This document shows positions 1-64,000 of a DNA stretch of 64,000 nucleotides, one piece after another. The position numbers were made by a program, and so were the translations under genes. A model generated the notes under the pieces. The model was not told the DNA's origin. It saw only the letters and a program-made list of their open reading frames with translations, and searched no databases. Source of the stretch: Rutstroemia sp. NJR-2017a BVV2 (Eukaryota; Ascomycota; Leotiomycetes; Helotiales; Rutstroemiaceae); contig NJPS01000041.1 of NCBI GenBank assembly GCA_002946415.1, positions 434,001-498,000 on the forward strand, read 5' to 3'. Positions within the stretch are counted from its first letter, which is position 1, and each line of letters opens with the position of its first letter.

Positions 1-2229
1 GGGGAAGGAGGGTCTGTAAGTCGCAGACGAAGATCTTCGATGGCTTCACGGTTAGTATGAATTTACAACCCTAGGATGATTTCACTTTCTCATACGTGCA
101 AAGTGGTGGCCATCGCAGTCAGGTCACTCGCGAGAAAAGTAGTGTGCCTGAACTTCCTCTACCAGTCGCTACAGACCCGGACGATTTTGCTTCTTTGATC
201 CTACAGGCAGACCAACATATCAAGCAACAGCCAGATGGAATAAACGCATACGTCGAACTCATAAGTCCTACTATCTTGAAGTCCCCCATTGAAAACCCAG
301 GAAGGGTAGCATACCTGCAAGAAGGGTCGACCTTGGCATTACTACTCAATGCTTCTACCAGTTCCGATACCGTTCATTATCCCTTACCGGAGTTGTCGAA
401 CAGCAATGAAGCTGTCACTACGAGAATGAATGAGATGGAGATGGAAATCCTTCGGAAACGTGGTGCATTAGAGCTTCCGCCACGAGATTTGTGTGATGAG
501 CTCATCGAGGCATACTTCAAATGGGTAGCTCCAGTGGTTCCGATCATCAACAGAACGACATTCTTACAGCGATGGAATGATTTAGAAAACCCACCGCCAC
601 TACTTCTTATGCAAGCGGTTCTGCTCGCCGGGTCGAGAGTTTGCACTACGTCTAAGCTTCTTGACTCTTACGGTTCGCCTATTCCAGCTGCTACATTGTT
701 CTACAAGAGAGCGAAAGCACTATACGATGCTGATTACGAAGAAGATCGTGTTGTTATTGTGCAGGCCCTCATTCTGTTAGGTTGGGTAAGTTCCCATCAG
801 TGCCAGAAACAATCACATGCTAACAGTTTCATGTAGTACTGGGAAGAACCAGGAGTAGTAACGAAGAACGTCTTCTACTGGAATGGACTAGCAACTACAA
901 TATCACACGGCTTTGGCATGCATCGAAACCCAGAAGGCTCCGGACTCAGTGCAGCGGATAAGCGATTATGGAAACGGATTTGGTGGGCGCTGTATACCAG
1001 AGACCGATCGGTGGCTGTTGCTCTGGGAAGAGCAGGCCACATCAACCTGGAAGACTCAGATATGGAGATGATTCAGGCAGAAGATTTCATTGATGACTAC
1101 TCCGACCCGGGAGATGAAGTCAATGTGCAATTCTTCCTTCAATACGTCAAACTATGCACTATCACCGATGAGATTCTCGACCAACACTATTCCCTAAAGT
1201 CGACGTACCTAGACCGGAGTTTTGCTACCCTCCAAGAGTGCGACTTAGCCCTCAATGACTGGTTACAAAGCTGTCCGAGACAAGTAAGATGGAATCGTCT
1301 CCGCAATGACACTTTCTGGCCCGCCTACTTGTACACGATTTATCATACTATCAAGTGCCTCCTCCATCGCGCATACCTACCCACAGTAGCCAAGTCGCAC
1401 GACCGATTTCAAGAATTGCGTATCTCACATAACGCAGCCTTCCAATCTGCAAGTGCGATTACATCAATAGCGGAAATCCTAATCACTCGCAACGAGTTGC
1501 GGCGCGCCCCGCCTTTCATGTGAGCTCATATTCCTCCCTTCAAGTACGTACCACAACTGACAAACATCCAGAATATACGCTCTTCTATCAGCTCTGATCA
1601 TGCATATATACGAACTCCGCCTTCAGTCCACCACATCGCACTCCGCATCAAGAAAACGAGTATCCATATGCATGTCAGCCCTAGACCGGTTATCCAACAT
1701 ATGGCTCGTAGCTAAAATGGTACAAGAACTATTTGAGATCATTCTTAACACGGCGGGACTCGGCGACTATGCGATTGACGACAGCTTGTCGTATAGAGCT
1801 AATGGACATCGTAAGATACGCGCGTCGAATACATCTACCTCTGATTCTGCGGGTCCTGAGAACTCCAAAGAAGAATCAAGAACTCTTACAGTAGCGTTAC
1901 AGGCGCATAAGGAGGCTACGCTCAAGTATGTAAGGGGTAGAGAACGCGTAGAAAACGAAGAAGAATCAAGTGGCACGGTACCGCTGCATCTACCAGAAAC
2001 CCAAGTCCCCCAAATCAACGACCAAATCCCCGTTCCGGAAACCATCCCCCCTCCAAACACATGGATGACCAGCCCCACTGCCCCAAATCCCGGAAAACTA
2101 CAGCAGTTCCAAAATACCGCTTTCGATACCAACAGCAGCTACATGTCCGGAGATCAGGTGATACCGGGCTTGATGCCGATGGATTTTAATAATGTGATGC
2201 CGAGCGCTCTTGATGTTGGGGATTGGTAA
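1..2229 (+). CDS. Zn(II)2Cys6-type transcription factor, 5' end outside window
   Basis: This is the 3' part of a fungal-specific transcription factor; the DNA-binding cysteine cluster would lie upstream of base 1. My exons are <1-50, 104-785, 837-1519 and 1572-2229. Introns of 53, 51 and 52 bp keep the frame, and the stop is TAA at 2227. What is visible is the middle homology region (PF04082, Fungal_trans): YFKWVAPVVPIINRTTF followed by the LLLMQAVLLAGSRVC helix, the join LLGWYWEEPG across intron 2, then GFGMHRNP and KRIWWALYTRDR, a conserved family motif. A basic stretch (SRRRRSSMASR) in exon 1 looks like the linker after the zinc cluster. The wording resembles the cutinase regulator CTF1 group, but the target genes cannot be read from the sequence. 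The last about 130 residues are low-complexity and Pro/Asn-rich, possibly an activation tail. Confidence 0.88.
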
Positions 2230-3270
2230 GTTGAGATGGAGATGAATCGATGATGTGGTTGTGTAGTTGCGTTTTACTGATTATGGGTGCTAGGCTTGAG
2301 TTTTTTGGTATAAGATCGTGATAATAATTGTACAGCTGTTTGGGGATGGAGTTTTTGTGGTAGATGCGGATGTATAGAGAGTGCTGTGGTACTGGCTGTT
2401 GGCTTGGGTTGAGGGTTGCGATGGAGGGTTTCTTCTGATCCGGATTCTTGCTGAAGAGATGGATATTTATCAACTTACTAAATACATCCCACTGCCACGC
2501 AAAACATAGTAGCACAATATGGAGTGAGCTAATTAGTAATTCGCTGTGATGTCTCCTCAGCTATAGCGTATTTGCAACGGGGATAGAAAATTTGGTGGAC
2601 CGGGACAGGATGAGGAAGGGTTGCCAGTTGCAGATCAATATTAAATATAGTCTTGTCGATGCCAGATGGCCTTCGATCAGGCATTTGAGATTATATAAAC
2701 CTATGCCTGGCCCCTGCTTTTCAAAGTGTTATCGTCCATCCGCCTGTTATTTCTGCTGGCAGGCGAGGCAGGGCAGGCAGCATGGCAGGGATTAACTCCA
2801 GTAGGCGCCGATCCCGATCCCCCAAAAGCCGAGCGCAGTCATTATTTAGCTTATCAGCCACCCGACCGACTTCATACAATTTTATTGCAACCTCAAGTCT
2901 TTCCAAATCCAAATCCAGTCACAGAAATGATGCAACCAAGTCCATTAAAATCCCTTTCTTGCCCTTCTTCACTTGTCGCATCAACATGTTGAAAGATACA
3001 TGATACAATCCGATGATCTTCGCCTGTGCTGCGGATGGTCATGCTTTGTTTCACTTTTAAATCCAGTGTTCGTAGTCGCGTGAGCAGCATGACTGTTTCA
3101 AATTCCTCACACACGCATCGAAGACATATTTCAAGGAGGCAATAAATAGGCAGGTAAGCCAAGCCAAAGGTAACTTCTCTATCTATTTCACTTTTCTTTT
3201 ACGTTTTCTTCTCCTCATCACAAACAAACAATCCATCTCCCAAATCACAAACAACATACTGTACCGCAAA
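2230..3270. other. intergenic, promoter side of the SLATT gene
   Basis: No convincing gene was seen. The stretch between about 3190 and 3270 is pyrimidine-rich with CACAAACAAA-type sequence just before the ATG at 3271, as in many fungal 5' leaders. Confidence 0.5.
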
Positions 3271-3972
3271 ATGCCATCCCCAACCCAGGAAACAACCCCT
3301 CTCCTCTCCCCCTCCCCCTCCTCCTCCTCCTCCACCCTCTCCCCCCTCTACAAATTCAACCTCGCCATCGGGCTCCCCCTCCCTCTCCCCTCCCACCCCC
3401 CCACCCTCTCGTACACCGCCCTCCGCGCCGGCGCCCGAGGTCTGTACTCCACGATCCTAACCCTCCATCGGCACTACACCCTGCACTACCACGTGCTCTC
3501 CACAATCTACTACTCCTCGCTGATCGCGCAGCTCTGTATCGGGGCCGTGCTGGCGCTCGCCCAGCCCTCGAAAAGCGGGGTCACGGCGCTGGGGGCCGCG
3601 AACTCGGTGCTGGTGGGGGTGCTGGGGATCCTCAAGAGCCAGGGGCTGGTGGAGAAGGCGGCCGGGAATGAGGGCGAGATGAGGAAGGTGCGGGATTGGG
3701 TGGAGGAGTGGGAGGGGAGGTTGGTTATTGGCGGAGAGGAGGAAGACGTCGATGTCCAGGCGCTGGTGGAGGAGGCGTGGGATAGGTATGGGAGCGCGGT
3801 GGAGGTGGTGGAGAGGAATAGGTTGGGGCGGTTTGGGGCTGCGGGGAAAAGAGGAGGGGGGCTGGGATTGGCGGGGGGTGAGGAGGAGGGGAAGAAGGGA
3901 AGTGGAAGTGGGATTGTGCGGAGGAGAAGTGATGAGGGAGTGGCGGAGGATAGGAGATTGAGGAGGGGGTAG
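3271..3972 (+). CDS. fungal SLATT-domain two-TM membrane protein
   Basis: This is a single-exon 233-aa protein. After a Ser/Pro-rich start there are two adjacent hydrophobic helices (about residues 74-96 and 101-122) in the pattern HYHVLSTIYYSS..GAVLALAQ, ALGAANSVLVGVLGILKSQG, then a basic/acidic helix EMRKVRDWVEEWEGRL. This matches the fungal SLATT family (SMODS- and SLOG-associating 2TM effector; PF18142 as I recall it). The prokaryotic relatives are predicted membrane effectors of nucleotide-sensing defence systems; the role of the fungal versions is not settled. The last about 50 residues are Gly/Arg/Glu-rich and look disordered. No sensor domain is fused to it and no sensor-type gene is next to it. 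The coding strand is strongly GC-rich compared with its flanks. Confidence 0.72.
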   Translation: MPSPTQETTPLLSPSPSSSSSTLSPLYKFNLAIGLPLPLPSHPPTLSYTALRAGARGLYSTILTLHRHYTLHYHVLSTIYYSSLIAQLCIGAVLALAQPSKSGVTALGAANSVLVGVLGILKSQGLVEKAAGNEGEMRKVRDWVEEWEGRLVIGGEEEDVDVQALVEEAWDRYGSAVEVVERNRLGRFGAAGKRGGGLGLAGGEEEGKKGSGSGIVRRRSDEGVAEDRRLRRG

Positions 3973-4503
3973 AATGGTGGGGTGTGCGATGTTGGCTGTC
4001 TTTTTCTGGCTGGTTAGATTTCGTATGCTTGCGTTTTGTTAGAATATACCCTGTACGTTTTTTTACGGCCGTCATTAACGGTAAATCGAATATAGCTTCC
4101 AATAATTTTAGCGCTGAAAGGACTGCTGCGTTTCCGCAGATTGTGAAGCATCTGTCTGTATATTGCTGCTATTTTGACAAGTCTACACGTACCTCATCGT
4201 CGACTACTTCATTCTCACAAAGCTTACAGGCAGAGGATCATACACCGGTGGTATAGTTACGAAGATAATATCAAAGAGAACACACAGATGGTTAATGTCT
4301 GAAATCTAACGGTCTCTTAGGTATCGAAAATGAAAGTCATCAACTAGCAAGTAGCAACATGTGCTGAACCACCCATACGCCGCGCGTTTAGTTGCCAACC
4401 CAACTCCAGTGCTTTTCCATCAACACCACATAAATAGGAAACTCCATACAGAACAACCACTTATTGGACATACATTCGTCAACGCAGAGCAAAAGTCTTC
4501 CCT
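3973..4503. other. intergenic between convergent genes
   Basis: No gene was seen. The stretch holds the 3' flanks of the SLATT gene (+) and the aquaglyceroporin gene (-). Confidence 0.5.
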
Positions 4504-6449
4504 TCACCCCTCCTTCCTAAAATCCCCCTTCAATCTCCTTCCTCCGCCCTCAATCCCCGTCTTAAACCCCAACCACCTCCTCCACGTCCTCTCCTTCGCC
4601 TTCTGCCTCGCCTGCCTCCTCCTCACAGGAGGATAATTAATCGGACTCTCCCCTCCCACGAAAATAACCACATCATAAAGGAACGCTCCCACCAGAGCTC
4701 CCGAAACCGTCGCTGCCCAAGCACCATAAATCCACCATGCATGCGCCACAGTGAAAACCTGTCGGCCATATCCCACAGCTGCAGTCGCGAGTCGGGGACC
4801 GAAATCCCGTGCTGGGTTCAGACATGCGCCCGTGTTGTAGCCAAATGCCATAGTAAGAACAGTGACGAGGAGTCCGACGATCAAAGCGTGCATACCGGCT
4901 CCTGGGGGGGCGTTGGAGTCGTCTCCGAGGGCGAGGATAGCACAGGCGAGGATGGCGGTGGCGACGAATTCGTTGAAGAAACCTGAGACAGGGCGAGTGA
5001 ATGATGCAGGTTGGGTGTAAAATGAAGGGCCTGTGCCACCTGTTGCTAGATTTACTGCGGTTCCTGTGGCAAGTTTGCCGCCCGCGACATTGTATGAAGC
5101 GATTGCGTCTTGATAGATACCATATGCGATGAGACCGGCGAAAAAGGCACCGAGAATTTGGGCAAGGATATATACAAAGGCTTTACGAGCTGGAAAACCA
5201 CGGAATATGTAGAGCATGATAGAAACGGCGGGGTTTAGATGACCTCCGGAAATACCACCTGCAATGTAGATGCCAATGGTGATTCCCAGACCCCATGCCC
5301 AATTGGTGGCTAGATAGGACCCTTTCGTTTCGTTCGAGGTTTGATCTGCAAGATTCGTACATATGCCGATTAGGACAGCTACCATGGTCTGTGAAATTTA
5401 TTAGGTCTGCATGAATAAGAAAGGATGGGGTCAAAACTTACCGCCAGGCATTCCGCAAGGGGTTCCCTAAACTTAGCACGTATTTCTGCCCATTTGTTGA
5501 AATTGTCTTTCTCTTCCCGGATATGTTCCTGTACCTCCTCAGTGTTTAGTGACCAGTCATCATCTTCTAATTTATCCCCAGCTTCCAGATCAAGTTCAGC
5601 GGAATCCTGTGGTTCTTGGTAATGATCACTTTGTGTGGTGACACGTGAATGTGAAGTGATATTTGAGGGTCGAGGTGATGATTCCTCTACATCAGACAAA
5701 GTGGTCCTTCGCTCGCCCAAATCCCCACCATCGTCAAATGGCGATCTCCAGTCCTCCAATGGGTTATTTCGTTCGTCCAGTGGAGTTCCGTTTCGATCAA
5801 ACTTTCTAATGCCGGAATCTTTCCTCGCCATAGATCTATGACTTTGTCCCCGAGCTAGACGTTCTGGACGTCCATAACCCCGCTCTTCGCGACTTCGGCT
5901 ACCCTTTTCAGATTGTTCCGGTTTCTTCCCTTCATCTTCTTCTTGAGATGGAATCATCCCAACTTGCGGTATGGCTTCTGCATCTCCAGGTTGAGCGTGC
6001 TCTGCACCCTTGTCCTCTACTACTCCTGCGTTCCTGCCATTTCTCCCTCTTCTCATTCCAGGTCTTACCACTCTCGGTAAAGGTTTTGCCAACCCCCACA
6101 ATGGAGCATCCTTAGGCTTCTGGTAGGTTGGATTGAAATCGTAGTATTCATCTTCGATGAACCGCGGTTCTCTATGTTCCATCGGAGCGTTACCTGCGAG
6201 AGAATAATCCGGTCGTGTTGCAGAGGTTGCCGTGCTATCGAGGGTTTGGTAATTCGGTCGTGTACTCGCTCGCTTCGATCGTCTAGAGGGTCCATGTTGA
6301 GCAGTTGGTCGCCTTGAATGTGTGGGTTTTGTGGTTGTCTGTGTATTCGTGCTCTCGTTCCTATAGTTAGGTGGTGCTCTTGGCGGCGCATCACTTTGAG
6401 GTTGATCCTGTGGAGCAGAGCCTTGCTCTTGATCATGAGACTCCGCCAT
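4504..6449 (-). CDS. aquaglyceroporin (MIP family) with long N-terminal extension
   Basis: This is a 630-aa membrane channel for water and small polyols such as glycerol. Exon 1 is 6449-5442 and exon 2 is 5388-4504, with a 53-bp intron (5389-5441) in phase 0 that joins FREPLAECLA to TMVAVLIG at the first membrane helix. Both selectivity loops are present: HLNPAVS (NPA about 388-390) and CLNPARDFGPR (about 527-529). The Asp-Arg after the second NPA is typical of glycerol-permeating fungal channels. The first 337 residues are hydrophilic and probably cytosolic. They contain a conserved-looking box WGLAKPLPRVVRPGM (about 118-132). Long N-termini of this sort occur in the yeast Yfl054c type, which I favour over Fps1, but the subtype is inference. 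The C-terminus is short and basic. Confidence 0.9.
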
Positions 6450-9400
6450 GTCTCGAGAATTGTATTCCCCAATTCACGCTCTTGTAGCTGTTCCTCGTTT
6501 GCTTCTTTCCCTCCCTCTTTCGGTTCTTTTTCCCTTCACTCTAAGAATAGAACAACAGAGAGAAATTCGTATACTGAGAAGAGAAAAACACCTACCTCGA
6601 ACTCACAGACCTTTGCTTATATTGCTAATTGTCAACCACAAGGGCAAATAAGCTCGTCATCGCTGCAATGAAAGTTATAGCAATATTGTGGGTACACTTG
6701 GAAACACGCACAGCGACGGTTAACAGTTTTGAAGGAATTTGTGGGCATGGTGAAAGGATGCGATCTCCTAAACTGGATCTTCTGAATCGTAATTGGCGTT
6801 TCCTGTAGCAATCTTCGATTTGACTGTAAATGGACGGAGTTCTTGTTCCTAAGCTCAGGACGAATTTTGTGGGTAGAAGGACTTTTTTCGGTCGGAGAGA
6901 AAGCTCCTAGCGAGAATTTCTCTTGGGAGAACATGCGGCCGCATGGAATACAGCTGCATCACGTGACTTCGGTCCGACTAACTTTGGATTCATTTCCGTG
7001 TCTTCTCCATCTTGCAAACCTGTTTCCCATAACTTAACTCATGTATAAAAACCGTTTTCGACATTGATCTTCATCAGCTCGCTCTTTATGGTAATTCTAT
7101 GTAGATCACCTACCTCTATGCGACTCAAAGTGGAATTATAGTTATTTTCTAAATCTGCCCCAATCAGTTGGAGTTTAACTCCGGGCTGCCTCAACCTTGT
7201 ATCCCGAGATAACCTCATATCTTGTGCTTGGTTATACTCTGGTCATAGGAAATCGGAGGCTGGTGAGTCAGGAATACCCAAGGTTGGAATGGCAATTCAC
7301 ACAGTTTTGCCACATTCGTCGAGATCGCAGATCCACAGAGTACGAGCTCCCTCACTGCTCCGGTAAAGTATGGATACACTGTGGACTCGGGCTCATCTAA
7401 ATCCTAAACACCCAGAAGGTTCGCGAATGGCCTCATCTAACAATCTTGGCATGGCAAATTCCTAATCCTAATTCGTAGGGAATTACACTTGTACTATACG
7501 TGGTGTAGTGAAGTTGTCTGACGGCAATGTCTTGCAATTGCCTGCAACATAGCTCAGTTAAAGAGAGATTCACTGCATCCGCCCGGATTGGTTAGAGAAG
7601 CCTACAACTGATCCTTCTCTCGAGAGGATCCTAGAACTTCCTCTGAGATCTTGGGTTTCATAAAGCGCCGGGAAAGCTAGCGCTGTCAAAGTACCGGAAC
7701 TCCACCAACTAGCCATCCCCAGCACCCCTCAATCTCTTCAAATTAGCCACCCTTACGTCATATGTGGACACTCCGGCAGCTTGTTGCCGCAATGTTGTCT
7801 CAGTCATGAAGTTTCGTGATCTACTTAGCAAGTTGAAGCTTGACATTCCATATAGAGAGTGACCATCACACCAGCCAAATGCACTGTTTTTTACGGAGAG
7901 CAATCATCACATTAGAGGCTACGGAAGTGTCTTTATTCAACATGTGGGTGATAATATATGTGCTGCACCTTCATACGACTGCTCACACAAGAAAGTTTTG
8001 TGGGATGTGTCCTCAGTCTTTGAAGCATTCGTCTAGCTGTTAGTATTTGACTACTGTGTGGAGAGCAGCCTCCCGTTTATGGGATCTATTTCATTTTTCA
8101 CGTCAGCCAGTGGCTCATTGGAGAGCTTCTCTTCCTGCCACGCTTTCCGCCTTGAGCGAATTGGATACTGCCGTTGCCCCAGGCTTCCTGTATCACAGAT
8201 TCAAATCCAAATCCATTTTCCTCGCCAGATTTTGCTCATCTTGGAAAACTATCAGTTGGCTGCACACGCCCATAGTGCTACCCCCTTGTTCAACCTATTA
8301 TTGGGGCTGTTGCTCTCATATAAACAGCTACCATCCATCTGTTTCTGCAAAGAGGAGCCCCAGTTCTACGATAGATACCTTTAGATGCTTGTTTTTAGAT
8401 GCTATTCCGAAGACCAGCGTTCATGTAAGACCTCGACTAGAAGCAGATAGTCATAGCACTTTCAAAGTCCGAGATAATATTGAACATCGTGGTTCTAATG
8501 GTCTGCGTCTGAAGCTCAACGACGAATCAGATTTCAGGCCTGGTATTTCAATATCTCATTTCATTGTGAATTTGTAAACAGGATATATGTCTTCAGCGTA
8601 GCGTCCTTTCGTACATCTGACATCAGCTCGAAGGAGGAAGTTCTTCCAACTTCCGACACTTATGAGTAGATGTTCTTAGTAAGGTACTAAGGGAAGGGGC
8701 CCTATTTGATTATACATTATACGAAGTGAGACGGCAAAGTACTATGGCGTGCGAGAGGAAAATAAAGCGATGAAACCGGCTCATGGAAATAGATGCTATA
8801 CAATGTTGGTAGTCACATGTGAGCGAAAATCTACAATTCCTAATTTTCGATTTCCAGTAAGTTTTGTTTGATGTCTTTCTATGGACTGGCATAACAGCAC
8901 ACGTTCTGGGATTGCTCGAGCTTTTCATCGCAAAACCCTTTCTGCGCTGATCTTGGTCACTGTTTTTCCATTGAGCTTCCCCATGGTTAGCTAGTGTCAT
9001 GTCATAGTGCCATTTGGATCGGGCTTGTATTTATTTCACGTGAAAAATAATCAGATTCCATAGCATTATTAGGTACTTCTCACGATTCAGAAATTTTTGT
9101 CCGTGGGTAGAGGTTTGAAAGGCCAAATATCTTGCGGCTCAATCAAAACAGCCTCGATCACGGAAACTCGCACACTCCAAACTTTATCTGGTTTCCGGCA
9201 GATCTCTGCATAGGTTAACCAATGATGGCGCTGAACTATCTACCATTATGCTGTATGGTCCCTGCTTTGTTGCTATTTTAGTGGAGATGATCTGCCTTGG
9301 CAGTAGACTGATCCACATTGATGGTATCGAGTTCTTCGCGTGTTCATTAGACTCTGATATACGTAACGAGATAGTAGTTTGCTATCGGTATGCAAAGTTA

Positions 9401-9502
9401 TAAGTATCTGTAGCAGTATCTCCAGTATCTCCAGTCTCACCGGTATGTTTTTGTATTCAATTCTGAATATCCCCCATCCGCCTCACGCATTCTGATTTGA
9501 AA
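6450..9502. other. 3-kb intergenic region
   Basis: The first about 200 bp form the leader and promoter of the aquaglyceroporin gene (read leftward). The rest holds only short open frames without a recognisable domain, a good codon pattern or splice support; the longest is 8047-8577. The last about 500 bp would have been the promoter of the broken P450 gene. Confidence 0.45.
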
Positions 9503-11230
9503 ATGTTAGCCCTCAACGGAATTGGCCTAGACGTCATCGTGTTAGCAACGGCAATCAGTATATGCTACTTTGTCTTCACAAATGTGAAATTGTACCTCAC
9601 CAGACGTCAGTTCAAGAAAGATAACGGCTGTCAATCAGCACAGACCAAATACCCTCTGAAAGATCCAATATTCGGGACCGATCTGATATTAAGTACGATC
9701 AAGAATGCAAAGAATGCCCGCCATCTGGAAGGCACTGCTCAGCGATACGAAGATCATGGCACGACATTCACCTCCAGGCTTGTCAACTGTCCGACCGTAT
9801 TTACGATCGAGCCAGAGAATGTTAAAACGATGCTCGCTACGAAGTTCGAGGACTACCGCCTTTCAAAAATAAGAGTAGATGCAATGAGACCGGTCTTCGG
9901 CCACGGAATTTTCACCACAGATGGCCCGATTTGGAAGAACTCTCGCGCTCTGCTCCGACCAATATTTGACAAGGAGAGTATTTCAGATCTCAACCTTGCT
10001 GAAGTACACTTCCAACATTTACTGAGACGCCTTCCTCGTGATGGATCTACAGTCGATCTTCAACAATTATTCTTTAACTTCACGATGGACACGGCTACGC
10101 AATTTCTCTTTGGGCACTCCGTAAACACTCAGTTCAACTCGAACAATATCTCTGGTCCAGTTTCTGACGCCGACTTTGCGGAACAATATGGTCTCACCCA
10201 GACAGAGGCATCACATATGGTCCGTCTGGGTCCTCTCAACCGACTACGGTATAGTCCCAAAGCAATCAGAGCTTAGAAAGCAGTTTTCGCATATATCGAT
10301 CACTTCACCGACGTGGCGCTTGAAAAAACCAAGAATAAAAAGGCGGGGGACAGCGAGAAAGGCGAAACGGGACCGTACAGCTTTCTTGAAGAACTCGCCA
10401 ACATTACTTCCGATCGCCAAGTCCTCCGAGACTAAGTTCTGAGTCTTTTGCTCGCGGGGCGGGACACAACGGCTAGTTTGCTGAGCAATCTCTTCTTTAT
10501 GTTGGCTAGATATCCAGATGTTTTTGAGAAACTGAGGGCGGAAGTGATGACTCTCAACGGTCAGCTTCCTTCGTATGACGAGCTCAGGAATTTGAAATAT
10601 CTACGTCAATGCATCAACGAATGTAGGTTACCCCACTAGGCGATTATTTGATCTTTTTGTTCGTAAACTTACACCCACAGCGCTTCGCATACATCCTGTC
10701 GCCCCAGCAAACACTCGCGAAGCCGTGTGCGACACCGTTCTCCCCAAGGGCGGCGGAGAGGATGGAGAATCACCGTTGTTTGTCAAATCTGGGACACAAG
10801 TTCTGTACAGTGTATACTCGATGCACCGCCGAAAAGACATATTCGGTGAAGACGTTGAGAATTTCCGTCCCGAGCGTTGGGAAGATATCCAGCCGAAATG
10901 GGTAAATCCCCTCACTGGTTTGGTTTAACAAACAACATCTAATGTCTCCTTTCAGGCCTTCCTTCCGTTCAATGGTGGTCCGAGAATCTGTTTAGGTCGT
11001 AAGTACTCATTTCTCGCAAATGAAGAGGATGTCGACATCACATGTGGAGAAAAAAGCTAACCAAACCAAATAGAACAATTCGCACTCACGGAAGCCTCCT
11101 TTGTTATTGTGCGAATGTTGCAAGAATTTCGAAGATTGAGCCAAGAGATGATGAGGAATGGAAGGAGGCATATACTTTAGTCGTGTGTTCGCAGAATGGG
11201 ACACAGGTATCCTTGACGCCGGCTGCATGA
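9503..11230 (+). pseudogene. CYP52-like cytochrome P450, broken by two stops and a frameshift
   Basis: This is a full-length P450 gene that can no longer encode its protein. Conceptual exons are 9503-10622, 10681-10901, 10956-10998 and 11074-11230, with introns of 58, 54 and 75 bp and intact splice sites. Family marks are an N-terminal membrane anchor, the I-helix AGRDTT (10454-10471), the K-helix ESLR spanning intron 1, FRPERW, and the heme loop FNGGPRICLG (10968-10997). The N-terminal layout and AGRDTT are like CYP52-type fatty-acid or alkane hydroxylases. The lesions are an in-frame TAG at 10274-10276, an in-frame TAA at 10433-10435, and a one-base deletion near 11127-11130 that shifts the last about 33 codons (IEPRDDEEWKEAY is in the other frame). 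Ignoring the lesions, the product would be about 513 aa, the usual length. The ATG at 9503 is chosen because the membrane anchor follows directly. Confidence 0.85.
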
Positions 11231-11417
11231 GTATCTGAAAGATCAAAAGATGCAGTTGTTTCCGTTCAATTGGAGTCTTGAGTGGAGGAATATACTCAAA
11301 AGGTGGAGAGATTTGATATGAGTTTATTTCGTTGGGACATCTGGAGATAGACACGTGCAGATGTATAACTAACTCTTCACTTCCATAAACACCAACATCC
11401 CATCCCAATAAAGACTA

Positions 11418-11777
11418 TCATTCCGGAAACGGTACAGATGGTCCCAGTACTATAGCTCCAGCACTATCCACATACACCCCTCTAACTTTCCCATCATCTG
11501 TTTTCGAATCGCTAGTAGGTCTACTCGCCGCGTTCTGGATGCTTCCACAAATACCACCATGATGACAGTGACAATGACAGCGATATGTACAGGTCGGTTT
11601 GCCTCCAGATTTTATAATCTGGTAGATCATGTAGGGACAAAAAATTACCATTGCGATTATGAGCAGATATGAGCCGTAGAGAAGGGCGTAAAGGACACAA
11701 AGTATGAAGGTGTCAATTAGTGAATCGGGCCACATAACTGGCCAAAGTAGTAGTGAATTGAGTAGTGGATTGGGCAT
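11418..11777 (-). CDS. small Cys/His-rich membrane protein, copy 1
   Basis: This is a single-exon 119-aa protein of unknown family. A hydrophobic segment covers about residues 20-55 (one long or two short membrane helices). It is followed by SGGKPTCTYRCHCHCHHGG, a dense Cys/His patch, and a hydrophilic tail that includes VRGVYVDSAG. The patch could bind a metal ion or be palmitoylated; neither is shown. The copy at 13011-13358 shares the order hydrophobic segment, SG.KP.CT.RCHHGG, and the same flanking DNA, which supports real genes rather than chance frames. No signal peptide cleavage site is evident. Confidence 0.55.
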   Translation of the reverse strand: MPNPLLNSLLLWPVMWPDSLIDTFILCVLYALLYGSYLLIIAMVIFCPYMIYQIIKSGGKPTCTYRCHCHCHHGGICGSIQNAASRPTSDSKTDDGKVRGVYVDSAGAIVLGPSVPFPE

Positions 11778-12392
11778 CGTATTCGGTGAAAGGCCGTTTG
11801 ATTTGAGATGTGTATATTTCGGATAGGTATTTGGCGGGAGCGATTTTCGGAACGGATAATACGCTGCTGGAGGAATTGTTCGCGTGGGGTTTCGGGTCCG
11901 TGGAGGGTAGTAGTACGTTTGGAGCGCTGTAGGTACGGTACAGCGGGTTGAGTGCGGATTGGACGGTAAAAAGTTTCTTAAATTTGGAGGTAATTTTGAG
12001 CCAGAGAAGACAACGCGAGGTAGGAGTTAAGTAGAATTTGAGGTTGAGCTAAGTGAGTTGGTGTCTTGTTGGTGTTTGGGAAAGATCGTATCATAGGTGG
12101 GACCGTGGGAGCAAAATATGACTTTATTGTGGATGAGAATGTAAATTCTAACGGAAATGGGATTTTAGTACATAGGCGCAGCAATGCGCCTACTTCATCT
12201 GTGTTCAGTTTAAGTAAGAAATTCACAGTTCAGGAAATAAGCATATTCTGCTAGTTACTACTAGAGCTGAGGTATCTACAAAAGGTGAAGAGATTTGACA
12301 TAAGATCATTTCGTCGGAACATCTGGAGATAGAGACAGTACAAATATATACCTAACTGTTCAATTCCATAAACGCCTACATCCCATCCCACT

Positions 12393-12990
12393 GAATCATA
12401 ATCTGTTCCAGGCCTATAAGGCCCATGTGGTGGATGATCTTTAAGTACAATAATCCCTTATTATACCATATCTACGTACTTTACTACTTCCTTCCCGTCC
12501 TCTCTGGACTTCCTAACCCGGTAATCTTGCCTCCTGGTCTCATCAACTCCTGCAACCATATAGCCATATTATAGTGCCTACATCTCCTATAGAGCTCAGC
12601 TACTTCATAGCACTTCAATCGCTATACTGCAGTATAAGAGTACCAGGTTCTCTCCCCCCCTTACAGTTGTAGTTGTCGCTTAGAGTCGTAGTCGTCTCTC
12701 GGAATGGTAGTCGTCGCTTAGAGTCGTAGTCGTCGTTGCAACACTTTGCCCTTGATTCGTTCGCTCGTTTGATTATCTGCTTGTCCATCCGTTCCAGCCC
12801 TTTTCCCAGGGCAGAAGGAAGCAATGTAGTACTGGCGGTGTCTAGCAAATGATTGAATTTGGAGAAGGTTAAAACTTCTCATTCTGAATACGGTAATCAA
12901 ACACTCAGTCCAATTCAACCACTCAGTCTTTCATCATTTCAATTGAAGTCTCGGGTTGGAAGCATTGCTGAGGAGTTTGTGTCCCTCATA
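12393..12990. other. extra DNA inside duplication unit 2
   Basis: These about 600 bp are absent from unit 1. The first part is AT-rich. At about 12665-12740 the sequence repeats GTAGTCGTCGCTTAGAGTC-type units in tandem, including GCTTAGAGTCGTAGTCGTC twice. No clear terminal inverted repeat or target duplication was seen, so I do not name it a transposon. Confidence 0.4.
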
Positions 12991-13010
12991 GACAAGCTGC
13001 AGGTTTGTAA

Positions 13011-13358
13011 TTAATTGAGCACTTCCATAACATCCATCCCATCCCACCCAGTAACCGATTGAGTTTGCTGTTTGCAGCTGCAGATATGCGCTGTCGACAT
13101 ATAGCCCTCTGTATTTTTCATAACCTCCTTTCGAACCGCCCTTCGCCGCTGTATCATTCCTTGAAAAACACCACCATGATGACATCGACAGGTACAGGCC
13201 GGTTTGTTTCCAGAAAGCACAAGCTCAAAAACAGCGTAGGCGCCATAAGGCACTAGTACGAACAGGGCAAGAATCATGACGACTATGAAGAAGAAAAGGC
13301 TATAAAATATGAAGATTCGAAGTGGTTCGGGGAAGTCCGTATCTGGTGGAGAAGCCAT
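13011..13358 (-). CDS. small Cys/His-rich membrane protein, copy 2 (C-terminus frameshifted)
   Basis: This is a 115-aa single-exon paralogue of the gene at 11418-11777. The hydrophobic segment is about residues 12-47, followed by SGNKPACTCRCHHGG. After this motif the two copies part company in frame: here the DNA that would encode KYRGLYVDSA (the counterpart of KVRGVYVDSA in copy 1) is read in another frame. Aligning the DNA by eye places a 4-base length difference near 13148 (CAG followed by AACGCGGCG in copy 1, by CGGCG here). Copy 2 therefore has a different tail, ending WDGMDVMEVLN. Either copy 2 decayed or it gained a new C-terminus; which is ancestral cannot be told from two copies. Confidence 0.5.
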   Translation of the reverse strand: MASPPDTDFPEPLRIFIFYSLFFFIVVMILALFVLVPYGAYAVFELVLSGNKPACTCRCHHGGVFQGMIQRRRAVRKEVMKNTEGYMSTAHICSCKQQTQSVTGWDGMDVMEVLN

Positions 13359-13690
13359 TTGGTTTTTTTGACTATTTATATGTTTCGTATGTGTGTCTGG
13401 CGGGAGGGAGTTTCGGAACAGAGAGTAAGGTTACACTGCCGGAGGAATTTTTTGCTTTGAGTCTCAGGTTCGCGAAGAGTAGTGGTGACTTTGGAGCGTG
13501 ATTGACAGCTTGTGATGTTTGGGTTGGATAGGTCAAGGATCGATTGAATGTAGATGAGAATATCTTAACTCTGGGAGTACTGCGAGGAAGAGAAGATGGT
13601 AAATGGTAGTAGGATGTGGGATTGAGCTAAGTGAGCTTGATGGTCAGTTCAACTAAGAATTCCTTCTGCTAGTTAACACTAGAATTTAGG

Positions 13691-14106
13691 GCCCGTATTC
13701 CGTAATATCCTGGGTCAATAAAGCAAGCTTCTGTAAGTGCCGTCAAACTTACGTCGGCATCCTCTTCGGTTGTGAGGAAAGTGAATATAGAACCACACAT
13801 ATTCCACTCTGGAAAGAACCAAGCAGTGCTTGTCCAAATCGACTAGGGGCAGGAACTAAGGAAGTAGCAGCAGTAGCTACCTATATCCCGCCTGGGTAGG
13901 AGCTAAGTACTGAGTACTTCCTGGGTACTTAAACCACTTCGATTCTCTTTCGTGGATTCGAACAATACATCTCAAACCACTTCGATTACCTTCTGTACTT
14001 CTCTTCTTCATGCCTTCGTAAAATATAGTTGTCACTTCTTCAGATTCCCATGCCATTCTGTCATTCATTTAACAACCCCACCTCGGACACCAAATATTCT
14101 TAAAAT
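13691..14106. other. intergenic
   Basis: No gene was seen. The words AACCACTTCGATT and TTCGTGGATTCGAAC occur near 13930-13990 as a short local duplication. Confidence 0.4.
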
Positions 14107-14720
14107 ATGTTTTCTTTCTTCCGACGACCAGCAGTAAGTAAACTATCTTCCCTTACTATCTTACCCCATATGCAGAAAAAATGTCTTATATCGACACTCA
14201 AAGCGTTGGATGATTGCTTTATGCAAGTACTAACATCCGTCTCAGACTCCAAGACGTGAAAACGCGGAGCATTTCCCCTCCCTCTCTCTCACCCGTCTTC
14301 TGCATCCAACCGAGAGCGACGACCTTGATGCTGGCTCTATCCCCTCCCTTCCTCAAACCCCGGGTCCATTTCCCCTCCCTCTACCTCTTCTGACCTCTGC
14401 ACCCAAGGGAGAGCGACGATCTTGAGGCTGGCTATATTCCCCTCCTCCCTCAAACTCCTCTGTAAGTTGCATACATCTTATCAGTTCTTGGGAGTCAACT
14501 TGCTAGGATCTTGGCTAGACAGAAATGCTAATAGATATGGAATATAGTCGGCTCGGTGGCCAAACGAACACGACCTCCCGTCTCGTTGATTGATCGACGA
14601 CCCCCGAATGTCTCACTTCCATTCGTCAACTATCCGCGTTTCAGAAGGGGAGATTGGCTCACGGATCACCTGGTCGCACTGAGAGTACGACCTGGTTTGG
14701 AACAATGGGTTGGCAACAGG
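14107..14720 (+). CDS. doubtful small spliced gene, possibly decaying
   Basis: The ATG at 14107 starts MFSFFRRPA, then a perfect donor (GTAAGT, 14134) and an acceptor CTCAG at 14245 lead into a frame with TPRRENAEHFPSLSL that ends at 14425 (68 aa if spliced so). A 97-bp tandem duplication inside this exon shifts the frame of the second copy. A second good donor (CTGTAAGTT at 14460) and acceptor (ATATAG at 14548) lead to an open stretch with FRRGDWLTDHLVALRVRPG ending at 14720. A model using all of these needs a poor 44-bp intron at 14364-14407. No family is recognised. It may be noise, a real small gene, or a gene broken by the duplication. Confidence 0.2.
14266..14460. repeat. 97-bp imperfect tandem duplication
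   Basis: Two units lie with a constant offset of 97 bp: ATTTCCCCTCCCTCT at 14271 and 14368, GAGAGCGACGA at 14312 and 14409, CAAAC at 14354 and 14451. The two units differ at scattered bases, roughly a fifth of positions by eye. 97 is not a multiple of three, so the event would shift any reading frame through it. Confidence 0.75.
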
Positions 14721-14875
14721 TGATTGTGATCACTGTTGTCGAATGAATGTCCTAGATACTCTCAGACATTGTAATGTTCTCGGACATTGCAATATTTTCA
14801 TTGTCCAAATAGCCTTCGAGTATTGTTGTCTGGCTTTTGTTTCTGCACCGGAGAGTTCGCCTGCGAACCTGCGAT
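14721..14875. repeat. diverged dispersed repeat, copy 1
   Basis: The order of words TGATTGTG, GTC(G/A)AATGAAT, CCTA, TCTCAGACATT, ATGTTCT, TTCGA and TTTCTGC matches the stretch 19757-19875 with small gaps. The family is unknown. Confidence 0.4.
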
Positions 14876-15871
14876 TTCGATCACCATCCTGGAAGACATC
14901 AATTTGCCCAAATTGGATGCCAATGTGGGAGAACAACGCCGAGCTGAAGGGGGCGAGGGTGGAAGGGGCGAGCTAGCCTCAGGGTTGTCGCTCGAGGCTG
15001 GGTGTAGGTAAGCGCTGTTATCATATACTATTTGTATATATATACTGATGTACTATCTAGAGGACATTGCTGCAAGAAAGAGGAGAGGGAGGCAGAAATG
15101 CACCGCCTACAGCGAGCGAGCATTATTACCGATATTGTTTTGAAAATTTTGGGGTTTTTGGCCGTCGCAGCGAGTTTGTTGTGGGGGTTTTTTCATTACA
15201 AAAAATAGTATACTTAACTTCAGCGTTCAACTATTCTTCTTGGGGTGTATGGTAGCGATCGCAGGGTTGGTATGGGGTTCTTTTTCTTCATAAATAGATA
15301 GTACGATGAAGGTTTTTGAGTTTATGGTAGCGTTACTAGCAGTGTCATGTTCTTCCGCAGGAGCAAGCATTGTGCTAAATGTACTAGGACATTAGAAAAG
15401 TGTCAGAACTTCTAGATACATTTCTTGGGGGTTAGATGAGGTAGGAGCTTTGCCGGGTAGCAATTCTGGAATAGCCGTGACAGGTGTAGAAGCGTATAGA
15501 TCAAAAATATCCTTTTTTCCTGGAATCGAATTGGCAGATTTGGGTGGAAAAGTGGTGATTTTCTCTAAGTCCCCAGATTCGAGCGTTCGTGTTTTTCCGC
15601 AGAGAAAAGTATTGTTCCAAATATACTAGAACATTAACAAGCCCTCATGATCTCCAAGTGCAATTCTGACATGTATATCTCTCAAAAATTGGATTTGCAC
15701 TGAGTGGCTGACGATTCATTCATTGTACGACTGGTGCAGCGACACTGATGGTTCATTCATTGTACGAACGGTGCAGCGACGATGGAGCGAAGAAAAATCA
15801 CATGGTCAACTTGGACAATGATTACAGTATTTGTTTACTTAAACGACTAACTTTTGCGACTGCTACTTCCC
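14876..15871. other. intergenic with short diverged repeats
   Basis: No gene was seen. TTCCGCAG..GCAAGCATTGT..ACTAGGACATTA at about 15350-15400 has a diverged second copy at about 15594-15640. This stretch also holds the 29-bp repeat listed separately. The right end is the 3' flank of the beta-galactosidase gene. Confidence 0.4.
15715..15780. repeat. 29-bp direct repeat, two copies
   Basis: TTCATTCATTGTACGA..GGTGCAGCGAC occurs at 15715-15743 and 15752-15780 with one mismatch and a 37-bp period. Confidence 0.8.
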
Positions 15872-18800
15872 TCAAGCCCACGCCAGCCTCTCTTCCGTCC
15901 AGCCAGGCTGCAGATACCCCGCATCAAACACCGGCTCGAAACTACTGGCAAAAGCGCCCGTAACCTTCCACCCCACCTCAACACCCACCTCCTCTCCACC
16001 ATCATCTTGTCTCCAAACACTCAGCCCGATAACGTTATCCCCATCATAATTCAAAATTCCCGGCGGCACCGGGAACTCCACTTGGTTTCCAATCCAGGGG
16101 TTGAATCTCCCGTACTGATAACCGTTTACGAAAAGCAATACGCGCAATTTCGCATTAGAGGGTGTGGCGTTGAGTGTGAATGATATGGCGACATCAAGAC
16201 CAGATGAGATAGAAAGCGGAACAACCGTGCGGTAGAACGTTACGCCAGCGCTGGAGGAAAGCGACGAGGGTGTGGAGTTAGTCCAAGAACTGGAATCAAA
16301 GCCGGGGAGATGCCAGCCTACGCGTTCGGCGTAGAGGCCGCCTTCGGATAGGATACCGCGGACGGGATCGATTGCTGTATCTGGTTTTCCGGCAGTTCCT
16401 GTGACTTTCCAGGATGTGAAGTTCTTGGGAATGGAGCTGATAAGAGTAGCATTGGAGATACCGCGCGGTGTCAATGCGCCGGAGGTCTCGTCGTGGCCGG
16501 AGTTGTCTTGCAGGATAAGCAGGGTGTTGGTGCTGTTTGTGTTGACTGTAGCGTTTCCGAAAGAGAATTCCAGAGAGCCGGTGTCGGGGTAGGCGGCGCC
16601 GAGGTAGGAACCAATGAAGATGCCATTCAGCCAGACGCTGTAGCCAAATGCACGGCCACCTGTTATGCTGAGATAGACACCGGTGGCGGAGCCTTCGAAT
16701 CGACCACGCCAGAGGTGGTTACCGACGTGGTAGCCGTAGTCATCGATGTATAGAACGGGGAGGGTTTCAGGTTTGGTTGGGTTGGATGTGTTCATATGGT
16801 CTGCCGTTACCCACCAGCTATCATCATAGGTTGGCAGACGCTCTGGTAAACTGTCGTTGGATTTCCAGCCGGTGATTGATGGGAGGGTTATGGAGTCTAG
16901 AGTAGGTCCGGATACATCGGCAATGAGACTTCCATAGCTTGTTTTCTCAACGGATAAAGTCTGGTTGTTCCATGTGACTGCAGTTACTGACTTCGATGTG
17001 AATACTTCGATTTTGGTGGTAGTTCCGTTGTTGTCTCCCGTGAGGTCCAATGTAACTCCATCCGTTGAATAAGCAGCACTTCGTACCAAGCTTGGACCTT
17101 GCACAAAGATGCTTTCATTCGCTGGGCTGAATGGATTAGCTGTCAAAACAGGTACCCAGAATTTGTATGCGTATGATCTATCCATAACTAGAACGACCAG
17201 TCCGTCATCAAAAGTGATAACACTCATGCCCTGCGACTGGGAGATGGTAACCAGTAGATCGTCGCCTTGTGGGTAAAATCCGACGGAAGAGCATCCCTGG
17301 CACGTCGCTACATTGCCTGACTTCGCACCTTTGACGACAAACTCTCCAGCTTCACCAGTCGGCATCCACAAGGCCAGGATGTCTTGCCCGTCAACGATTG
17401 AGTGGGAAAGAACTTCGGCCGTGGAGTAGATCAGTGAATGAGAACCGAAATTGAAGTCTGTAACGATGATCTTTGATTGGAATCCATTCAAAACGATTGG
17501 TGCAGTGTATTGCGGAATCGTGAAATTTCCTCTGGAAGTCTGAGCGTTGATCTTGAAGACCTCTCGGGTTCCAGATGTCGAATCCCGATGAATGGAAACG
17601 TAGAAACCAGCGTTCGTATCAGGATTGCGAAGTTGTGAGTACACCACAGCTGGGTTAGTAGAGGCGGTTTGATTAGTTCCAATTCGGTCGGTGACAGTTA
17701 AGTCTTTCGCAACACGAAGGAAATGACCAAACAGTTTTGTCTCGGCATATTTGTCGTTGATCATTCTGTTTTCGGAGATCGGACTGGAATAATCATAACT
17801 CGTCGCGACCACTGGCGCAGCTAGCCACTATCAAAATTTCAGCAACCGGACACGAATAATATGAGGAAAAGAAGGCATGACTTACACCCCAGTTAGTTCC
17901 ACCGTAAAGCATGTACAGACTCATGGCCGTAACTCTTTGTCCTACGTTGTTACGGTAAAATAGGTTCGCGAAATCCGCAGGTGTATTTTGTGGACATCCA
18001 CCCTCTGGACCACCCCAGGGATTGAAAGATCCTCCCTGGAACTCTGGAAGGAATGATGGCTGTGTTGGCGAGATTGCCTGGAAGTGATCATAATAATCAA
18101 TGACATTATACGCCTTGTAAGCACCATTTGTCGAATCACACTCGGTCAAGTTACAAGTCCAGCATGCTGGGTAACTATCCATACCATAAATATCAACCGC
18201 CCCATAGCCGTCGTAGAAGTCCTTCGACCATGAGTCAGAGTTCAAGTTCGGATCATTAGCTTGGAATGGAATAGTGATGCCCTGGGCTCGTGCTGAGGCC
18301 TCCAAAGCTTCCATATACTGGACCGATGATAGATTTGGAATCTTCTTCGAAGGGCTACCGGACCATTGAGATCCTAATTCATTCTCGATCTGGTAGGTCA
18401 AGACGTTTCCACCATTCGTGATCTGATACGGGACAACAATCGAACTGAGGGTCTCCCAAAATGGCTTCCAGGCCTCCGTGTAGCGAGTGTCATTGTTTCG
18501 TAAGGCGCCATAGGCTCCAGTTGTGAGCCACAATGGAAATGCACCCGCATTGCTCTCGGCATTGACGTAGGGACCTGGTCTGAATATCACATACATTCCA
18601 AGTTCGGCGGCGAGATCGAACAGTCTGGTGAAATTGTGCGCACCACTTTCGAAATCGAGCGTGTCCGGGTTCGGATTGTGGTAATACCAGTGGCTGTACA
18701 GGGCGAAGGTGTTGAAGCCGGCAGCCTTGATTTTCTGGAGAATGTCGACCCAAAGCTCAGGAACAGGAATGCGCCAGTAGTGAAGCTCTCCAGCCCATAT

Positions 18801-18953
18801 GAAGAGCCTCTCACCATTGACGATCAGACTGTAGTGATCCCATTCTACCTGAGTAGTCAGACCATTGTTGTGCTTGGGCCAGGTGGTGGTGTTCTGAGCT
18901 ATGCACCCACTCAAGGCCAGGGCCGACGTCAGTACTGACCGCAAGAACATCAT
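15872..18953 (-). CDS. lacA: secreted beta-galactosidase, GH35
   Basis: This enzyme removes terminal beta-galactosyl residues from galactosides and plant cell-wall polysaccharides outside the cell. Exon 1 is 18953-17886 and exon 2 is 17827-15872. The 58-bp intron (17828-17885) is phase 0 and joins YGGTNWG to [13 protein letters not shown]. The product is 1007 aa, the usual size for the large fungal GH35 enzymes. A signal peptide covers about residues 1-19 (hydrophobic, ending GCIA). The catalytic module has [13 protein letters not shown] near 52-64, the proton donor in IENELG (E192) and the nucleophile in FLPEFQGG (E304). Beta-sandwich galactose-binding domains follow. There are many N-x-S/T sites, as expected for a secreted protein. 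The promoter carries a repeated CCCCGAAGTGGG word (listed separately). No lesion was found. Confidence 0.95.
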
Positions 18954-19167
18954 GCAGTACTAGTGAAGAGAGAAGCGTCTGATGGAGGCGAGGAGCAGAG
19001 GCCGGGGACAGCTACATATACACAGACGAAACGGAGATATGACTTCATATCTAAAAAGTTTAAAGTCCTCGTATAAGCGACCCGCTGCTAACTCGTCGAT
19101 CGGCATGATACTCAGTCGCCCTGGATATGTATTCTACCAATTGATCAATAGAAATCGGATGATTCTG

Positions 19168-19179
19168 CCCCGAAGTGGG
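19168..19179. promoter_or_regulatory. CCCCGAAGTGGG site, proximal
   Basis: This 12-bp word lies about 215 bp upstream of the beta-galactosidase ATG and is identical to 19691-19702. A role as a regulator-binding site is inference from the repetition and position. Confidence 0.35.
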
Positions 19180-19677
19180 CCGTGGGGTTCAATTATGGGC
19201 GAACTCAATCTCTGAGTAGAGACCTGGAATATAGTTCTCCCATGACCTGCTCCGGTGGGCTAAATGAACCTGCATAAGTCTGCATGAGGCGCGGAAGGTC
19301 TTTCTAAGGTCAAAGGTTCACGGCGCAGGACACGAAGTTCCCAACTCGGGTATGAGGCCAACTACCGAGCGCCTTAAATGTGAGCGAATGATTATCTGTG
19401 AAGCTTTTGTAGTATCTCTGTAACATTTCTTGCAACATAGGTCACCACGAGGGTGACAGAAACCCGGGAATGAAGGTGTTCTAGAGCACGCCATGCCCAT
19501 CCTGGTGGAAGAGAGACAGTTGACTGGTTTTTTCGGATGTGGGGATGTTCCCCGCAAAATGACACAAATCACGGATTAACTCCAGCAATTTTTCCGCCCA
19601 ATCATCTAGAGCACTGTCAGACCGTTGTGTTAGCCCTCGGCAAAGTTATCGGATAGAAACTTCAGGGGTATGACCAG

Positions 19678-19701
19678 CCACTTCGGATTGCCCCGAAGTG
19701 G
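19678..19701. promoter_or_regulatory. palindrome CCACTTCGG-n6-CCGAAGTGG
   Basis: Perfect 9-bp inverted arms (19678-19686 and 19693-19701) are separated by 6 bp, about 725-750 bp upstream of the beta-galactosidase ATG. The right arm lies inside a second copy of CCCCGAAGTGGG. Inverted CGG half-sites are the usual layout for Zn2Cys6 dimers; binding is not shown. Confidence 0.4.
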
Positions 19702-19756
19702 GATGTACCCTCCGGCGAAGAAAAAACAGGCCGATTTGAGACAATATACGAAAGTA

Positions 19757-19875
19757 TGATAGCTGATTATTGTGGTCAAATGAATACCCTAAAGTATCTA
19801 GACATTATTATGTTCTTATTATCCCGTTGTCTTTCGAACATTGTCGCCGGCTTGCAATTTCTGCCCCCTGAGAAG
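19757..19875. repeat. diverged dispersed repeat, copy 2
   Basis: This is the partner of 14721-14875. The order of matching words is kept, while identity is low and broken by small gaps. Confidence 0.4.
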
Positions 19876-19958
19876 ATGTAGCAGGTTCCGGGATTGCAAT
19901 TGTTTAGAAAGAGCAATTTAGCTCGTTCATCTCTTCACATTTTCACCAGCTCTTTCTT

Positions 19959-20869
19959 TTAGGACGTTGGTTTAACGCCAAAACTGAGTCCACTAACTCC
20001 GCCATTGATATAGTTTGCTTGGAAGCCCGAGTTGTTCGAACCGAAAGTCACCGTGGTAGGACCGCTCTGATTACTGTGCCCAGCGGCTTTCGCAACCGCC
20101 TCTTCCTGCGACTTACACAACAGCTCATTTAGCAGCTTCTGTGATGCTTCCACCCGGTTCAGAACTTCTCGGAGCTGTCGCATTGTCTCCCTTTCGCTTC
20201 CTTCGGATTCACCCGTTTCTTCATCATCGTCGTCACTAAGCTCGTCTAACTTGTGCTGTACGACATTTCGCTGTTGATTCGCTTCAACAAGGGCGCCCTC
20301 GACCTCAGTCTGCTTTGTAGATATCATTTGCTTGATCTCGTCCGTTATGTGGGTGTTGCGAACGGAGCTGTATCTGTCGAGGCACGTTTGACATTAGCAT
20401 ATATCTTGCGCGGAAATAATGGGCTCGGCATGGCTCACAAGGTCGCTATACTGACGACAGTATTGATGGTGAGCTTGCAATTCGCAAGTTGCTCAACCAT
20501 AGTATTAATTTCCGCTTTTTTCAAAAGTGCTACCTTTGCACGATCCTGCATTACTAATTTCCCATCACTTGAATGTCTAGTCCATCGTTGGAGATTGGCT
20601 CTAAAGGTGTCGCATGCCTGTGTGCAGCTACTAATCGTGACTTTTGACTCCTGGGCTACATCGTCGCCAAGCAACTTCCACTCTCTCTCCTCTACGCCTT
20701 TGAGCAGTTGTAGTGCTGTGTCGACAGCTTGTACATTTTCCGTGAGGCGCTTGACAGTCTTAGATGCATCTCTGAGCTGTTGCAGATCTTCCAGAAGTAA
20801 TCGTACGCCGTGTAAGGCTGGCACAACAATTCCTACGACACCAGCAGTAACACTCAGCGGATCAGCCAT
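19959..20869 (-). CDS. SesA-like protein with C-terminal amyloid-type motif
   Basis: This is a 281-aa protein. Exon 1 is 20869-20439 and exon 2 is 20373-19959. The 65-bp intron has donor GTGAGC, branch GCTAAT and acceptor GACAG, and the join reads SIATL-YSSVRN. The N-terminus, MADPLSVTAGVVGIVVPALH, is the start typical of the helical SesA/PigL_N-type domains (PF17107 or PF17111) found on fungal STAND proteins and their partners. A helical middle and an acidic stretch SDDDDEETGESEGSE follow. The last about 34 residues (248-281) form a Gly/Asn/Ser/Thr-rich motif: TTVTFGSNNSGFQANYINGG. A closely similar motif begins the divergently transcribed NLR at 21201. In Nectria (Fusarium) such motifs, called sigma, are reported to link SesA-type effectors to NLRs by amyloid templating. 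Assigning this protein to that class is inference from motif likeness and gene pairing. Confidence 0.72.
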
Positions 20870-21200
20870 TTCTGTTTGTTGACGATATAAAAGCTATGAA
20901 ATACAAGATCGTATAGAAAAATTTGCCTCTAATGCTGATAATGCAGTTTAAATAGAGATATCACGATTTAGTGCTGGTAGATAGCAGAAGAAAGGGGGGG
21001 GGGGGGGGTTGTATCAACGCGATGTAACGTCGAAAGACAGGGCTCCTATGGTTGAATTGTCTATCATCTGACAGAGGTGAGTTCTAGCTGATTGTCCAGA
21101 TGCGGCTGAGAGATCACACTTCGACATCACTTCGACATCACATTGATATGCTCAAGTGCTATGTATATCATCGTCGCGGCATTCTTGCTTAGGTCTTGCA
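20870..21200. promoter_or_regulatory. shared divergent promoter with a 15-G run
   Basis: 331 bp separate the start codons of the SesA-like gene (-) and the NLR (+). It contains an uninterrupted run of 15 G at 20994-21008 and a short direct repeat ACTTCGACATCA near 21118-21140. Joint control of the two genes is plausible from the layout only. Confidence 0.5.
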
Positions 21201-23969
21201 ATGCCGCCCACAGTATCTTTCGGGAACAATAATCATGGTTTCGAAGCCAATACGATTCACGGCCCAGTTTGTAACGAGTTCCATCAGCACTTTCCTGGTG
21301 AGTTAAAAAAGCCTAAGTTCAACTGCAATCGGTTGTTTCACCGTATTTGCGACGATTGAAACAACTGCTAGAACGTCATCACGCTTAATTACTTGTCGCT
21401 CTGAGTATAGAAACATCCTCGACGGCTGTTTCCGAAATCAAGAGAAGCAATCAGTTGATCTTTCATTACCTCCACCAGTGGAACAAACTGATGCTAACGA
21501 AGTTCGTACACTCCAGAGCGAATCGAAACCCCACCAAGCCCATCAATTCTTATACCTTTTGATCGCGACAGCCACTTCGTCGAACGAGGGACAATCCTAG
21601 ATCAGGTCTATCAGAAATGCAGTATCTCAAAGAGCAGGACCGCATTAGTTGGCATCGGCGGCGTTGGGTGAGAGGGAACACTTTTCGCGAATCTGGAGGT
21701 TCATGACTAACTTATCGCAAGCAAATCGCAACTCGCGATTGAATATGCGTACCGAGTCTTCGAGCAGTCACCCGAAACTTGGGTTTTTTGGATCCACGCA
21801 AGTAATGCCCCCCGATTTAAGCAGGGCTTTCAAGAGATTGCAGATCTCTTGAAGATCCCAGGCCGAGAAAATGCGCAGGCCAATATATTCCAGCTTGTGC
21901 GCAACTGGCTGCTCAACGGCAGCAAGAGCAAATGGCTTGTCATACTTGACAATGTGGATGATGCTCGCTTCCTTGTTGATACACCAAGCACCGGTCAAAA
22001 CGGGCAGGCGGATAGCACAGAGAATGCAAATTCACGACCGCTCGAGGCATATATTCCACACTGTGGTCATGGCTCGGTTCTCATAACATCACGAACGAAA
22101 AGGGCTGCACTAAAGCTAGTAGACGACCACGCTATCGTTACAGTAGAGCCTATGAACAGGACAGACGCACTGATACTCTTTAAGAAGAAGCTAGAAAGAC
22201 ATAGTGGTAACGATGGCGATAGTGATGATAACATCATGGACCTCGTCGAGGCGCTCGATTGTATGCCACTTGCCATAGTTCAGGCAGCTGCATACATATC
22301 CCGAAGAGCCCCCCGCTGTTCCATACGACAATACCTTGAGGACTTTCTGGAGAGCGACAGCCGGAAAACCAGTCTTCTTGAATACAAGAGCGAAATTCTC
22401 CGTCGAGATCCCCAGGCAAATAACTCTATCATTACTACATGGCAAATCTCCTTTGATCATATCCGCGAGATACAACCATCGGCTGCTGACTTATTGTCTC
22501 TTATGAGCTTTTTCGATCGGCAAGGAATACCTGAGGATCTACTTCGTTACCGAGCGGAGCAGAGAGATTCGCAGGAAAAACAGAAAAGCCGAGCAGAGCA
22601 GAGAGGTTCGCAGGAGAAACCGAAAAGCCGAGCGAAGCAGGGGAAAACAGGGGGGAAACAGAAAAACCCACGGAAGACAAGCGTCATCGGCTTGTCGCTA
22701 AGAAGTCTTTTCAATCGAAAAAGTGACTCCCGCGCTCCTCTGCAAAATCAGGACGGAGACAAGGACTCGTCACAAGACCGAAAAGAAAGCAATGATCATT
22801 ATATTAATACTCCTAGTAGTCACCACGATGGATATGGAGATGACGACTTTGAGGAAGATATCGTGGTCTTACGAGATTACTCTTTCATTTCTGCTAACAA
22901 CGACCAAAAAACCTTCGAAATGCATCGGCTGGTCCAACTCGCAACACGAAAATGGCTAGAAGCCCACAACGAAGAAGAGCGGTGGAAAGAGCGGTTCATC
23001 AAGAGCCTTGAGTCAGCGCTTCCCGAAAGCGGAAAGTACGAGAACTGGCCCAGGTGGCAGCCGCTCTTCCCCCATGTGCAATCTTCTGCAGCACAACGAC
23101 CATTAAACCGAGACGTATTGTTAGATTGGGCTTCAGTACTTTGCGGGGCGGCATCTTACGCAACAGACATAAACAACTATGGAGAAGCTGAGAAATTGTT
23201 AATCAAAGCATTGGAAGTTAGAGAGACGTTGCTTGGTCGACGGGCCGATGAAACGCTGCAGAGCATGTCGCTAGTAGGCGGGATCTATTATCTCACTCGT
23301 CAGTTGGACGCTGCGGCAGAGCTGCAATTACGGGTACTGGAGACAAGGAAACAGCTAGACGGAGTGGATGGTGATAAGACGCTGCATGCCATGTTCGAAT
23401 TATCCGCAACGTACGTAGATCAAAGTAAAAATGATGCTGCTGAACAGTTGCTAGTGCAGGCGAAGACAATAGTAACGGGAAAATACGGACCAGATAATCC
23501 GTTTGTGCTGGCCTTGTTAGCCTGTTTATCAACCTTATATAAGATTCAAGGACGCTTGGAAACAGCAGAACAGATTTTGGTCGAAGTATTAAACAGTCAT
23601 AGGAATCAATTGGGAACAGATCATCCTGAAACATTGGAGAATATGGCCAGCCTAGGACGTGTGTACTTGGAGCAAGAGCGGTTTGCTGCTGCTGAAGAGC
23701 TCTTTTTGCAAGTGTTGGCGACTAGGAAAATGATACTAAAACCCGACAATCCAGAGACGCTTTATTCTAAGCACGATCTGGCGTGCGTGTGGAGCAAAGA
23801 GGGCAGACTAACCGAGGCTATAGCACTTATGAAAGAATGTATACAATCAAGGACACGTGTTCTGGGACCCGAGCATCCAGATACTTTGGACTCCTACTCA
23901 GCATTAGATTATTGGAGAGCTGAGCAAGAGAAGTTGGCCAATAAAGACCAGTCTAAGCAAGGGCAGTGA
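21201..23969 (+). CDS. NLR (NB-ARC/TPR) with N-terminal amyloid-type motif
   Basis: This is an 831-aa STAND NTPase of the fungal NLR type. Exons are 21201-21297, 21517-21667 and 21722-23969. Intron 1 (219 bp) has GTGAGT, GCTAAC and TCCAG; intron 2 (54 bp) splits the P-loop codon. Domain order: residues 1-32 carry TVSFGNNNHGFEAN-IHG, matching the partner motif; linker ERIETPPSPS; Walker A GIGGVGKS (78-85); Walker B WLVILDNVDD (about 154-163); sensor-like VLITSRT; GLPL-like DCMPLAIVQAAAYISRR; a charged repeat insert (about 361-462); MHRLVQLATRKWL (about 482), resembling an MHD motif; and about six 42-residue TPRs (549-815). There is no effector domain at the N-terminus, as expected if the effector is the SesA-like protein encoded next door. 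The TGA stop at 23967 is followed by an open hydrophilic frame to 24110. Confidence 0.85.
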
Positions 23970-24110
23970 TCTGAAGAAAAGCAGTCTGAACCAGGCGAGT
24001 CATCCGATGAAGCGCACTCTGAGCAAGAAGCTAACGACGACGAGACCGAGCAACAAGTGGAAGATGTTCGAAGCCAGAGAAACGATGAAGACGCCCATGG
24101 AGCACCATGA
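23970..24110 (+). other. in-frame extension beyond the NLR stop codon
   Basis: After TGA at 23967-23969 the same frame stays open for 46 codons (SEEKQSEPGESSDEAHSEQE..), ending with TGA at 24108-24110. The composition (Glu, Asp, Gln, Ser) continues that of the NLR tail, which suggests former coding sequence cut off by a recent stop. Readthrough is a less likely alternative. Confidence 0.45.
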
Positions 24111-24183
24111 ACCTCAAAAACAAAACATGAGAAACGCTTGACGGCCAACAATTCGCAAGTTTTAGGACGACATGAAGACTAGG

Positions 24184-24558
24184 CAGGGGACAGGCGTCGT
24201 ATCTCCTCTCTCTATTTTTCATGGACTAAACATGGAAATATTGGGAAACAGGTCCCTTGATTGTCTCATGACTTATGAATCATCGCTGAATTGAGCAGCT
24301 TGCACTGCTTCGCTGGACTTTTCGGGGTAGACATTTCGGGATAGACTTTGCGGGATAGACATTTCGGGATAGACTTTGCGGGATAGACTTTTCGGGATAG
24401 ACTTTGCGGGATAGTATGAGAAGGCTTGGCAGGGAGCAGGTGCACTGTTTCTTCTGTCTATTTTTGATGAACCAATCATGAAAACTTCGGGAAATATGTT
24501 CTTTTCATTATCTCGTAACTCATTATTGAATTGAGCTGCTTGCACTGCTTTCGTTGAC
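24184..24558. repeat. diverged direct duplication flanking a minisatellite
   Basis: The left copy (about 24184-24317) and right copy (about 24425-24558) share GGCAGGG, TCTATTTTT-ATG, ATTGAATTGAGC(A/T)GCTTGCACTGCTT in order. The 14-bp array lies between them. No gene was seen between 24111 and 24756. Confidence 0.6.
24319..24414. repeat. 14-bp minisatellite, seven units
   Basis: Seven units follow the pattern (A/T)TT(T/G)CGGGATAGAC, alternating between ATTTCGGG/TTTTCGGG and TTTGCGGG forms. The units are contiguous without unique spacers, so this is a minisatellite and not a CRISPR array. Confidence 0.9.
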
Positions 24559-24756
24559 GTTTCGTATCTTCATTCTGCGTTATGGTATTTTCCTCCTTCC
24601 ATCAACCCATCTGCCTAGGTAGTTTGCAAGTAGGCAACAAGAGCGGGCAATCCGACTCCAGCCCACTCTATACCTCATCATTTAAGCGCACTTCCAAGTA
24701 TTCTCAAAGCCTTAACGCCTCTGCTGAACATCTAAACTCTACCAACCTCAACCCAC

Positions 24757-26352
24757 CTACCAAGGTTTCCTACCCTTCCCCGATCCTCCCACGCCTTTAC
24801 CCCTACCAGGAAATCCACCCATCCCCCAATTTCCTCTTCCCCTGATATCGCCATTGCCAAACCCACCCTCCTTATCATCTGGGCCTATTTGACTAATATC
24901 CGGCATCCTAAATCCCTCCGACTCCCTGAAAATCGTCTGATACAACGTCTCCACCGCGCCCGTCCACTCCATCATCGCTTTGCATCTTTCTCCATCCCTA
25001 TCATCTACAATTTCCACTGTACCATTCTGCTGGTTAATCTTGCCATTCACTTTCTTATCCACGATGAGGAAGCCCAGGATGTCCTGTACTTCTTCGACTG
25101 GAATCTTGAGTGCTTTGCCAATGAAGTCTAGCTTGAATCTTGTGTAGGGAGCGATGAGTTTGAGCACGGCTTTGGTTCGCATGTTGCGTGTGACTTCATC
25201 GATATTTTCGCGGATGAATGGGTCGGACATGAGATCTTTATTCGTCTGGAGGACTTCTTCATATTTATGAATGTCGTCTCTCTGGTAAGCGTCCACAAGA
25301 TCGGTCATAGCGGCAATTCGAGGATCATTCTTGTATGGTTTTGTTTCTTGCGATTCGAAAGGATTGATGTCGGATTTCATGAGCATGGTTGTGAGGACGA
25401 GGTACTTGAGAACTTGAATTCGCTGGAGAGAACCGGCTTCATCGTAGTTGCGGAATGATTCGAAGAAATCACTTTGAGCATCCTTCCAGTTTTCTTCGCT
25501 CATGTGCATTTTGCCTCCACACTCACGGATGATTCCCATGATTTTCGGATGCGGGACCGCTGATTTGACTTTGAGAGCTCGTTCGTATAGTCGTTTCAAC
25601 TGCTTGTTGTTCTTAGTCTCGGCGTACATTTGGATCTCACAGGCGTAGATCTCGAGAGAGTATGTTCCTTTGCTTGGATCATCGGTACCGTCTTCTCTTT
25701 CACAGGCTTTGTGTAAGTCCCGTAGCTTCTTCGTGACCGCGCCGTAGTCCTTGCGATCAAGGAAGAGTTTCGCCAGTTTTATGTTGGTCTTCAGCCATAA
25801 TCTTTCATTGTTGGTGCTCTGGAATGACTGCAGGGTATGAGAATAGAACTCCTCCATACAATGCCTGGCTTTCTCATCTTCAGACCCCTTCTCGATGTAG
25901 TCAAGGATATTGTTGATAGATTTTTCGGAATAATTTCGAGTGACCGCAGATTTGACATAGGTGAGGAGTTCTCGGTAATGTTCGACAGCCTAGACATCTG
26001 GTCAGATACCACAAATAGAATAGAGATTAGGATGAACTTACCTTGTCGTATAAACCAAGTTTGAACTCCAGTTTTATGGCTTGCTTCAATCCTTTAAATC
26101 CCCAATCACCTTTATCTTGTTCTAGGGCTGGAACTCCCAGGAACTCCTCAATGGCTCCTTCCGGGTCTGTAGTTTTCATCTGCTTCGCATTATAGTACTT
26201 GTTCTCAATATCAACGTCGCCATTTTCCTGGTCGTCATCCTCTTCGTATTCGAAGTCATATCTATAACATTTAGCTATAAACTTCGAGGTATTCCGAGCT
26301 CCACATACCCCTCCTGATCGGAGTCCTGCATAAAATCATCGTCGTCAGACAT
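24757..26352 (-). CDS. csn2: COP9 signalosome subunit 2
   Basis: This is a scaffold subunit of the COP9 signalosome, which removes Nedd8 from cullins and so controls SCF ubiquitin ligases; in fungi it affects development and light response. Exons are 26352-26309, 26261-26042 and 25989-24757, with introns of 47 and 52 bp, giving 498 aa. The protein starts MSDDDDFMQDSD and reads YDFEYEEDDDQENGDVDIENKYYNAK, characteristic of CSN2/Rpn6-like PCI proteins. Helical repeats follow, with NNERLWLKTNIKLAKLFLD near 150, then the PCI domain at about 310-440 (KLDFIGKALKIPVEEVQDIL). A Gly/Arg-rich tail of about 35 residues (GRGNWGMGGFPGRGKG) is longer than in animal CSN2. Divergent with CWC25. It looks intact. 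Confidence 0.95.
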
Positions 26353-26769
26353 GATTGCGAATTATTTCCTATGGACAAAAACAATATTGGGCTTGTATAT
26401 GAGGGACGTCACCTCGAAATCGAATTCAAAAGCTCGTCGTACTGTTCGTCGTTGATGTATCGAAGGATAAGGCCCAAGGCTACAGATTCGTGTTTCTGGA
26501 GCTTACTGGATAACCTTATCTGATTGGCTGTTCGCTTAGCGTCCTGCCTTTCGATTTTCTATCTTGACGTCCGCCTTGCGACATCTCCTGTACCATATTT
26601 AATTCACAACTCAACCAACAACGCACATCATTTATTGTTACGAGTCCCCAAATTCAGAGATACGAAGAGGACGGCTGAATAAATAAACCGCTTGTTTTGC
26701 GGTGCGAATTTCCACGTTCCTACCTCATCCACATCCCCATCCGACATCTACGTATCTAACAAACTCAAA
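26353..26769. promoter_or_regulatory. divergent promoter of csn2 and CWC25
   Basis: 417 bp lie between the two start codons. Both genes are housekeeping; no clear operator was seen. Confidence 0.5.
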
Positions 26770-28239
26770 ATGGGTGGCGATCTCAACTTGAAGAAGTCAT
26801 GGCATCCCGTGCTTATGAGCAACCAGAGGCGGGTGTGGGAGGAGGAGAAAAAGGCTCTCGAAGAAAGAAAACGGACGGAACAGAGGATCAAGGAATTGAA
26901 GGAGGAGCGCGCCAAGGAAGAAATTCAAAATAAGCTCGAGGCCGCCGGGTCCAGAAAGCGAGTCGACCGTGTCGATTGGATGTATCAAGGCCCATCTAGT
27001 GGTCAAGCTGGCACAACAGAGGAAATGGAAGGTTACTTGCTTGGAAAGCGACGCATCGACGGATTAATTAAGGGCACGGAACACAAGAAATTGGAGAAGC
27101 AAGCGTCTGAAGATAGTTTCATGGCCTTACAGAATGCGAATACTCTACGCGACACGGCAGCTAAAGTTCGAGAAGATCCCATGCTTGCTATCAAGAAACA
27201 AGAGCAAGCCGCCTATGAAGCCATGATGAACGACCCAATCAAGCGACGAAAGTTACTCGCGCTGGCCGGCCAGGGCGAGGACCCTAAACCGAAGAAGGAA
27301 AGAAAGCACCGACACCATCACCGACATCATGACGATGACCACGATAGTGAGCGCAGACACAAGCGTCGAAGACGGGACGACGAGAGGGACGATAGGGATG
27401 AGGACAGAAGTCGCAAGCGTCGCAGAAGCGGGGATGACTATGAGGATGATAGGGACAGAGGTCGTAGGTCTCACAGACGTCGTTCAGATTCATACTCCAG
27501 ATCTAGATCTCCGGTGGAGAAACGAGACAACTATGGAAGATCGCGACAACGAAGATCAGCATCCCCGGACGAACGAGATCGGGGGAGGTCAAGAAGGGAA
27601 AGGGATTATGAGCGACGAGAGTCTAGGTCACCAATTGATCGAGAGGACGATCGAGAGGATGATAGACAAACCAAAAATAGGGACATACCACAGCGAAGGA
27701 GAAACAGTTCATCCCCTGATTCACGATCTCCTACTCCGGATCGACAAAAGGGGTCTTCGGACAGAAGAGATTCTTACCCCGCAACCAATGAGAGGAGAAA
27801 TAATGGTTCTGACAGAAGGAATGGAGACGAAAGATACGACAGCAGACGCAATGGAGACGACAGATATGACAACAGACGCAATGGCAATGGCAATAGTTAT
27901 GGAAACGGAAATGGGAGACGAGACGACCGGAGACCACAAGGTGGGTTCCAGAGACAGGATGGACCGTCTGAAGCAGAAAAGGAGGCAGAACGACAGAAAA
28001 AGCTGGCAGCTATGCAACAAGATGCATCAAGCTTGGATGCGGATCGTGAGAAGCGACTCAAGGCATTGGAAGAACAAGAAAGAGCAGCTCGGGAGGCGGA
28101 AGACAGAGCGCGGGCAAAATCTTCGAAGTATACGGACAAGGGAGACTTCGTCAACGGTTTACATCGCAAGGCGGGCGAAATGAACCTCGGTGATCGTATT
28201 GGACGTGGCAGGCAAGGATATGTGAGAGATGAAGATTGA
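26770..28239 (+). CDS. CWC25: pre-mRNA-splicing factor CWC25
   Basis: This spliceosomal protein stabilises the catalytic core for the first transesterification step; it acts in the nucleus. It is a single exon of 489 aa. The ATG at 26770 is chosen because [13 protein letters not shown] is the conserved start of the family. The Cir_N domain covers about residues 8-46 ([21 protein letters not shown]). The conserved [11 protein letters not shown] follows, then [15 protein letters not shown] and [19 protein letters not shown] motifs. The C-terminal half is a long Arg/Ser/Asp/Glu-rich region with His repeats, ending in [33 protein letters not shown] conserved sequence. Such repetitive basic-acidic tails are usual here. 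Confidence 0.93.
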
Positions 28240-29949
28240 TTGAACTTCTCCCGGATTTATGGAATTATACTCGATACCCTTCAGCAGCATGCATGCTCGC
28301 TATGCGTTTGCTTTGTTTTTCTAACTCGCTGTTATATCTCACAGAACTTTTACCTCCCAGAGAGAAGAAATCCAAACATTTTCTGCATTCTCCCGAAACT
28401 AATTTATCCCTCCCCACTCTCTCCATAAATGCACAAGTCCCAAGCGAAATCATTTACGGGTCTGCACAACCAGGTACCACAAAATCCAAAATCAACTCCT
28501 TTTCCAGAACGTATCAAGGGGCGTGTTCCCCATCTTTTCAATTTTCTTCTTCTCTTTCTTCCACCCCCATGCGACGATCATCCGCTTTCTTCTCACCCGC
28601 CGCTTTTCAGCCACAGTAACTTACGGTAATTTCCCGACGAAATATATTCCCGGCTTCCCGGAATTGGCTACAAGTGTTTTCTGGAGTCTTAATTCCCGAT
28701 GCCGGGTGGTGATTGGTAATTTGTAAGAGATGTCAAAGTGTCGGAATTGCATTGCGAACGGGCTCGGTTCGGGGGGGACAGAATGGGGGTTTTGATATTG
28801 AACCCTGGGATAGCTAATTTCCATCGACAAAAGGAGATGGAATTGCTCGCTCTGTTGACCATAACGCTTGGGTTTTGCTGTAGAGAACGAGGGTTTAATT
28901 GCACATCTCTCTCGCTCTCGGATGTGCAGTCCAGCGCCCGTAACGCAGCTTGGTACTTGCCACTTGCCTTGCCTTGCATAAGTGCAGATTCCAGAACCTG
29001 ATCAGCGCTGCGTGCTAAAATATGTATGTTCTAAAATTGGCTGTGCTCGGTGCCAAACTATCGTATTTCGCTGAAGCACCGTTAGCACCGCTTAACTCCA
29101 TTCGCGACTCCTTTAGCTGCTGCTTTCTGGGTATTGTGAGTGGTGGAAGCATGGAGAGCCGATGAGGGCTTGAGGAAGGCCAGTAACACTAGAACTGTCA
29201 GCGAAATCGAACCGTCGATGGATGAACCGTGGCTGAGAAGTTAGAACAGTGGGAATTCGAAGTCAAAATCAAGCTCCGACCAAACTTGATTGAACCATGC
29301 ATGATGAGTGAATGAACAGTTTTCCCGTCCCCAGCTTCTGCTACTTGTCAAGAAAAGCCTCTTTCATCCAAGAACTACGGACATACGTAAAACTTATACA
29401 AGAAAGCAGGGTTATCAGTCAAACTCGGAGTGACGCTTTGCTTGCTGTACGAAGCGTAGTAAGCTTAACCTGACTACTGGAAAACATCAATTTCTGCAAC
29501 CTGACCACACAGGGACTTCCCTTATCAAATCATTGACGACAACAAGATTAACAATATACTATCCCATTTTCATTAATTTCCTCCCTTTACTTTTATACAA
29601 TTGTACACAATTTCCCTTTTCGCTACTACTAGGACTACTTACTGTACCTTCTCGTCGCGACCTCGACTTCTGTTCTTCTTCAATTGATCTGATTCCATTC
29701 ATCCGTTCATCAATCAATCCGTTCGAATCGCCCAGCCAAATTCACCCTAGTCGCTCGCTCTTTGGTCATCGATTCCTACCTAACCTTAAGGTTCTTACTT
29801 ACGTTCTACTTTCGACCTTCTACCAAACTTATCTATCCTTGAATTATCTGTCTATCAATCTATCTATAATCTCACCCTCAACCACACACATCTCTCACTT
29901 CGACTCTCAACCCTCGCAAGTACATCTACATCTACATCTACATCACAAA
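28240..29949. other. intergenic and rho3 leader
   Basis: No gene was seen. Pyrimidine-rich sequence at 28,500-28,620 is followed by unremarkable DNA. The last about 400 bp are rich in TTC/CAT/ATC runs with three ACATCT repeats just before the rho3 ATG, as expected for a long fungal 5' UTR. Confidence 0.5.
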
Positions 29950-30980
29950 ATGCCGTGCGGACTCGGAGGATCAAAAACCACCCAGCGGAAACTGGTCTTA
30001 TTGTATGCAAAGTCTAAGTCTATTCATCCTTCAATTACATCCGCTCGTCCCAGTTCCAGGATTGCGATATCTCGTCATCATATAAATGCCGGAGGAGGCG
30101 GCGCGGGTATTTTCGACCGATGGATAGTTGCATGAGAGGCGCTCGGTGTGGAAATTGAGGACTTGGAACCCCCTGGTATTCTGGATTGATTGCTAACGTT
30201 TTTTTCCATTGTGATAGAGGGGATGGTGCGTGTGGGAAGACCAGTCTGCTGAATGTTTTTACGAGAGGGTATGTTTAATCCAATCTATTCTGCGGTCCTG
30301 CGGAGAGGGAGAGGGAGAGTGAGTGAGGGCAGATTGCTGACACCAACCTGTATAGGTATTTCCCAACGGTTTATGAACCTACTGTATTCGAGAACTACGT
30401 CCATGGTAAGCTCAAATCCCCCCATATATATATCTTCCCCCAGCATTCCACGCAAGATCTGCATTTATTGTAACCCAAACTCACATCCCCCCTCGCAGAC
30501 ATCTTCGTCGACAACGTCCACATCGAACTCTCCCTCTGGGACACCGCCGGCCAAGAAGAATTCGACCGCCTGCGCTCCCTCTCCTACGACGACACCCACG
30601 CCATCATGCTCTGTTTCTCCGTCGATTCCAAAGACTCTCTCGAAAACGTAGAATCGAAATGGGTTGGCGAAATCGCCGAGAACTGCCAAGGCGTAAAACT
30701 GGTTCTTGTAGCGCTGAAATGTGATTTGCGCGAGCAAGGCGAAGACGATGCGGCGGAGCCCGGGGCCGAGGGCGCGGCGGCCGGAGCGAAGGAAAAGAAA
30801 CCGATGATCGATTATAACCAGGGACTGGAGGTGGCGAGGAGGATTAATGCGCTGAGGTATTTGGAGTGCTCGGCGATGAGGAATAGGGGCGTGAATGAGG
30901 CGTTCACGGAGGCGGCGAGGGTGGCGTTGAGTGTGAAGCCGAATGGGGGGGCGGATGAGGGGAAGTGTGCTGTTATGTAG
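29950..30980 (+). CDS. rho3: Rho3-type small GTPase
   Basis: This small GTPase controls polarised exocytosis and the actin cytoskeleton at the plasma membrane. Exons are 29950-30002, 30218-30268, 30356-30405 and 30499-30980, with introns of 215, 87 and 93 bp, giving 211 aa. Motifs: P-loop GDGACGKTS (about 19-27), effector loop YFPTVYEPTVFENY, the switch II motif WDTAGQEEFDRLRSLSYDD, ALKCDLRE as the G4 region, ECSAM as G5, and the C-terminal prenylation box CAVM. Near residue 140 there is an Ala/Gly/Glu-rich insert (DDAAEPGAEGAAAGAKEKK) in the Rho insert region, where Rho3 proteins vary. The small first exon and intron positions are typical of fungal Rho genes. It looks intact. Confidence 0.93.
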
Positions 30981-32720
30981 ATGGGATGGGCGCCGTGGAT
31001 TAGGGAAGGGAATGGAATGGATTGGCGAAATCTTCAAGTTTGTTTGCTTGTTGGGTGGCTGTTTTTTTATTCTCGCGGGGGGAAACACAGACGGATAGGA
31101 CAGACCTTGTGTTCTTTCTTTCTTTCTTTTTATAATTTTTTTCGATCATCAGAATTGGCGTTTGGGGGAAGGGGAAGCGGGATGGGGAGAAGGAGGAGCG
31201 GGGGAAAAGAGTGGTTGGCTGGTTGGTCACTGATCTGTATCTATCCTATCTATCTTATGTACAACGTGTGAGGGACGGCGGGGGATGGGAAGAAGGAAGA
31301 AGGAAGAAGGAAGAAGGACAGCTACTGCTGGTACATATAAATCATTTGTTATCCTTTTTTGTTTCTGAAAGAGAGAAGACAGATATGTAGAGAGAAGAGA
31401 GAAGAGAGAAAGAAGAAGAAAGAAGAAGAAGGATGTTATTTCTGAGTTTATGTGTCTTTGATTGTGTCTTGATTTGGATTTTGGATTTTGGATTTGGGGT
31501 TGCTGTGAGTTGCCAGTTTTGAGTTCAAGTGAGTTTGCGCGAGTTTGAGTGGTATGGGGGAAGGTTTAGGAAGGGTCTTATGATGAGATAGAGGGGGGGG
31601 GGAGGAGTTGTTTATATGGGATGGGAGGTTTTGTGAGTGTGTGGTATATCTGTCGTGTTATTATGATATGGATTTTGAAGGAAGGGGATCGATTAGATGA
31701 TCGCTCTAGAGGTAGCTGGGCTCGTTGGCTTTTTCGGAATTGCGTGTAAGGTAGGAGGAAGAAGGGAGAGGGGGGAAGGGGAAGGAAGCTGGGATTGTAC
31801 AGGGTAGGGTGGGCTGGGTGGAGTGGAGGAGGGAGGGGGGGAGAGGAGTGGGTGAGAGAGAGATGGTTTGAGGGTAGATGGTTGAGGTTTGGGTATAGAG
31901 GAACAGGGGGGATTGTGGTGAAGGGGGTAGAGAAGAGGGAGGGAGAGCATTGGTATCAGTATAGGTGATTTGGGGTTGGGTTTGGGTTTGAGTATAGAGG
32001 AGAAGAGGGGTTTATGGTGGAGTATGGTTAGGTATGATGGTTGGATATACGTGTTTGTCTATATTGCTGAGTAGGCGGTTATTGAGACGGGTGTGAAGGG
32101 CTTGAAGGGTAAGGGAAGGTGGATATGAGAGGTTTATGGCTTATGAAGCCTATATGAGAGGTGTGAGTGTTATCTGAAGCTTATATGAGATGAATATGAG
32201 AGGTGGGATATAAGGTTGGATATGAATAGAGGAGGAATGGGATGGAATACAGAAGTGGACGAAATGTAGATAGGTATAGCTATAGCTGGTGGGAATGTGG
32301 ACGAATGGATATGTCACTGAGAGGGAATATAGAAGCAGTATAGACAGGTATTAGATAGTCGGTCTAGCAGGTAGAATGTGGACGAACTTGCTGGGGTGGA
32401 CGGTGTATAGATAGATATGACGTAGGCCGGTCTACTTTGCTTCTTTGGTGGAGTTTATGCTTTCTGCGTGGGTAGATTAGTTGGTAGACCAGTTGGCAGG
32501 TAGATCAATGCATATAGCAGGCTGTGGACGTGCGTGTATATATATTCTCACATGAGAGAGGGTATCTCTCTTTTCATGCCAAGAAAGCTAGAACAGAGAC
32601 GGATCCACAAAGGGGTAACCTTATGTACGTATATTGCAGGTCTGAATTAGACTTTACGTGCTGCTATAGTTCGTTGCAGAGAAACGATTTGCCAGCCGGC
32701 CCAGCCCCTCAAAATTGAGT
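30981..32720. other. purine-rich low-complexity 3' flank
   Basis: There is a strong GA strand bias from about 31,140 to 32,260, including GGAAGAA x4 at 31,290-31,318, GAGAGAAGA runs at 31,390-31,430 and a (GGATTTT)n-like stretch near 31,475. From 32,090 to 32,240 the words TATGAGAGGT and TATGAAGC recur. No gene was seen. Confidence 0.5.
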
Positions 32721-32869
32721 GGGATATGCTGAAGAAAAGTTATATCCCCCTGAAACAAACGAGGTCGATATGGTTTACTCATCTAAAGACTGCATATATT
32801 TTCACAATCGAGACAGCGAGAACGTTGAGATTGGAGACAAGTACAGAAAGAGGATCAGCAAACACTAGG

Positions 32870-33400
32870 CTACACACAAATAATCCGCTCCGTTCGGATA
32901 TCCTGAACCGCTCCGCTCCACGGAGGGGCGCCCCTTGCTTTTGCGCTCTATTGGATATCCGTTTGGGAGGCAATCCGCTCCGGCCTAAAACGGAGTATCC
33001 GCGGGTTATCCAGCCACTATCCAGAAATCCGTAGATTATAAGAAATCTATACAATCCGTACATAAAATGCATAAGTTCATACATAAAAGTATAAATCGCT
33101 ACATAAAATTTATGATTAGTATAAAGGTTAGCATAACTAGGGTTTTCGGCCTCAAATTTTAGGTTTTGAGTCACTAAACCTTATATTTTTTGAGGATATA
33201 CTTTGTTTTTGGACCTCAAATCTCCACTTTTGAGCTGGAGCTCCTTATAAGCCGGCGGATTTCTAGTAATCTGCCGGTTTTCAGGAGCTACTACGAATCT
33301 CTACAGATTATCTGTAGTAGTACTACTTAAAAATCGCCAAAATCCGCTCTGGTACGGATTAATCCGCAGATCCCCTTAAACATAAATGGTATTACCACGG
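32870..33400. mobile_element. possible non-autonomous DNA transposon relic
   Basis: This is an AT-rich island bounded by clusters of AATCCGCTCC/CGGAT words: left 32,880-33,030 (AATCCGCTCCG, GGATATCC, CCGCTCCG, CCGCGGGTTATCC), right 33,335-33,385 (AATCCGCTCTGG, GGATTAATCCGC). Multiple CGGAT-type motifs near both ends are a feature of some fungal hAT elements. An internal hairpin (CCGGCGGATT / AATCTGCCGG near 33,255-33,281) is present. No transposase frame survives. Ends and target duplication were not resolved. Confidence 0.35.
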
Positions 33401-34091
33401 AGCTCCGTTTACATAGCCTAGTAAGCACCGACCATCTATTCTTATCTTTTTGTAGTTTACCTTATAGCATACTATCTAATGTCACAAAAGTCAGAATACA
33501 TATCGTAGCAAATAATCCATTGAGTTAAAAAGCTTGCTATATGAACAAAAAGTTAATATATATTATGTTATAAATCCCCAGCAAATCACTTGAATAATGA
33601 TTATAAACTCTGGAGGCTATTCATTAGAGCCAACTTCATCCAACGCCCGCCAAAGGCCATCGCCGGCTTTCTATTCGTAGGAAGCCAGAGCCAGTCGGCG
33701 AATTTGCCTCAATCCGCGGCCGGCTGAAAACGAATAAATGTCCGATTCTCCGTATTACATACATCACATCATACTTCAAAGTAATGCAACATTTGTTGCG
33801 TAGGACCTGCTGTAACATTACACGGGTTTACAATCCCAGAAAGCGGGGTAAACAGATAGCTATATATAGTTTGAAGTCGGAGTCAAGGACTGTATACATA
33901 ATGGGAGGGCTTTATAAGCGACTAGGTGGCTATAAGGGAAAGGAGTAGAATTCTAATCATAGGTTTATGCATCAAGGGCGACCCTGCATTTATGATAAGA
34001 GTAATCAGACTCCTAGAACCAAGTGGTTCTCCTACAGTTCCCTTCCAATCCAAACTCTCGAGAGAACACGACATTTAAAACGAGTTTAGCT
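33401..34091. other. intergenic, AT-rich
   Basis: No gene was seen; this includes the leader of the gene that starts at 34092. Confidence 0.4.
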
Positions 34092-34766
34092 ATGAGTTCC
34101 AGCAATACTGCGGCCCAGAAATCCACACATGAAGACATTTCAAGAGCCCAAACGGTCATTCTTGACCTTAGCAACACCGTCTCCCAGCTCAAACAGACAA
34201 CCACCGAGATCCAAAGAACTCTAATCAATCTTCAAGATGCTGTTGGCCAGGAGGGGTATATTTCCGAGGAAGGCAATGCCTCTTCAGTAACTGGGACCGA
34301 TACTTCGTGCATAACACCGAATCTCTCAAAACTGACTATCGCCGCCGAGGATTATACAAGTCCCCTAACCTCGCGTTTGCAAGATCCTTTCGGTGGAGAG
34401 ACATACGTCATTCGCGACCGCGAAAAGCGTCGTATCATTACGCTCAATGATGGAAAACTGCAACTAGAGGACAGAGTTACTGGAAGAGGTGGTATCTACT
34501 GGATTTGCGTCAGCAATTGTTGGTTTGCGTTCCGCAACTCGGTTTCGGGGGCGTTCATAGGGAGAGATGGGAAGGGCAAGTTCGTCTGCAGTGCCTTGTC
34601 TCAGAAGAGTGATGAATCGTTTTCTCCGAGGCCGCATCCGGGTGGAGGATATCGGCTAGGGGCGTCGCAAAGAGATGTGCGAGCGATGGGTATAGGAAAA
34701 GATGGGAAGGAGTTGGTGGAGGTGGATTGGGAGGATGGTACGGCGTGGGAGTTTGTGAAGGCTTAA
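34092..34766 (+). CDS. fungal beta-trefoil-like protein of unknown function
   Basis: This is a single-exon protein of 224 aa. The ATG at 34092 is chosen as the first methionine before the Ser/Thr-rich start. Residues about 10-55 are predicted helical with hydrophobic spacing (TVILDLSNTVSQLKQTTTEIQRTL), perhaps a coiled coil. Residues about 103-224 are beta-rich with YVIRDREKRRIITLNDGKLQLED, YWICVSNCWFAFRNSVSGAFIGRDGKG and a C-terminal GTAWEFVKA. Fungal proteins of this layout (xIRExxTGRxITL..G..L.., HWxCVE..GWLGFRN..SG.YLGHD) are common and resemble fascin/ricin-type trefoils. The fold call is inference; the ligand is unknown. Confidence 0.6.
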   Translation: MSSSNTAAQKSTHEDISRAQTVILDLSNTVSQLKQTTTEIQRTLINLQDAVGQEGYISEEGNASSVTGTDTSCITPNLSKLTIAAEDYTSPLTSRLQDPFGGETYVIRDREKRRIITLNDGKLQLEDRVTGRGGIYWICVSNCWFAFRNSVSGAFIGRDGKGKFVCSALSQKSDESFSPRPHPGGGYRLGASQRDVRAMGIGKDGKELVEVDWEDGTAWEFVKA

Positions 34767-35457
34767 GCGGGGCTTTCTTGTTGGGGATAGCGAAGGGGAG
34801 ATGGGATGAAGGACTCATTGCGATCGAGAAAGTGTAATTGTGATGGTTCTTGTGCGCTTTTCGGGAAGTTTCTGCCTTTCTAGTGCCGGGACGGCTGCTT
34901 GATGGATTTTGCCAGTAGCTATTCCGGTTTTTAATCTTGTTGTCGCTGGAGTTTGCTGTGTATGCATTACAGTGAGTAAGAAAAGGTTGGGGAATGGATG
35001 GAGACGAAGGAGAATATAGAAGAGTGTCGTAAAAATTATACATGGCAAACGGACTTTGATTTAAAATACCGGATGCAAAGAAAGACTGGCTGCAGTTCAT
35101 TATGGTTGACAGATTTTTTCGGTCGCTATATATTTGTTTATATTTCGATAGAGAGTGAATAGGAAGTTGATTCATTGGGAATATGGCTCTTGTTTGTAAT
35201 GTTGTATGTAGCCATCAGATCTGGTAGCCATGAACAGAGACTCGAAGACCGCAGTATGATCAGCGCTTAAAGGCCAAGAATAATTGAAACGCGTTTATAA
35301 TCTTTCATTTACCCCCAGGTGAAAATTAGGAAGTTATGGAAGGTTATGTAGTTTTGAGAATAGACATTGTCGAGATCGAGTCGATCAAAACCGTTCAGAG
35401 TGGTAGTGACTACATAATGTATCCCGTCAGCGCGAAGGAATGTCATAGACAACCTCC
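34767..35457. other. intergenic between convergent genes
   Basis: No convincing gene was seen; an open frame at 34555-35175 on the minus strand overlaps the trefoil gene and has no family features. Confidence 0.4.
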
Positions 35458-37584
35458 CTAAAACGACTGAGGCCATTTCCGCAAAATTTCCTCGTACAAT
35501 GGTTTCACAATGGTAAGAAAAATATCATTAAGCACTTCCGCGTGCTTCCCTTCGCTCATCATTCGTAGATTCGGAGGGTGAAGACAATTGCTAATCGGGT
35601 CGGAGAAAGTGGGGTTTTCTCCGTAGATAACATCCCATTCGACGCTATTGGCAAGTGCAAGGCAGTAGGCATGATAAGATTTGGAATTGCTTGCATTAAC
35701 CGGCGTAACTAATGCAGTGTCTGCCATCTCTTCGATTGTTTTGCCGAAGCATAGCTCGATTAGAACCACACCAAGACATTGCAGGAATATCCGGAGGGGA
35801 ATATCACTGGATTGTGATGGCTGACTGGTGGGTGCGTTCGTTCTGGGCGCGAATTCGTGGATAATGTATGGTTGACGAAAGATTGTTTGTGAGCCATCGT
35901 CGGATTTCTCGAAGAATATGTTTTCCTTGCTCCAATGTGTGTGAAGCCATTGGGTTTGTAGAAGCTCCAGGAGAGACGAAGTTAGAACTGTGGCAACCAT
36001 CATTCTTCGTTGGGCTGAGAAGTGCCTTTTGTCTCTTATGAGAACCTCTTTCAAGGATATGAGATTCTTGGAAGATGGAATATTCGATCGATCTTTAGCG
36101 GTAAGCTCATGTCTTGTCGTCTTATCATCCATTAAATACCCCAACGGGCAGTTCCAGGCTGCCAATGTTTGGACAGTATGACAGATATTGGAGATTTCTT
36201 TGGATTGAAGAGCCACGCTAATCTGCTGTTGCTGTCCGTCTTTCGGATTATGTTGTTGCTGAGATGGTGGATTTGGTGATGGCAATGCAGAGCCAACAAA
36301 AGCGGCTACCGTATTGTTGATAGGACTGGTAGGCATCAATGCAATGGCAGCTTGTGGAGCAATGGCAGCTTGTGGACTTCGAAGAGTATTGAATTTGCTA
36401 CTGGGGACTTTCGGATGAGAAGGCTTAGGTCTAAAGAACTTTAGTAATTCTTCATGCTGTAAACTGAACGCACTTGGTGGAATGGTTGATATATACCTAA
36501 ATGGGAGATGGTCTCTGAGAGAGTGTGTGAGGCTATGTCTCTGTGGGCTTGCGCTCGCGTCCTGTATAGTGTTGTTCTTACTGGATGAGATAGGTGCCAA
36601 TAGTTGTTTGACGTGCATTACAGGCTGGAGTGGCTGCAGAGAAATCCCTTGCTGGTTATCAAAGACTTTAACCTCCACTGCTTGTCGTATTTGAGGCTGC
36701 TCCTTCGCTGTCTGTGAAGCAATTTTGTTTCCTGATTGACTGCAGCCGACTCCATATTCCACTGGCACGATGAAAACTACATCAAATAATGTGTGTTTAC
36801 CCATCGATGTTCGAGATGGGCTCTCACAATGATCTAACCGAAGTAGAGTTGTGTGAGTACTGGGGCATGAACATGCCCAGGCTTTGAAAAGAGCTGAGTA
36901 TAAACTGCAAGCACTTTGCTGGACCCTTTCCACCAGCTTTGGGAAGGTTGAAAGAGACTTCGCTCCACCAGCACCCAATCGTTTATCTCTGATCTCAAGA
37001 GTTCGCTGGAGATATTCGGTTAAGGCATGTAGCTTTTCAAGTTTTTTGTCTCTCTGTTCAATCCACAGAGTCTCTTTTATTCTCTTCCATTGAAACTCCC
37101 ACCACTGCGGGGTGTAAGCATCGGCTTTCAACTGTTTTGAGTCAGCGAACAGCAATTTCTCGGCTCTGGATCTACCAACTGTCTCTGATATTTGTAGCTG
37201 GCGGCACAATTCATTCTGGATTTCCCAAATCTCCTGGATAGTTGCTAGAAACCAATCGTAGCGATCATCGAGCCGTAGCCGGACCGTTCTCTTCAATTCA
37301 GTACTCTGCCATATAGCGTTATTTTGGTCTCTCATACATTCCATAACCTCTTCTTCCGATGATCCCCTGAGGGGGAAGGGGTTCGGTGGCTCGAACAATA
37401 AATCCCGAATCACATTTTCGAAGAAGTAGCTCTCCGCATCAACCTTCCTACTGAAAGCCTCAAATTGAGTGCGAAAACGCCGCCAATTCTGACAGTGTTT
37501 TATGCCTTGCTTATATTGATTGAAAGCATGCGAGAGAACAGGATACGCGCCGAGAGCAAGACCTGCAACAGATAATGGATCCAT
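35458..37584 (-). CDS. DUF7580-type fungal protein (HeLo/prion-associated family)
   Basis: This is a single-exon protein of 708 aa when started at MDPLSVAGLALGAYPVL (37584). The frame is open 83 codons further upstream but lacks family features there. The N-terminal part has the conserved helical pattern ALGAYPVLSHAFNQYKQG, WRRFRTQFEAFSRKVD, DDRYDWFLATIQEIWEIQNEL, WEFQWKRIKETLW and VQQSACSLYSAL.KAWACSC. The middle (about 300-480) is Gln/Pro/Ser-rich. The C-terminal part has SLKEVLIRDKRHFSAQRRMMVATVLTSSLLEL, WLHTHWSKENIFF and IFLQCLGVVLIELCFGKTIEE, a protein-kinase-like shape (LxxTxWLH, LGVxLLELxFG) without catalytic motifs that I can see. Members of this family are common beside heterokaryon-incompatibility genes. 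The function is unknown. It lies head-to-head with the C2H2/acuF-type gene. Confidence 0.75.
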   Translation of the reverse strand: MDPLSVAGLALGAYPVLSHAFNQYKQGIKHCQNWRRFRTQFEAFSRKVDAESYFFENVIRDLLFEPPNPFPLRGSSEEEVMECMRDQNNAIWQSTELKRTVRLRLDDRYDWFLATIQEIWEIQNELCRQLQISETVGRSRAEKLLFADSKQLKADAYTPQWWEFQWKRIKETLWIEQRDKKLEKLHALTEYLQRTLEIRDKRLGAGGAKSLSTFPKLVERVQQSACSLYSALFKAWACSCPSTHTTLLRLDHCESPSRTSMGKHTLFDVVFIVPVEYGVGCSQSGNKIASQTAKEQPQIRQAVEVKVFDNQQGISLQPLQPVMHVKQLLAPISSSKNNTIQDASASPQRHSLTHSLRDHLPFRYISTIPPSAFSLQHEELLKFFRPKPSHPKVPSSKFNTLRSPQAAIAPQAAIALMPTSPINNTVAAFVGSALPSPNPPSQQQHNPKDGQQQQISVALQSKEISNICHTVQTLAAWNCPLGYLMDDKTTRHELTAKDRSNIPSSKNLISLKEVLIRDKRHFSAQRRMMVATVLTSSLLELLQTQWLHTHWSKENIFFEKSDDGSQTIFRQPYIIHEFAPRTNAPTSQPSQSSDIPLRIFLQCLGVVLIELCFGKTIEEMADTALVTPVNASNSKSYHAYCLALANSVEWDVIYGENPTFSDPISNCLHPPNLRMMSEGKHAEVLNDIFLTIVKPLYEEILRKWPQSF

Positions 37585-38082
37585 TGCATGGCCTTCTGTT
37601 AGATCAGATGGAGTCCCAGCAATGTAAAGCAAATGCAGTGCAGGCTGAAGATGGCCGAGAGAGCGACCGCGTAACTCCCAGCAACTTATTGCCTCAATCC
37701 AGCAATCAGTCCTCCAGTAGCTGCGACATAAATTGGTAGCTCCAATCTTTGAGACTGTTAAATGGTGATTATATAATGAGGTGCTCGGTTCCTGTGACGA
37801 GGCTGCAGGTCGTACAGACAAGGATTCGGACAAGATGTTTCCCCAATTCGTCGATGTTGCATATCAGCACCAAATCATATAAGAATTTTGTGCCTCAACA
37901 AAAAGACGACTGCTCGAAGTATTGCGGGTCTAGCCAGCTTTACACGTTGTAAGCGATCGTCGCGGTATATTTGGAGCAACTACTCGTTCTAGCTTTACGA
38001 CAATATCTATTTCGACTACCCCAAGGGCCCTGGTATCGGAGTCCGTCTTGTACAGTACAGTGCAGGCGCTCTTTCCCGCGAG
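37585..38082. other. divergent intergenic region
   Basis: The 498 bp lie between the DUF7580-type gene (-) and the C2H2/acuF-type gene (+). Most of it is the left copy of the direct repeat. An acceptor-like TCTAG at 37992 opens a frame (YDNIYFDYPKGPGIGVR..) that runs into the gene at 38083, so an upstream exon may exist. Confidence 0.5.
37789..38030. repeat. direct repeat flanking the C2H2/acuF-type gene, left copy
   Basis: This copy matches 40491-40759 along its length: CGAGGCTGCAGGT, AAGGATTCG, AAGATGTTTCCCC, CGAAGT.TTGCG, ACTACTCGTTCTAGCTTTACGA, GACAATATCTATTTCGA, AAGGGCC. Identity looks like about three quarters with small gaps. Confidence 0.8.
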
Positions 38083-40255
38083 ATGGAAATCCCGGGGCTC
38101 GCAACCTCATGCGACCAATTGTTCCAAAAGATTTGCAGGATTCCCGATACTCATAATGTTGAATATTATCCCGAGGAACCAAGTATTGAACGAGAATATA
38201 ATCGCTTCTGTCTATGGGCTCGCAACATCGCGGCATTGCAGAATGCTCAACTGTCCAGCAGCCTTGGGTATCGACTGCGCCACGATCCAAAAGCACAAAA
38301 GCTGGTAGTAGATGATTTGAAGTATCTAGAGGAGTCTTTGCGCCTTGGTATGTGATTCAGTCTTTATCTTTTACCCGTAAGAGAATATCATTCTGCAATT
38401 TACATCGTTTGCGAATGGCTGTCCCTAAATTTATGAATTTGATTAAAGTTTCGGATTTTTCATTGTAGTCTTATTTATCATTCATTTAGCACTGCCCATC
38501 GTGTCTGGCCAAGAGGCAAACGAGACATGGGACTCCAGAGACGAGGTGGATGGCAGTCAGTCTGCAACATATGACAACGACGTCGCAAGCAATGAGTCAT
38601 GTGGTGCACCGTTGCAAGATTCCGAGCTCCACCAACTCTTTGATGCCATTCAAGGAGCATTGACCCAGCTATTTCAATTGTCTATGATGATAAAGAAAAA
38701 GACAGAGAAGGACGACTACACCAAGGCAGTTTACACAGTTCCAATGGATCCGACAAGTGATATCAATTATGTAAAAGATAAACACCCAATATTCATGAAG
38801 GAAAGGTTATGGCTGGCCGAGCGACTTGGCTATGCGATCACAAGTCGCCGTCAGTATTTGCTTTATCGCCAAAGTCACCAAAAGAAGCTGATCACAATCC
38901 ATGGTATGGGAGCCAGTGAAGATGGAGACTCTCTCTGGTCTGGAACATTGGCTTCGACATACCACAACGCTGAATTGCCTGAGACTGTCGTAGGCACCCA
39001 GCACCTGCCTCCTCAACAACAAGCTCGAACAACGGCTAAAACAGGTTACGTGGGTTCAAGCAAGAGGGGTGAGCGACCGGATACTTTGCTTAGAATACCT
39101 CTTCCGCCGAAAAGCCCAACGGGCATGCGTTACAAGTATGGCGACAGCTTTGAATGCCCTTATTGTAGGAGGCCACAAGAGTTTAAAAGCAATGCGGAAT
39201 GGAAGTAAGCAACCCTGTTCTCTAATAGTTGTGTTTTTCTTTTAGCTAAACCAGCTAATAGGAAGCATGTATTGTCTGATCTACGGTCATATGTGTGCAC
39301 TTTCGAGTCTTGTTGTCACGATAAATTTGAGAGTCAAAATAAGTGGTTCCAGCACGAACTAAACAATCATCGGAAACAGTGGACCTGCATACTATGTCTG
39401 GAACTGGACTTACAGACTTTGGAAGGCCTAGGGGAACATTTTTCACGCCTTCATGCGGATCTACATACACAAACCCGCACAGCTATAATGGATGCGTGTC
39501 TCCAGCCATGGATCAGCACGCTAGAATGTCCCTGTTGCTATATAGATGGCGAAAGATTTCGAAGAACCAACGAGTCTTTAGAAAGCGATGTAGCTCTCAA
39601 GCAGTTCCAGCAACACCTTGGTCGACACATGGAACAACTAGCCCTTAGTGTATTGCCCTCGGATGAAGACGAAAGCAATAACTCAGACGATGACACGGAT
39701 AGTACGGACAGTGAGAATAATACATACTCCCCATCGTTTTTTGCGGACCAATTAGAAACGGCGATCAAGACCCTGAAATCAGAGATCAATAAAGATAAGA
39801 GATCGTTTGGTCAAGATGGTATGAAAATCTATTCAAAGATGAAACAGCTGTCATCTATGTATCGCCGCCAGAACGAATGGAACGAATCGACCCGTATACT
39901 TATTGAAATTGTTGAAAGAGCAACTCTCATTCTGGGTCGATTGCATCCCGACACATGCAGCCTCCTCGTCGAATTGGCACATAACCACTTTATCAAGGGA
40001 CAATCTGCCGAGGCCGAGAATCTGCTCTTGGAGGTTTTGGAAGGACAGAGCAGAAAATCAGGAGCAAGGCATTCAGACATAAGGCTCGCCAAATTTTTAC
40101 TCTTGCGGATATTCCTTAGTCAAGGACGATTAGGTGCCTGCGGCAAGTTGTTAGACGAGATCGACACTGCAGGGAAAGAAACTGACTTTCGTCTACACGA
40201 TCGCAAACTAGGTCCAGCCAAGATACATGGTAAGGTTTACCAGCGTCTTGTATGA
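38083..40255 (+). CDS. C2H2-type zinc-finger protein, acuF-like N-terminal domain
   Basis: Exons are 38083-38347, 38490-39204 and 39262-40255, with introns of 142 and 57 bp, giving 657 aa. The N-terminal region has SCDQLFQKI, EYNRFCLWARNIAALQ, SSLGYRLRHDP, LVVDDLKYLEESL, the helical domain seen in many ascomycete proteins labelled oxidoreductase acuF-like. The middle has FECPYCRRPQEF and, across intron 2, EWKKHVLSDLRSYVCTFESC, then a second Cys-His set (WTCILCLELD..GLGEHFSRLHAD). An acidic stretch and helical TPR-like repeats follow. The gene lies between two direct repeats and head-to-head with the DUF7580-type gene. The 3' end is uncertain because a donor-like GGTAAGG at 40229 lies just before the stop. 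Proteins of this build often accompany NLR and HET genes; the function is unknown. Confidence 0.7.
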
Positions 40256-41023
40256 TATTATCAACCCTATCCCATGTCTGATTCGGTTGGAGCCACGAGT
40301 CTATGGTGAGGAAAGTGAACCATTGGAATACTGGAATCATGATGGACATTGGAGAAACTATTTATTTGCCTCGGATGTTAGAAGAGATGTGGGATGTGGT
40401 GTAGTGCATTCTCTCCGTCCAAAACGGTGCGTTTCAGGATATTTCATCCTCGAATCCATCATATCGTGTCATCACTATGTGCGATGCTTGTTTCCCGTGA
40501 TGAGGCTGCAGGTTATCCCTTGGGTACAGATGGACAAGGATTCGAACAAGATGTTTCCCCGATTGGTCGACGTTGCACATCAGCACCATAATCAATCGCG
40601 TAATGATTTTGAGTATCGACTAGAAGACGATTTCTCGAAGTGTTGCGAGTCTAGTCAACTTCACACCTTGTAGGCAATCGTCGCCGTACATTTAGAGCGA
40701 CTACTCGTTCTAGCTTTACGAACGTACGACAATATCTATTTCGATTGTTCTAAGGGCCAGGTTGGGACGGGTTGGGTATAATAATTAGGATGCCTAGGCA
40801 CGCTACAGTAGAATATTGAATGTTAATCGGTAAGCTAGAACTCGTTTCAGGATGGTTTCGCATGCCTGTAAAGCTGCAAGTATTCATCCTATCCTGTGCC
40901 TCTCCAAATTTTAACTTCACTACTTAAAATGATTATCTATCTCTTCATCTTATTGAATTTCGATTCCTTGGTAGCTAGTCTCTTCCCTTCTTCATCTTAA
41001 ATCGTTTAAATATTAGAATTACT
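40256..41023. other. intergenic with right repeat copy
   Basis: This is the 3' flank of the C2H2/acuF-type gene, the repeat at 40491-40759, and the promoter of the HET gene. No complete gene was seen. Confidence 0.5.
40491..40759. repeat. direct repeat flanking the C2H2/acuF-type gene, right copy
   Basis: This is the partner of 37789-38030. It retains the TCTAGCTTTACGA acceptor-like word but loses similarity soon after, so it looks like a truncated duplicate of the 5' part of the neighbouring gene. Confidence 0.8.
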
Positions 41024-43277
41024 ATGGTTAGGATTCAGAAACCGGCAAAACCTAAACATAGGAGAAAACGCAAGTTGAAGACAGCAAAGTCTTCTTCCAA
41101 AGTGACATCACAGTCTCAGAATGCCAGAACACGATTCCCGCACCTCTGTTATATATGTTACACATTGACATCTCGTATCTCTAAACTTCAGCCAACTATA
41201 CCGTCGGTGTTAAAAAATGGTTTAAGATTCCAAAGGACATTCAACCATTCCAAAGGCCAGCGGTGTTCTTTTTGTGCCGTTCTATTTCAGTCATTGTTGG
41301 CGCACAGGATCGAGGCTGACCTTAGAAAGCCTGTTCGCTTCATTCTAGCTCTTCCTGGACCAGAAAAAGATGTGTGCGAAGAATTGGAAGACTTATATTC
41401 CCTGGAGCTTTGGTGCGAAAACCATGTTAGGCCGGGGAAAACGGATCACAAAACTCGGGAGCTCGGAAAATTCATGGTATCTGCAACACTAGGTGAGCTA
41501 ATATCTTTATAACATATGAGCTTTTTATTGACCCAATTGAACAGGCAGTCCTGCGGCTCAATTCATAAGAAAACGCCCCCCTATTTTGGATATGAGGTCA
41601 CAGACAGTCTATGATGAAACAAGACAGTGGCTCCATGATTGTTATTCTCATCATGAATACTGCGCCCTATCTAGGACATCTTTCACCCCTACTCGAGTTA
41701 TTGATATTGGAGATTTAGATGGGTTTCCAAGGTTAATTGAGCCCGATGCTCAGTCCGGTCATTATGCAGCACTCAGTTATTGCTGGGGAAAGGACCAATT
41801 AGTTAAAACAATGACTGGTAACATCGAGGAGTTTTTTAAGCAGCTACCTATCTCGGAGCTGCAACAGACTCTAAAAGATGCGATTTGGACCACGCGGGAA
41901 CTTGGTCTGCGATTTCTTTGGATTGACGCTTTGTGCATTATTCAAGATTCCAAGAATGACATGATCAAAGAGTTGTCAAGGATGCATGAACTGTATGCCA
42001 ACGCATATGTTACTATTATTGCTGCAAGTGCAAAATCTTGCGATGAAGGGTTTCTGCAACGGCGTATTCAACTTCGAGACAATCCAGGAACTGTCAATTT
42101 CAAAGCCTTCAGTCTCCCTTACCGGTTCCAAAACGGTACCCTTGATGAAGTTACGCTACAGCCTTTTCAGTCATATCATCCAGATGTACATTGTATCAAT
42201 TCACGGGCTTGGACTTTGCAGGAAAATCTCCTTTCACCACGTATCTTAGTGTATGGATCACAACTCGTGCGGGAATGCTTCACTAGTCGGTCTCCTGCAA
42301 TTGGGCCTGGGCCGTTTCCCGCTCCGCAAACTTCATGGCTTGGCCGTGCGCCGCGCAGACCACCATCTCCGGATGGAAGGTCACCATCATCAACTTTCGA
42401 TACCGTGAAACATTTACAGGAGTTGCAGTCGTATTGGATTTGGGTGGTCAACGACTACTCGGAAAGAAAGCTCTCGTATATTAACGATAAACTTATCGCC
42501 ATTTCGGCCTTGGCTCGCCAGCTCAGCGTCATGGTTTTTAAAGATCATTCATATAAAGCAGGCTTGTGGTTTCCAAACTCACCAAACAAAACTTCTTTCC
42601 TCCACGATCTTTGCTGGACCACAGAATTGCCTCTACCCAGTCGAGATTGTTTATACCTAGCACCAAGCTGGTCATGGGCTTCATCCCATGTACAGACATC
42701 CTTGGGGGTTCGCATGGAACATTGGAGCCATCACACTGCGCTTCTGGAGACTGGCGCACCTTGCGAAATCGTCAGATGTGAGATCATTGCAGAGCGAGAA
42801 AACCCTTTCTCCCACATACTTGGCGGATCACTGGTCTTACGCGGCATTCTCACCGAGGCAAAAGTATCGAAAATCGACGTGAGTGAGTCAATCTTCGAAA
42901 TATATTTGCCCGGAGAAATTATTCTACCTTCTGAACTAGACCGTGTCTTGTCCTTTGCCAAAGCATATCCAAGCGAATCAGTAAACTTCAACTTAGCAAA
43001 TGCCGATACGACCAAGCCAACCTTTAAGTACGATCTTCGCTTTTCTGCCAATTTTGATATGATAACTCCTGAATTAAGACATGACTCTACTTCAGTTTCC
43101 GTTTTCTGTTTACGCGTGCTACGATATAAAGGTCTACTCTTAATGCCAGTACCAGATCAAAAATATCGCCGAGTTGGAACATTTCACTACAAAGATTTTG
43201 TTCGTGTATCTGGGGAGTCAAGGAAAGTTGAGGGATGTTTTAGTGGAATTCCTCTCACTCAAGTCACAATAGTATAG
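41024..43277 (+). CDS. HET-domain (heterokaryon incompatibility) protein
   Basis: This is a 733-aa protein. Exons are 41024-41492 and 41545-43277, with a 52-bp intron joining VSATLG to SPAAQF. It has a very basic N-terminus (KPAKPKHRRKRKLKTAK), then CSFCAVLFQSL. The HET domain (PF06985) starts at about residue 230: YAALSYCWGKDQLVKT, ELQQTLKDAIWTTRELGLRFLWIDALCIIQD, MHELYANAYVTIIAASA, and SRAWTLQENLLSPRILVYGSQ. The C-terminal part contains LAPSWSWASSHV, a common post-HET motif. HET proteins trigger cell death on contact with a non-self partner in several fungi; the partner here is unknown. The frame is intact. Confidence 0.92.
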
Positions 43278-43469
43278 AACAATAGCTGTCGTGATATAAA
43301 TTCATAATATATCTATACAAGGCACCATTTACAGGATCCTGAACAATATTAGCTTCCTGTCAACTAGAGAATAAACAGCGCCCTCTGCGGAAAACTGCTT
43401 GTATCATTTCCTATTATATAGCGGTTACCGTTTTCCAGTAATGCAGTATTCTCTTCAATCCACCCCCAT

Positions 43470-43530
43470 TACGTACCCATCAGTGATTATAATCCACCCA
43501 GAGTTGCCCCAACCCGTCGGGGTTTAGTGC
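43470..43530. repeat. fragment related to the 43,741-43,943 element
   Basis: TACCCATCAGTGATTATAA followed by TCCACCCAGAGTTGCCCC matches the 3' part of the element (TACCCATCAGTCATCATAA, CCCACCCATGGGTGCCCC). Confidence 0.55.
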
Positions 43531-43550
43531 ACAGCGTACTTGAGTTCTTG

Positions 43551-43740
43551 ACTCGGTTCCCGTTGAAAGCAGCTACTCTCTAGTTTCTTGTCGGAGAGAA
43601 AAATAATACACTATATATAGACTTTAGCAACTCAAGAAAGAGAGGGGCATACAATTCAACAAAAATTCGAGGTCAAATACAACACAGTTTTTAGAAGAAC
43701 CCCGATTGATTGAGGCAGTTCGAGTCCCTAGACCCAAGAG
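43551..43740. repeat. LTR-like dispersed repeat, copy 1
   Basis: This copy shares with 47463-47630 the words TTGACTCG/GTGACTCG, TGAAAGCA, ACTCAAGAAA.AGAG, GCAT.CAAT, CACAAAAATT-type, AACACRGT, CCCGATTGATT, TCGAGTCCC(T/C)AGAC(C/T)CAAGAG. The family is not identified. Confidence 0.6.
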
Positions 43741-43943
43741 TAGGCTGTGAAATGGGTACCCATGGGTGGTTAACGGCACCCCTTCCACCCACCCATCTAC
43801 CCAATCAGGGGTGACATGTTCCTGAAATAGGCCCGTGACAGCCAATGGGTAGGAAAAATAGCCCCAAACCCACCCAATGGGTACCCATCAGTCATCATAA
43901 CCCACCCATGGGTGCCCCCGGTGGGTAAGTTCGCAGCCCAATT
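43741..43943. mobile_element. MITE-like element with GGCTGYGAA ends
   Basis: The about 200-bp stretch starts TAGGCTGTGAAATGGGTACC and ends GGTGGGTAAGTTCGCAGCCC, so the ends GGCTGTGAA and TTCGCAGCC are near-perfect inverted repeats. It is filled with CCCATGGGT/CCCACCCA words. Related 3' parts lie at 43,470 and 61,542. No target duplication was settled and no transposase is present. Confidence 0.45.
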
Positions 43944-44409
43944 CCTACGATAGACAGCTAGTAAAGAGTCTTCTACTTTTATTTTTAGTGGAATAAAATG
44001 ATAGTGACGAAAGATAAGTGTTCAAAACAATCTATTTGACTCGGGAGTTGTAACGAGAGACCTGGAGAGAAATGGGAGGAGTCAGAATGGAGATAGAACA
44101 AAAAAATTCAGAACAGGAAACAGGAAAACAAAGCGTATGCAGTATAAGATCAACCAAAATTAGGATTCCTGATGTAAGATATCTTCTACTAGTATTAGTA
44201 TAGACTACTTCCTTGTATTGTTTTAAAGAGTGTATTTAACCAGACCCAACAGAATTGGCCCCAGTAGAGTTAGAAACGAATACCCAGACATCAATCACAC
44301 AACCCCGCTCAGTCCTCAGTGGGAAACTTCACGAACTACCTTATGCAAATCCAACCCAAGCACCACCGAGAACCGGATCTGGCGGGCAGACCGAAGTCCT
44401 GAAACCCTC

Positions 44410-44975
44410 TCAGCGAATTTCAACGCGGTACGACCCAAGTCTTCGGGGGTCGATCTTATGCTTTCCGTTGGTAGGCCCCTGGATAGTAATGTTTGGGGTG
44501 CCCGTTGGACTGGAGGAGCTATGCATAAGAACGATCAGTGCACGCTCTTATCTCACCAACACGAAGCTCAGGAGCACCACTTACGCCCAGCAGATGAGCT
44601 TCACGGCAACTGCGGCTTTGATCTCAACGCCTTGGATATTGCTAAGCCACGAGTCAGCTACTGTGGTTAAGCAGGTTTTTGGAAAGATATCTTGCTTACG
44701 GAGAACCCTCGAGAGAGTAGTTTGTGTCGATGTATGGTTCGTGGGTACGATCCCCGCCACCTTTAACATCCCATTTGACCTGTGTGTATTTTAATTCAGG
44801 GCAGGTTTATAATTTACGGGAGAAGTGGGTCTTTGGCATGACATACCCAAGCAGTTCCAAAGAAATCGGCGTTGAAATCAATTTTATCATTGGTAGGCTC
44901 GGGATGCACTGTAACTGTGACCTCAGCTGTTTCTGTAGCTGCGATCTCAGCTGTGGTTGTAGGTTCGGTTGCCAT
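44410..44975 (-). CDS. four-exon small gene, unknown family
   Basis: This 124-aa protein is found only by following splice sites. Exons are 44975-44847, 44779-44700, 44641-44585 and 44518-44410, with introns of 67, 58 and 66 bp (donors GTATGT, GTAAGC, GTAAGT, GTAAGT-like; acceptors CACAG, CTTAG, CATAG). The frame closes exactly over four exons, and the spliced sequence is well behaved: MATEPTTTAEIAATETAEVT, then DFNADFFGTAW-VKWDVKGGGDR, NYSLEGSP-NIQGVEIKAAVAV, WA-SSPTGTPNITIQGP and the end RRLGSYRVEIR. There is no signal peptide or membrane segment. The middle looks beta-rich. I recognise no family. The agreement of six splice sites with one frame makes chance unlikely. Confidence 0.6.
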
Positions 44976-46869
44976 TTTGGACTGGATACCGTGGGAACGA
45001 TTGTAAGTTGGAATAGAGAAGTATCGTGTTTGTGTAGATAGTTAAAGTGAATGTGTAAGCAAACCCAGATGGGAAAACCTCCGGTACTTATGCTTTGGCG
45101 GTTGCTACCTTTGTTAAGATTTCTCTCGTTTCTGAAGTTCCTGGAAAGCCTCTCCCGTCAGTCTATCCTGCAGTAGAACATCATACACATTTCACCGTAA
45201 CCTTAGATTTCCATTCTTGGTTCTTCAGCTCAACACAAAGTTGAGCCATTTTCTAAAGTGTTCGTAGAAACTTCTTAATTCCGGCAAGTCAACAGAGATC
45301 GATTATCGGGACATGCTGCCAGCTATACACATGTATGATACAGCATATTCTAGCAAGCACTGTCATGTTGCATTCGTGCTATGTCGTATCACGTCTAGTC
45401 CTTGTGTTTCAATAGAACCCAGCATAGTTTTCGAGTGCTTGTCTAACATGATGTGGAACAACTCCATCGACCAACCGCCACCGATATGCAACGGAGCTGA
45501 ATTCTTCTTCTCGGATCAACCGAGTCCGCTGGTTCCAAGCATCACGGCACACTGCAGGTAAGACAATGATGGGGTAGTTGCAAAAACTCAACCTGGGTTC
45601 AAGACGATTATGAAACCCCTAATACCACAACCTCAACTAGTTTAGTCTGAGTCGAGCTTATAGCAAGATACATAAAGCCTTCCATACCCTATGCCAATAT
45701 TCCGGACTAAGACGCTTTATCTCAGAGCAGTCCCGAACGCTCCTATCTTTCAGTTGAGAAGCTTTCCTGGACATGTCATTTTCACTGGCACCTAGTTACC
45801 TTATGCCGTGACACGTCCCTGATTTCGTCGTTCGACCGTTCAGAACCGGTGTTACTACCCCATCGTGTCCATGCTACTCCACAAGTGTATGTTGTACATT
45901 GTACGTACTACCTCGTAGAACCCCTAAGTCTCGGGTTGTTGCCGTGCGGGGTACGCTAGCTTTCTCGTGCATTGGGTGACAGGTGCATGTTACTGCCGTT
46001 GTTGTCTAGTGGAGAAATCAATGAAATATGCACCAATGGCTTTTTGACCAGATGCGAGTATGTCCAAGATATGGACGAAATACGGAGGTGGAGCAGACGT
46101 CTCAGAAAGTCCAAGGTGGCGCCACTTCTAGTGAAGTCAGTATTTTGGCATATGCCTGGCTGCTCACACGTCTTATCAAATGCTTCAACGTAAAATAGAC
46201 GTACCAAATTGTGTCTCATAGTATAACGGTTCAGATTCGTTTATTCGTCTATCGTTGCATGACCTCTGAACTCAGAAGGATGACACGACACGAAGGACAA
46301 CTCACCAGATCCGCAAGGTACGAGATGTGACGAAGTATTCAGCTACTACACAAACGCCATTCAACACGAGTCTGATCGATCTCGGGAGTCGGGAAAGAGG
46401 TTACCACAATTTGCTGTCTCTCGCCGGGACCACGAGACTGAGGTCACCAGCTTCGCCTAATCTTCAATATCCTGTATATTTCTCTGCGTTCCTCGACTTA
46501 TTCATTTACTCTTACACACAAACTACTCCCAATAACTCATAATGCTCTCGACTCAACGAACTCCCAAACTCGGTACACACAAACCAATCATCAGCGAACA
46601 TATTACCCCGGTGAGAATCCCCTTTCGCTAAATAACTGGCTGCCAACTGCTCATATATACCACCTCGAAATCTTCAGTTATCTCCTTCAAATAATAAACA
46701 ACCCTTTCGCCTTCTATTCTTTCCTTCTTATCTTATTAATTATCTTCTACTCTCTTTCCTCACCCCCATCCTTACCTCATCCACAACACCAGAACCTCAA
46801 TCCCCTCCCCCTACCCCGCAGAACCACTATTTTCTTTCCTTCAAAGTTTTCAACAACTCCCATCCCATC
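44976..46869. other. intergenic
   Basis: No gene is supported. Short open frames at 45313-45561 and 45972-46193 have no family features. At 46542 an ATG with a good fungal leader context (CTCATAATG) starts a 29-codon frame, MLSTQRTPKLGTHKPIISEH, ending before 46635; a GTGAGA follows its 23rd codon, so a first exon is possible but no continuation was found. Confidence 0.4.
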
Positions 46870-46988
46870 ACATACGACCATAGATCAAGGAGAAATGGGC
46901 ATCCCGTCCGCTCTGCCATACATAAGCCTTGAATCGGTGGATTAGTAGTTGGGTGGGTGACCACCAGCGAATCCCCACTGTTGTATGT
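46870..46988 (+). rRNA. 5S rRNA, dispersed variant copy
   Basis: This about 119-bp gene starts ACATACGACCATAG and ends GTTGTATGT, so helix I pairs. It contains CATCCCGTCCGCTCTGCC, TTAGTAGTTGGGTGGGTGACC and ACCACCAGCGAATCCCC, the conserved fungal 5S core and internal promoter. Positions about 14-22 read GATCAAGG and about 57-66 read CCTTGAATC. These differ from the usual GGTGTGG/CCACACGCC but pair with each other. A T-rich stop (CTTTTTTCC) follows at 46,991. Filamentous ascomycetes keep 5S genes dispersed. Confidence 0.85.
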
Positions 46989-47675
46989 TTCTTTTTTCCT
47001 CTTTTTCTTTTGGTACTTTCGCTTCCCCTCACCTCCTTCTTCAATCTTGCAACATTGACCCGATTCATTAACAATTTAATTCGCATTACCAGATGAATAC
47101 AATGCATTTTCAAGCATATATGTCTCCTTTTACTTCACCTCCTCACCTCCTCACACAGTAATAAACTACTCGGTACTATATCAGATTTTGCTATAGGTGA
47201 GCGGACTCAGCGGAGACGAATGCCACATGTTCTGAGGCGGCTGCTTGGTAGGGTATAGAAAAGGGAGAGTATTATATGAGACGGGGTAAGAATTGGTGGA
47301 TGAACCCCTTTCCTTGTGGAGTAGTTCGTTGATGAGATGTTTGACCAAACGGTGACGCCACACTCCCAGTGCAGCTAGAATAATATATGTGACTGATCTT
47401 CTCACATGAGACGAGATGTGGTAGTCAGGGTATAGATATAGACCAACATTTTAAACTCTAGGCCGTGACTCGACTCCGGCTGAAAGCACGTGAAGTATTC
47501 TATGCAGTAACGTAACTCAAGAAACAGAGCCGCATGCAATGTAATTCCACAAAAATTGGAATTCCAGCACAACACGGTGTTTAGAAACTCCCGATTGATT
47601 CGAGGCTGGTCGAGTCCCCAGACTCAAGAGCTCGTTGTCGGACTTACCTTAAGATAACCGATAATTCTTTCTTTC
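46989..47675. other. intergenic
   Basis: This stretch holds the 5S terminator, then no gene, then the second LTR-like repeat copy. Confidence 0.45.
47463..47630. repeat. LTR-like dispersed repeat, copy 2
   Basis: This is the partner of 43551-43740, in the same orientation. Confidence 0.6.
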
Positions 47676-49685
47676 TCACACAATCCGAACTTCAACCGGG
47701 TCGTTTCCAAGGCCATCTGCTGCCTCTCCGTCCATACATCCGTCGACATAGCAGTCGCCCACAAGCGCATAGCGTGGCTGCCAGTCCGAAGAACCGGAAT
47801 TGCTCTCCTCCGCGGGCCTCAAAATCAAGGGCATGTTCCCGCCGCATGCTATCCAAACCGCGTCACCTACTCTGGTGGTACGTGGCCCAAGGCCGATAAA
47901 ATCTCCTTCTGTGATGAAGAAGAGTTGGTTCCCCATACTGAGATCGATGCTCTGTCGCACCGATCTCATCAGCGTGGCTTCGGGGCCAGGCTCCATGTTA
48001 AGATCTGGCGCGAAAGTATTTTTTGCACATGCCAGCGCCCACCATTGCTGACAGGCCTTGTAGTCTTGTGGATGAGCTCTCGTGGGGCCCTCAATAAGGC
48101 CAGGTCTGTGTTCAACCTGCTTGAATGGTTGGAAGGTGTCGAGCATAAGTGTTCGCAGGAAGGGAATAGCTGAATCGGAATCTCCACCGACCGACGCCCC
48201 GCATTTCTGGATCCGTTGCCATAAGTTAAACCAGCTCTGCAGGACAGAGATCTTGGTATCGTCTGTTCCGAAATCCACAGAGTCTCCGACTGTGAGGATA
48301 GTCTGCTGCCGAGTTCCCCAAAGCGAGAGGGTCCGTTCCTTCCTCGAGAACATGGCAGGGCTTCCTTTCGCTGCATCAAACAAATCATAGATGTCCATAC
48401 GATCCACCTGCAGGTCGTCGTCGTCGGAAAGCCTGGACCAGTCTGGCACCCAGGATGGGAGATTAGCACGTTCCTCATAACGTAGCGCATGACTTAATGC
48501 ACCGAGGCTTCGCGATTGCCGGATATCATGTATCGTAGGCCAGGCATAGCAATCCACTAAATCGGCATCGTAGTCCGCTCTGAGTGTCTCTCGAACGTCT
48601 GGAGGAGAGAGGCTAAGAAATGCACAAACTTTATCCCTCGGATCGCTCGCTTTTCGTTTCCGATTGAGTGCAAGAATGTAAATCATATCATGAGGTTCGG
48701 CGCCCGGCAGCTTCTGGTCTTGATAATCCAGCCGTAATAAGTCCACGGAGGAAAAGGCGTGGTCAAAGATATACAAGCTATGATCATCCTCGACAGAGAG
48801 ATAGTCGCGGAAATGGGCACAGCATCTATCGAGATGAATTTCCAGGGTGCCATGGGCTTGAGATATCTCATGCCAGTCGATCTCGTGACGGCCGCATTTT
48901 ACCATTACCAGCCTGGGAAATATAAGTTCTTGGACTGTCCAGCTCCTTGACCACCATGGTCTCTCAAAGAGACCTTGTAATGGCTCCAATAGCCCACTGT
49001 AGGACAGAATACAGGCTTCAAGCTCCCTTTTTGACCCCCGATGCACCTCCAGAGATGCTAGAAACTCCTGAGAAAAGCAGGACCAGTCCTCGAAATGGCT
49101 CCCACTTGCCATCGATCGGATCAATTCAAATGCCCTTTCAGTAGTCGCATCCTCTTCGCCCAGCCAGACAGTGCAGAATTGGCACCCACCGTATATTTCG
49201 GCCATGAGGGAGACCTGAGACTCGCGTTCGGCAAGGTTTTACTGGTTGACGCAAATGGCATCCACCCAAAGAATTCGTTCTTGATCAAGATGACGTAGCC
49301 GTCTTAAAGCGACTTCAAGACTTTCGGTGATCCGCGAGCTGCGTCCGTCTATCAAAATAGAACGGGTGCTATGTGGATCGCCCCAGACATATGATAGAGC
49401 TTCGTATCGGGGATTCGTGCTCAAAGAGACGACAGAGAGTACTACCTTGATTTCTTCGTGTGCTTGGCCGGGGAGTAGGGTCATCAAGCGAATCTCTCGA
49501 GTTCCGGGCTGCAAAGCTGTGTAGTTGACATTGCCATATAGTTGGGAGAAAAGTTCGCTGTATCTTGACGTCCTCCCTAGAGCTTGTGATGGTGTTGAAG
49601 AGTATGCAGACATTGCCTTTCTAACATGTCGGCTATGGACATTATGACTTTGTAAGCATCGTTGTCGCAATGAAGGTGTATACAC
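47676..49685 (-). pseudogene. HET-domain protein gene with an internal stop codon
   Basis: One long frame runs from 49685 (or the second ATG at 49613) to 47676, about 669 codons, interrupted only by TAA at 49241-49239. Before the stop: YEALSYVWGDPHSTRSILID and HLDQERILWVDAICVNQ. After it, in the same frame: NLAERESQVSLMAEIY, QFCTVWLGEED, RPWWSRSWTVQELIFPRLVM, and the C-terminal CYVDGCMDGEA. These are the successive HET-family motifs (PF06985), so the two parts were one protein. Treating the stop as part of an intron would need a 28-bp intron, shorter than any other here. The stop lies where the family usually has Q, E or S after NQ. The rest is undamaged, which suggests recent loss, an allele, or readthrough. 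Confidence 0.82.
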
Positions 49686-50355
49686 GATTGCCTTAGATTT
49701 TAGGCATTTTTGCTAAACACGGATTGTAATCTCTCACCTTCTATCCCTCCTTTCTATCGACCCCCCTTTCCTATCTATTCCTCACCTCATCCTCACCCTC
49801 ATCATAGCTTCAGCTTCAGCTTCCGCACCTTCTACCTCCCTATATAACATCAGCCTAGCTATCTCAACTCCCTGTGACGGTGTCTTCAATCCTGCAAGCT
49901 TGATTTATTCAATGACTCAGGTCATTCAATTAATTTCTCTATCAGCCAAAAAAATAATACAACATACTATAACATACACAACATAACATATAAAATACAT
50001 TTCCAAGCCCACGCATTCCCCTTTTTACTTCCCCCACTTCCTCCACGATGTCCACCACCAGCCAGTTATATACAAAACCTCTCCCTCAAACAAACAAAAA
50101 AAGTAAACCAGTTGTACATACATAATTTTTCCAATTCCCAAATCATCAATCTAGCCAAATGTTCATGATATCGACAAATACAAAAAGAGAGAGAGTCCAT
50201 CCTAGTCCTAGCCCAACCTATTATTCCCCACCGGCCTGATCATTATTATTCATTATTAGATTTGTTTCCCCGTCCGCATGTCGTCGTTATATTTGTCGAT
50301 CACCCCCTCTTTTCTTGTCTCGTCCTCTCTGTCCACAGCCACAGTATCACCACAT
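49686..50355. other. intergenic, AT-rich
   Basis: No gene was seen. AACATA/ACAACATA repeats occur near 49,958-49,995. Confidence 0.45.
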
Positions 50356-51373
50356 CTAAGCATACTCATCCTTGACTCTTCTTTGGCTCTCAGTCTCGGC
50401 GAATGAGCCCCTCTCGCGTCTCTTGCGTTGGTTTCGGTAGAAGTTGAATCCTCGGCTTCCGCCATTCCCGACAGCAGGTTCAGTGTGCATCGCGCTATCT
50501 CTCTTGCGTTGTCGTCGGCTTTCACCACCGAGCGCACCGCCAAGACAGAGAGTAATCATAGCCAGGAACATAGCAGCCCATGCGCCCCAAGTCCAGCCAA
50601 ATGCCCATCGTCCGAGACTGGCGCTGATGCCATTGCTTTGGAATCGGTTGCGGGCTTGGACGAATTCGGCACTGAAGTGGTAGGTTAGTATCTGTATCAG
50701 GCTGAGTGCGGGGTAAAACTTACGTCATCAGGGAAGCACCAAGACTGAACCAGAAGAGTGCAAAGGCAAGGACGCTGCTCGCGAAGTAGGATGCGAGACG
50801 ACTGCACGGAGCAAGAAGACTAGTGAAGAAGGCGCAAACTGCGAAAAAGAGGCCCATGAGATAGAAAACCCAACCGAATCTCCAGAGATAATAGAAGTGT
50901 GTGCTAGTAGTACCTTTTCCGTGGCTCCTATTTTATAATGAGTATGATTTCATAGTAATACAGGGCGTGAGTGTGACTTACCCAACCAAAGAAGATGGGG
51001 CACCTTGTCCGCCACCAACCCAAGCATATCCAAATGGTAGATCTGGTACTGGCTTACCACAATCGGTATTTCCTTGACCGCAAACATAGAAGTAAGTCCA
51101 TTGTGAGACTGGTCTTGCGCCAGAAATACTCGATGTATCGGCGCGGAGGAAATAGGTTTTGTTCAGAGGGGTTGTATCCGTAACACCGCTAAGCACGACG
51201 AAGAACATGAATAGGATTGCGGCGCCGATTAGGATTAAGGACGTTAAGCCCATAACACTCCCTATGAACGATAAGGATTAGCAGGTTCTCTCGCGGAAGG
51301 AATGGAAGGAATGCGGATGGCTGGAATTGGGCTGGGCTGGACCAGAGTGAGTGAACTTACGCATCATTGCCAT
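50356..51373 (-). CDS. Sur7/PalI-family plasma-membrane protein
   Basis: This is a 270-aa four-TM protein, expected at eisosome/MCC patches of the plasma membrane. Exons are 51373-51361, 51261-50982, 50927-50724 and 50671-50356, with introns of 99, 54 and 52 bp. The tiny first exon encodes MAMMR. TM1 is VMGLTSLILIGAAILFMFF. The extracellular loop has LSGVTDTTPLNKTYFL and QWTYFYVCGQGNTDCG (the Sur7 W-x-C signature). Then come FYYLWRFGWVFYLMGLFF (TM2), CSRLASYFASSVLAFALF (TM3) and GWTWGAWAAMFLAMITLCLG (TM4). The cytosolic tail is basic (RRQRKRDS, RNQRKRRERG). It looks intact. Confidence 0.9.
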
Positions 51374-53130
51374 CGTGAGGGGAATCCAATGATTTGTCGA
51401 CTATTACAGAAGGGTGTGTGCAAGCAGCACAAAGTAATGCGATGGAGTGGCTCGTAATCTAATCAATTGCGACGTTAGCTTCTTGTCGGTTGATTGTGAA
51501 GTTTTCGTGGTGATCAATCATAGAAAGAACACGCAAGTAAAGGGAAGTGATTGGCTTTTGTCCCTCATCGTTCGATCAATGAAGCCGCACAGACGACGTG
51601 AAACAAACAGGCATTGCTCGCAACCCTGCGCATATCATATCAAAGACGAGGCAATTGATTGATTGATTGATGGGATGAAACATATATTGAAACGTACCTA
51701 TTTCCTGCGATATGGGCAAGGGCGTTGGGTAGGAGGCACAGGATTGGATTGTTGACTGCCAGATGATTGATATGGGTATGAGAGGAAGCAGAGATGAAAA
51801 GTAGGTGAAAGAGGCTGGTTTGATATAAAGTAGTCCAAGTGCAATGACAGTGGATCTAGTTGACTTGGGACCCTTTTCAAGAACCTTGGAAATGGAGAAA
51901 AGGAAGAGATGACTTCAATTGATGTTACTAGTCGATGACGAAGCTTTCTTTTTTAGAACGCCTTACTCGATATGGAACCGGGTTCTTTCAACTCAGCACT
52001 TGTCACGTGGACGGAACTTCACCGATTCTTTGACTGCTGCTAGTAGATCGAATGCGTCGGATTGCCTGGGGCGTGATGCGCGATGAAGCTATTGATGTTC
52101 CTGATCCAGACTTCTCTCCTTTCCTTCTTTCTGTCTCTCACTTTCACCGAACGAAATTCACATTCACCAAAGAATTGTACTCGAGTACCCGAGTACCCTG
52201 AAATCCCGAATAAAGGTTAAATCACTTGATACGTCATATACTACGTGTGAATTTAAGGTTGCACCAATCACACAGCCCCATGATGAAAATCAAGAAAGCT
52301 TTGATCTGCCATTGGCTGTGCACGAATATCCCTGATTTGGGGGGAACCCTTAATTCTTCTCCCGACTTATGCTCTGTGTGTATCTCATGTTCTGGAAGAA
52401 AAGTACTCGTATGCGATGAAGTAACCATCCAAAGGCTTACGCTTCCAAGATCTCTGGTAGAGACATTCATCTACCTATCATCTACTATATCATCCATACA
52501 CTCAGACCACTCGTGCCGCGCCGTGTATTGCAGATCTGCATCCTACATCCGATACCCGGCAGAATAACATGGCTATCGACGCCAATCTCGACAATGACGA
52601 TGAAACCCCAAAGTGATGATTTTTTCCAGATGTGCAACAAAATGATGCCGCTAACAGAAGTCACATGAACGCTTCCTGATAGGTCAAATTTGCGAATATC
52701 TTAGATGCTTCAGTACATTCGTTTGACAACAGTAATCAGTTCCAATATATTGTCCCAAGTCGACCTTTTTGTTCTCCTCTGGAAAGGCTACCGGCCGGGT
52801 TGGAGCACTTAATGGGTAGGTTATGATGACTACTGAAAATGAAGATTGAGATGGGGTTGAAGATTTGGATGAGGGAAGAATTGAATTGAAGTTGGACAAT
52901 GCAACGAGAGGTGTATTGTGGGTTGGTTGGATAGCTGGAAGATCACCTACAGGTACCCATTTCGCAGCCTACGACTAATCATCCTTAGTGGAATCGTGAG
53001 TTCTATCGATACCCAGTCGATATAGCAAGCTCTTCTGACCTATCATCGTATCTCTTCTCGTCGCTAGGCGAAACAAATGAAGTCGTTTGCGTCGAATATC
53101 TTTGGACTAATGTACCATACGTGGTCAAAA
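51374..53130. other. intergenic
   Basis: The first about 500 bp form the promoter and leader of the Sur7-family gene. No further gene is supported; open frames at 52226-52567 and 52684-52899 lack features. Confidence 0.45.
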
Positions 53131-53681
53131 TCACCGTTCGTTGTATCTGTTTGCTGTTAGTCTTTCTTCTTCCCATAGGAATTTCTCGCCGTCAGGCAAA
53201 ACACACCTTTTGATCGTTCTGATCGAGCCCATCCAAGTATTGCTTAAGACCTCCAATCTCACTTGTGGTTTTATTGTTCTAGCCTTTTGTGTTTTGGGTG
53301 TCTGAGAACCTGAACCAAAATAGATCATCAAATTCAACTTTGAATCTTTGATGTGCCAATCAGAGAATCGCAGTCTGACACCCACTGTCCAATGAGCGCC
53401 GCAGGCACACTGCAACAAGCGGCGACCTCATCTTGGCATGGAAATCGTCCATAGAGTTCTTTTTGGCGTCTGCCATGGCTTGCGTGCTTCGTGAGAAATC
53501 CTCACTGGCATTCGCCAATGATGCATTGACGGAGTGCAGATCCTCCTTTCTCGCGAATGGAATTTACGCTGGTCAAGCGTGCATAAACATGAGTATGAGG
53601 TGGCAGCACAATGGCCGCTTCAGTCATCTCAAATCCCTCCTCGAACTCGTCGAGCCCGTCCGGAACGTCCTTGCAGCTCAT
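53131..53681 (-). CDS. doubtful two-exon gene
   Basis: The ATG at 53681 opens a well-behaved frame MSCKDVPDGLDEFEEGFEMT then EAAIVLPPHTHVYARLTS. A GTAAAT donor at 53567 and a TTGCAG acceptor ending at 53410 join it in frame to CACGAHWTVGVRLRFSDWHI, stopping at 53131 (130 aa). Without splicing the frame runs on through SIREKGGSALRQCIIGECQ to a stop. A word-for-word partner of LPPHTHVY lies about 370 bp upstream. No family is recognised and the splice choice is weak. Confidence 0.3.
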
Positions 53682-55146
53682 GAGTCGCAGTGACCAGAGG
53701 ATCTTCCTGTCGGGTGGCTTGTCCCGAAATTATCGGGATCTAGTCATCGTCGTCGTTGGTGAGGAATGGCGAGAAGTAGTCGGCCTGATCTTGCTCGATC
53801 GATACTGAAACGGTTTCGGATAATCTGACCGTAGAACCATCGCAATATCAAATCGAAAACGGATAGGTTTTCGATTGTTGTCTGATCCCAAACAACATGG
53901 TCTGCAATTGTCCTTGGGCGACAACTGCGTGAATTTCGGCGTAACAGCTTGTGTATAAACATAAGTATGAGGTGGCAGCCCAGCAATTTAAGCCTTGACA
54001 TCCATGCTTCCGGAATTCGTAACGCGAATCCGTACACCTGGTATCCCCCCCGTTGTGTTCACCTACTTCTCCCTGAGTTTAGCTGCGTCTTTATAGAGAG
54101 GAAGATTGAAATTGGGATTCCAAAAGATAAGCTTCTTGGGTAGTTCACCCAGCACCCGAGGATCATGGTCTTAGGAAGTATCTTAAGTTGTACAGGAAGT
54201 TATCGAACGGCTCTGTAACTGATGCCATGATGAAGTGCCTATGGGCGAAGGAGTGACTTCAAGTGAGCAAGTAGACGCTGCGATGCCTGTAGGCAAAGGT
54301 AAATAAACTTTTTTCCTGGAAGGAGGCATTCTTGGAATCCAGACAATGCCTGTAGTCAGAAATATTGTGTAATGAAGAGGGATTGTTGAAGAAGTATCGG
54401 CGACAATATAGTTGGCACCAACAAGGCATAGTGAATATTGCCGAAAGTGTACTTCTCACTAGACTCTAAACCTTAATAATATCATCCTCTCTTCTCTTCC
54501 AGGATTTCATCTGACGTGGTTCAATAGAAGTTATATGAACGCTTTCCAATGGATCAAGAAAGTCTGGACCGCCTCGAATAAGCGCTTCTGATTAGTCCAC
54601 GGCCAAAAAACAACTGGTCATGTGACGGTCACACGCCTGTGTGACCTAGTCACGACTGGAAGTGTGTAGGGGAAGATCTTTATCATTTACTTCTATACAG
54701 TGAATCAGCTCTGAAAGCTCTCAGTGACCGGCGATATATCGTATGATTGCAAGATCTTCTGCTCCAGAAGGCCAGAATGGAAACCTGGAGGCTCTTCGGG
54801 TCCAATCCTGATGTCTGTACATGTATGTTCACTTCACGAAGGCTTCAATTTAACGTTGCCATTCTTCAACTATGAGGAATTATCAGATGAATGCATGCAT
54901 GGTGAAATAACCATTCTGGTCGTGCTATTTGTGTACAGGTAGCTACCTAGCTGCCAAGTGGAAAGCATCTGCCTGTCGGCCTCGACCTCAATGGTCGGCC
55001 GGTTTGATATTCCAACATAGTTGTGCGCCCTCGTCATGCTGAATGAAATTAGGCAGGAATATTCTATATATTTGCAGCTGCGTACTCTTCGAGAATCGTT
55101 AGTTGAGTACTATTTGTGCCAAGTTAACACTTCTGTTTTGGCGAAA
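53682..55146. other. intergenic with a partial duplicate
   Basis: Apart from the partial copy at 53730-53995, no gene was seen. Confidence 0.4.
53730..53995 (-). repeat. partial copy related to 53568-53681
   Basis: On the minus strand CTGCCACCTCATACTTATG-TTTATAC matches CTGCCACCTCATACTCATG-TTTATGC of the neighbouring candidate gene. The frame continues YTQAVTPKFTQLSPKDNC to a stop at 53730. No start codon was found. Confidence 0.4.
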
Positions 55147-56074
55147 ATGACCTATCCCCAGAACTATGAGTATGCAATAAGCGAAAGGTTGGGCGGTATT
55201 AAAATAGCAACAGCCGAGGTCACGCCCAGTTCTAATTCATATGCCAGGGGAAGATCATCAAGCGTCTTACCAGATGGTGCGCATTACCCACAGTTTGAGA
55301 GAGTTGCGGACCATTTCCCCTTTGCTAATTCGATCTCTAGATTATGATACAAGACCTGCAGGCGTTCCCTCCAGGCACGTCCAAGGAGGTGCTAATGATA
55401 GATATTACCATGCACCGATGCCATCCGCCCGGTATGATACACATGCGTCGAGTTCTCGTCCCTTGAGAGGAGAAGAACAGAGAAGAGAAGAACAGAGAAG
55501 AGAGGAACAGAGAAGAGAAGAAAGGAGAAGGAAAGAAAGGAGAAGGGAAAGGGAAGAACAGAGAGGAGACGGCTACTATCCGGATCAATATGCGCCGACT
55601 TCTCATTACTCGACAAGAGAAGGGAAAAGACCAGTTCAAAGATCACCATCCCCACCCCGACACCAAAGACCCCCTCCTAGGCCCGCAGCGCCGGACCCTC
55701 CCAGCATCCGTCGCCACACAAACGAACACCGCGAAGCCCCCCAGAAACCAATGATTATCAACGCTCCTCCACGGCGCGACGGCACTCCCCACGAATGCGG
55801 GCCCCGCGGCCCTATGTGGTGGGCTGGCAACTGGGAAGTCTTCTGCCGCAAGGGTGAACTCAAGGTTGACCACGAGAATCAACGCAAGGAAGAATACCAC
55901 CTGGTCGCGATAAAGGCGATTGTCAAGCACCCGAAGGTGAAGGCGCCGAGCAGTAGTGATATTCTGGATCTACAGGATAATTATGCCGTTAAGTGGGTGT
56001 CCGCGGGCGATGGCAGGTATTGCCCCATGAAGCGACTGCCAGTTTGGGACTGCTGTAAAAATGTTGACGTATAG
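55147..56074 (+). CDS. hypothetical protein with charged repeats
   Basis: The model has exons 55147-55276 and 55341-56074 (64-bp intron with branch GCTAAT and acceptor TCTAG but a non-standard donor GTGCGC), giving 287 aa. It starts MTYPQNYEYAISERLGG. A tract of EEQRR units (15-bp tandem repeats at about 55,474-55,545) is followed by RRRKERRRERE. A Pro/Arg-rich linker and a C-terminal region with HECGPRGPMWWAGNWEVFCR, KAIVKHPKV, VKWVSAGDGRYCPMKRLPVW come next. The tryptophans and cysteines suggest a small folded C-terminal domain. No family is recognised. The C-terminal exon is the more certain part. Confidence 0.5.
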
Positions 56075-58050
56075 GTTTAAGAGAGAGAATGGGAAGATTG
56101 TGAAGACGTGAGAGGAGGGGCTGGGATGGGTTGAGTGGTGGATTAGGTGGATGGGTTCTCCCTATCGCTTGTATATCATGGGTGTAGCTCGCGGGAATGG
56201 AAAGAGGTTTGTCGATGGTTGGTTGGAATAATACGAGGGGAATGATTATGATTATGATGGTTTGAAAACATCTAGGCGGGCGAAAGTAAATTGTGAAGTA
56301 ACTTGTTCGAGCTTGAATGCCTGTGAGAGACGAAAACGTATAAATATATCGTGAGGGTGTGTTATATATCTATGAACATATAACATATCAAAGAAGTAGA
56401 ATTCTTACTACGACATTTATGCCATCGAGTGAAGAAAATTGGAGTCGGGAAGAACTGGAAGTTTTTAGTCTTCGAGGGTTGGTGAACAGATGGCTCTCTG
56501 AGCCAAAAGCGCAAGCTCCCAACTACCTGCCATAACAACAACAACATCAAAAAGAATGACACCCAACAATAACCCAACCGTACGACACGAATCTGTAAGG
56601 TTGCCGAGGTTCCTCATTCAATTATGGATTTATTACCACGACGAGATGAGATTCAGAATATGCCGGAAGTGAGTACGGTGCATATATATATGGCCTACCG
56701 TAGCTCATCGAAAATTGAGATGGGGTTCCTGGATCGCGAAAATGGAGCATTTCTGTTTCTCTTCGAGTTTCGAATCCTCCTTTGACGGAGGAGTTTCCTG
56801 GGGCGGTATTCGAAATGTACTTGCGATTATGATTTGGTTCGGTGTTGAGCTGGTTTGTTGGCGGATGAGAGGACTGAATATATGCAGACAATTAATATAC
56901 TCGGAGGTATCGTTGCTGGATACTACCAGTTCTACTGTCACTAATATTTCACGGCCTAGATGCAACTATACCTCACAAGAAGCAGCCAGAGCTACTGCCG
57001 ACAAACCTCCTCTCCTCCTCCCCCTCACAATGACTCGAATAAGAATAGAATATTCCCCGACACTGCACACACTTTTCCAACCACTCACAAGCTCCTCCCT
57101 CTTTCCAGGAAGAGCAAATAAGGTTAAACACAAGCTCGTGGGTCTCACTCTAATGCGCAAACCGTCGTGAAGTCATGGCAATCCTGATATTTAAATCTCC
57201 AAACGCAGTTTTCCATCTGTGTGGTGTTTCGGATCTGAAGCACGTCCAGTGTCCGAACTGGCCGGTGGCGCAGCCCCCAGCGCATAAGCGGATTTCTTCA
57301 TCTCATGTTCTGGTGGAGTTGCTGCTTCAGTTGCCGAGTCGATCTGAACTTATCGGATGCGTTCATCGCATTGTATTTTCGGACTTTGGTTTGATGAAGC
57401 TATGTGTTTGTGTACTATACAAGAGCTAGTCCTAGTACTAGAGACGGTGTGTTTCGGCGTGGAAAGAAGTCTTCCGCAAGAAACTGTCGTGATGTATGTG
57501 CTATGTACAGTACTCTGGAGCCGTGATGCTCTAGAATACAATTCAAGTGAGATTTACATCAACAGCACTCATATTGCTACGCCTTCGAACTCCTTTCTGT
57601 ATTGGAGAAAATATCATGAAGCATCACAAAAATTGGGATCGCCAAGCAGCATGTCAAACTCGCCCCGCGTTTGGAATCCTGGGGACCCCTGCTTACTTCT
57701 GCCACTCACGGGCCCGGCATCTTACCCTCTCCAGCAAAGGTCCGTATCATGTGTCTGTAGAGCAGGAGTAATGAACACCAACGGTTTCGAATGTGCTCCG
57801 TCAATAACAGCTATACATAAGTATATCGCTATGCAAAGGTCTGGAATACTTTGTAAGGGTTTTGCGTGTTTGCCATCTTTTCATCATTTACGTTCTTTCA
57901 GCTGTGCTGTCCATTCTCTTGCCGGTCTTTCATCGACGCGGTCTATTATTCATTCTTTAATACTTTTGAGCTGTTTTATTAGTTACGTCTGCAAACTATT
58001 CATTCCATATATCACTGTAAATAACAATTCGTTAAATCGCATTACTCACG
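56075..58050. other. intergenic
   Basis: No gene is supported. Frames at 56715-57170 and 57357-58106 have poor composition; the second overlaps the start of the wall-protein gene in another frame. Confidence 0.4.
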
Positions 58051-61003
58051 ATGCGCTTCAGCTCTTCCTTAACTACGCTGCTTGCGGCGGTTACTGTCAA
58101 CGCTGAATTTTTACTTCCTCAACCCATGAGCAATATCCCCACAGGCTTACCGGATCGCATAACATGGACGACCGGTTCAATCTCTGGCCCTCTTTCTCTA
58201 TATCTTGTTCCAGCAGGTTCACAAGATCCCGACTCAGCCATCATCACAATCGCTGACCAAATCCCAAATTATGGCATCTACCAATGGGTTCCACGAGACA
58301 CGATCGAAACCTCAGAATCAGCATTCTCAATCCTGATGGTGGATTCCACAAACTCGATGACCGTCTCAAGCACCTTCTACCTAGAAGGTCTTCTGTCTGC
58401 CCCATCAAACGCAGACCTCCGTAGAAGAGACCCCGTCTACATCCGTACGAAAGAATCATCCTCAGAATCAAGCAAATCCAACCAATCCGTGGCCCTAAAT
58501 CCCGCAGAAAATACCTGCGGACCTCCGGTCACAGTTACGCAAACGATGATTCTGCGCGGGACGGGCGGTGAGAGTACCAAGACGAAGGGTTCCAGTAATG
58601 CAGGTTCAACTGGGACTTTGTCGTCGGTGGGGAATGGAGGGAAGAACTCGACGGGTAGTGCGGATGGTTCGAGTGGGAAGGCGGGTTCGAAGGGTTCGGC
58701 TGGTCTGGGATCGGCTGCGTCGGGGAATGCAACTTCTAGTGCGGATAGTTCGAATGGGAAGGCTGGCGCGAAAGGTGAAGCTGGAAAGGGATCTGGGGAG
58801 AAGAAAACGACTTCGGTTGCTATCGCTTCGAGTGTGAAGGCCTCGGCTTCGGTTGTGGAGACAAAATCCGCATCTTCTGCTGTCGAGTCCAAAGCCACGT
58901 CTTCTGCTGTCGAGTCCAAAGCCACGTCTTCTGCTTTCGAGTCCAAAGCCACGTCTTCTGCTGTCGAGTCCAAAGCCACGTCTTCTGCTGTCGAGATAAA
59001 AGTCTCAGCTTCTAGTTTGGAGACGAAAGCCTCAGTTTCTAGTGTGGAGACAAAAGCTTCAGCTGCTAGTGTGAACACGAAGGAATCACTTTCTAGTATC
59101 GATTTAAAAACCTCAGCAGCCAGTGCGAACACAAAGGAATCACTTTCCAGTGTCGTGGCAAAACCCACGTCTTCTGCTGTCGACCCAAAAGCATCATCTG
59201 GTCAAAAATCCTCTGAGTCAAAGAACCCAACTTCTGTTTCCACCGCTGCGAAAGAAACACCCTCTTCTAATGCCGACTCTAAGGGGTCATCTGATCAGCA
59301 ATCTTCCTCGCCAAAGAATCCTAATGCAGACAACTCGAGTGGAAAAGACTCGTCTGCGAATGCAGACTCGAAAGGATCATCTGATCAACAGCCCTCTGCA
59401 GCCAAAAACTCGACTTCCAAGGCCGTTGCAGCAAACGAGGAGAAGGCTTCATCTGAACAGAAATCTTCACATGGTTCTAGGTCGCTCTTTGACTTTTTTG
59501 GTGTACAGTCCAAACATAATTCTGGTTCGAATTCCGATTCATCCAAAGGAAGCAAGGAAAATGGCCAGGGATCAGGATCTGGTGCGAAATCTAAGGGATC
59601 CCAAGCTCAGACTGCGTGCTCTACTGTAACGACCATAATTTATGTGTCTGAGGATTCAGCGGGTCGACGGACAACTCTTAATGCTGTATGTTCTTCTCTA
59701 CCATCCTATCTTCTCTTTCTTCCGGCTTATCGGCCCATTCTATCGTTTTCTACTGAATTCATATTTGCAAATGGAACTAACCTCATTCATACAGACAAAT
59801 GCCCAGCTACAAACCACCACAGCTAAAGGATCCACTTCGCAATCTCTCGTCTCGGTCACTTTGGCTTCCACCACTGCTGCAGCATCCCTCAATGCAACGG
59901 CCATTCTGTCCAATTCCTCAGTCATAGCTGTTACTACTGCAGCAGTATCTCTCAACGCATCCTCTGTCTCTAATTCCTCAATCATAGCCGCCGCCACTAC
60001 GGCCCTATCCCTCAACGCATCCGTGGTTTCTAATTCTTCGATCATAGCTGCTGCCACCACAGCACTATCTCTCAACGCGTCCTCGGTTTCCAATTCCTCA
60101 ATCACAGCCGCCACAACCACAGCACTATCCCTCAACTCCTCATCCATCTCCAACTCCTCCCTCCCCGCTTCATCAACCCTCACCACCCCCCTCTTAACCA
60201 CCTTCTCCGCCCTTCCCACCTCTCTCTCCACCACCCTCTCCATCACACCCGTCACTTTCTCCACAATTTCCATCTCCAACTCCATGCCCTCACCCGCCGC
60301 CCCACAACCCATGAACTCGCCCGTCTCCGTCGAAGCCGCTTCCTCAGTCCTTACTTTACCACTCGTAACTACATTCCCCCCCCTCCCTACTTCTCTATCT
60401 ACTACTCTCCCCATCACATCTGTCACCTTCTCCACGCTCAGCACTTCCACTTCTGTGAAAAACGTTGTCTCGTCTTCTGTCGATGTCTCCGTTGCAGCGG
60501 CTCCGTTCCCAGCTTCTTCGTCCGAGTCGGTAATCGATACTTCAACCGTTGCGCTGCTTTCCGAATCTTCTTCAGCCCTCGCCTCCTCCATCCTCATCGC
60601 CTCCTCCACCCTCCTTACATCCACCACCTCAGCCGAATCCACACTCATAACATCCACCGCCGCAGCCGAATCCACACTCATAACATCCACCACCGCAGCC
60701 GAATCCACCCTGCTTACATCCACCACCGCAGCCGAATCCACCACCATAGACTCAAGCCTCCCATCCGTCGTCCTCACTACAGCGAGTATCACCGCGCAAG
60801 CAGCTAGCCTGCCTTCAGCCGAGACGTCGGCGTTTTCGGGGTTGAGCATTATGGGGAATGCGACGGGGACGGCGAGTCCGGCGACGTTTACTGGGGCAGC
60901 AGCGAGGAGAGGGGGGGAGGGGATGCTGGGAGTTGGGAACGGGGCACAGGGTGTTTTGGGGATGGTGTGTATGGCGGTGCTGGGGGGGTTGGTTTTGGTT
61001 TAG
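58051..61003 (+). CDS. Ser/Thr/Ala-rich GPI-type cell-wall protein, Kre9/Knh1-like start
   Basis: This is a 947-aa secreted protein. Exons are 58051-59685 and 59795-61003 (109-bp intron, phase 0, joining RRTTLNA to TNAQLQ). A signal peptide covers residues 1-18 (MRFSSSLTTLLAAVTVNA). Residues about 19-110 resemble the Kre9/Knh1-type beta-sandwich (PF10342): P.G.P..ITWTTGSISGPLSLYL, YGIYQWVPRDT, FSILMVDS. The rest is low-complexity with three tandem arrays: SSAVESKAT (9 aa), a 20-aa ALSLNASSVSNSSIIAA-type unit, and STLITSTTAAE (11 aa). The C-terminus has a hydrophobic tail MLGVGNGAQGVLGMVCMAVL-GGLVLV after a small-residue stretch, fitting a GPI signal. It is probably heavily O-mannosylated and wall-attached; adhesin-like behaviour is inference. 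Confidence 0.85.
58873..59007 (+). repeat. 27-bp tandem repeat in the wall-protein gene
   Basis: Five units start at 58873, 58900, 58927, 58954 and 58981, coding SSAVESKAT; the third has F for V and the last is degenerate. Confidence 0.9.
59865..60170 (+). repeat. 60-bp tandem repeat in the wall-protein gene
   Basis: About five units code (A)TTALSLNASSVSNSSIIAA, diverging towards both ends; each has N-x-S sites. Confidence 0.8.
60605..60750 (+). repeat. 33-bp tandem repeat in the wall-protein gene
   Basis: Units at 60605, 60638, 60671 and 60704 code STL(L/I)TST(T/A)(S/A)AE, followed by a partial fifth. Confidence 0.85.
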
Positions 61004-64000
61004 AGGGGGAGGGATTGGGTAGTTTAGGGAGGTAGGTGTTGGTTTAAGTGTGGGGGGGAGAGATAGCTGGTTAGAGGAAAGGAGATGACAGATTAGGGGG
61101 GAGGAATTAACTGGTCAGTGGTGAAAATCAAATGACTAGGAAAACTTGGAAGATTATAAAAGAGGAAGAAGAATAAGAAGTGGATCTTGATCTATAATAT
61201 AAGATTGTACTCTATCAATCGATATACATGATGGATGGATTTGTATAGTTAATGAAAATACTCGTACTCATAATATGATTTTACTTTATTTGTGATGTTG
61301 GGTTCAAATGAGTAACACATTTAGTCAGTCCAGTTGCAAGATTCCGGTTCTTAATTGGAGGCAGAGGAATTATAAGAGTGATTGATGGTTGATATTAGAC
61401 TTGGGGGTAAAAAACGAGAAGAGCGCCTGTTGATGCGTTCGTTCTCCAGCTCTTCAATCTATCCAACAACTCAGAAAGATAATTGATATACCAGAATAAA
61501 GCCCGATATAGTTAATAAGTAGTTAATTTCCCCTTCAACCTACCCATTAGTTATTACAATCTACATATAAGTCCCCTCACCCGGTGAGCAGGTTCGCAGT
61601 CTACTTGGGGATGAGGGTGGCTTCAGTTTAGAGGAGAGAAGGGTGGGTTTAGGGGGGCGGGGATAGGATAAGGGGATTTGATCTTTTGATAAGGGAAAGC
61701 GGAATACGAAGTTCTGGGTGGAATGTTTGGAGGTTGATCTTGGTATGTTGGACATTTTACAGGTTGATGTAAGAATTACGATTGGAGAGTTGAAGTGGTT
61801 TGGAGGGTTTGTGGTGTAGGGATTGGTTTGTGGTTGGGTTTTTACTGATGTGAGAGAGTTTGGGTAGGGATGAGGGGGGGATACGGAGGGGTTGTTTGCT
61901 TGAGAGGAGGTGGTGGGTATCTACTGTAATGGATTTGGGAGGGAATATTGAGAAATTTTAGTAAGTAGGAAGATAGGTTTTGGATCATAGTATATTGCGA
62001 GGAAGTAGAGATAGTAGGGATCTTAAGGATTTGAAGGTGCAATGTAAGTAGAAACTAACAAGATACAGAAAAGGAGGCGAGAAGTTGAGAGGTAATGATC
62101 ACTTGGCTAAGTTGCTTTTGTAATGGATGAATATAGAGTGAAGAAGATATATATATTTCGAGTTTAAGCTTGACTGAATACTAGATATTTATACATATTC
62201 AGACATACTCTTCAGCTCAGTTTACATTAGCGGTTTACAGTGACGTGTGAGTAATTGATATATAGAGTATGTATACATCAATTGATATATGTGTATATAC
62301 TTAAATACAGCCAGATATTTATACCTACTTATCCGTCCGCCTCACACCAAAACCCACCCGAATTGCACATACTCTTCTTTCCTTCTTCTTTCCAATTCCA
62401 CCATCATATCTTGTATGTACACAAGCATTCCGGAAAATACATCAATCTGCATGCATGTCTCTCCCTATCCCACATGCACCTCTTTACCCCTGCTCTCCCT
62501 TCCTTCCTTCCATCTTCTCTGCAATTATCCCATGCCGTGCACCCTACCAACACAAACACCAATGCAGCAGTTCAGCGCCACTCCTCCCAATCCCAAACAT
62601 GGGATGACACCGAACCTCACACCATCCCGACGCATGCATCCCCCGCACCACAGCGCAGCTGTCAAAATCTCCACATCCCGTGCCGTCCCGTTGGAACGTG
62701 CATGTAAGATAATGCAGTATGCATCCTGGCGGGGAAAAAGGACAGTCATGATCGGGAATATATATGTATGTATGTATGTATGTAGCAAGGGAAATACAAG
62801 CCAAGCAGTACAACCACCAGAAAGTGGAAATTGCAAAAGAAGAAAATGCGCACTCTTGGCTTTGGTACAGAGACAGCCCGCCAGCCAGCTGGCGGTGAGG
62901 AATGCGTGCTGCTTGTGCAGTGCGGTGCTGGAAATTGCAGGAGATGTGCTGGCGGTGGAGTGACGGGGTGGAATGGATTATGGAGGGGGATGCGAAGCAG
63001 ACAGGTGGGTGTTAATGTAATGTAATGGTCATGTAATGCGGTGTAATACTGTGTAGTGTACATCGGGAAGTTTCTCAGCCATCCACGCAGCAAGCATTGT
63101 GATACCTCCCCTTATTTCTCTGCACACATCACCCCTCCGTCCATCACTCGGCCTAGTCGGTCTCCTGAATAAACGCCAGGCACGCAAGATCACAGAAGAG
63201 AACTAAAAGAAATCACCTTGGCATCCCTAGTAGAGACATCAAAGCTCCGAGTCCACTCCTTCGGACGAGTATCGGGATCTGGACGCTGTGTATCGTGGCA
63301 CGGGACTCGACTGACTCGGGCTTGGAAACGGACGGGTCGGTGAAAAAAAGGGAAAGAAGGGGAAGTATGGAGTGCAGTGTGCGCCTTGCAGATGAAAAAG
63401 TTCCGAGATTCTGCGGGAGGGAGGGAGAAATGCGGAGATTAGGTACTTATGTACATCTTGGGCTTGTGCATGCGTGCTTTACTGGTGATTGTGTGTATGT
63501 ATGTGTAGATGGGGTTGAGGAATGTGTTTCACAGACGGGCGGAGTTTTGAGTCAATGGGATGAGGATAGACGGATGTTGGTTGCGTCGGTGGGTGGGTTG
63601 GCGGTTTGTGAGATGAATTGACTTGACTGAACGGTACGGTACGGCTAAGTATCTGAGTTCTCGAACCCGATCCGATTTTGGTGATACTGTCTTGTACAGC
63701 ATAGTTTAGAAGCGGCCTATCTTCAAAACCTAACTTGCGCGAGGAATCCCCCAAACGCTTGTCACATCTATCCCAGGAACACCGAGATCTAACTCGATGT
63801 TCAGAGACACGACTTTAATGTGTGAGATTACGAGAGGGTTATGAGAGAGTAGTATTTTTGCAGCTAATGCTGAGGTCGTAGGTGGTACAAGATGTTGAAA
63901 AACACAGATGTATGAGGATGGAGTGTTTAAGAATAGTATAGCTAGCTCACGGTACGCCGCACAGTACAGTACGGCACAAAGCGGTATCTCACTCACTGCC
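61004..64000. other. intergenic to window end
   Basis: No gene is supported. The stretch has G-rich 3' flank (61.0-61.1 kb), a repeat fragment at 61,542, AT-rich DNA at 62.1-62.3 kb, a (TATG)n run near 62,763-62,782 and a pyrimidine-rich stretch at 62.35-62.55 kb. Open frames on either strand have no family features. Confidence 0.4.
61542..61605. repeat. fragment related to the 43,741-43,943 element
   Basis: ACCCATTAGTTATTACAA, then CCCCTCACCCGGTGAGCAGG-TTCGCAGTC matches the 3' end of the element at 43,885-43,940 in the same order. Confidence 0.5.

What the first reader, a model, noticed from the sequence alone, without database searches (positions are those of the whole stretch)
19959..23969. 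Divergent SesA-like / NLR pair with matching motifs at opposite termini: candidate amyloid-signalling immune module
The SesA-like protein ends in TTVTFGSNNSGFQANYINGG and the neighbouring NLR begins PTVSFGNNNHGFEANTIHG. In known fungal modules the NLR's N-terminal motif folds as amyloid and templates the same fold on the C-terminal motif of an effector encoded next door. Motif likeness, divergent pairing, a shared 331-bp promoter and the lack of any effector domain on the NLR all fit. The exact motif variant (F-G-x-N-N-x-G-F-x-A-N) may be a new member of the sigma-like group.
Basis: partly seen in the sequence, partly recalled or inferred. Interest (0 to 1): 0.88.

Follow-up and report, generated by a model that had tools for sequence, protein, structure and literature searches.

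The report
Fungal amyloid-signalling immune gene pair
Two neighbouring fungal genes, a putative cell-killing protein and a putative immune sensor, carry matching short motifs at opposite ends, as in known fungal pairs where one amyloid switches the other on; the motif is related to one resembling that of mammalian necroptosis but looks like a distinct sub-type.

Summary
At 19959-20869 (-) a 281-aa protein ends in TVTFGSNNSGFQANYINGGVSGLSFGVKPTS; at 21201-23969 (+) an 831-aa NB-ARC/TPR receptor (NLR) begins MPPTVSFGNNNHGFEANTIHGPV; 331 bp separate the start codons. Homologues support the exon joins; the public model of this NLR lacks the motif exon. The interpretation needs correction. The effector is HeLo-like (PF17111), not SesA. 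The motif is related to PP (RHIM-like; Pfam Ses_B, a misnomer), not sigma: profiles align with PP in register and no sigma profile matches. The layout is that of the tested HELLP/PNT1 modules of Podospora and Chaetomium. In 15 other genomes or contigs a motif-bearing effector and NLR share a contig. It departs from textbook PP: below the Pfam cut-off, N at the second core glycine in both partners, E at the core Q of the NLR. PP-like motifs in my set fall into two types, GFQAGxINGxV (here) and GLQVGxNxGxI (canonical); this genome has both. Whether they are insulated channels is untested, as are amyloid formation and cell death. New variant of a known kind; moderate interest.

The parts
19959..20869 (-). 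HeLo-like effector gene, 281 aa: exon 1 20869-20439, intron 20438-20374 (65 nt), exon 2 20373-19959 with stop
   Evidence: splice scan; PF17111 E 4.7e-25; 95% identical protein P0122 in Rutstroemia sp. NJR-2017a BBW
19995..20048 (-). C-terminal PP-like motif core TFGSNNSGFQANYINGGV of the effector
   Evidence: Ses_B (PP) 12.3 bits in register, cut-off 23.2
20870..21200 (.). 331-bp divergent intergenic stretch; shared promoter is inferred
21201..21297 (+). NLR exon 1, residues 1-32 with the motif; absent from the public gene model P0242
21216..21269 (+). N-terminal PP-like motif core SFGNNNHGFEANTIHGPV of the NLR
21517..21667 (+). NLR exon 2: PERIETPP linker and first part of the P-loop; also absent from P0242
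21722..23969 (+). NLR exon 3: rest of NB-ARC, DUF7779, TPR repeats, stop TGA

Best explanation
A two-gene NLR immune module of the HELLP/PNT1 kind. The TPR domain senses an unknown trigger and the NB-ARC domain oligomerises (inferred from NLR biology). This brings the N-terminal PP-like motifs together so that they nucleate an amyloid, which templates the matching C-terminal motif of the HeLo-like protein next door; its helical domain then acts at the membrane and kills the cell. Shown here: gene structure, domains, motif match, kinship to PP motifs, pairing in other fungi. Inferred: amyloid formation, templating, membrane action and cell death, by analogy with HELLP/PNT1 experiments in print (PMC7885112, passages and section 10 read).
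For: Effector is PF17111 (E 4.7e-25); NLR has NB-ARC (22.6 bits, just under the 23.5 cut-off), DUF7779 and TPR, with a P-loop. Profile of effector tails (A2) against PP sequences (A4): E 1.1e-7, score 29.3, no gaps; 200 column-shuffled A2 profiles reach at most 18.0. NLR profile A3 against A4: E 2e-11, and 8.7e-11 without the one row they share. Ses_B/PP is listed at E<=10 for 22 of 27 tails and 20 of 26 heads in the two alignments. By a PSSM seeded from the same sets, the motif is in 98 of 120 listed effectors and 172 of 211 listed NLRs; at a strict threshold of 12, in 98 and 158. 22 effector/NLR combinations share a contig, involving 19 of 120 listed effectors; four have consecutive locus tags: DV736_g918/g919, FQN54_008954/008955, ACEPPN_000485/000486, MMC30_009216/009217.
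Against: The window's own motifs lie below the Pfam PP cut-off (effector 12.3-13.7 of 23.2 bits; NLR not listed). The G-phi-Q-phi-G core is broken in both, GFQAN and GFEAN. The window effector ranks its own NLR only 10th of 173, so the pair is not privately matched. The structure model (mean pLDDT 72, pTM 0.45) leaves the tail unstructured and matches generic helical bundles. No RNA, protein or phenotype data.
Confidence: 0.84

Rival explanations
1. A decaying copy: the pair once worked as a PP module but this copy has lost signalling, as the G-to-N and Q-to-E core changes and a possibly shortened NLR C-terminus suggest.
For: The second core residue G stands in 89 of 98 effectors and 155 of 172 NLRs and is N here in both. 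Two canonical PP tails of the same genome also vary there (R at C47, E at C30). An acidic stretch stays open in frame after the TGA, and the C12 paralogue has an acidic tail inside its frame.
Against: Both reading frames and the P-loop are intact. The same unusual N stands in both partners and in the sister species' effector P0122. Q-to-E also occurs in 5 of 172 NLRs and 1 of 98 effectors, once in both partners of one pair (P0201/P0042).
Confidence: 0.1
2. The shared motif is a non-amyloid docking peptide that joins effector and NLR by ordinary binding.
For: Amyloid formation is not shown here; the AlphaFold model gives the tail no structure.
Against: Profile kinship with PP motifs, which form prions in vivo (PMC7885112, passages).
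Confidence: 0.04
3. A sigma-motif SesA module.
For: Sigma modules also pair such effectors with NLRs (PMC3321046, passages).
Against: No NACHT_sigma match in the motifs or the genome; no SesA match; no GxGxQFNxx or GGTQNINT units in the sequence.
Confidence: 0.02

Closest known systems
HELLP/PNT1 of Podospora anserina and HELLP/SBP/PNT1 of Chaetomium globosum (PP motif)
   Same: HeLo-like effector with a single C-terminal motif, NB-ARC/TPR NLR with the motif at its very N-terminus, adjacent genes, motifs align in register with PP
   Different: Right half of the motif is GxINGxV rather than GxNxGxI; second core glycine is N in both partners; the genes on either side are a GH35 beta-galactosidase and a PCI-domain protein, not a lipase
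HET-S/NWD2 and HELLF/FNT1 (HET-s related motifs, HRAM)
   Same: Effector/NLR gene pair, amyloid templating model
   Different: HRAM effectors usually carry two motif repeats; here one copy, and no HET-s family is listed by Pfam
SesA/SesB/Het-eN of Nectria haematococca (sigma motif)
   Same: Effector(s) beside an NLR with a shared terminal motif
   Different: Different motif, different effector domain family
RHIM of mammalian RIPK1/RIPK3
   Same: G-phi-Q-phi-G core in the family consensus; one of 26 NLR heads matches Pfam RHIM at E 0.0093
   Different: The window motifs are not listed as RHIM and lack the second core glycine

Membership tests
HELLP/PNT1 (PP) module | Effector and NLR genes adjacent | tested here: met
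   331 bp apart, divergent
HELLP/PNT1 (PP) module | HeLo-like domain (PF17111) on the effector | tested here: met
   E 4.7e-25, 88.6 bits
HELLP/PNT1 (PP) module | NLR of NB-ARC + TPR type without an effector domain | tested here: met
   TPR_10 143.9 bits; NB-ARC 22.6 bits (cut-off 23.5) with P-loop GIGGVGKS
HELLP/PNT1 (PP) module | Shared motif, effector C-terminus and NLR N-terminus | tested here: met
PP motif (PF17046) | Score over the Pfam cut-off | tested here: not met
   Effector 12.3-13.7 bits, NLR not listed, cut-off 23.2
PP motif (PF17046) | Central G-phi-Q-phi-G core | tested here: not met
   GFQAN and GFEAN; G, Q and G are all present in 83 of 98 effectors and 142 of 172 NLRs of the set
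PP motif (PF17046) | Profile kinship, in register | tested here: met
   family profiles
PP motif (PF17046) | Forms prion/amyloid and cross-seeds with its partner | not testable with these tools
   needs in vivo or in vitro work
Sigma motif | NACHT_sigma (PF17106) match | tested here: not met
   not listed; none in the genome at E<=10
SesA | PF17107 domain | tested here: not met
   not listed at E<=10; 16 other places in the genome are listed at E<=0.01
HET-s/HRAM | Two motif repeats in the effector tail | tested here: not met
   one copy (PP-like PSSM); no HET-s family listed; no HRAM profile was run
MLKL-like four-helix bundle | Fold match to solved HeLo/MLKL | tested here: inconclusive
   pTM 0.45; only generic helical matches; no related solved sequence

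The most novel reading that the evidence does not exclude
PP/RHIM-like signalling in fungi is split into at least two insulated channels, as HET-s motifs are into HRAM sub-families. The window's type, GFQAGxINGxV, and the canonical type, GLQVGxNxGxI, switch largely as a unit on the NLR tree, both exist in this one genome, and neighbouring partners mostly match in type. Within its type the window pair has drifted together (N at the second core glycine in both), and one HeLo-like effector may serve two receptors: its neighbour and the C12 NLR, which has the motif but no HeLo-like gene in the 19 kb read around it.
Probability: 0.33. Interest if true: 0.66.

Novelty: new variant of a known kind. 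Interest (0 to 1): 0.46.

Why it matters
RHIM-like amyloid signalling exists in fungi as PP. If PP has discrete sub-types that do not cross-seed, fungi offer a natural set of orthogonal amyloid switches, and this genome, which holds both types, is a place to test how a few residues set amyloid specificity. Pfam's profile scores the window's motifs below its cut-off and the public model of this NLR lacks its motif exon, so such pairs may be undercounted.

Tried and rejected
Sigma and SesA: rejected on profiles. At first I took Pfam Ses_B for the sigma motif; papers corrected this: PP is Ses_B (PMC8086366, passages) and 'PP (misnamed SesB) PF17046' (PMC12261475, passages). Chance: rejected.

Fold comparison of the effector (model of P0122, 95% identical, 66-row alignment) gave generic helix bundles. 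Profile searches of solved structures gave only weak unrelated hits (three for the effector, best E 0.14; one for the motif, E 1.1), so an MLKL-like fold stays unconfirmed here. No HELLP, HET-S or MLKL chain was among the 50 rows shown by either fold comparison.

A HeLo-like gene beside the C12 NLR: none noticed among the longer frames of C12:66000-84999, and none of the 16 PF17111 places listed for the genome at E<=0.01 lies on C12. Those 16 loci hold about 1.5 kb beside each match; by my regular expression only the window's shows the motif.

Limits. The pair permutation test is not corrected for phylogeny; the Leptodontidium 2 and Leptodophora rows have identical motifs. Three of 20 same-contig combinations differ in motif type. 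Contig identity was judged by equal contig length and organism name, read by eye; two combinations are from metagenome contigs without organism. Only the best 120 of 176, 216 and 3288 hits were listed in those calls, and the NLR queries held the window's motif, so the sets lean towards it. The 211 NLRs include P0242, the window's own NLR as publicly modelled, which lacks the motif. The PSSM was seeded from the same sets (17 of 120 effector hits equal a seed). Its first threshold was lenient; at 12, the best of the shuffled windows, NLRs fall from 172 to 158 and effectors stay at 98. Of the 22 effectors without the motif, 17 are under 240 aa. In the type counts 158 of 172 NLR and 85 of 98 effector motifs are distinct.
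Full report
What is there. The window lies on contig 36 of a 43.4 Mb assembly. A public protein, 100% identical over 90% of the NLR and from a contig of the same length (774,948), is named CJF31_00007170 of Rutstroemia sp. NJR-2017a BVV2, so this is most probably that fungus (Rutstroemia is placed in the Helotiales by the abstract of PMC6100615, seen). On the minus strand, 20869-19959, two exons encode a 281-aa protein; on the plus strand, 21201-23969, three exons encode an 831-aa NLR. The start codons are 331 bp apart. Splice sites are canonical, and the joined protein matches relatives across both NLR introns. For the effector two acceptors keep the frame; the 65-nt intron gives the family's IATLYSSVR junction. 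The public NLR model P0242 begins MHKSQLAIEY, so it lacks the motif exon and the first part of the P-loop; the WRK4 relative P0243, beginning MQYLKDKSQLAIEY, lacks them too.

Domains. The effector is HeLo-like: PF17111 (PigL_N; called Helo_like_N in PMC9815663, passages), E 4.7e-25, and no SesA is listed. The NLR has NB-ARC (22.6 bits, just under its cut-off), DUF7779 and TPR repeats. AlphaFold2 on P0122, the 95% identical relative, with 66 rows gives helices up to residue 242 and an unstructured tail (mean pLDDT 72, pTM 0.45). Fold comparisons are uninformative. The neighbouring frames tested are a GH35 beta-galactosidase and a PCI-domain protein.

The motif. Effector TFGSNNSGFQANYINGGV and NLR SFGNNNHGFEANTIHGPV share 11 of 18 residues. 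They are the only strong PSSM matches in six frames of the window, and the effector tail lists nothing else in the genome but the NLR exon. In relatives the tail reads FGxxNSGFQAGxINGGVSGxxFG and the head FGDxNSGFQAGxINGPV. The motif was found in 98 of 120 listed effectors and 172 of 211 listed NLRs, 158 of 211 at a strict threshold; 17 of the 22 effectors without it are under 240 aa and so probably incomplete. Of 27 effector tails 22, and of 26 NLR heads 20, are listed under Pfam Ses_B at E<=10, best 1.6e-6 and 8.5e-8; the window's head is not among them. Ses_B is the PP motif under a wrong name (PMC12261475, PMC8086366, passages). Profile comparison with 12 PP sequences gives E 1.1e-7 for tails and 8.7e-11 for heads (one shared row removed), without gaps; 200 column-shuffled tail profiles score at most 18.0 against 29.3. 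No sigma profile matches.

Pairing in relatives. Twenty-two effector/NLR combinations share a contig. With the window as the 23rd, 21 combinations from 16 genomes or contigs, the window included, have both motifs; the two others hold an effector model without the tail, and one of these also an NLR model without its start. Motifs are more alike within a genome than between genomes (BLOSUM 56.8 against 52.4, permutation p 0.00025; identity 10.7 against 10.0 of 18, p 0.0056; without the window BLOSUM p 0.0025). This does not correct for phylogeny. Telling against a private match, the window effector ranks its own NLR only tenth of 173, and the window NLR ranks its own effector third of 99; the C12 NLR head is as identical to the window effector (11 of 18) as the neighbour's head is, though lower by BLOSUM (50 against 60).

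What is odd about this copy. At the second core glycine the window has N in both partners. In the set N stands there in 2 of 98 effectors (one being the sister-species protein P0122) and in 0 of 172 NLRs. The NLR has E at the core Q, seen in 5 of 172 NLRs and 1 of 98 effectors; that one effector (P0201) sits beside an NLR (P0042) that also has E. This may be joint drift within a pair, but it is one case, and decay is not excluded: two canonical PP tails of this genome also vary at that glycine (R at C47, E at C30). The NLR stop is followed by an open acidic stretch in frame, and the paralogue on C12 has an acidic tail in its frame.

Two types. Coding columns 11 and 14 of the core by residue class gives two sharp groups, which I call AI (small residue, then I/V/F/L/M) and VN (V/I/L/M, then N/S/H/Q); the labels are mine. 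Among 158 distinct NLR motifs 66 are AI, 84 VN, 5 mixed and 3 outside the scheme; among 85 distinct effector motifs 67 are AI, 14 VN, 4 mixed. At the strict threshold the NLR counts are 65 AI, 76 VN, 2 mixed, 2 outside. On an NB-ARC tree without the motif (FastTree, 158 labelled of 165 rows) the AI/VN labels need 12 changes, so the groups are not just two clades; on the effector tree they need 3. In about 12 independent pairs on supported branches the second position follows the first in 8, goes the other way in 0 and does not change in 4 (median p 0.008). Of 20 same-contig combinations outside the window 17 agree in type (16 AI/AI, 1 VN/VN) and 3 do not. The genome itself holds both: AI in the window and in the C12 NLR head, and canonical VN motifs at C68, C47 and C30, seven Ses_B places over the cut-off. 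At C47 the motif ends one frame and precedes a NACHT domain in another. A third AI-like head on C23 seems to be a lone exon: no NLR body was noticed behind it by eye.

Relation to what is known. The closest tested systems are HELLP/PNT1 (P. anserina) and HELLP/SBP/PNT1 (C. globosum), where PNT1(1-31) and the HELLP tail form prions that activate the HeLo-like killer (PMC7885112, passages and section 10 read). The window pair has the same layout, so it probably works like them, but its motifs fail two defining PP features tested here (Pfam cut-off and G-phi-Q-phi-G core), so I file it as a variant. Division of HET-s motifs into sub-families is in print (PMC4518210, passages). The searches led me to no text on PP sub-types like these, but of their listings I opened eight papers in part only (PMC5485727, PMC9815663, PMC4518210, PMC3321046, PMC8086366, PMC7885112, PMC12261475, PMC12881547), no supplements and no figures. 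PMC9815663 lists two PP motif classes (NLR07 and NLR39; table read) whose logos I could not see, and one of them may be this type.

Noticed in passing
window 41541-43274 (+) and 47679-49238 (-): Two frames with a HET (heterokaryon incompatibility) domain, E 7.5e-28 and 2.7e-10.
   Followed up: partly
G000:C12:79280-79772: NLR paralogue with an AI-type motif head (NSGFQAGTINGPV) and a DUF7779/TPR frame of 727 aa; no HeLo-like gene noticed in the 19 kb read.
   Followed up: partly
G000:C23:50203-50304: Motif exon resembling an NLR head, with no NLR body noticed behind it: a probable relic.
   Followed up: partly
G000:C68:503509-509131, C47:5671-6152, C30:42815-42895: Canonical PP motif places, with NACHT frames at C47 and C30; closely similar 105-106-aa tail frames at C68, C47 and C30.
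   Followed up: partly
window 23970-24110 (+): An acidic stretch stays open in frame after the NLR stop TGA.
   Followed up: no
window 22550-22666 (+): Three 39-bp tandem copies (90% and 69% identical to the first) inside the NLR gene, giving a charged insert.
   Followed up: partly
window 20994-21008: Run of 15 G in the shared intergenic stretch.
   Followed up: no
window 35461-37863 (-): Frame with DUF7580, E 3e-21.
   Followed up: no
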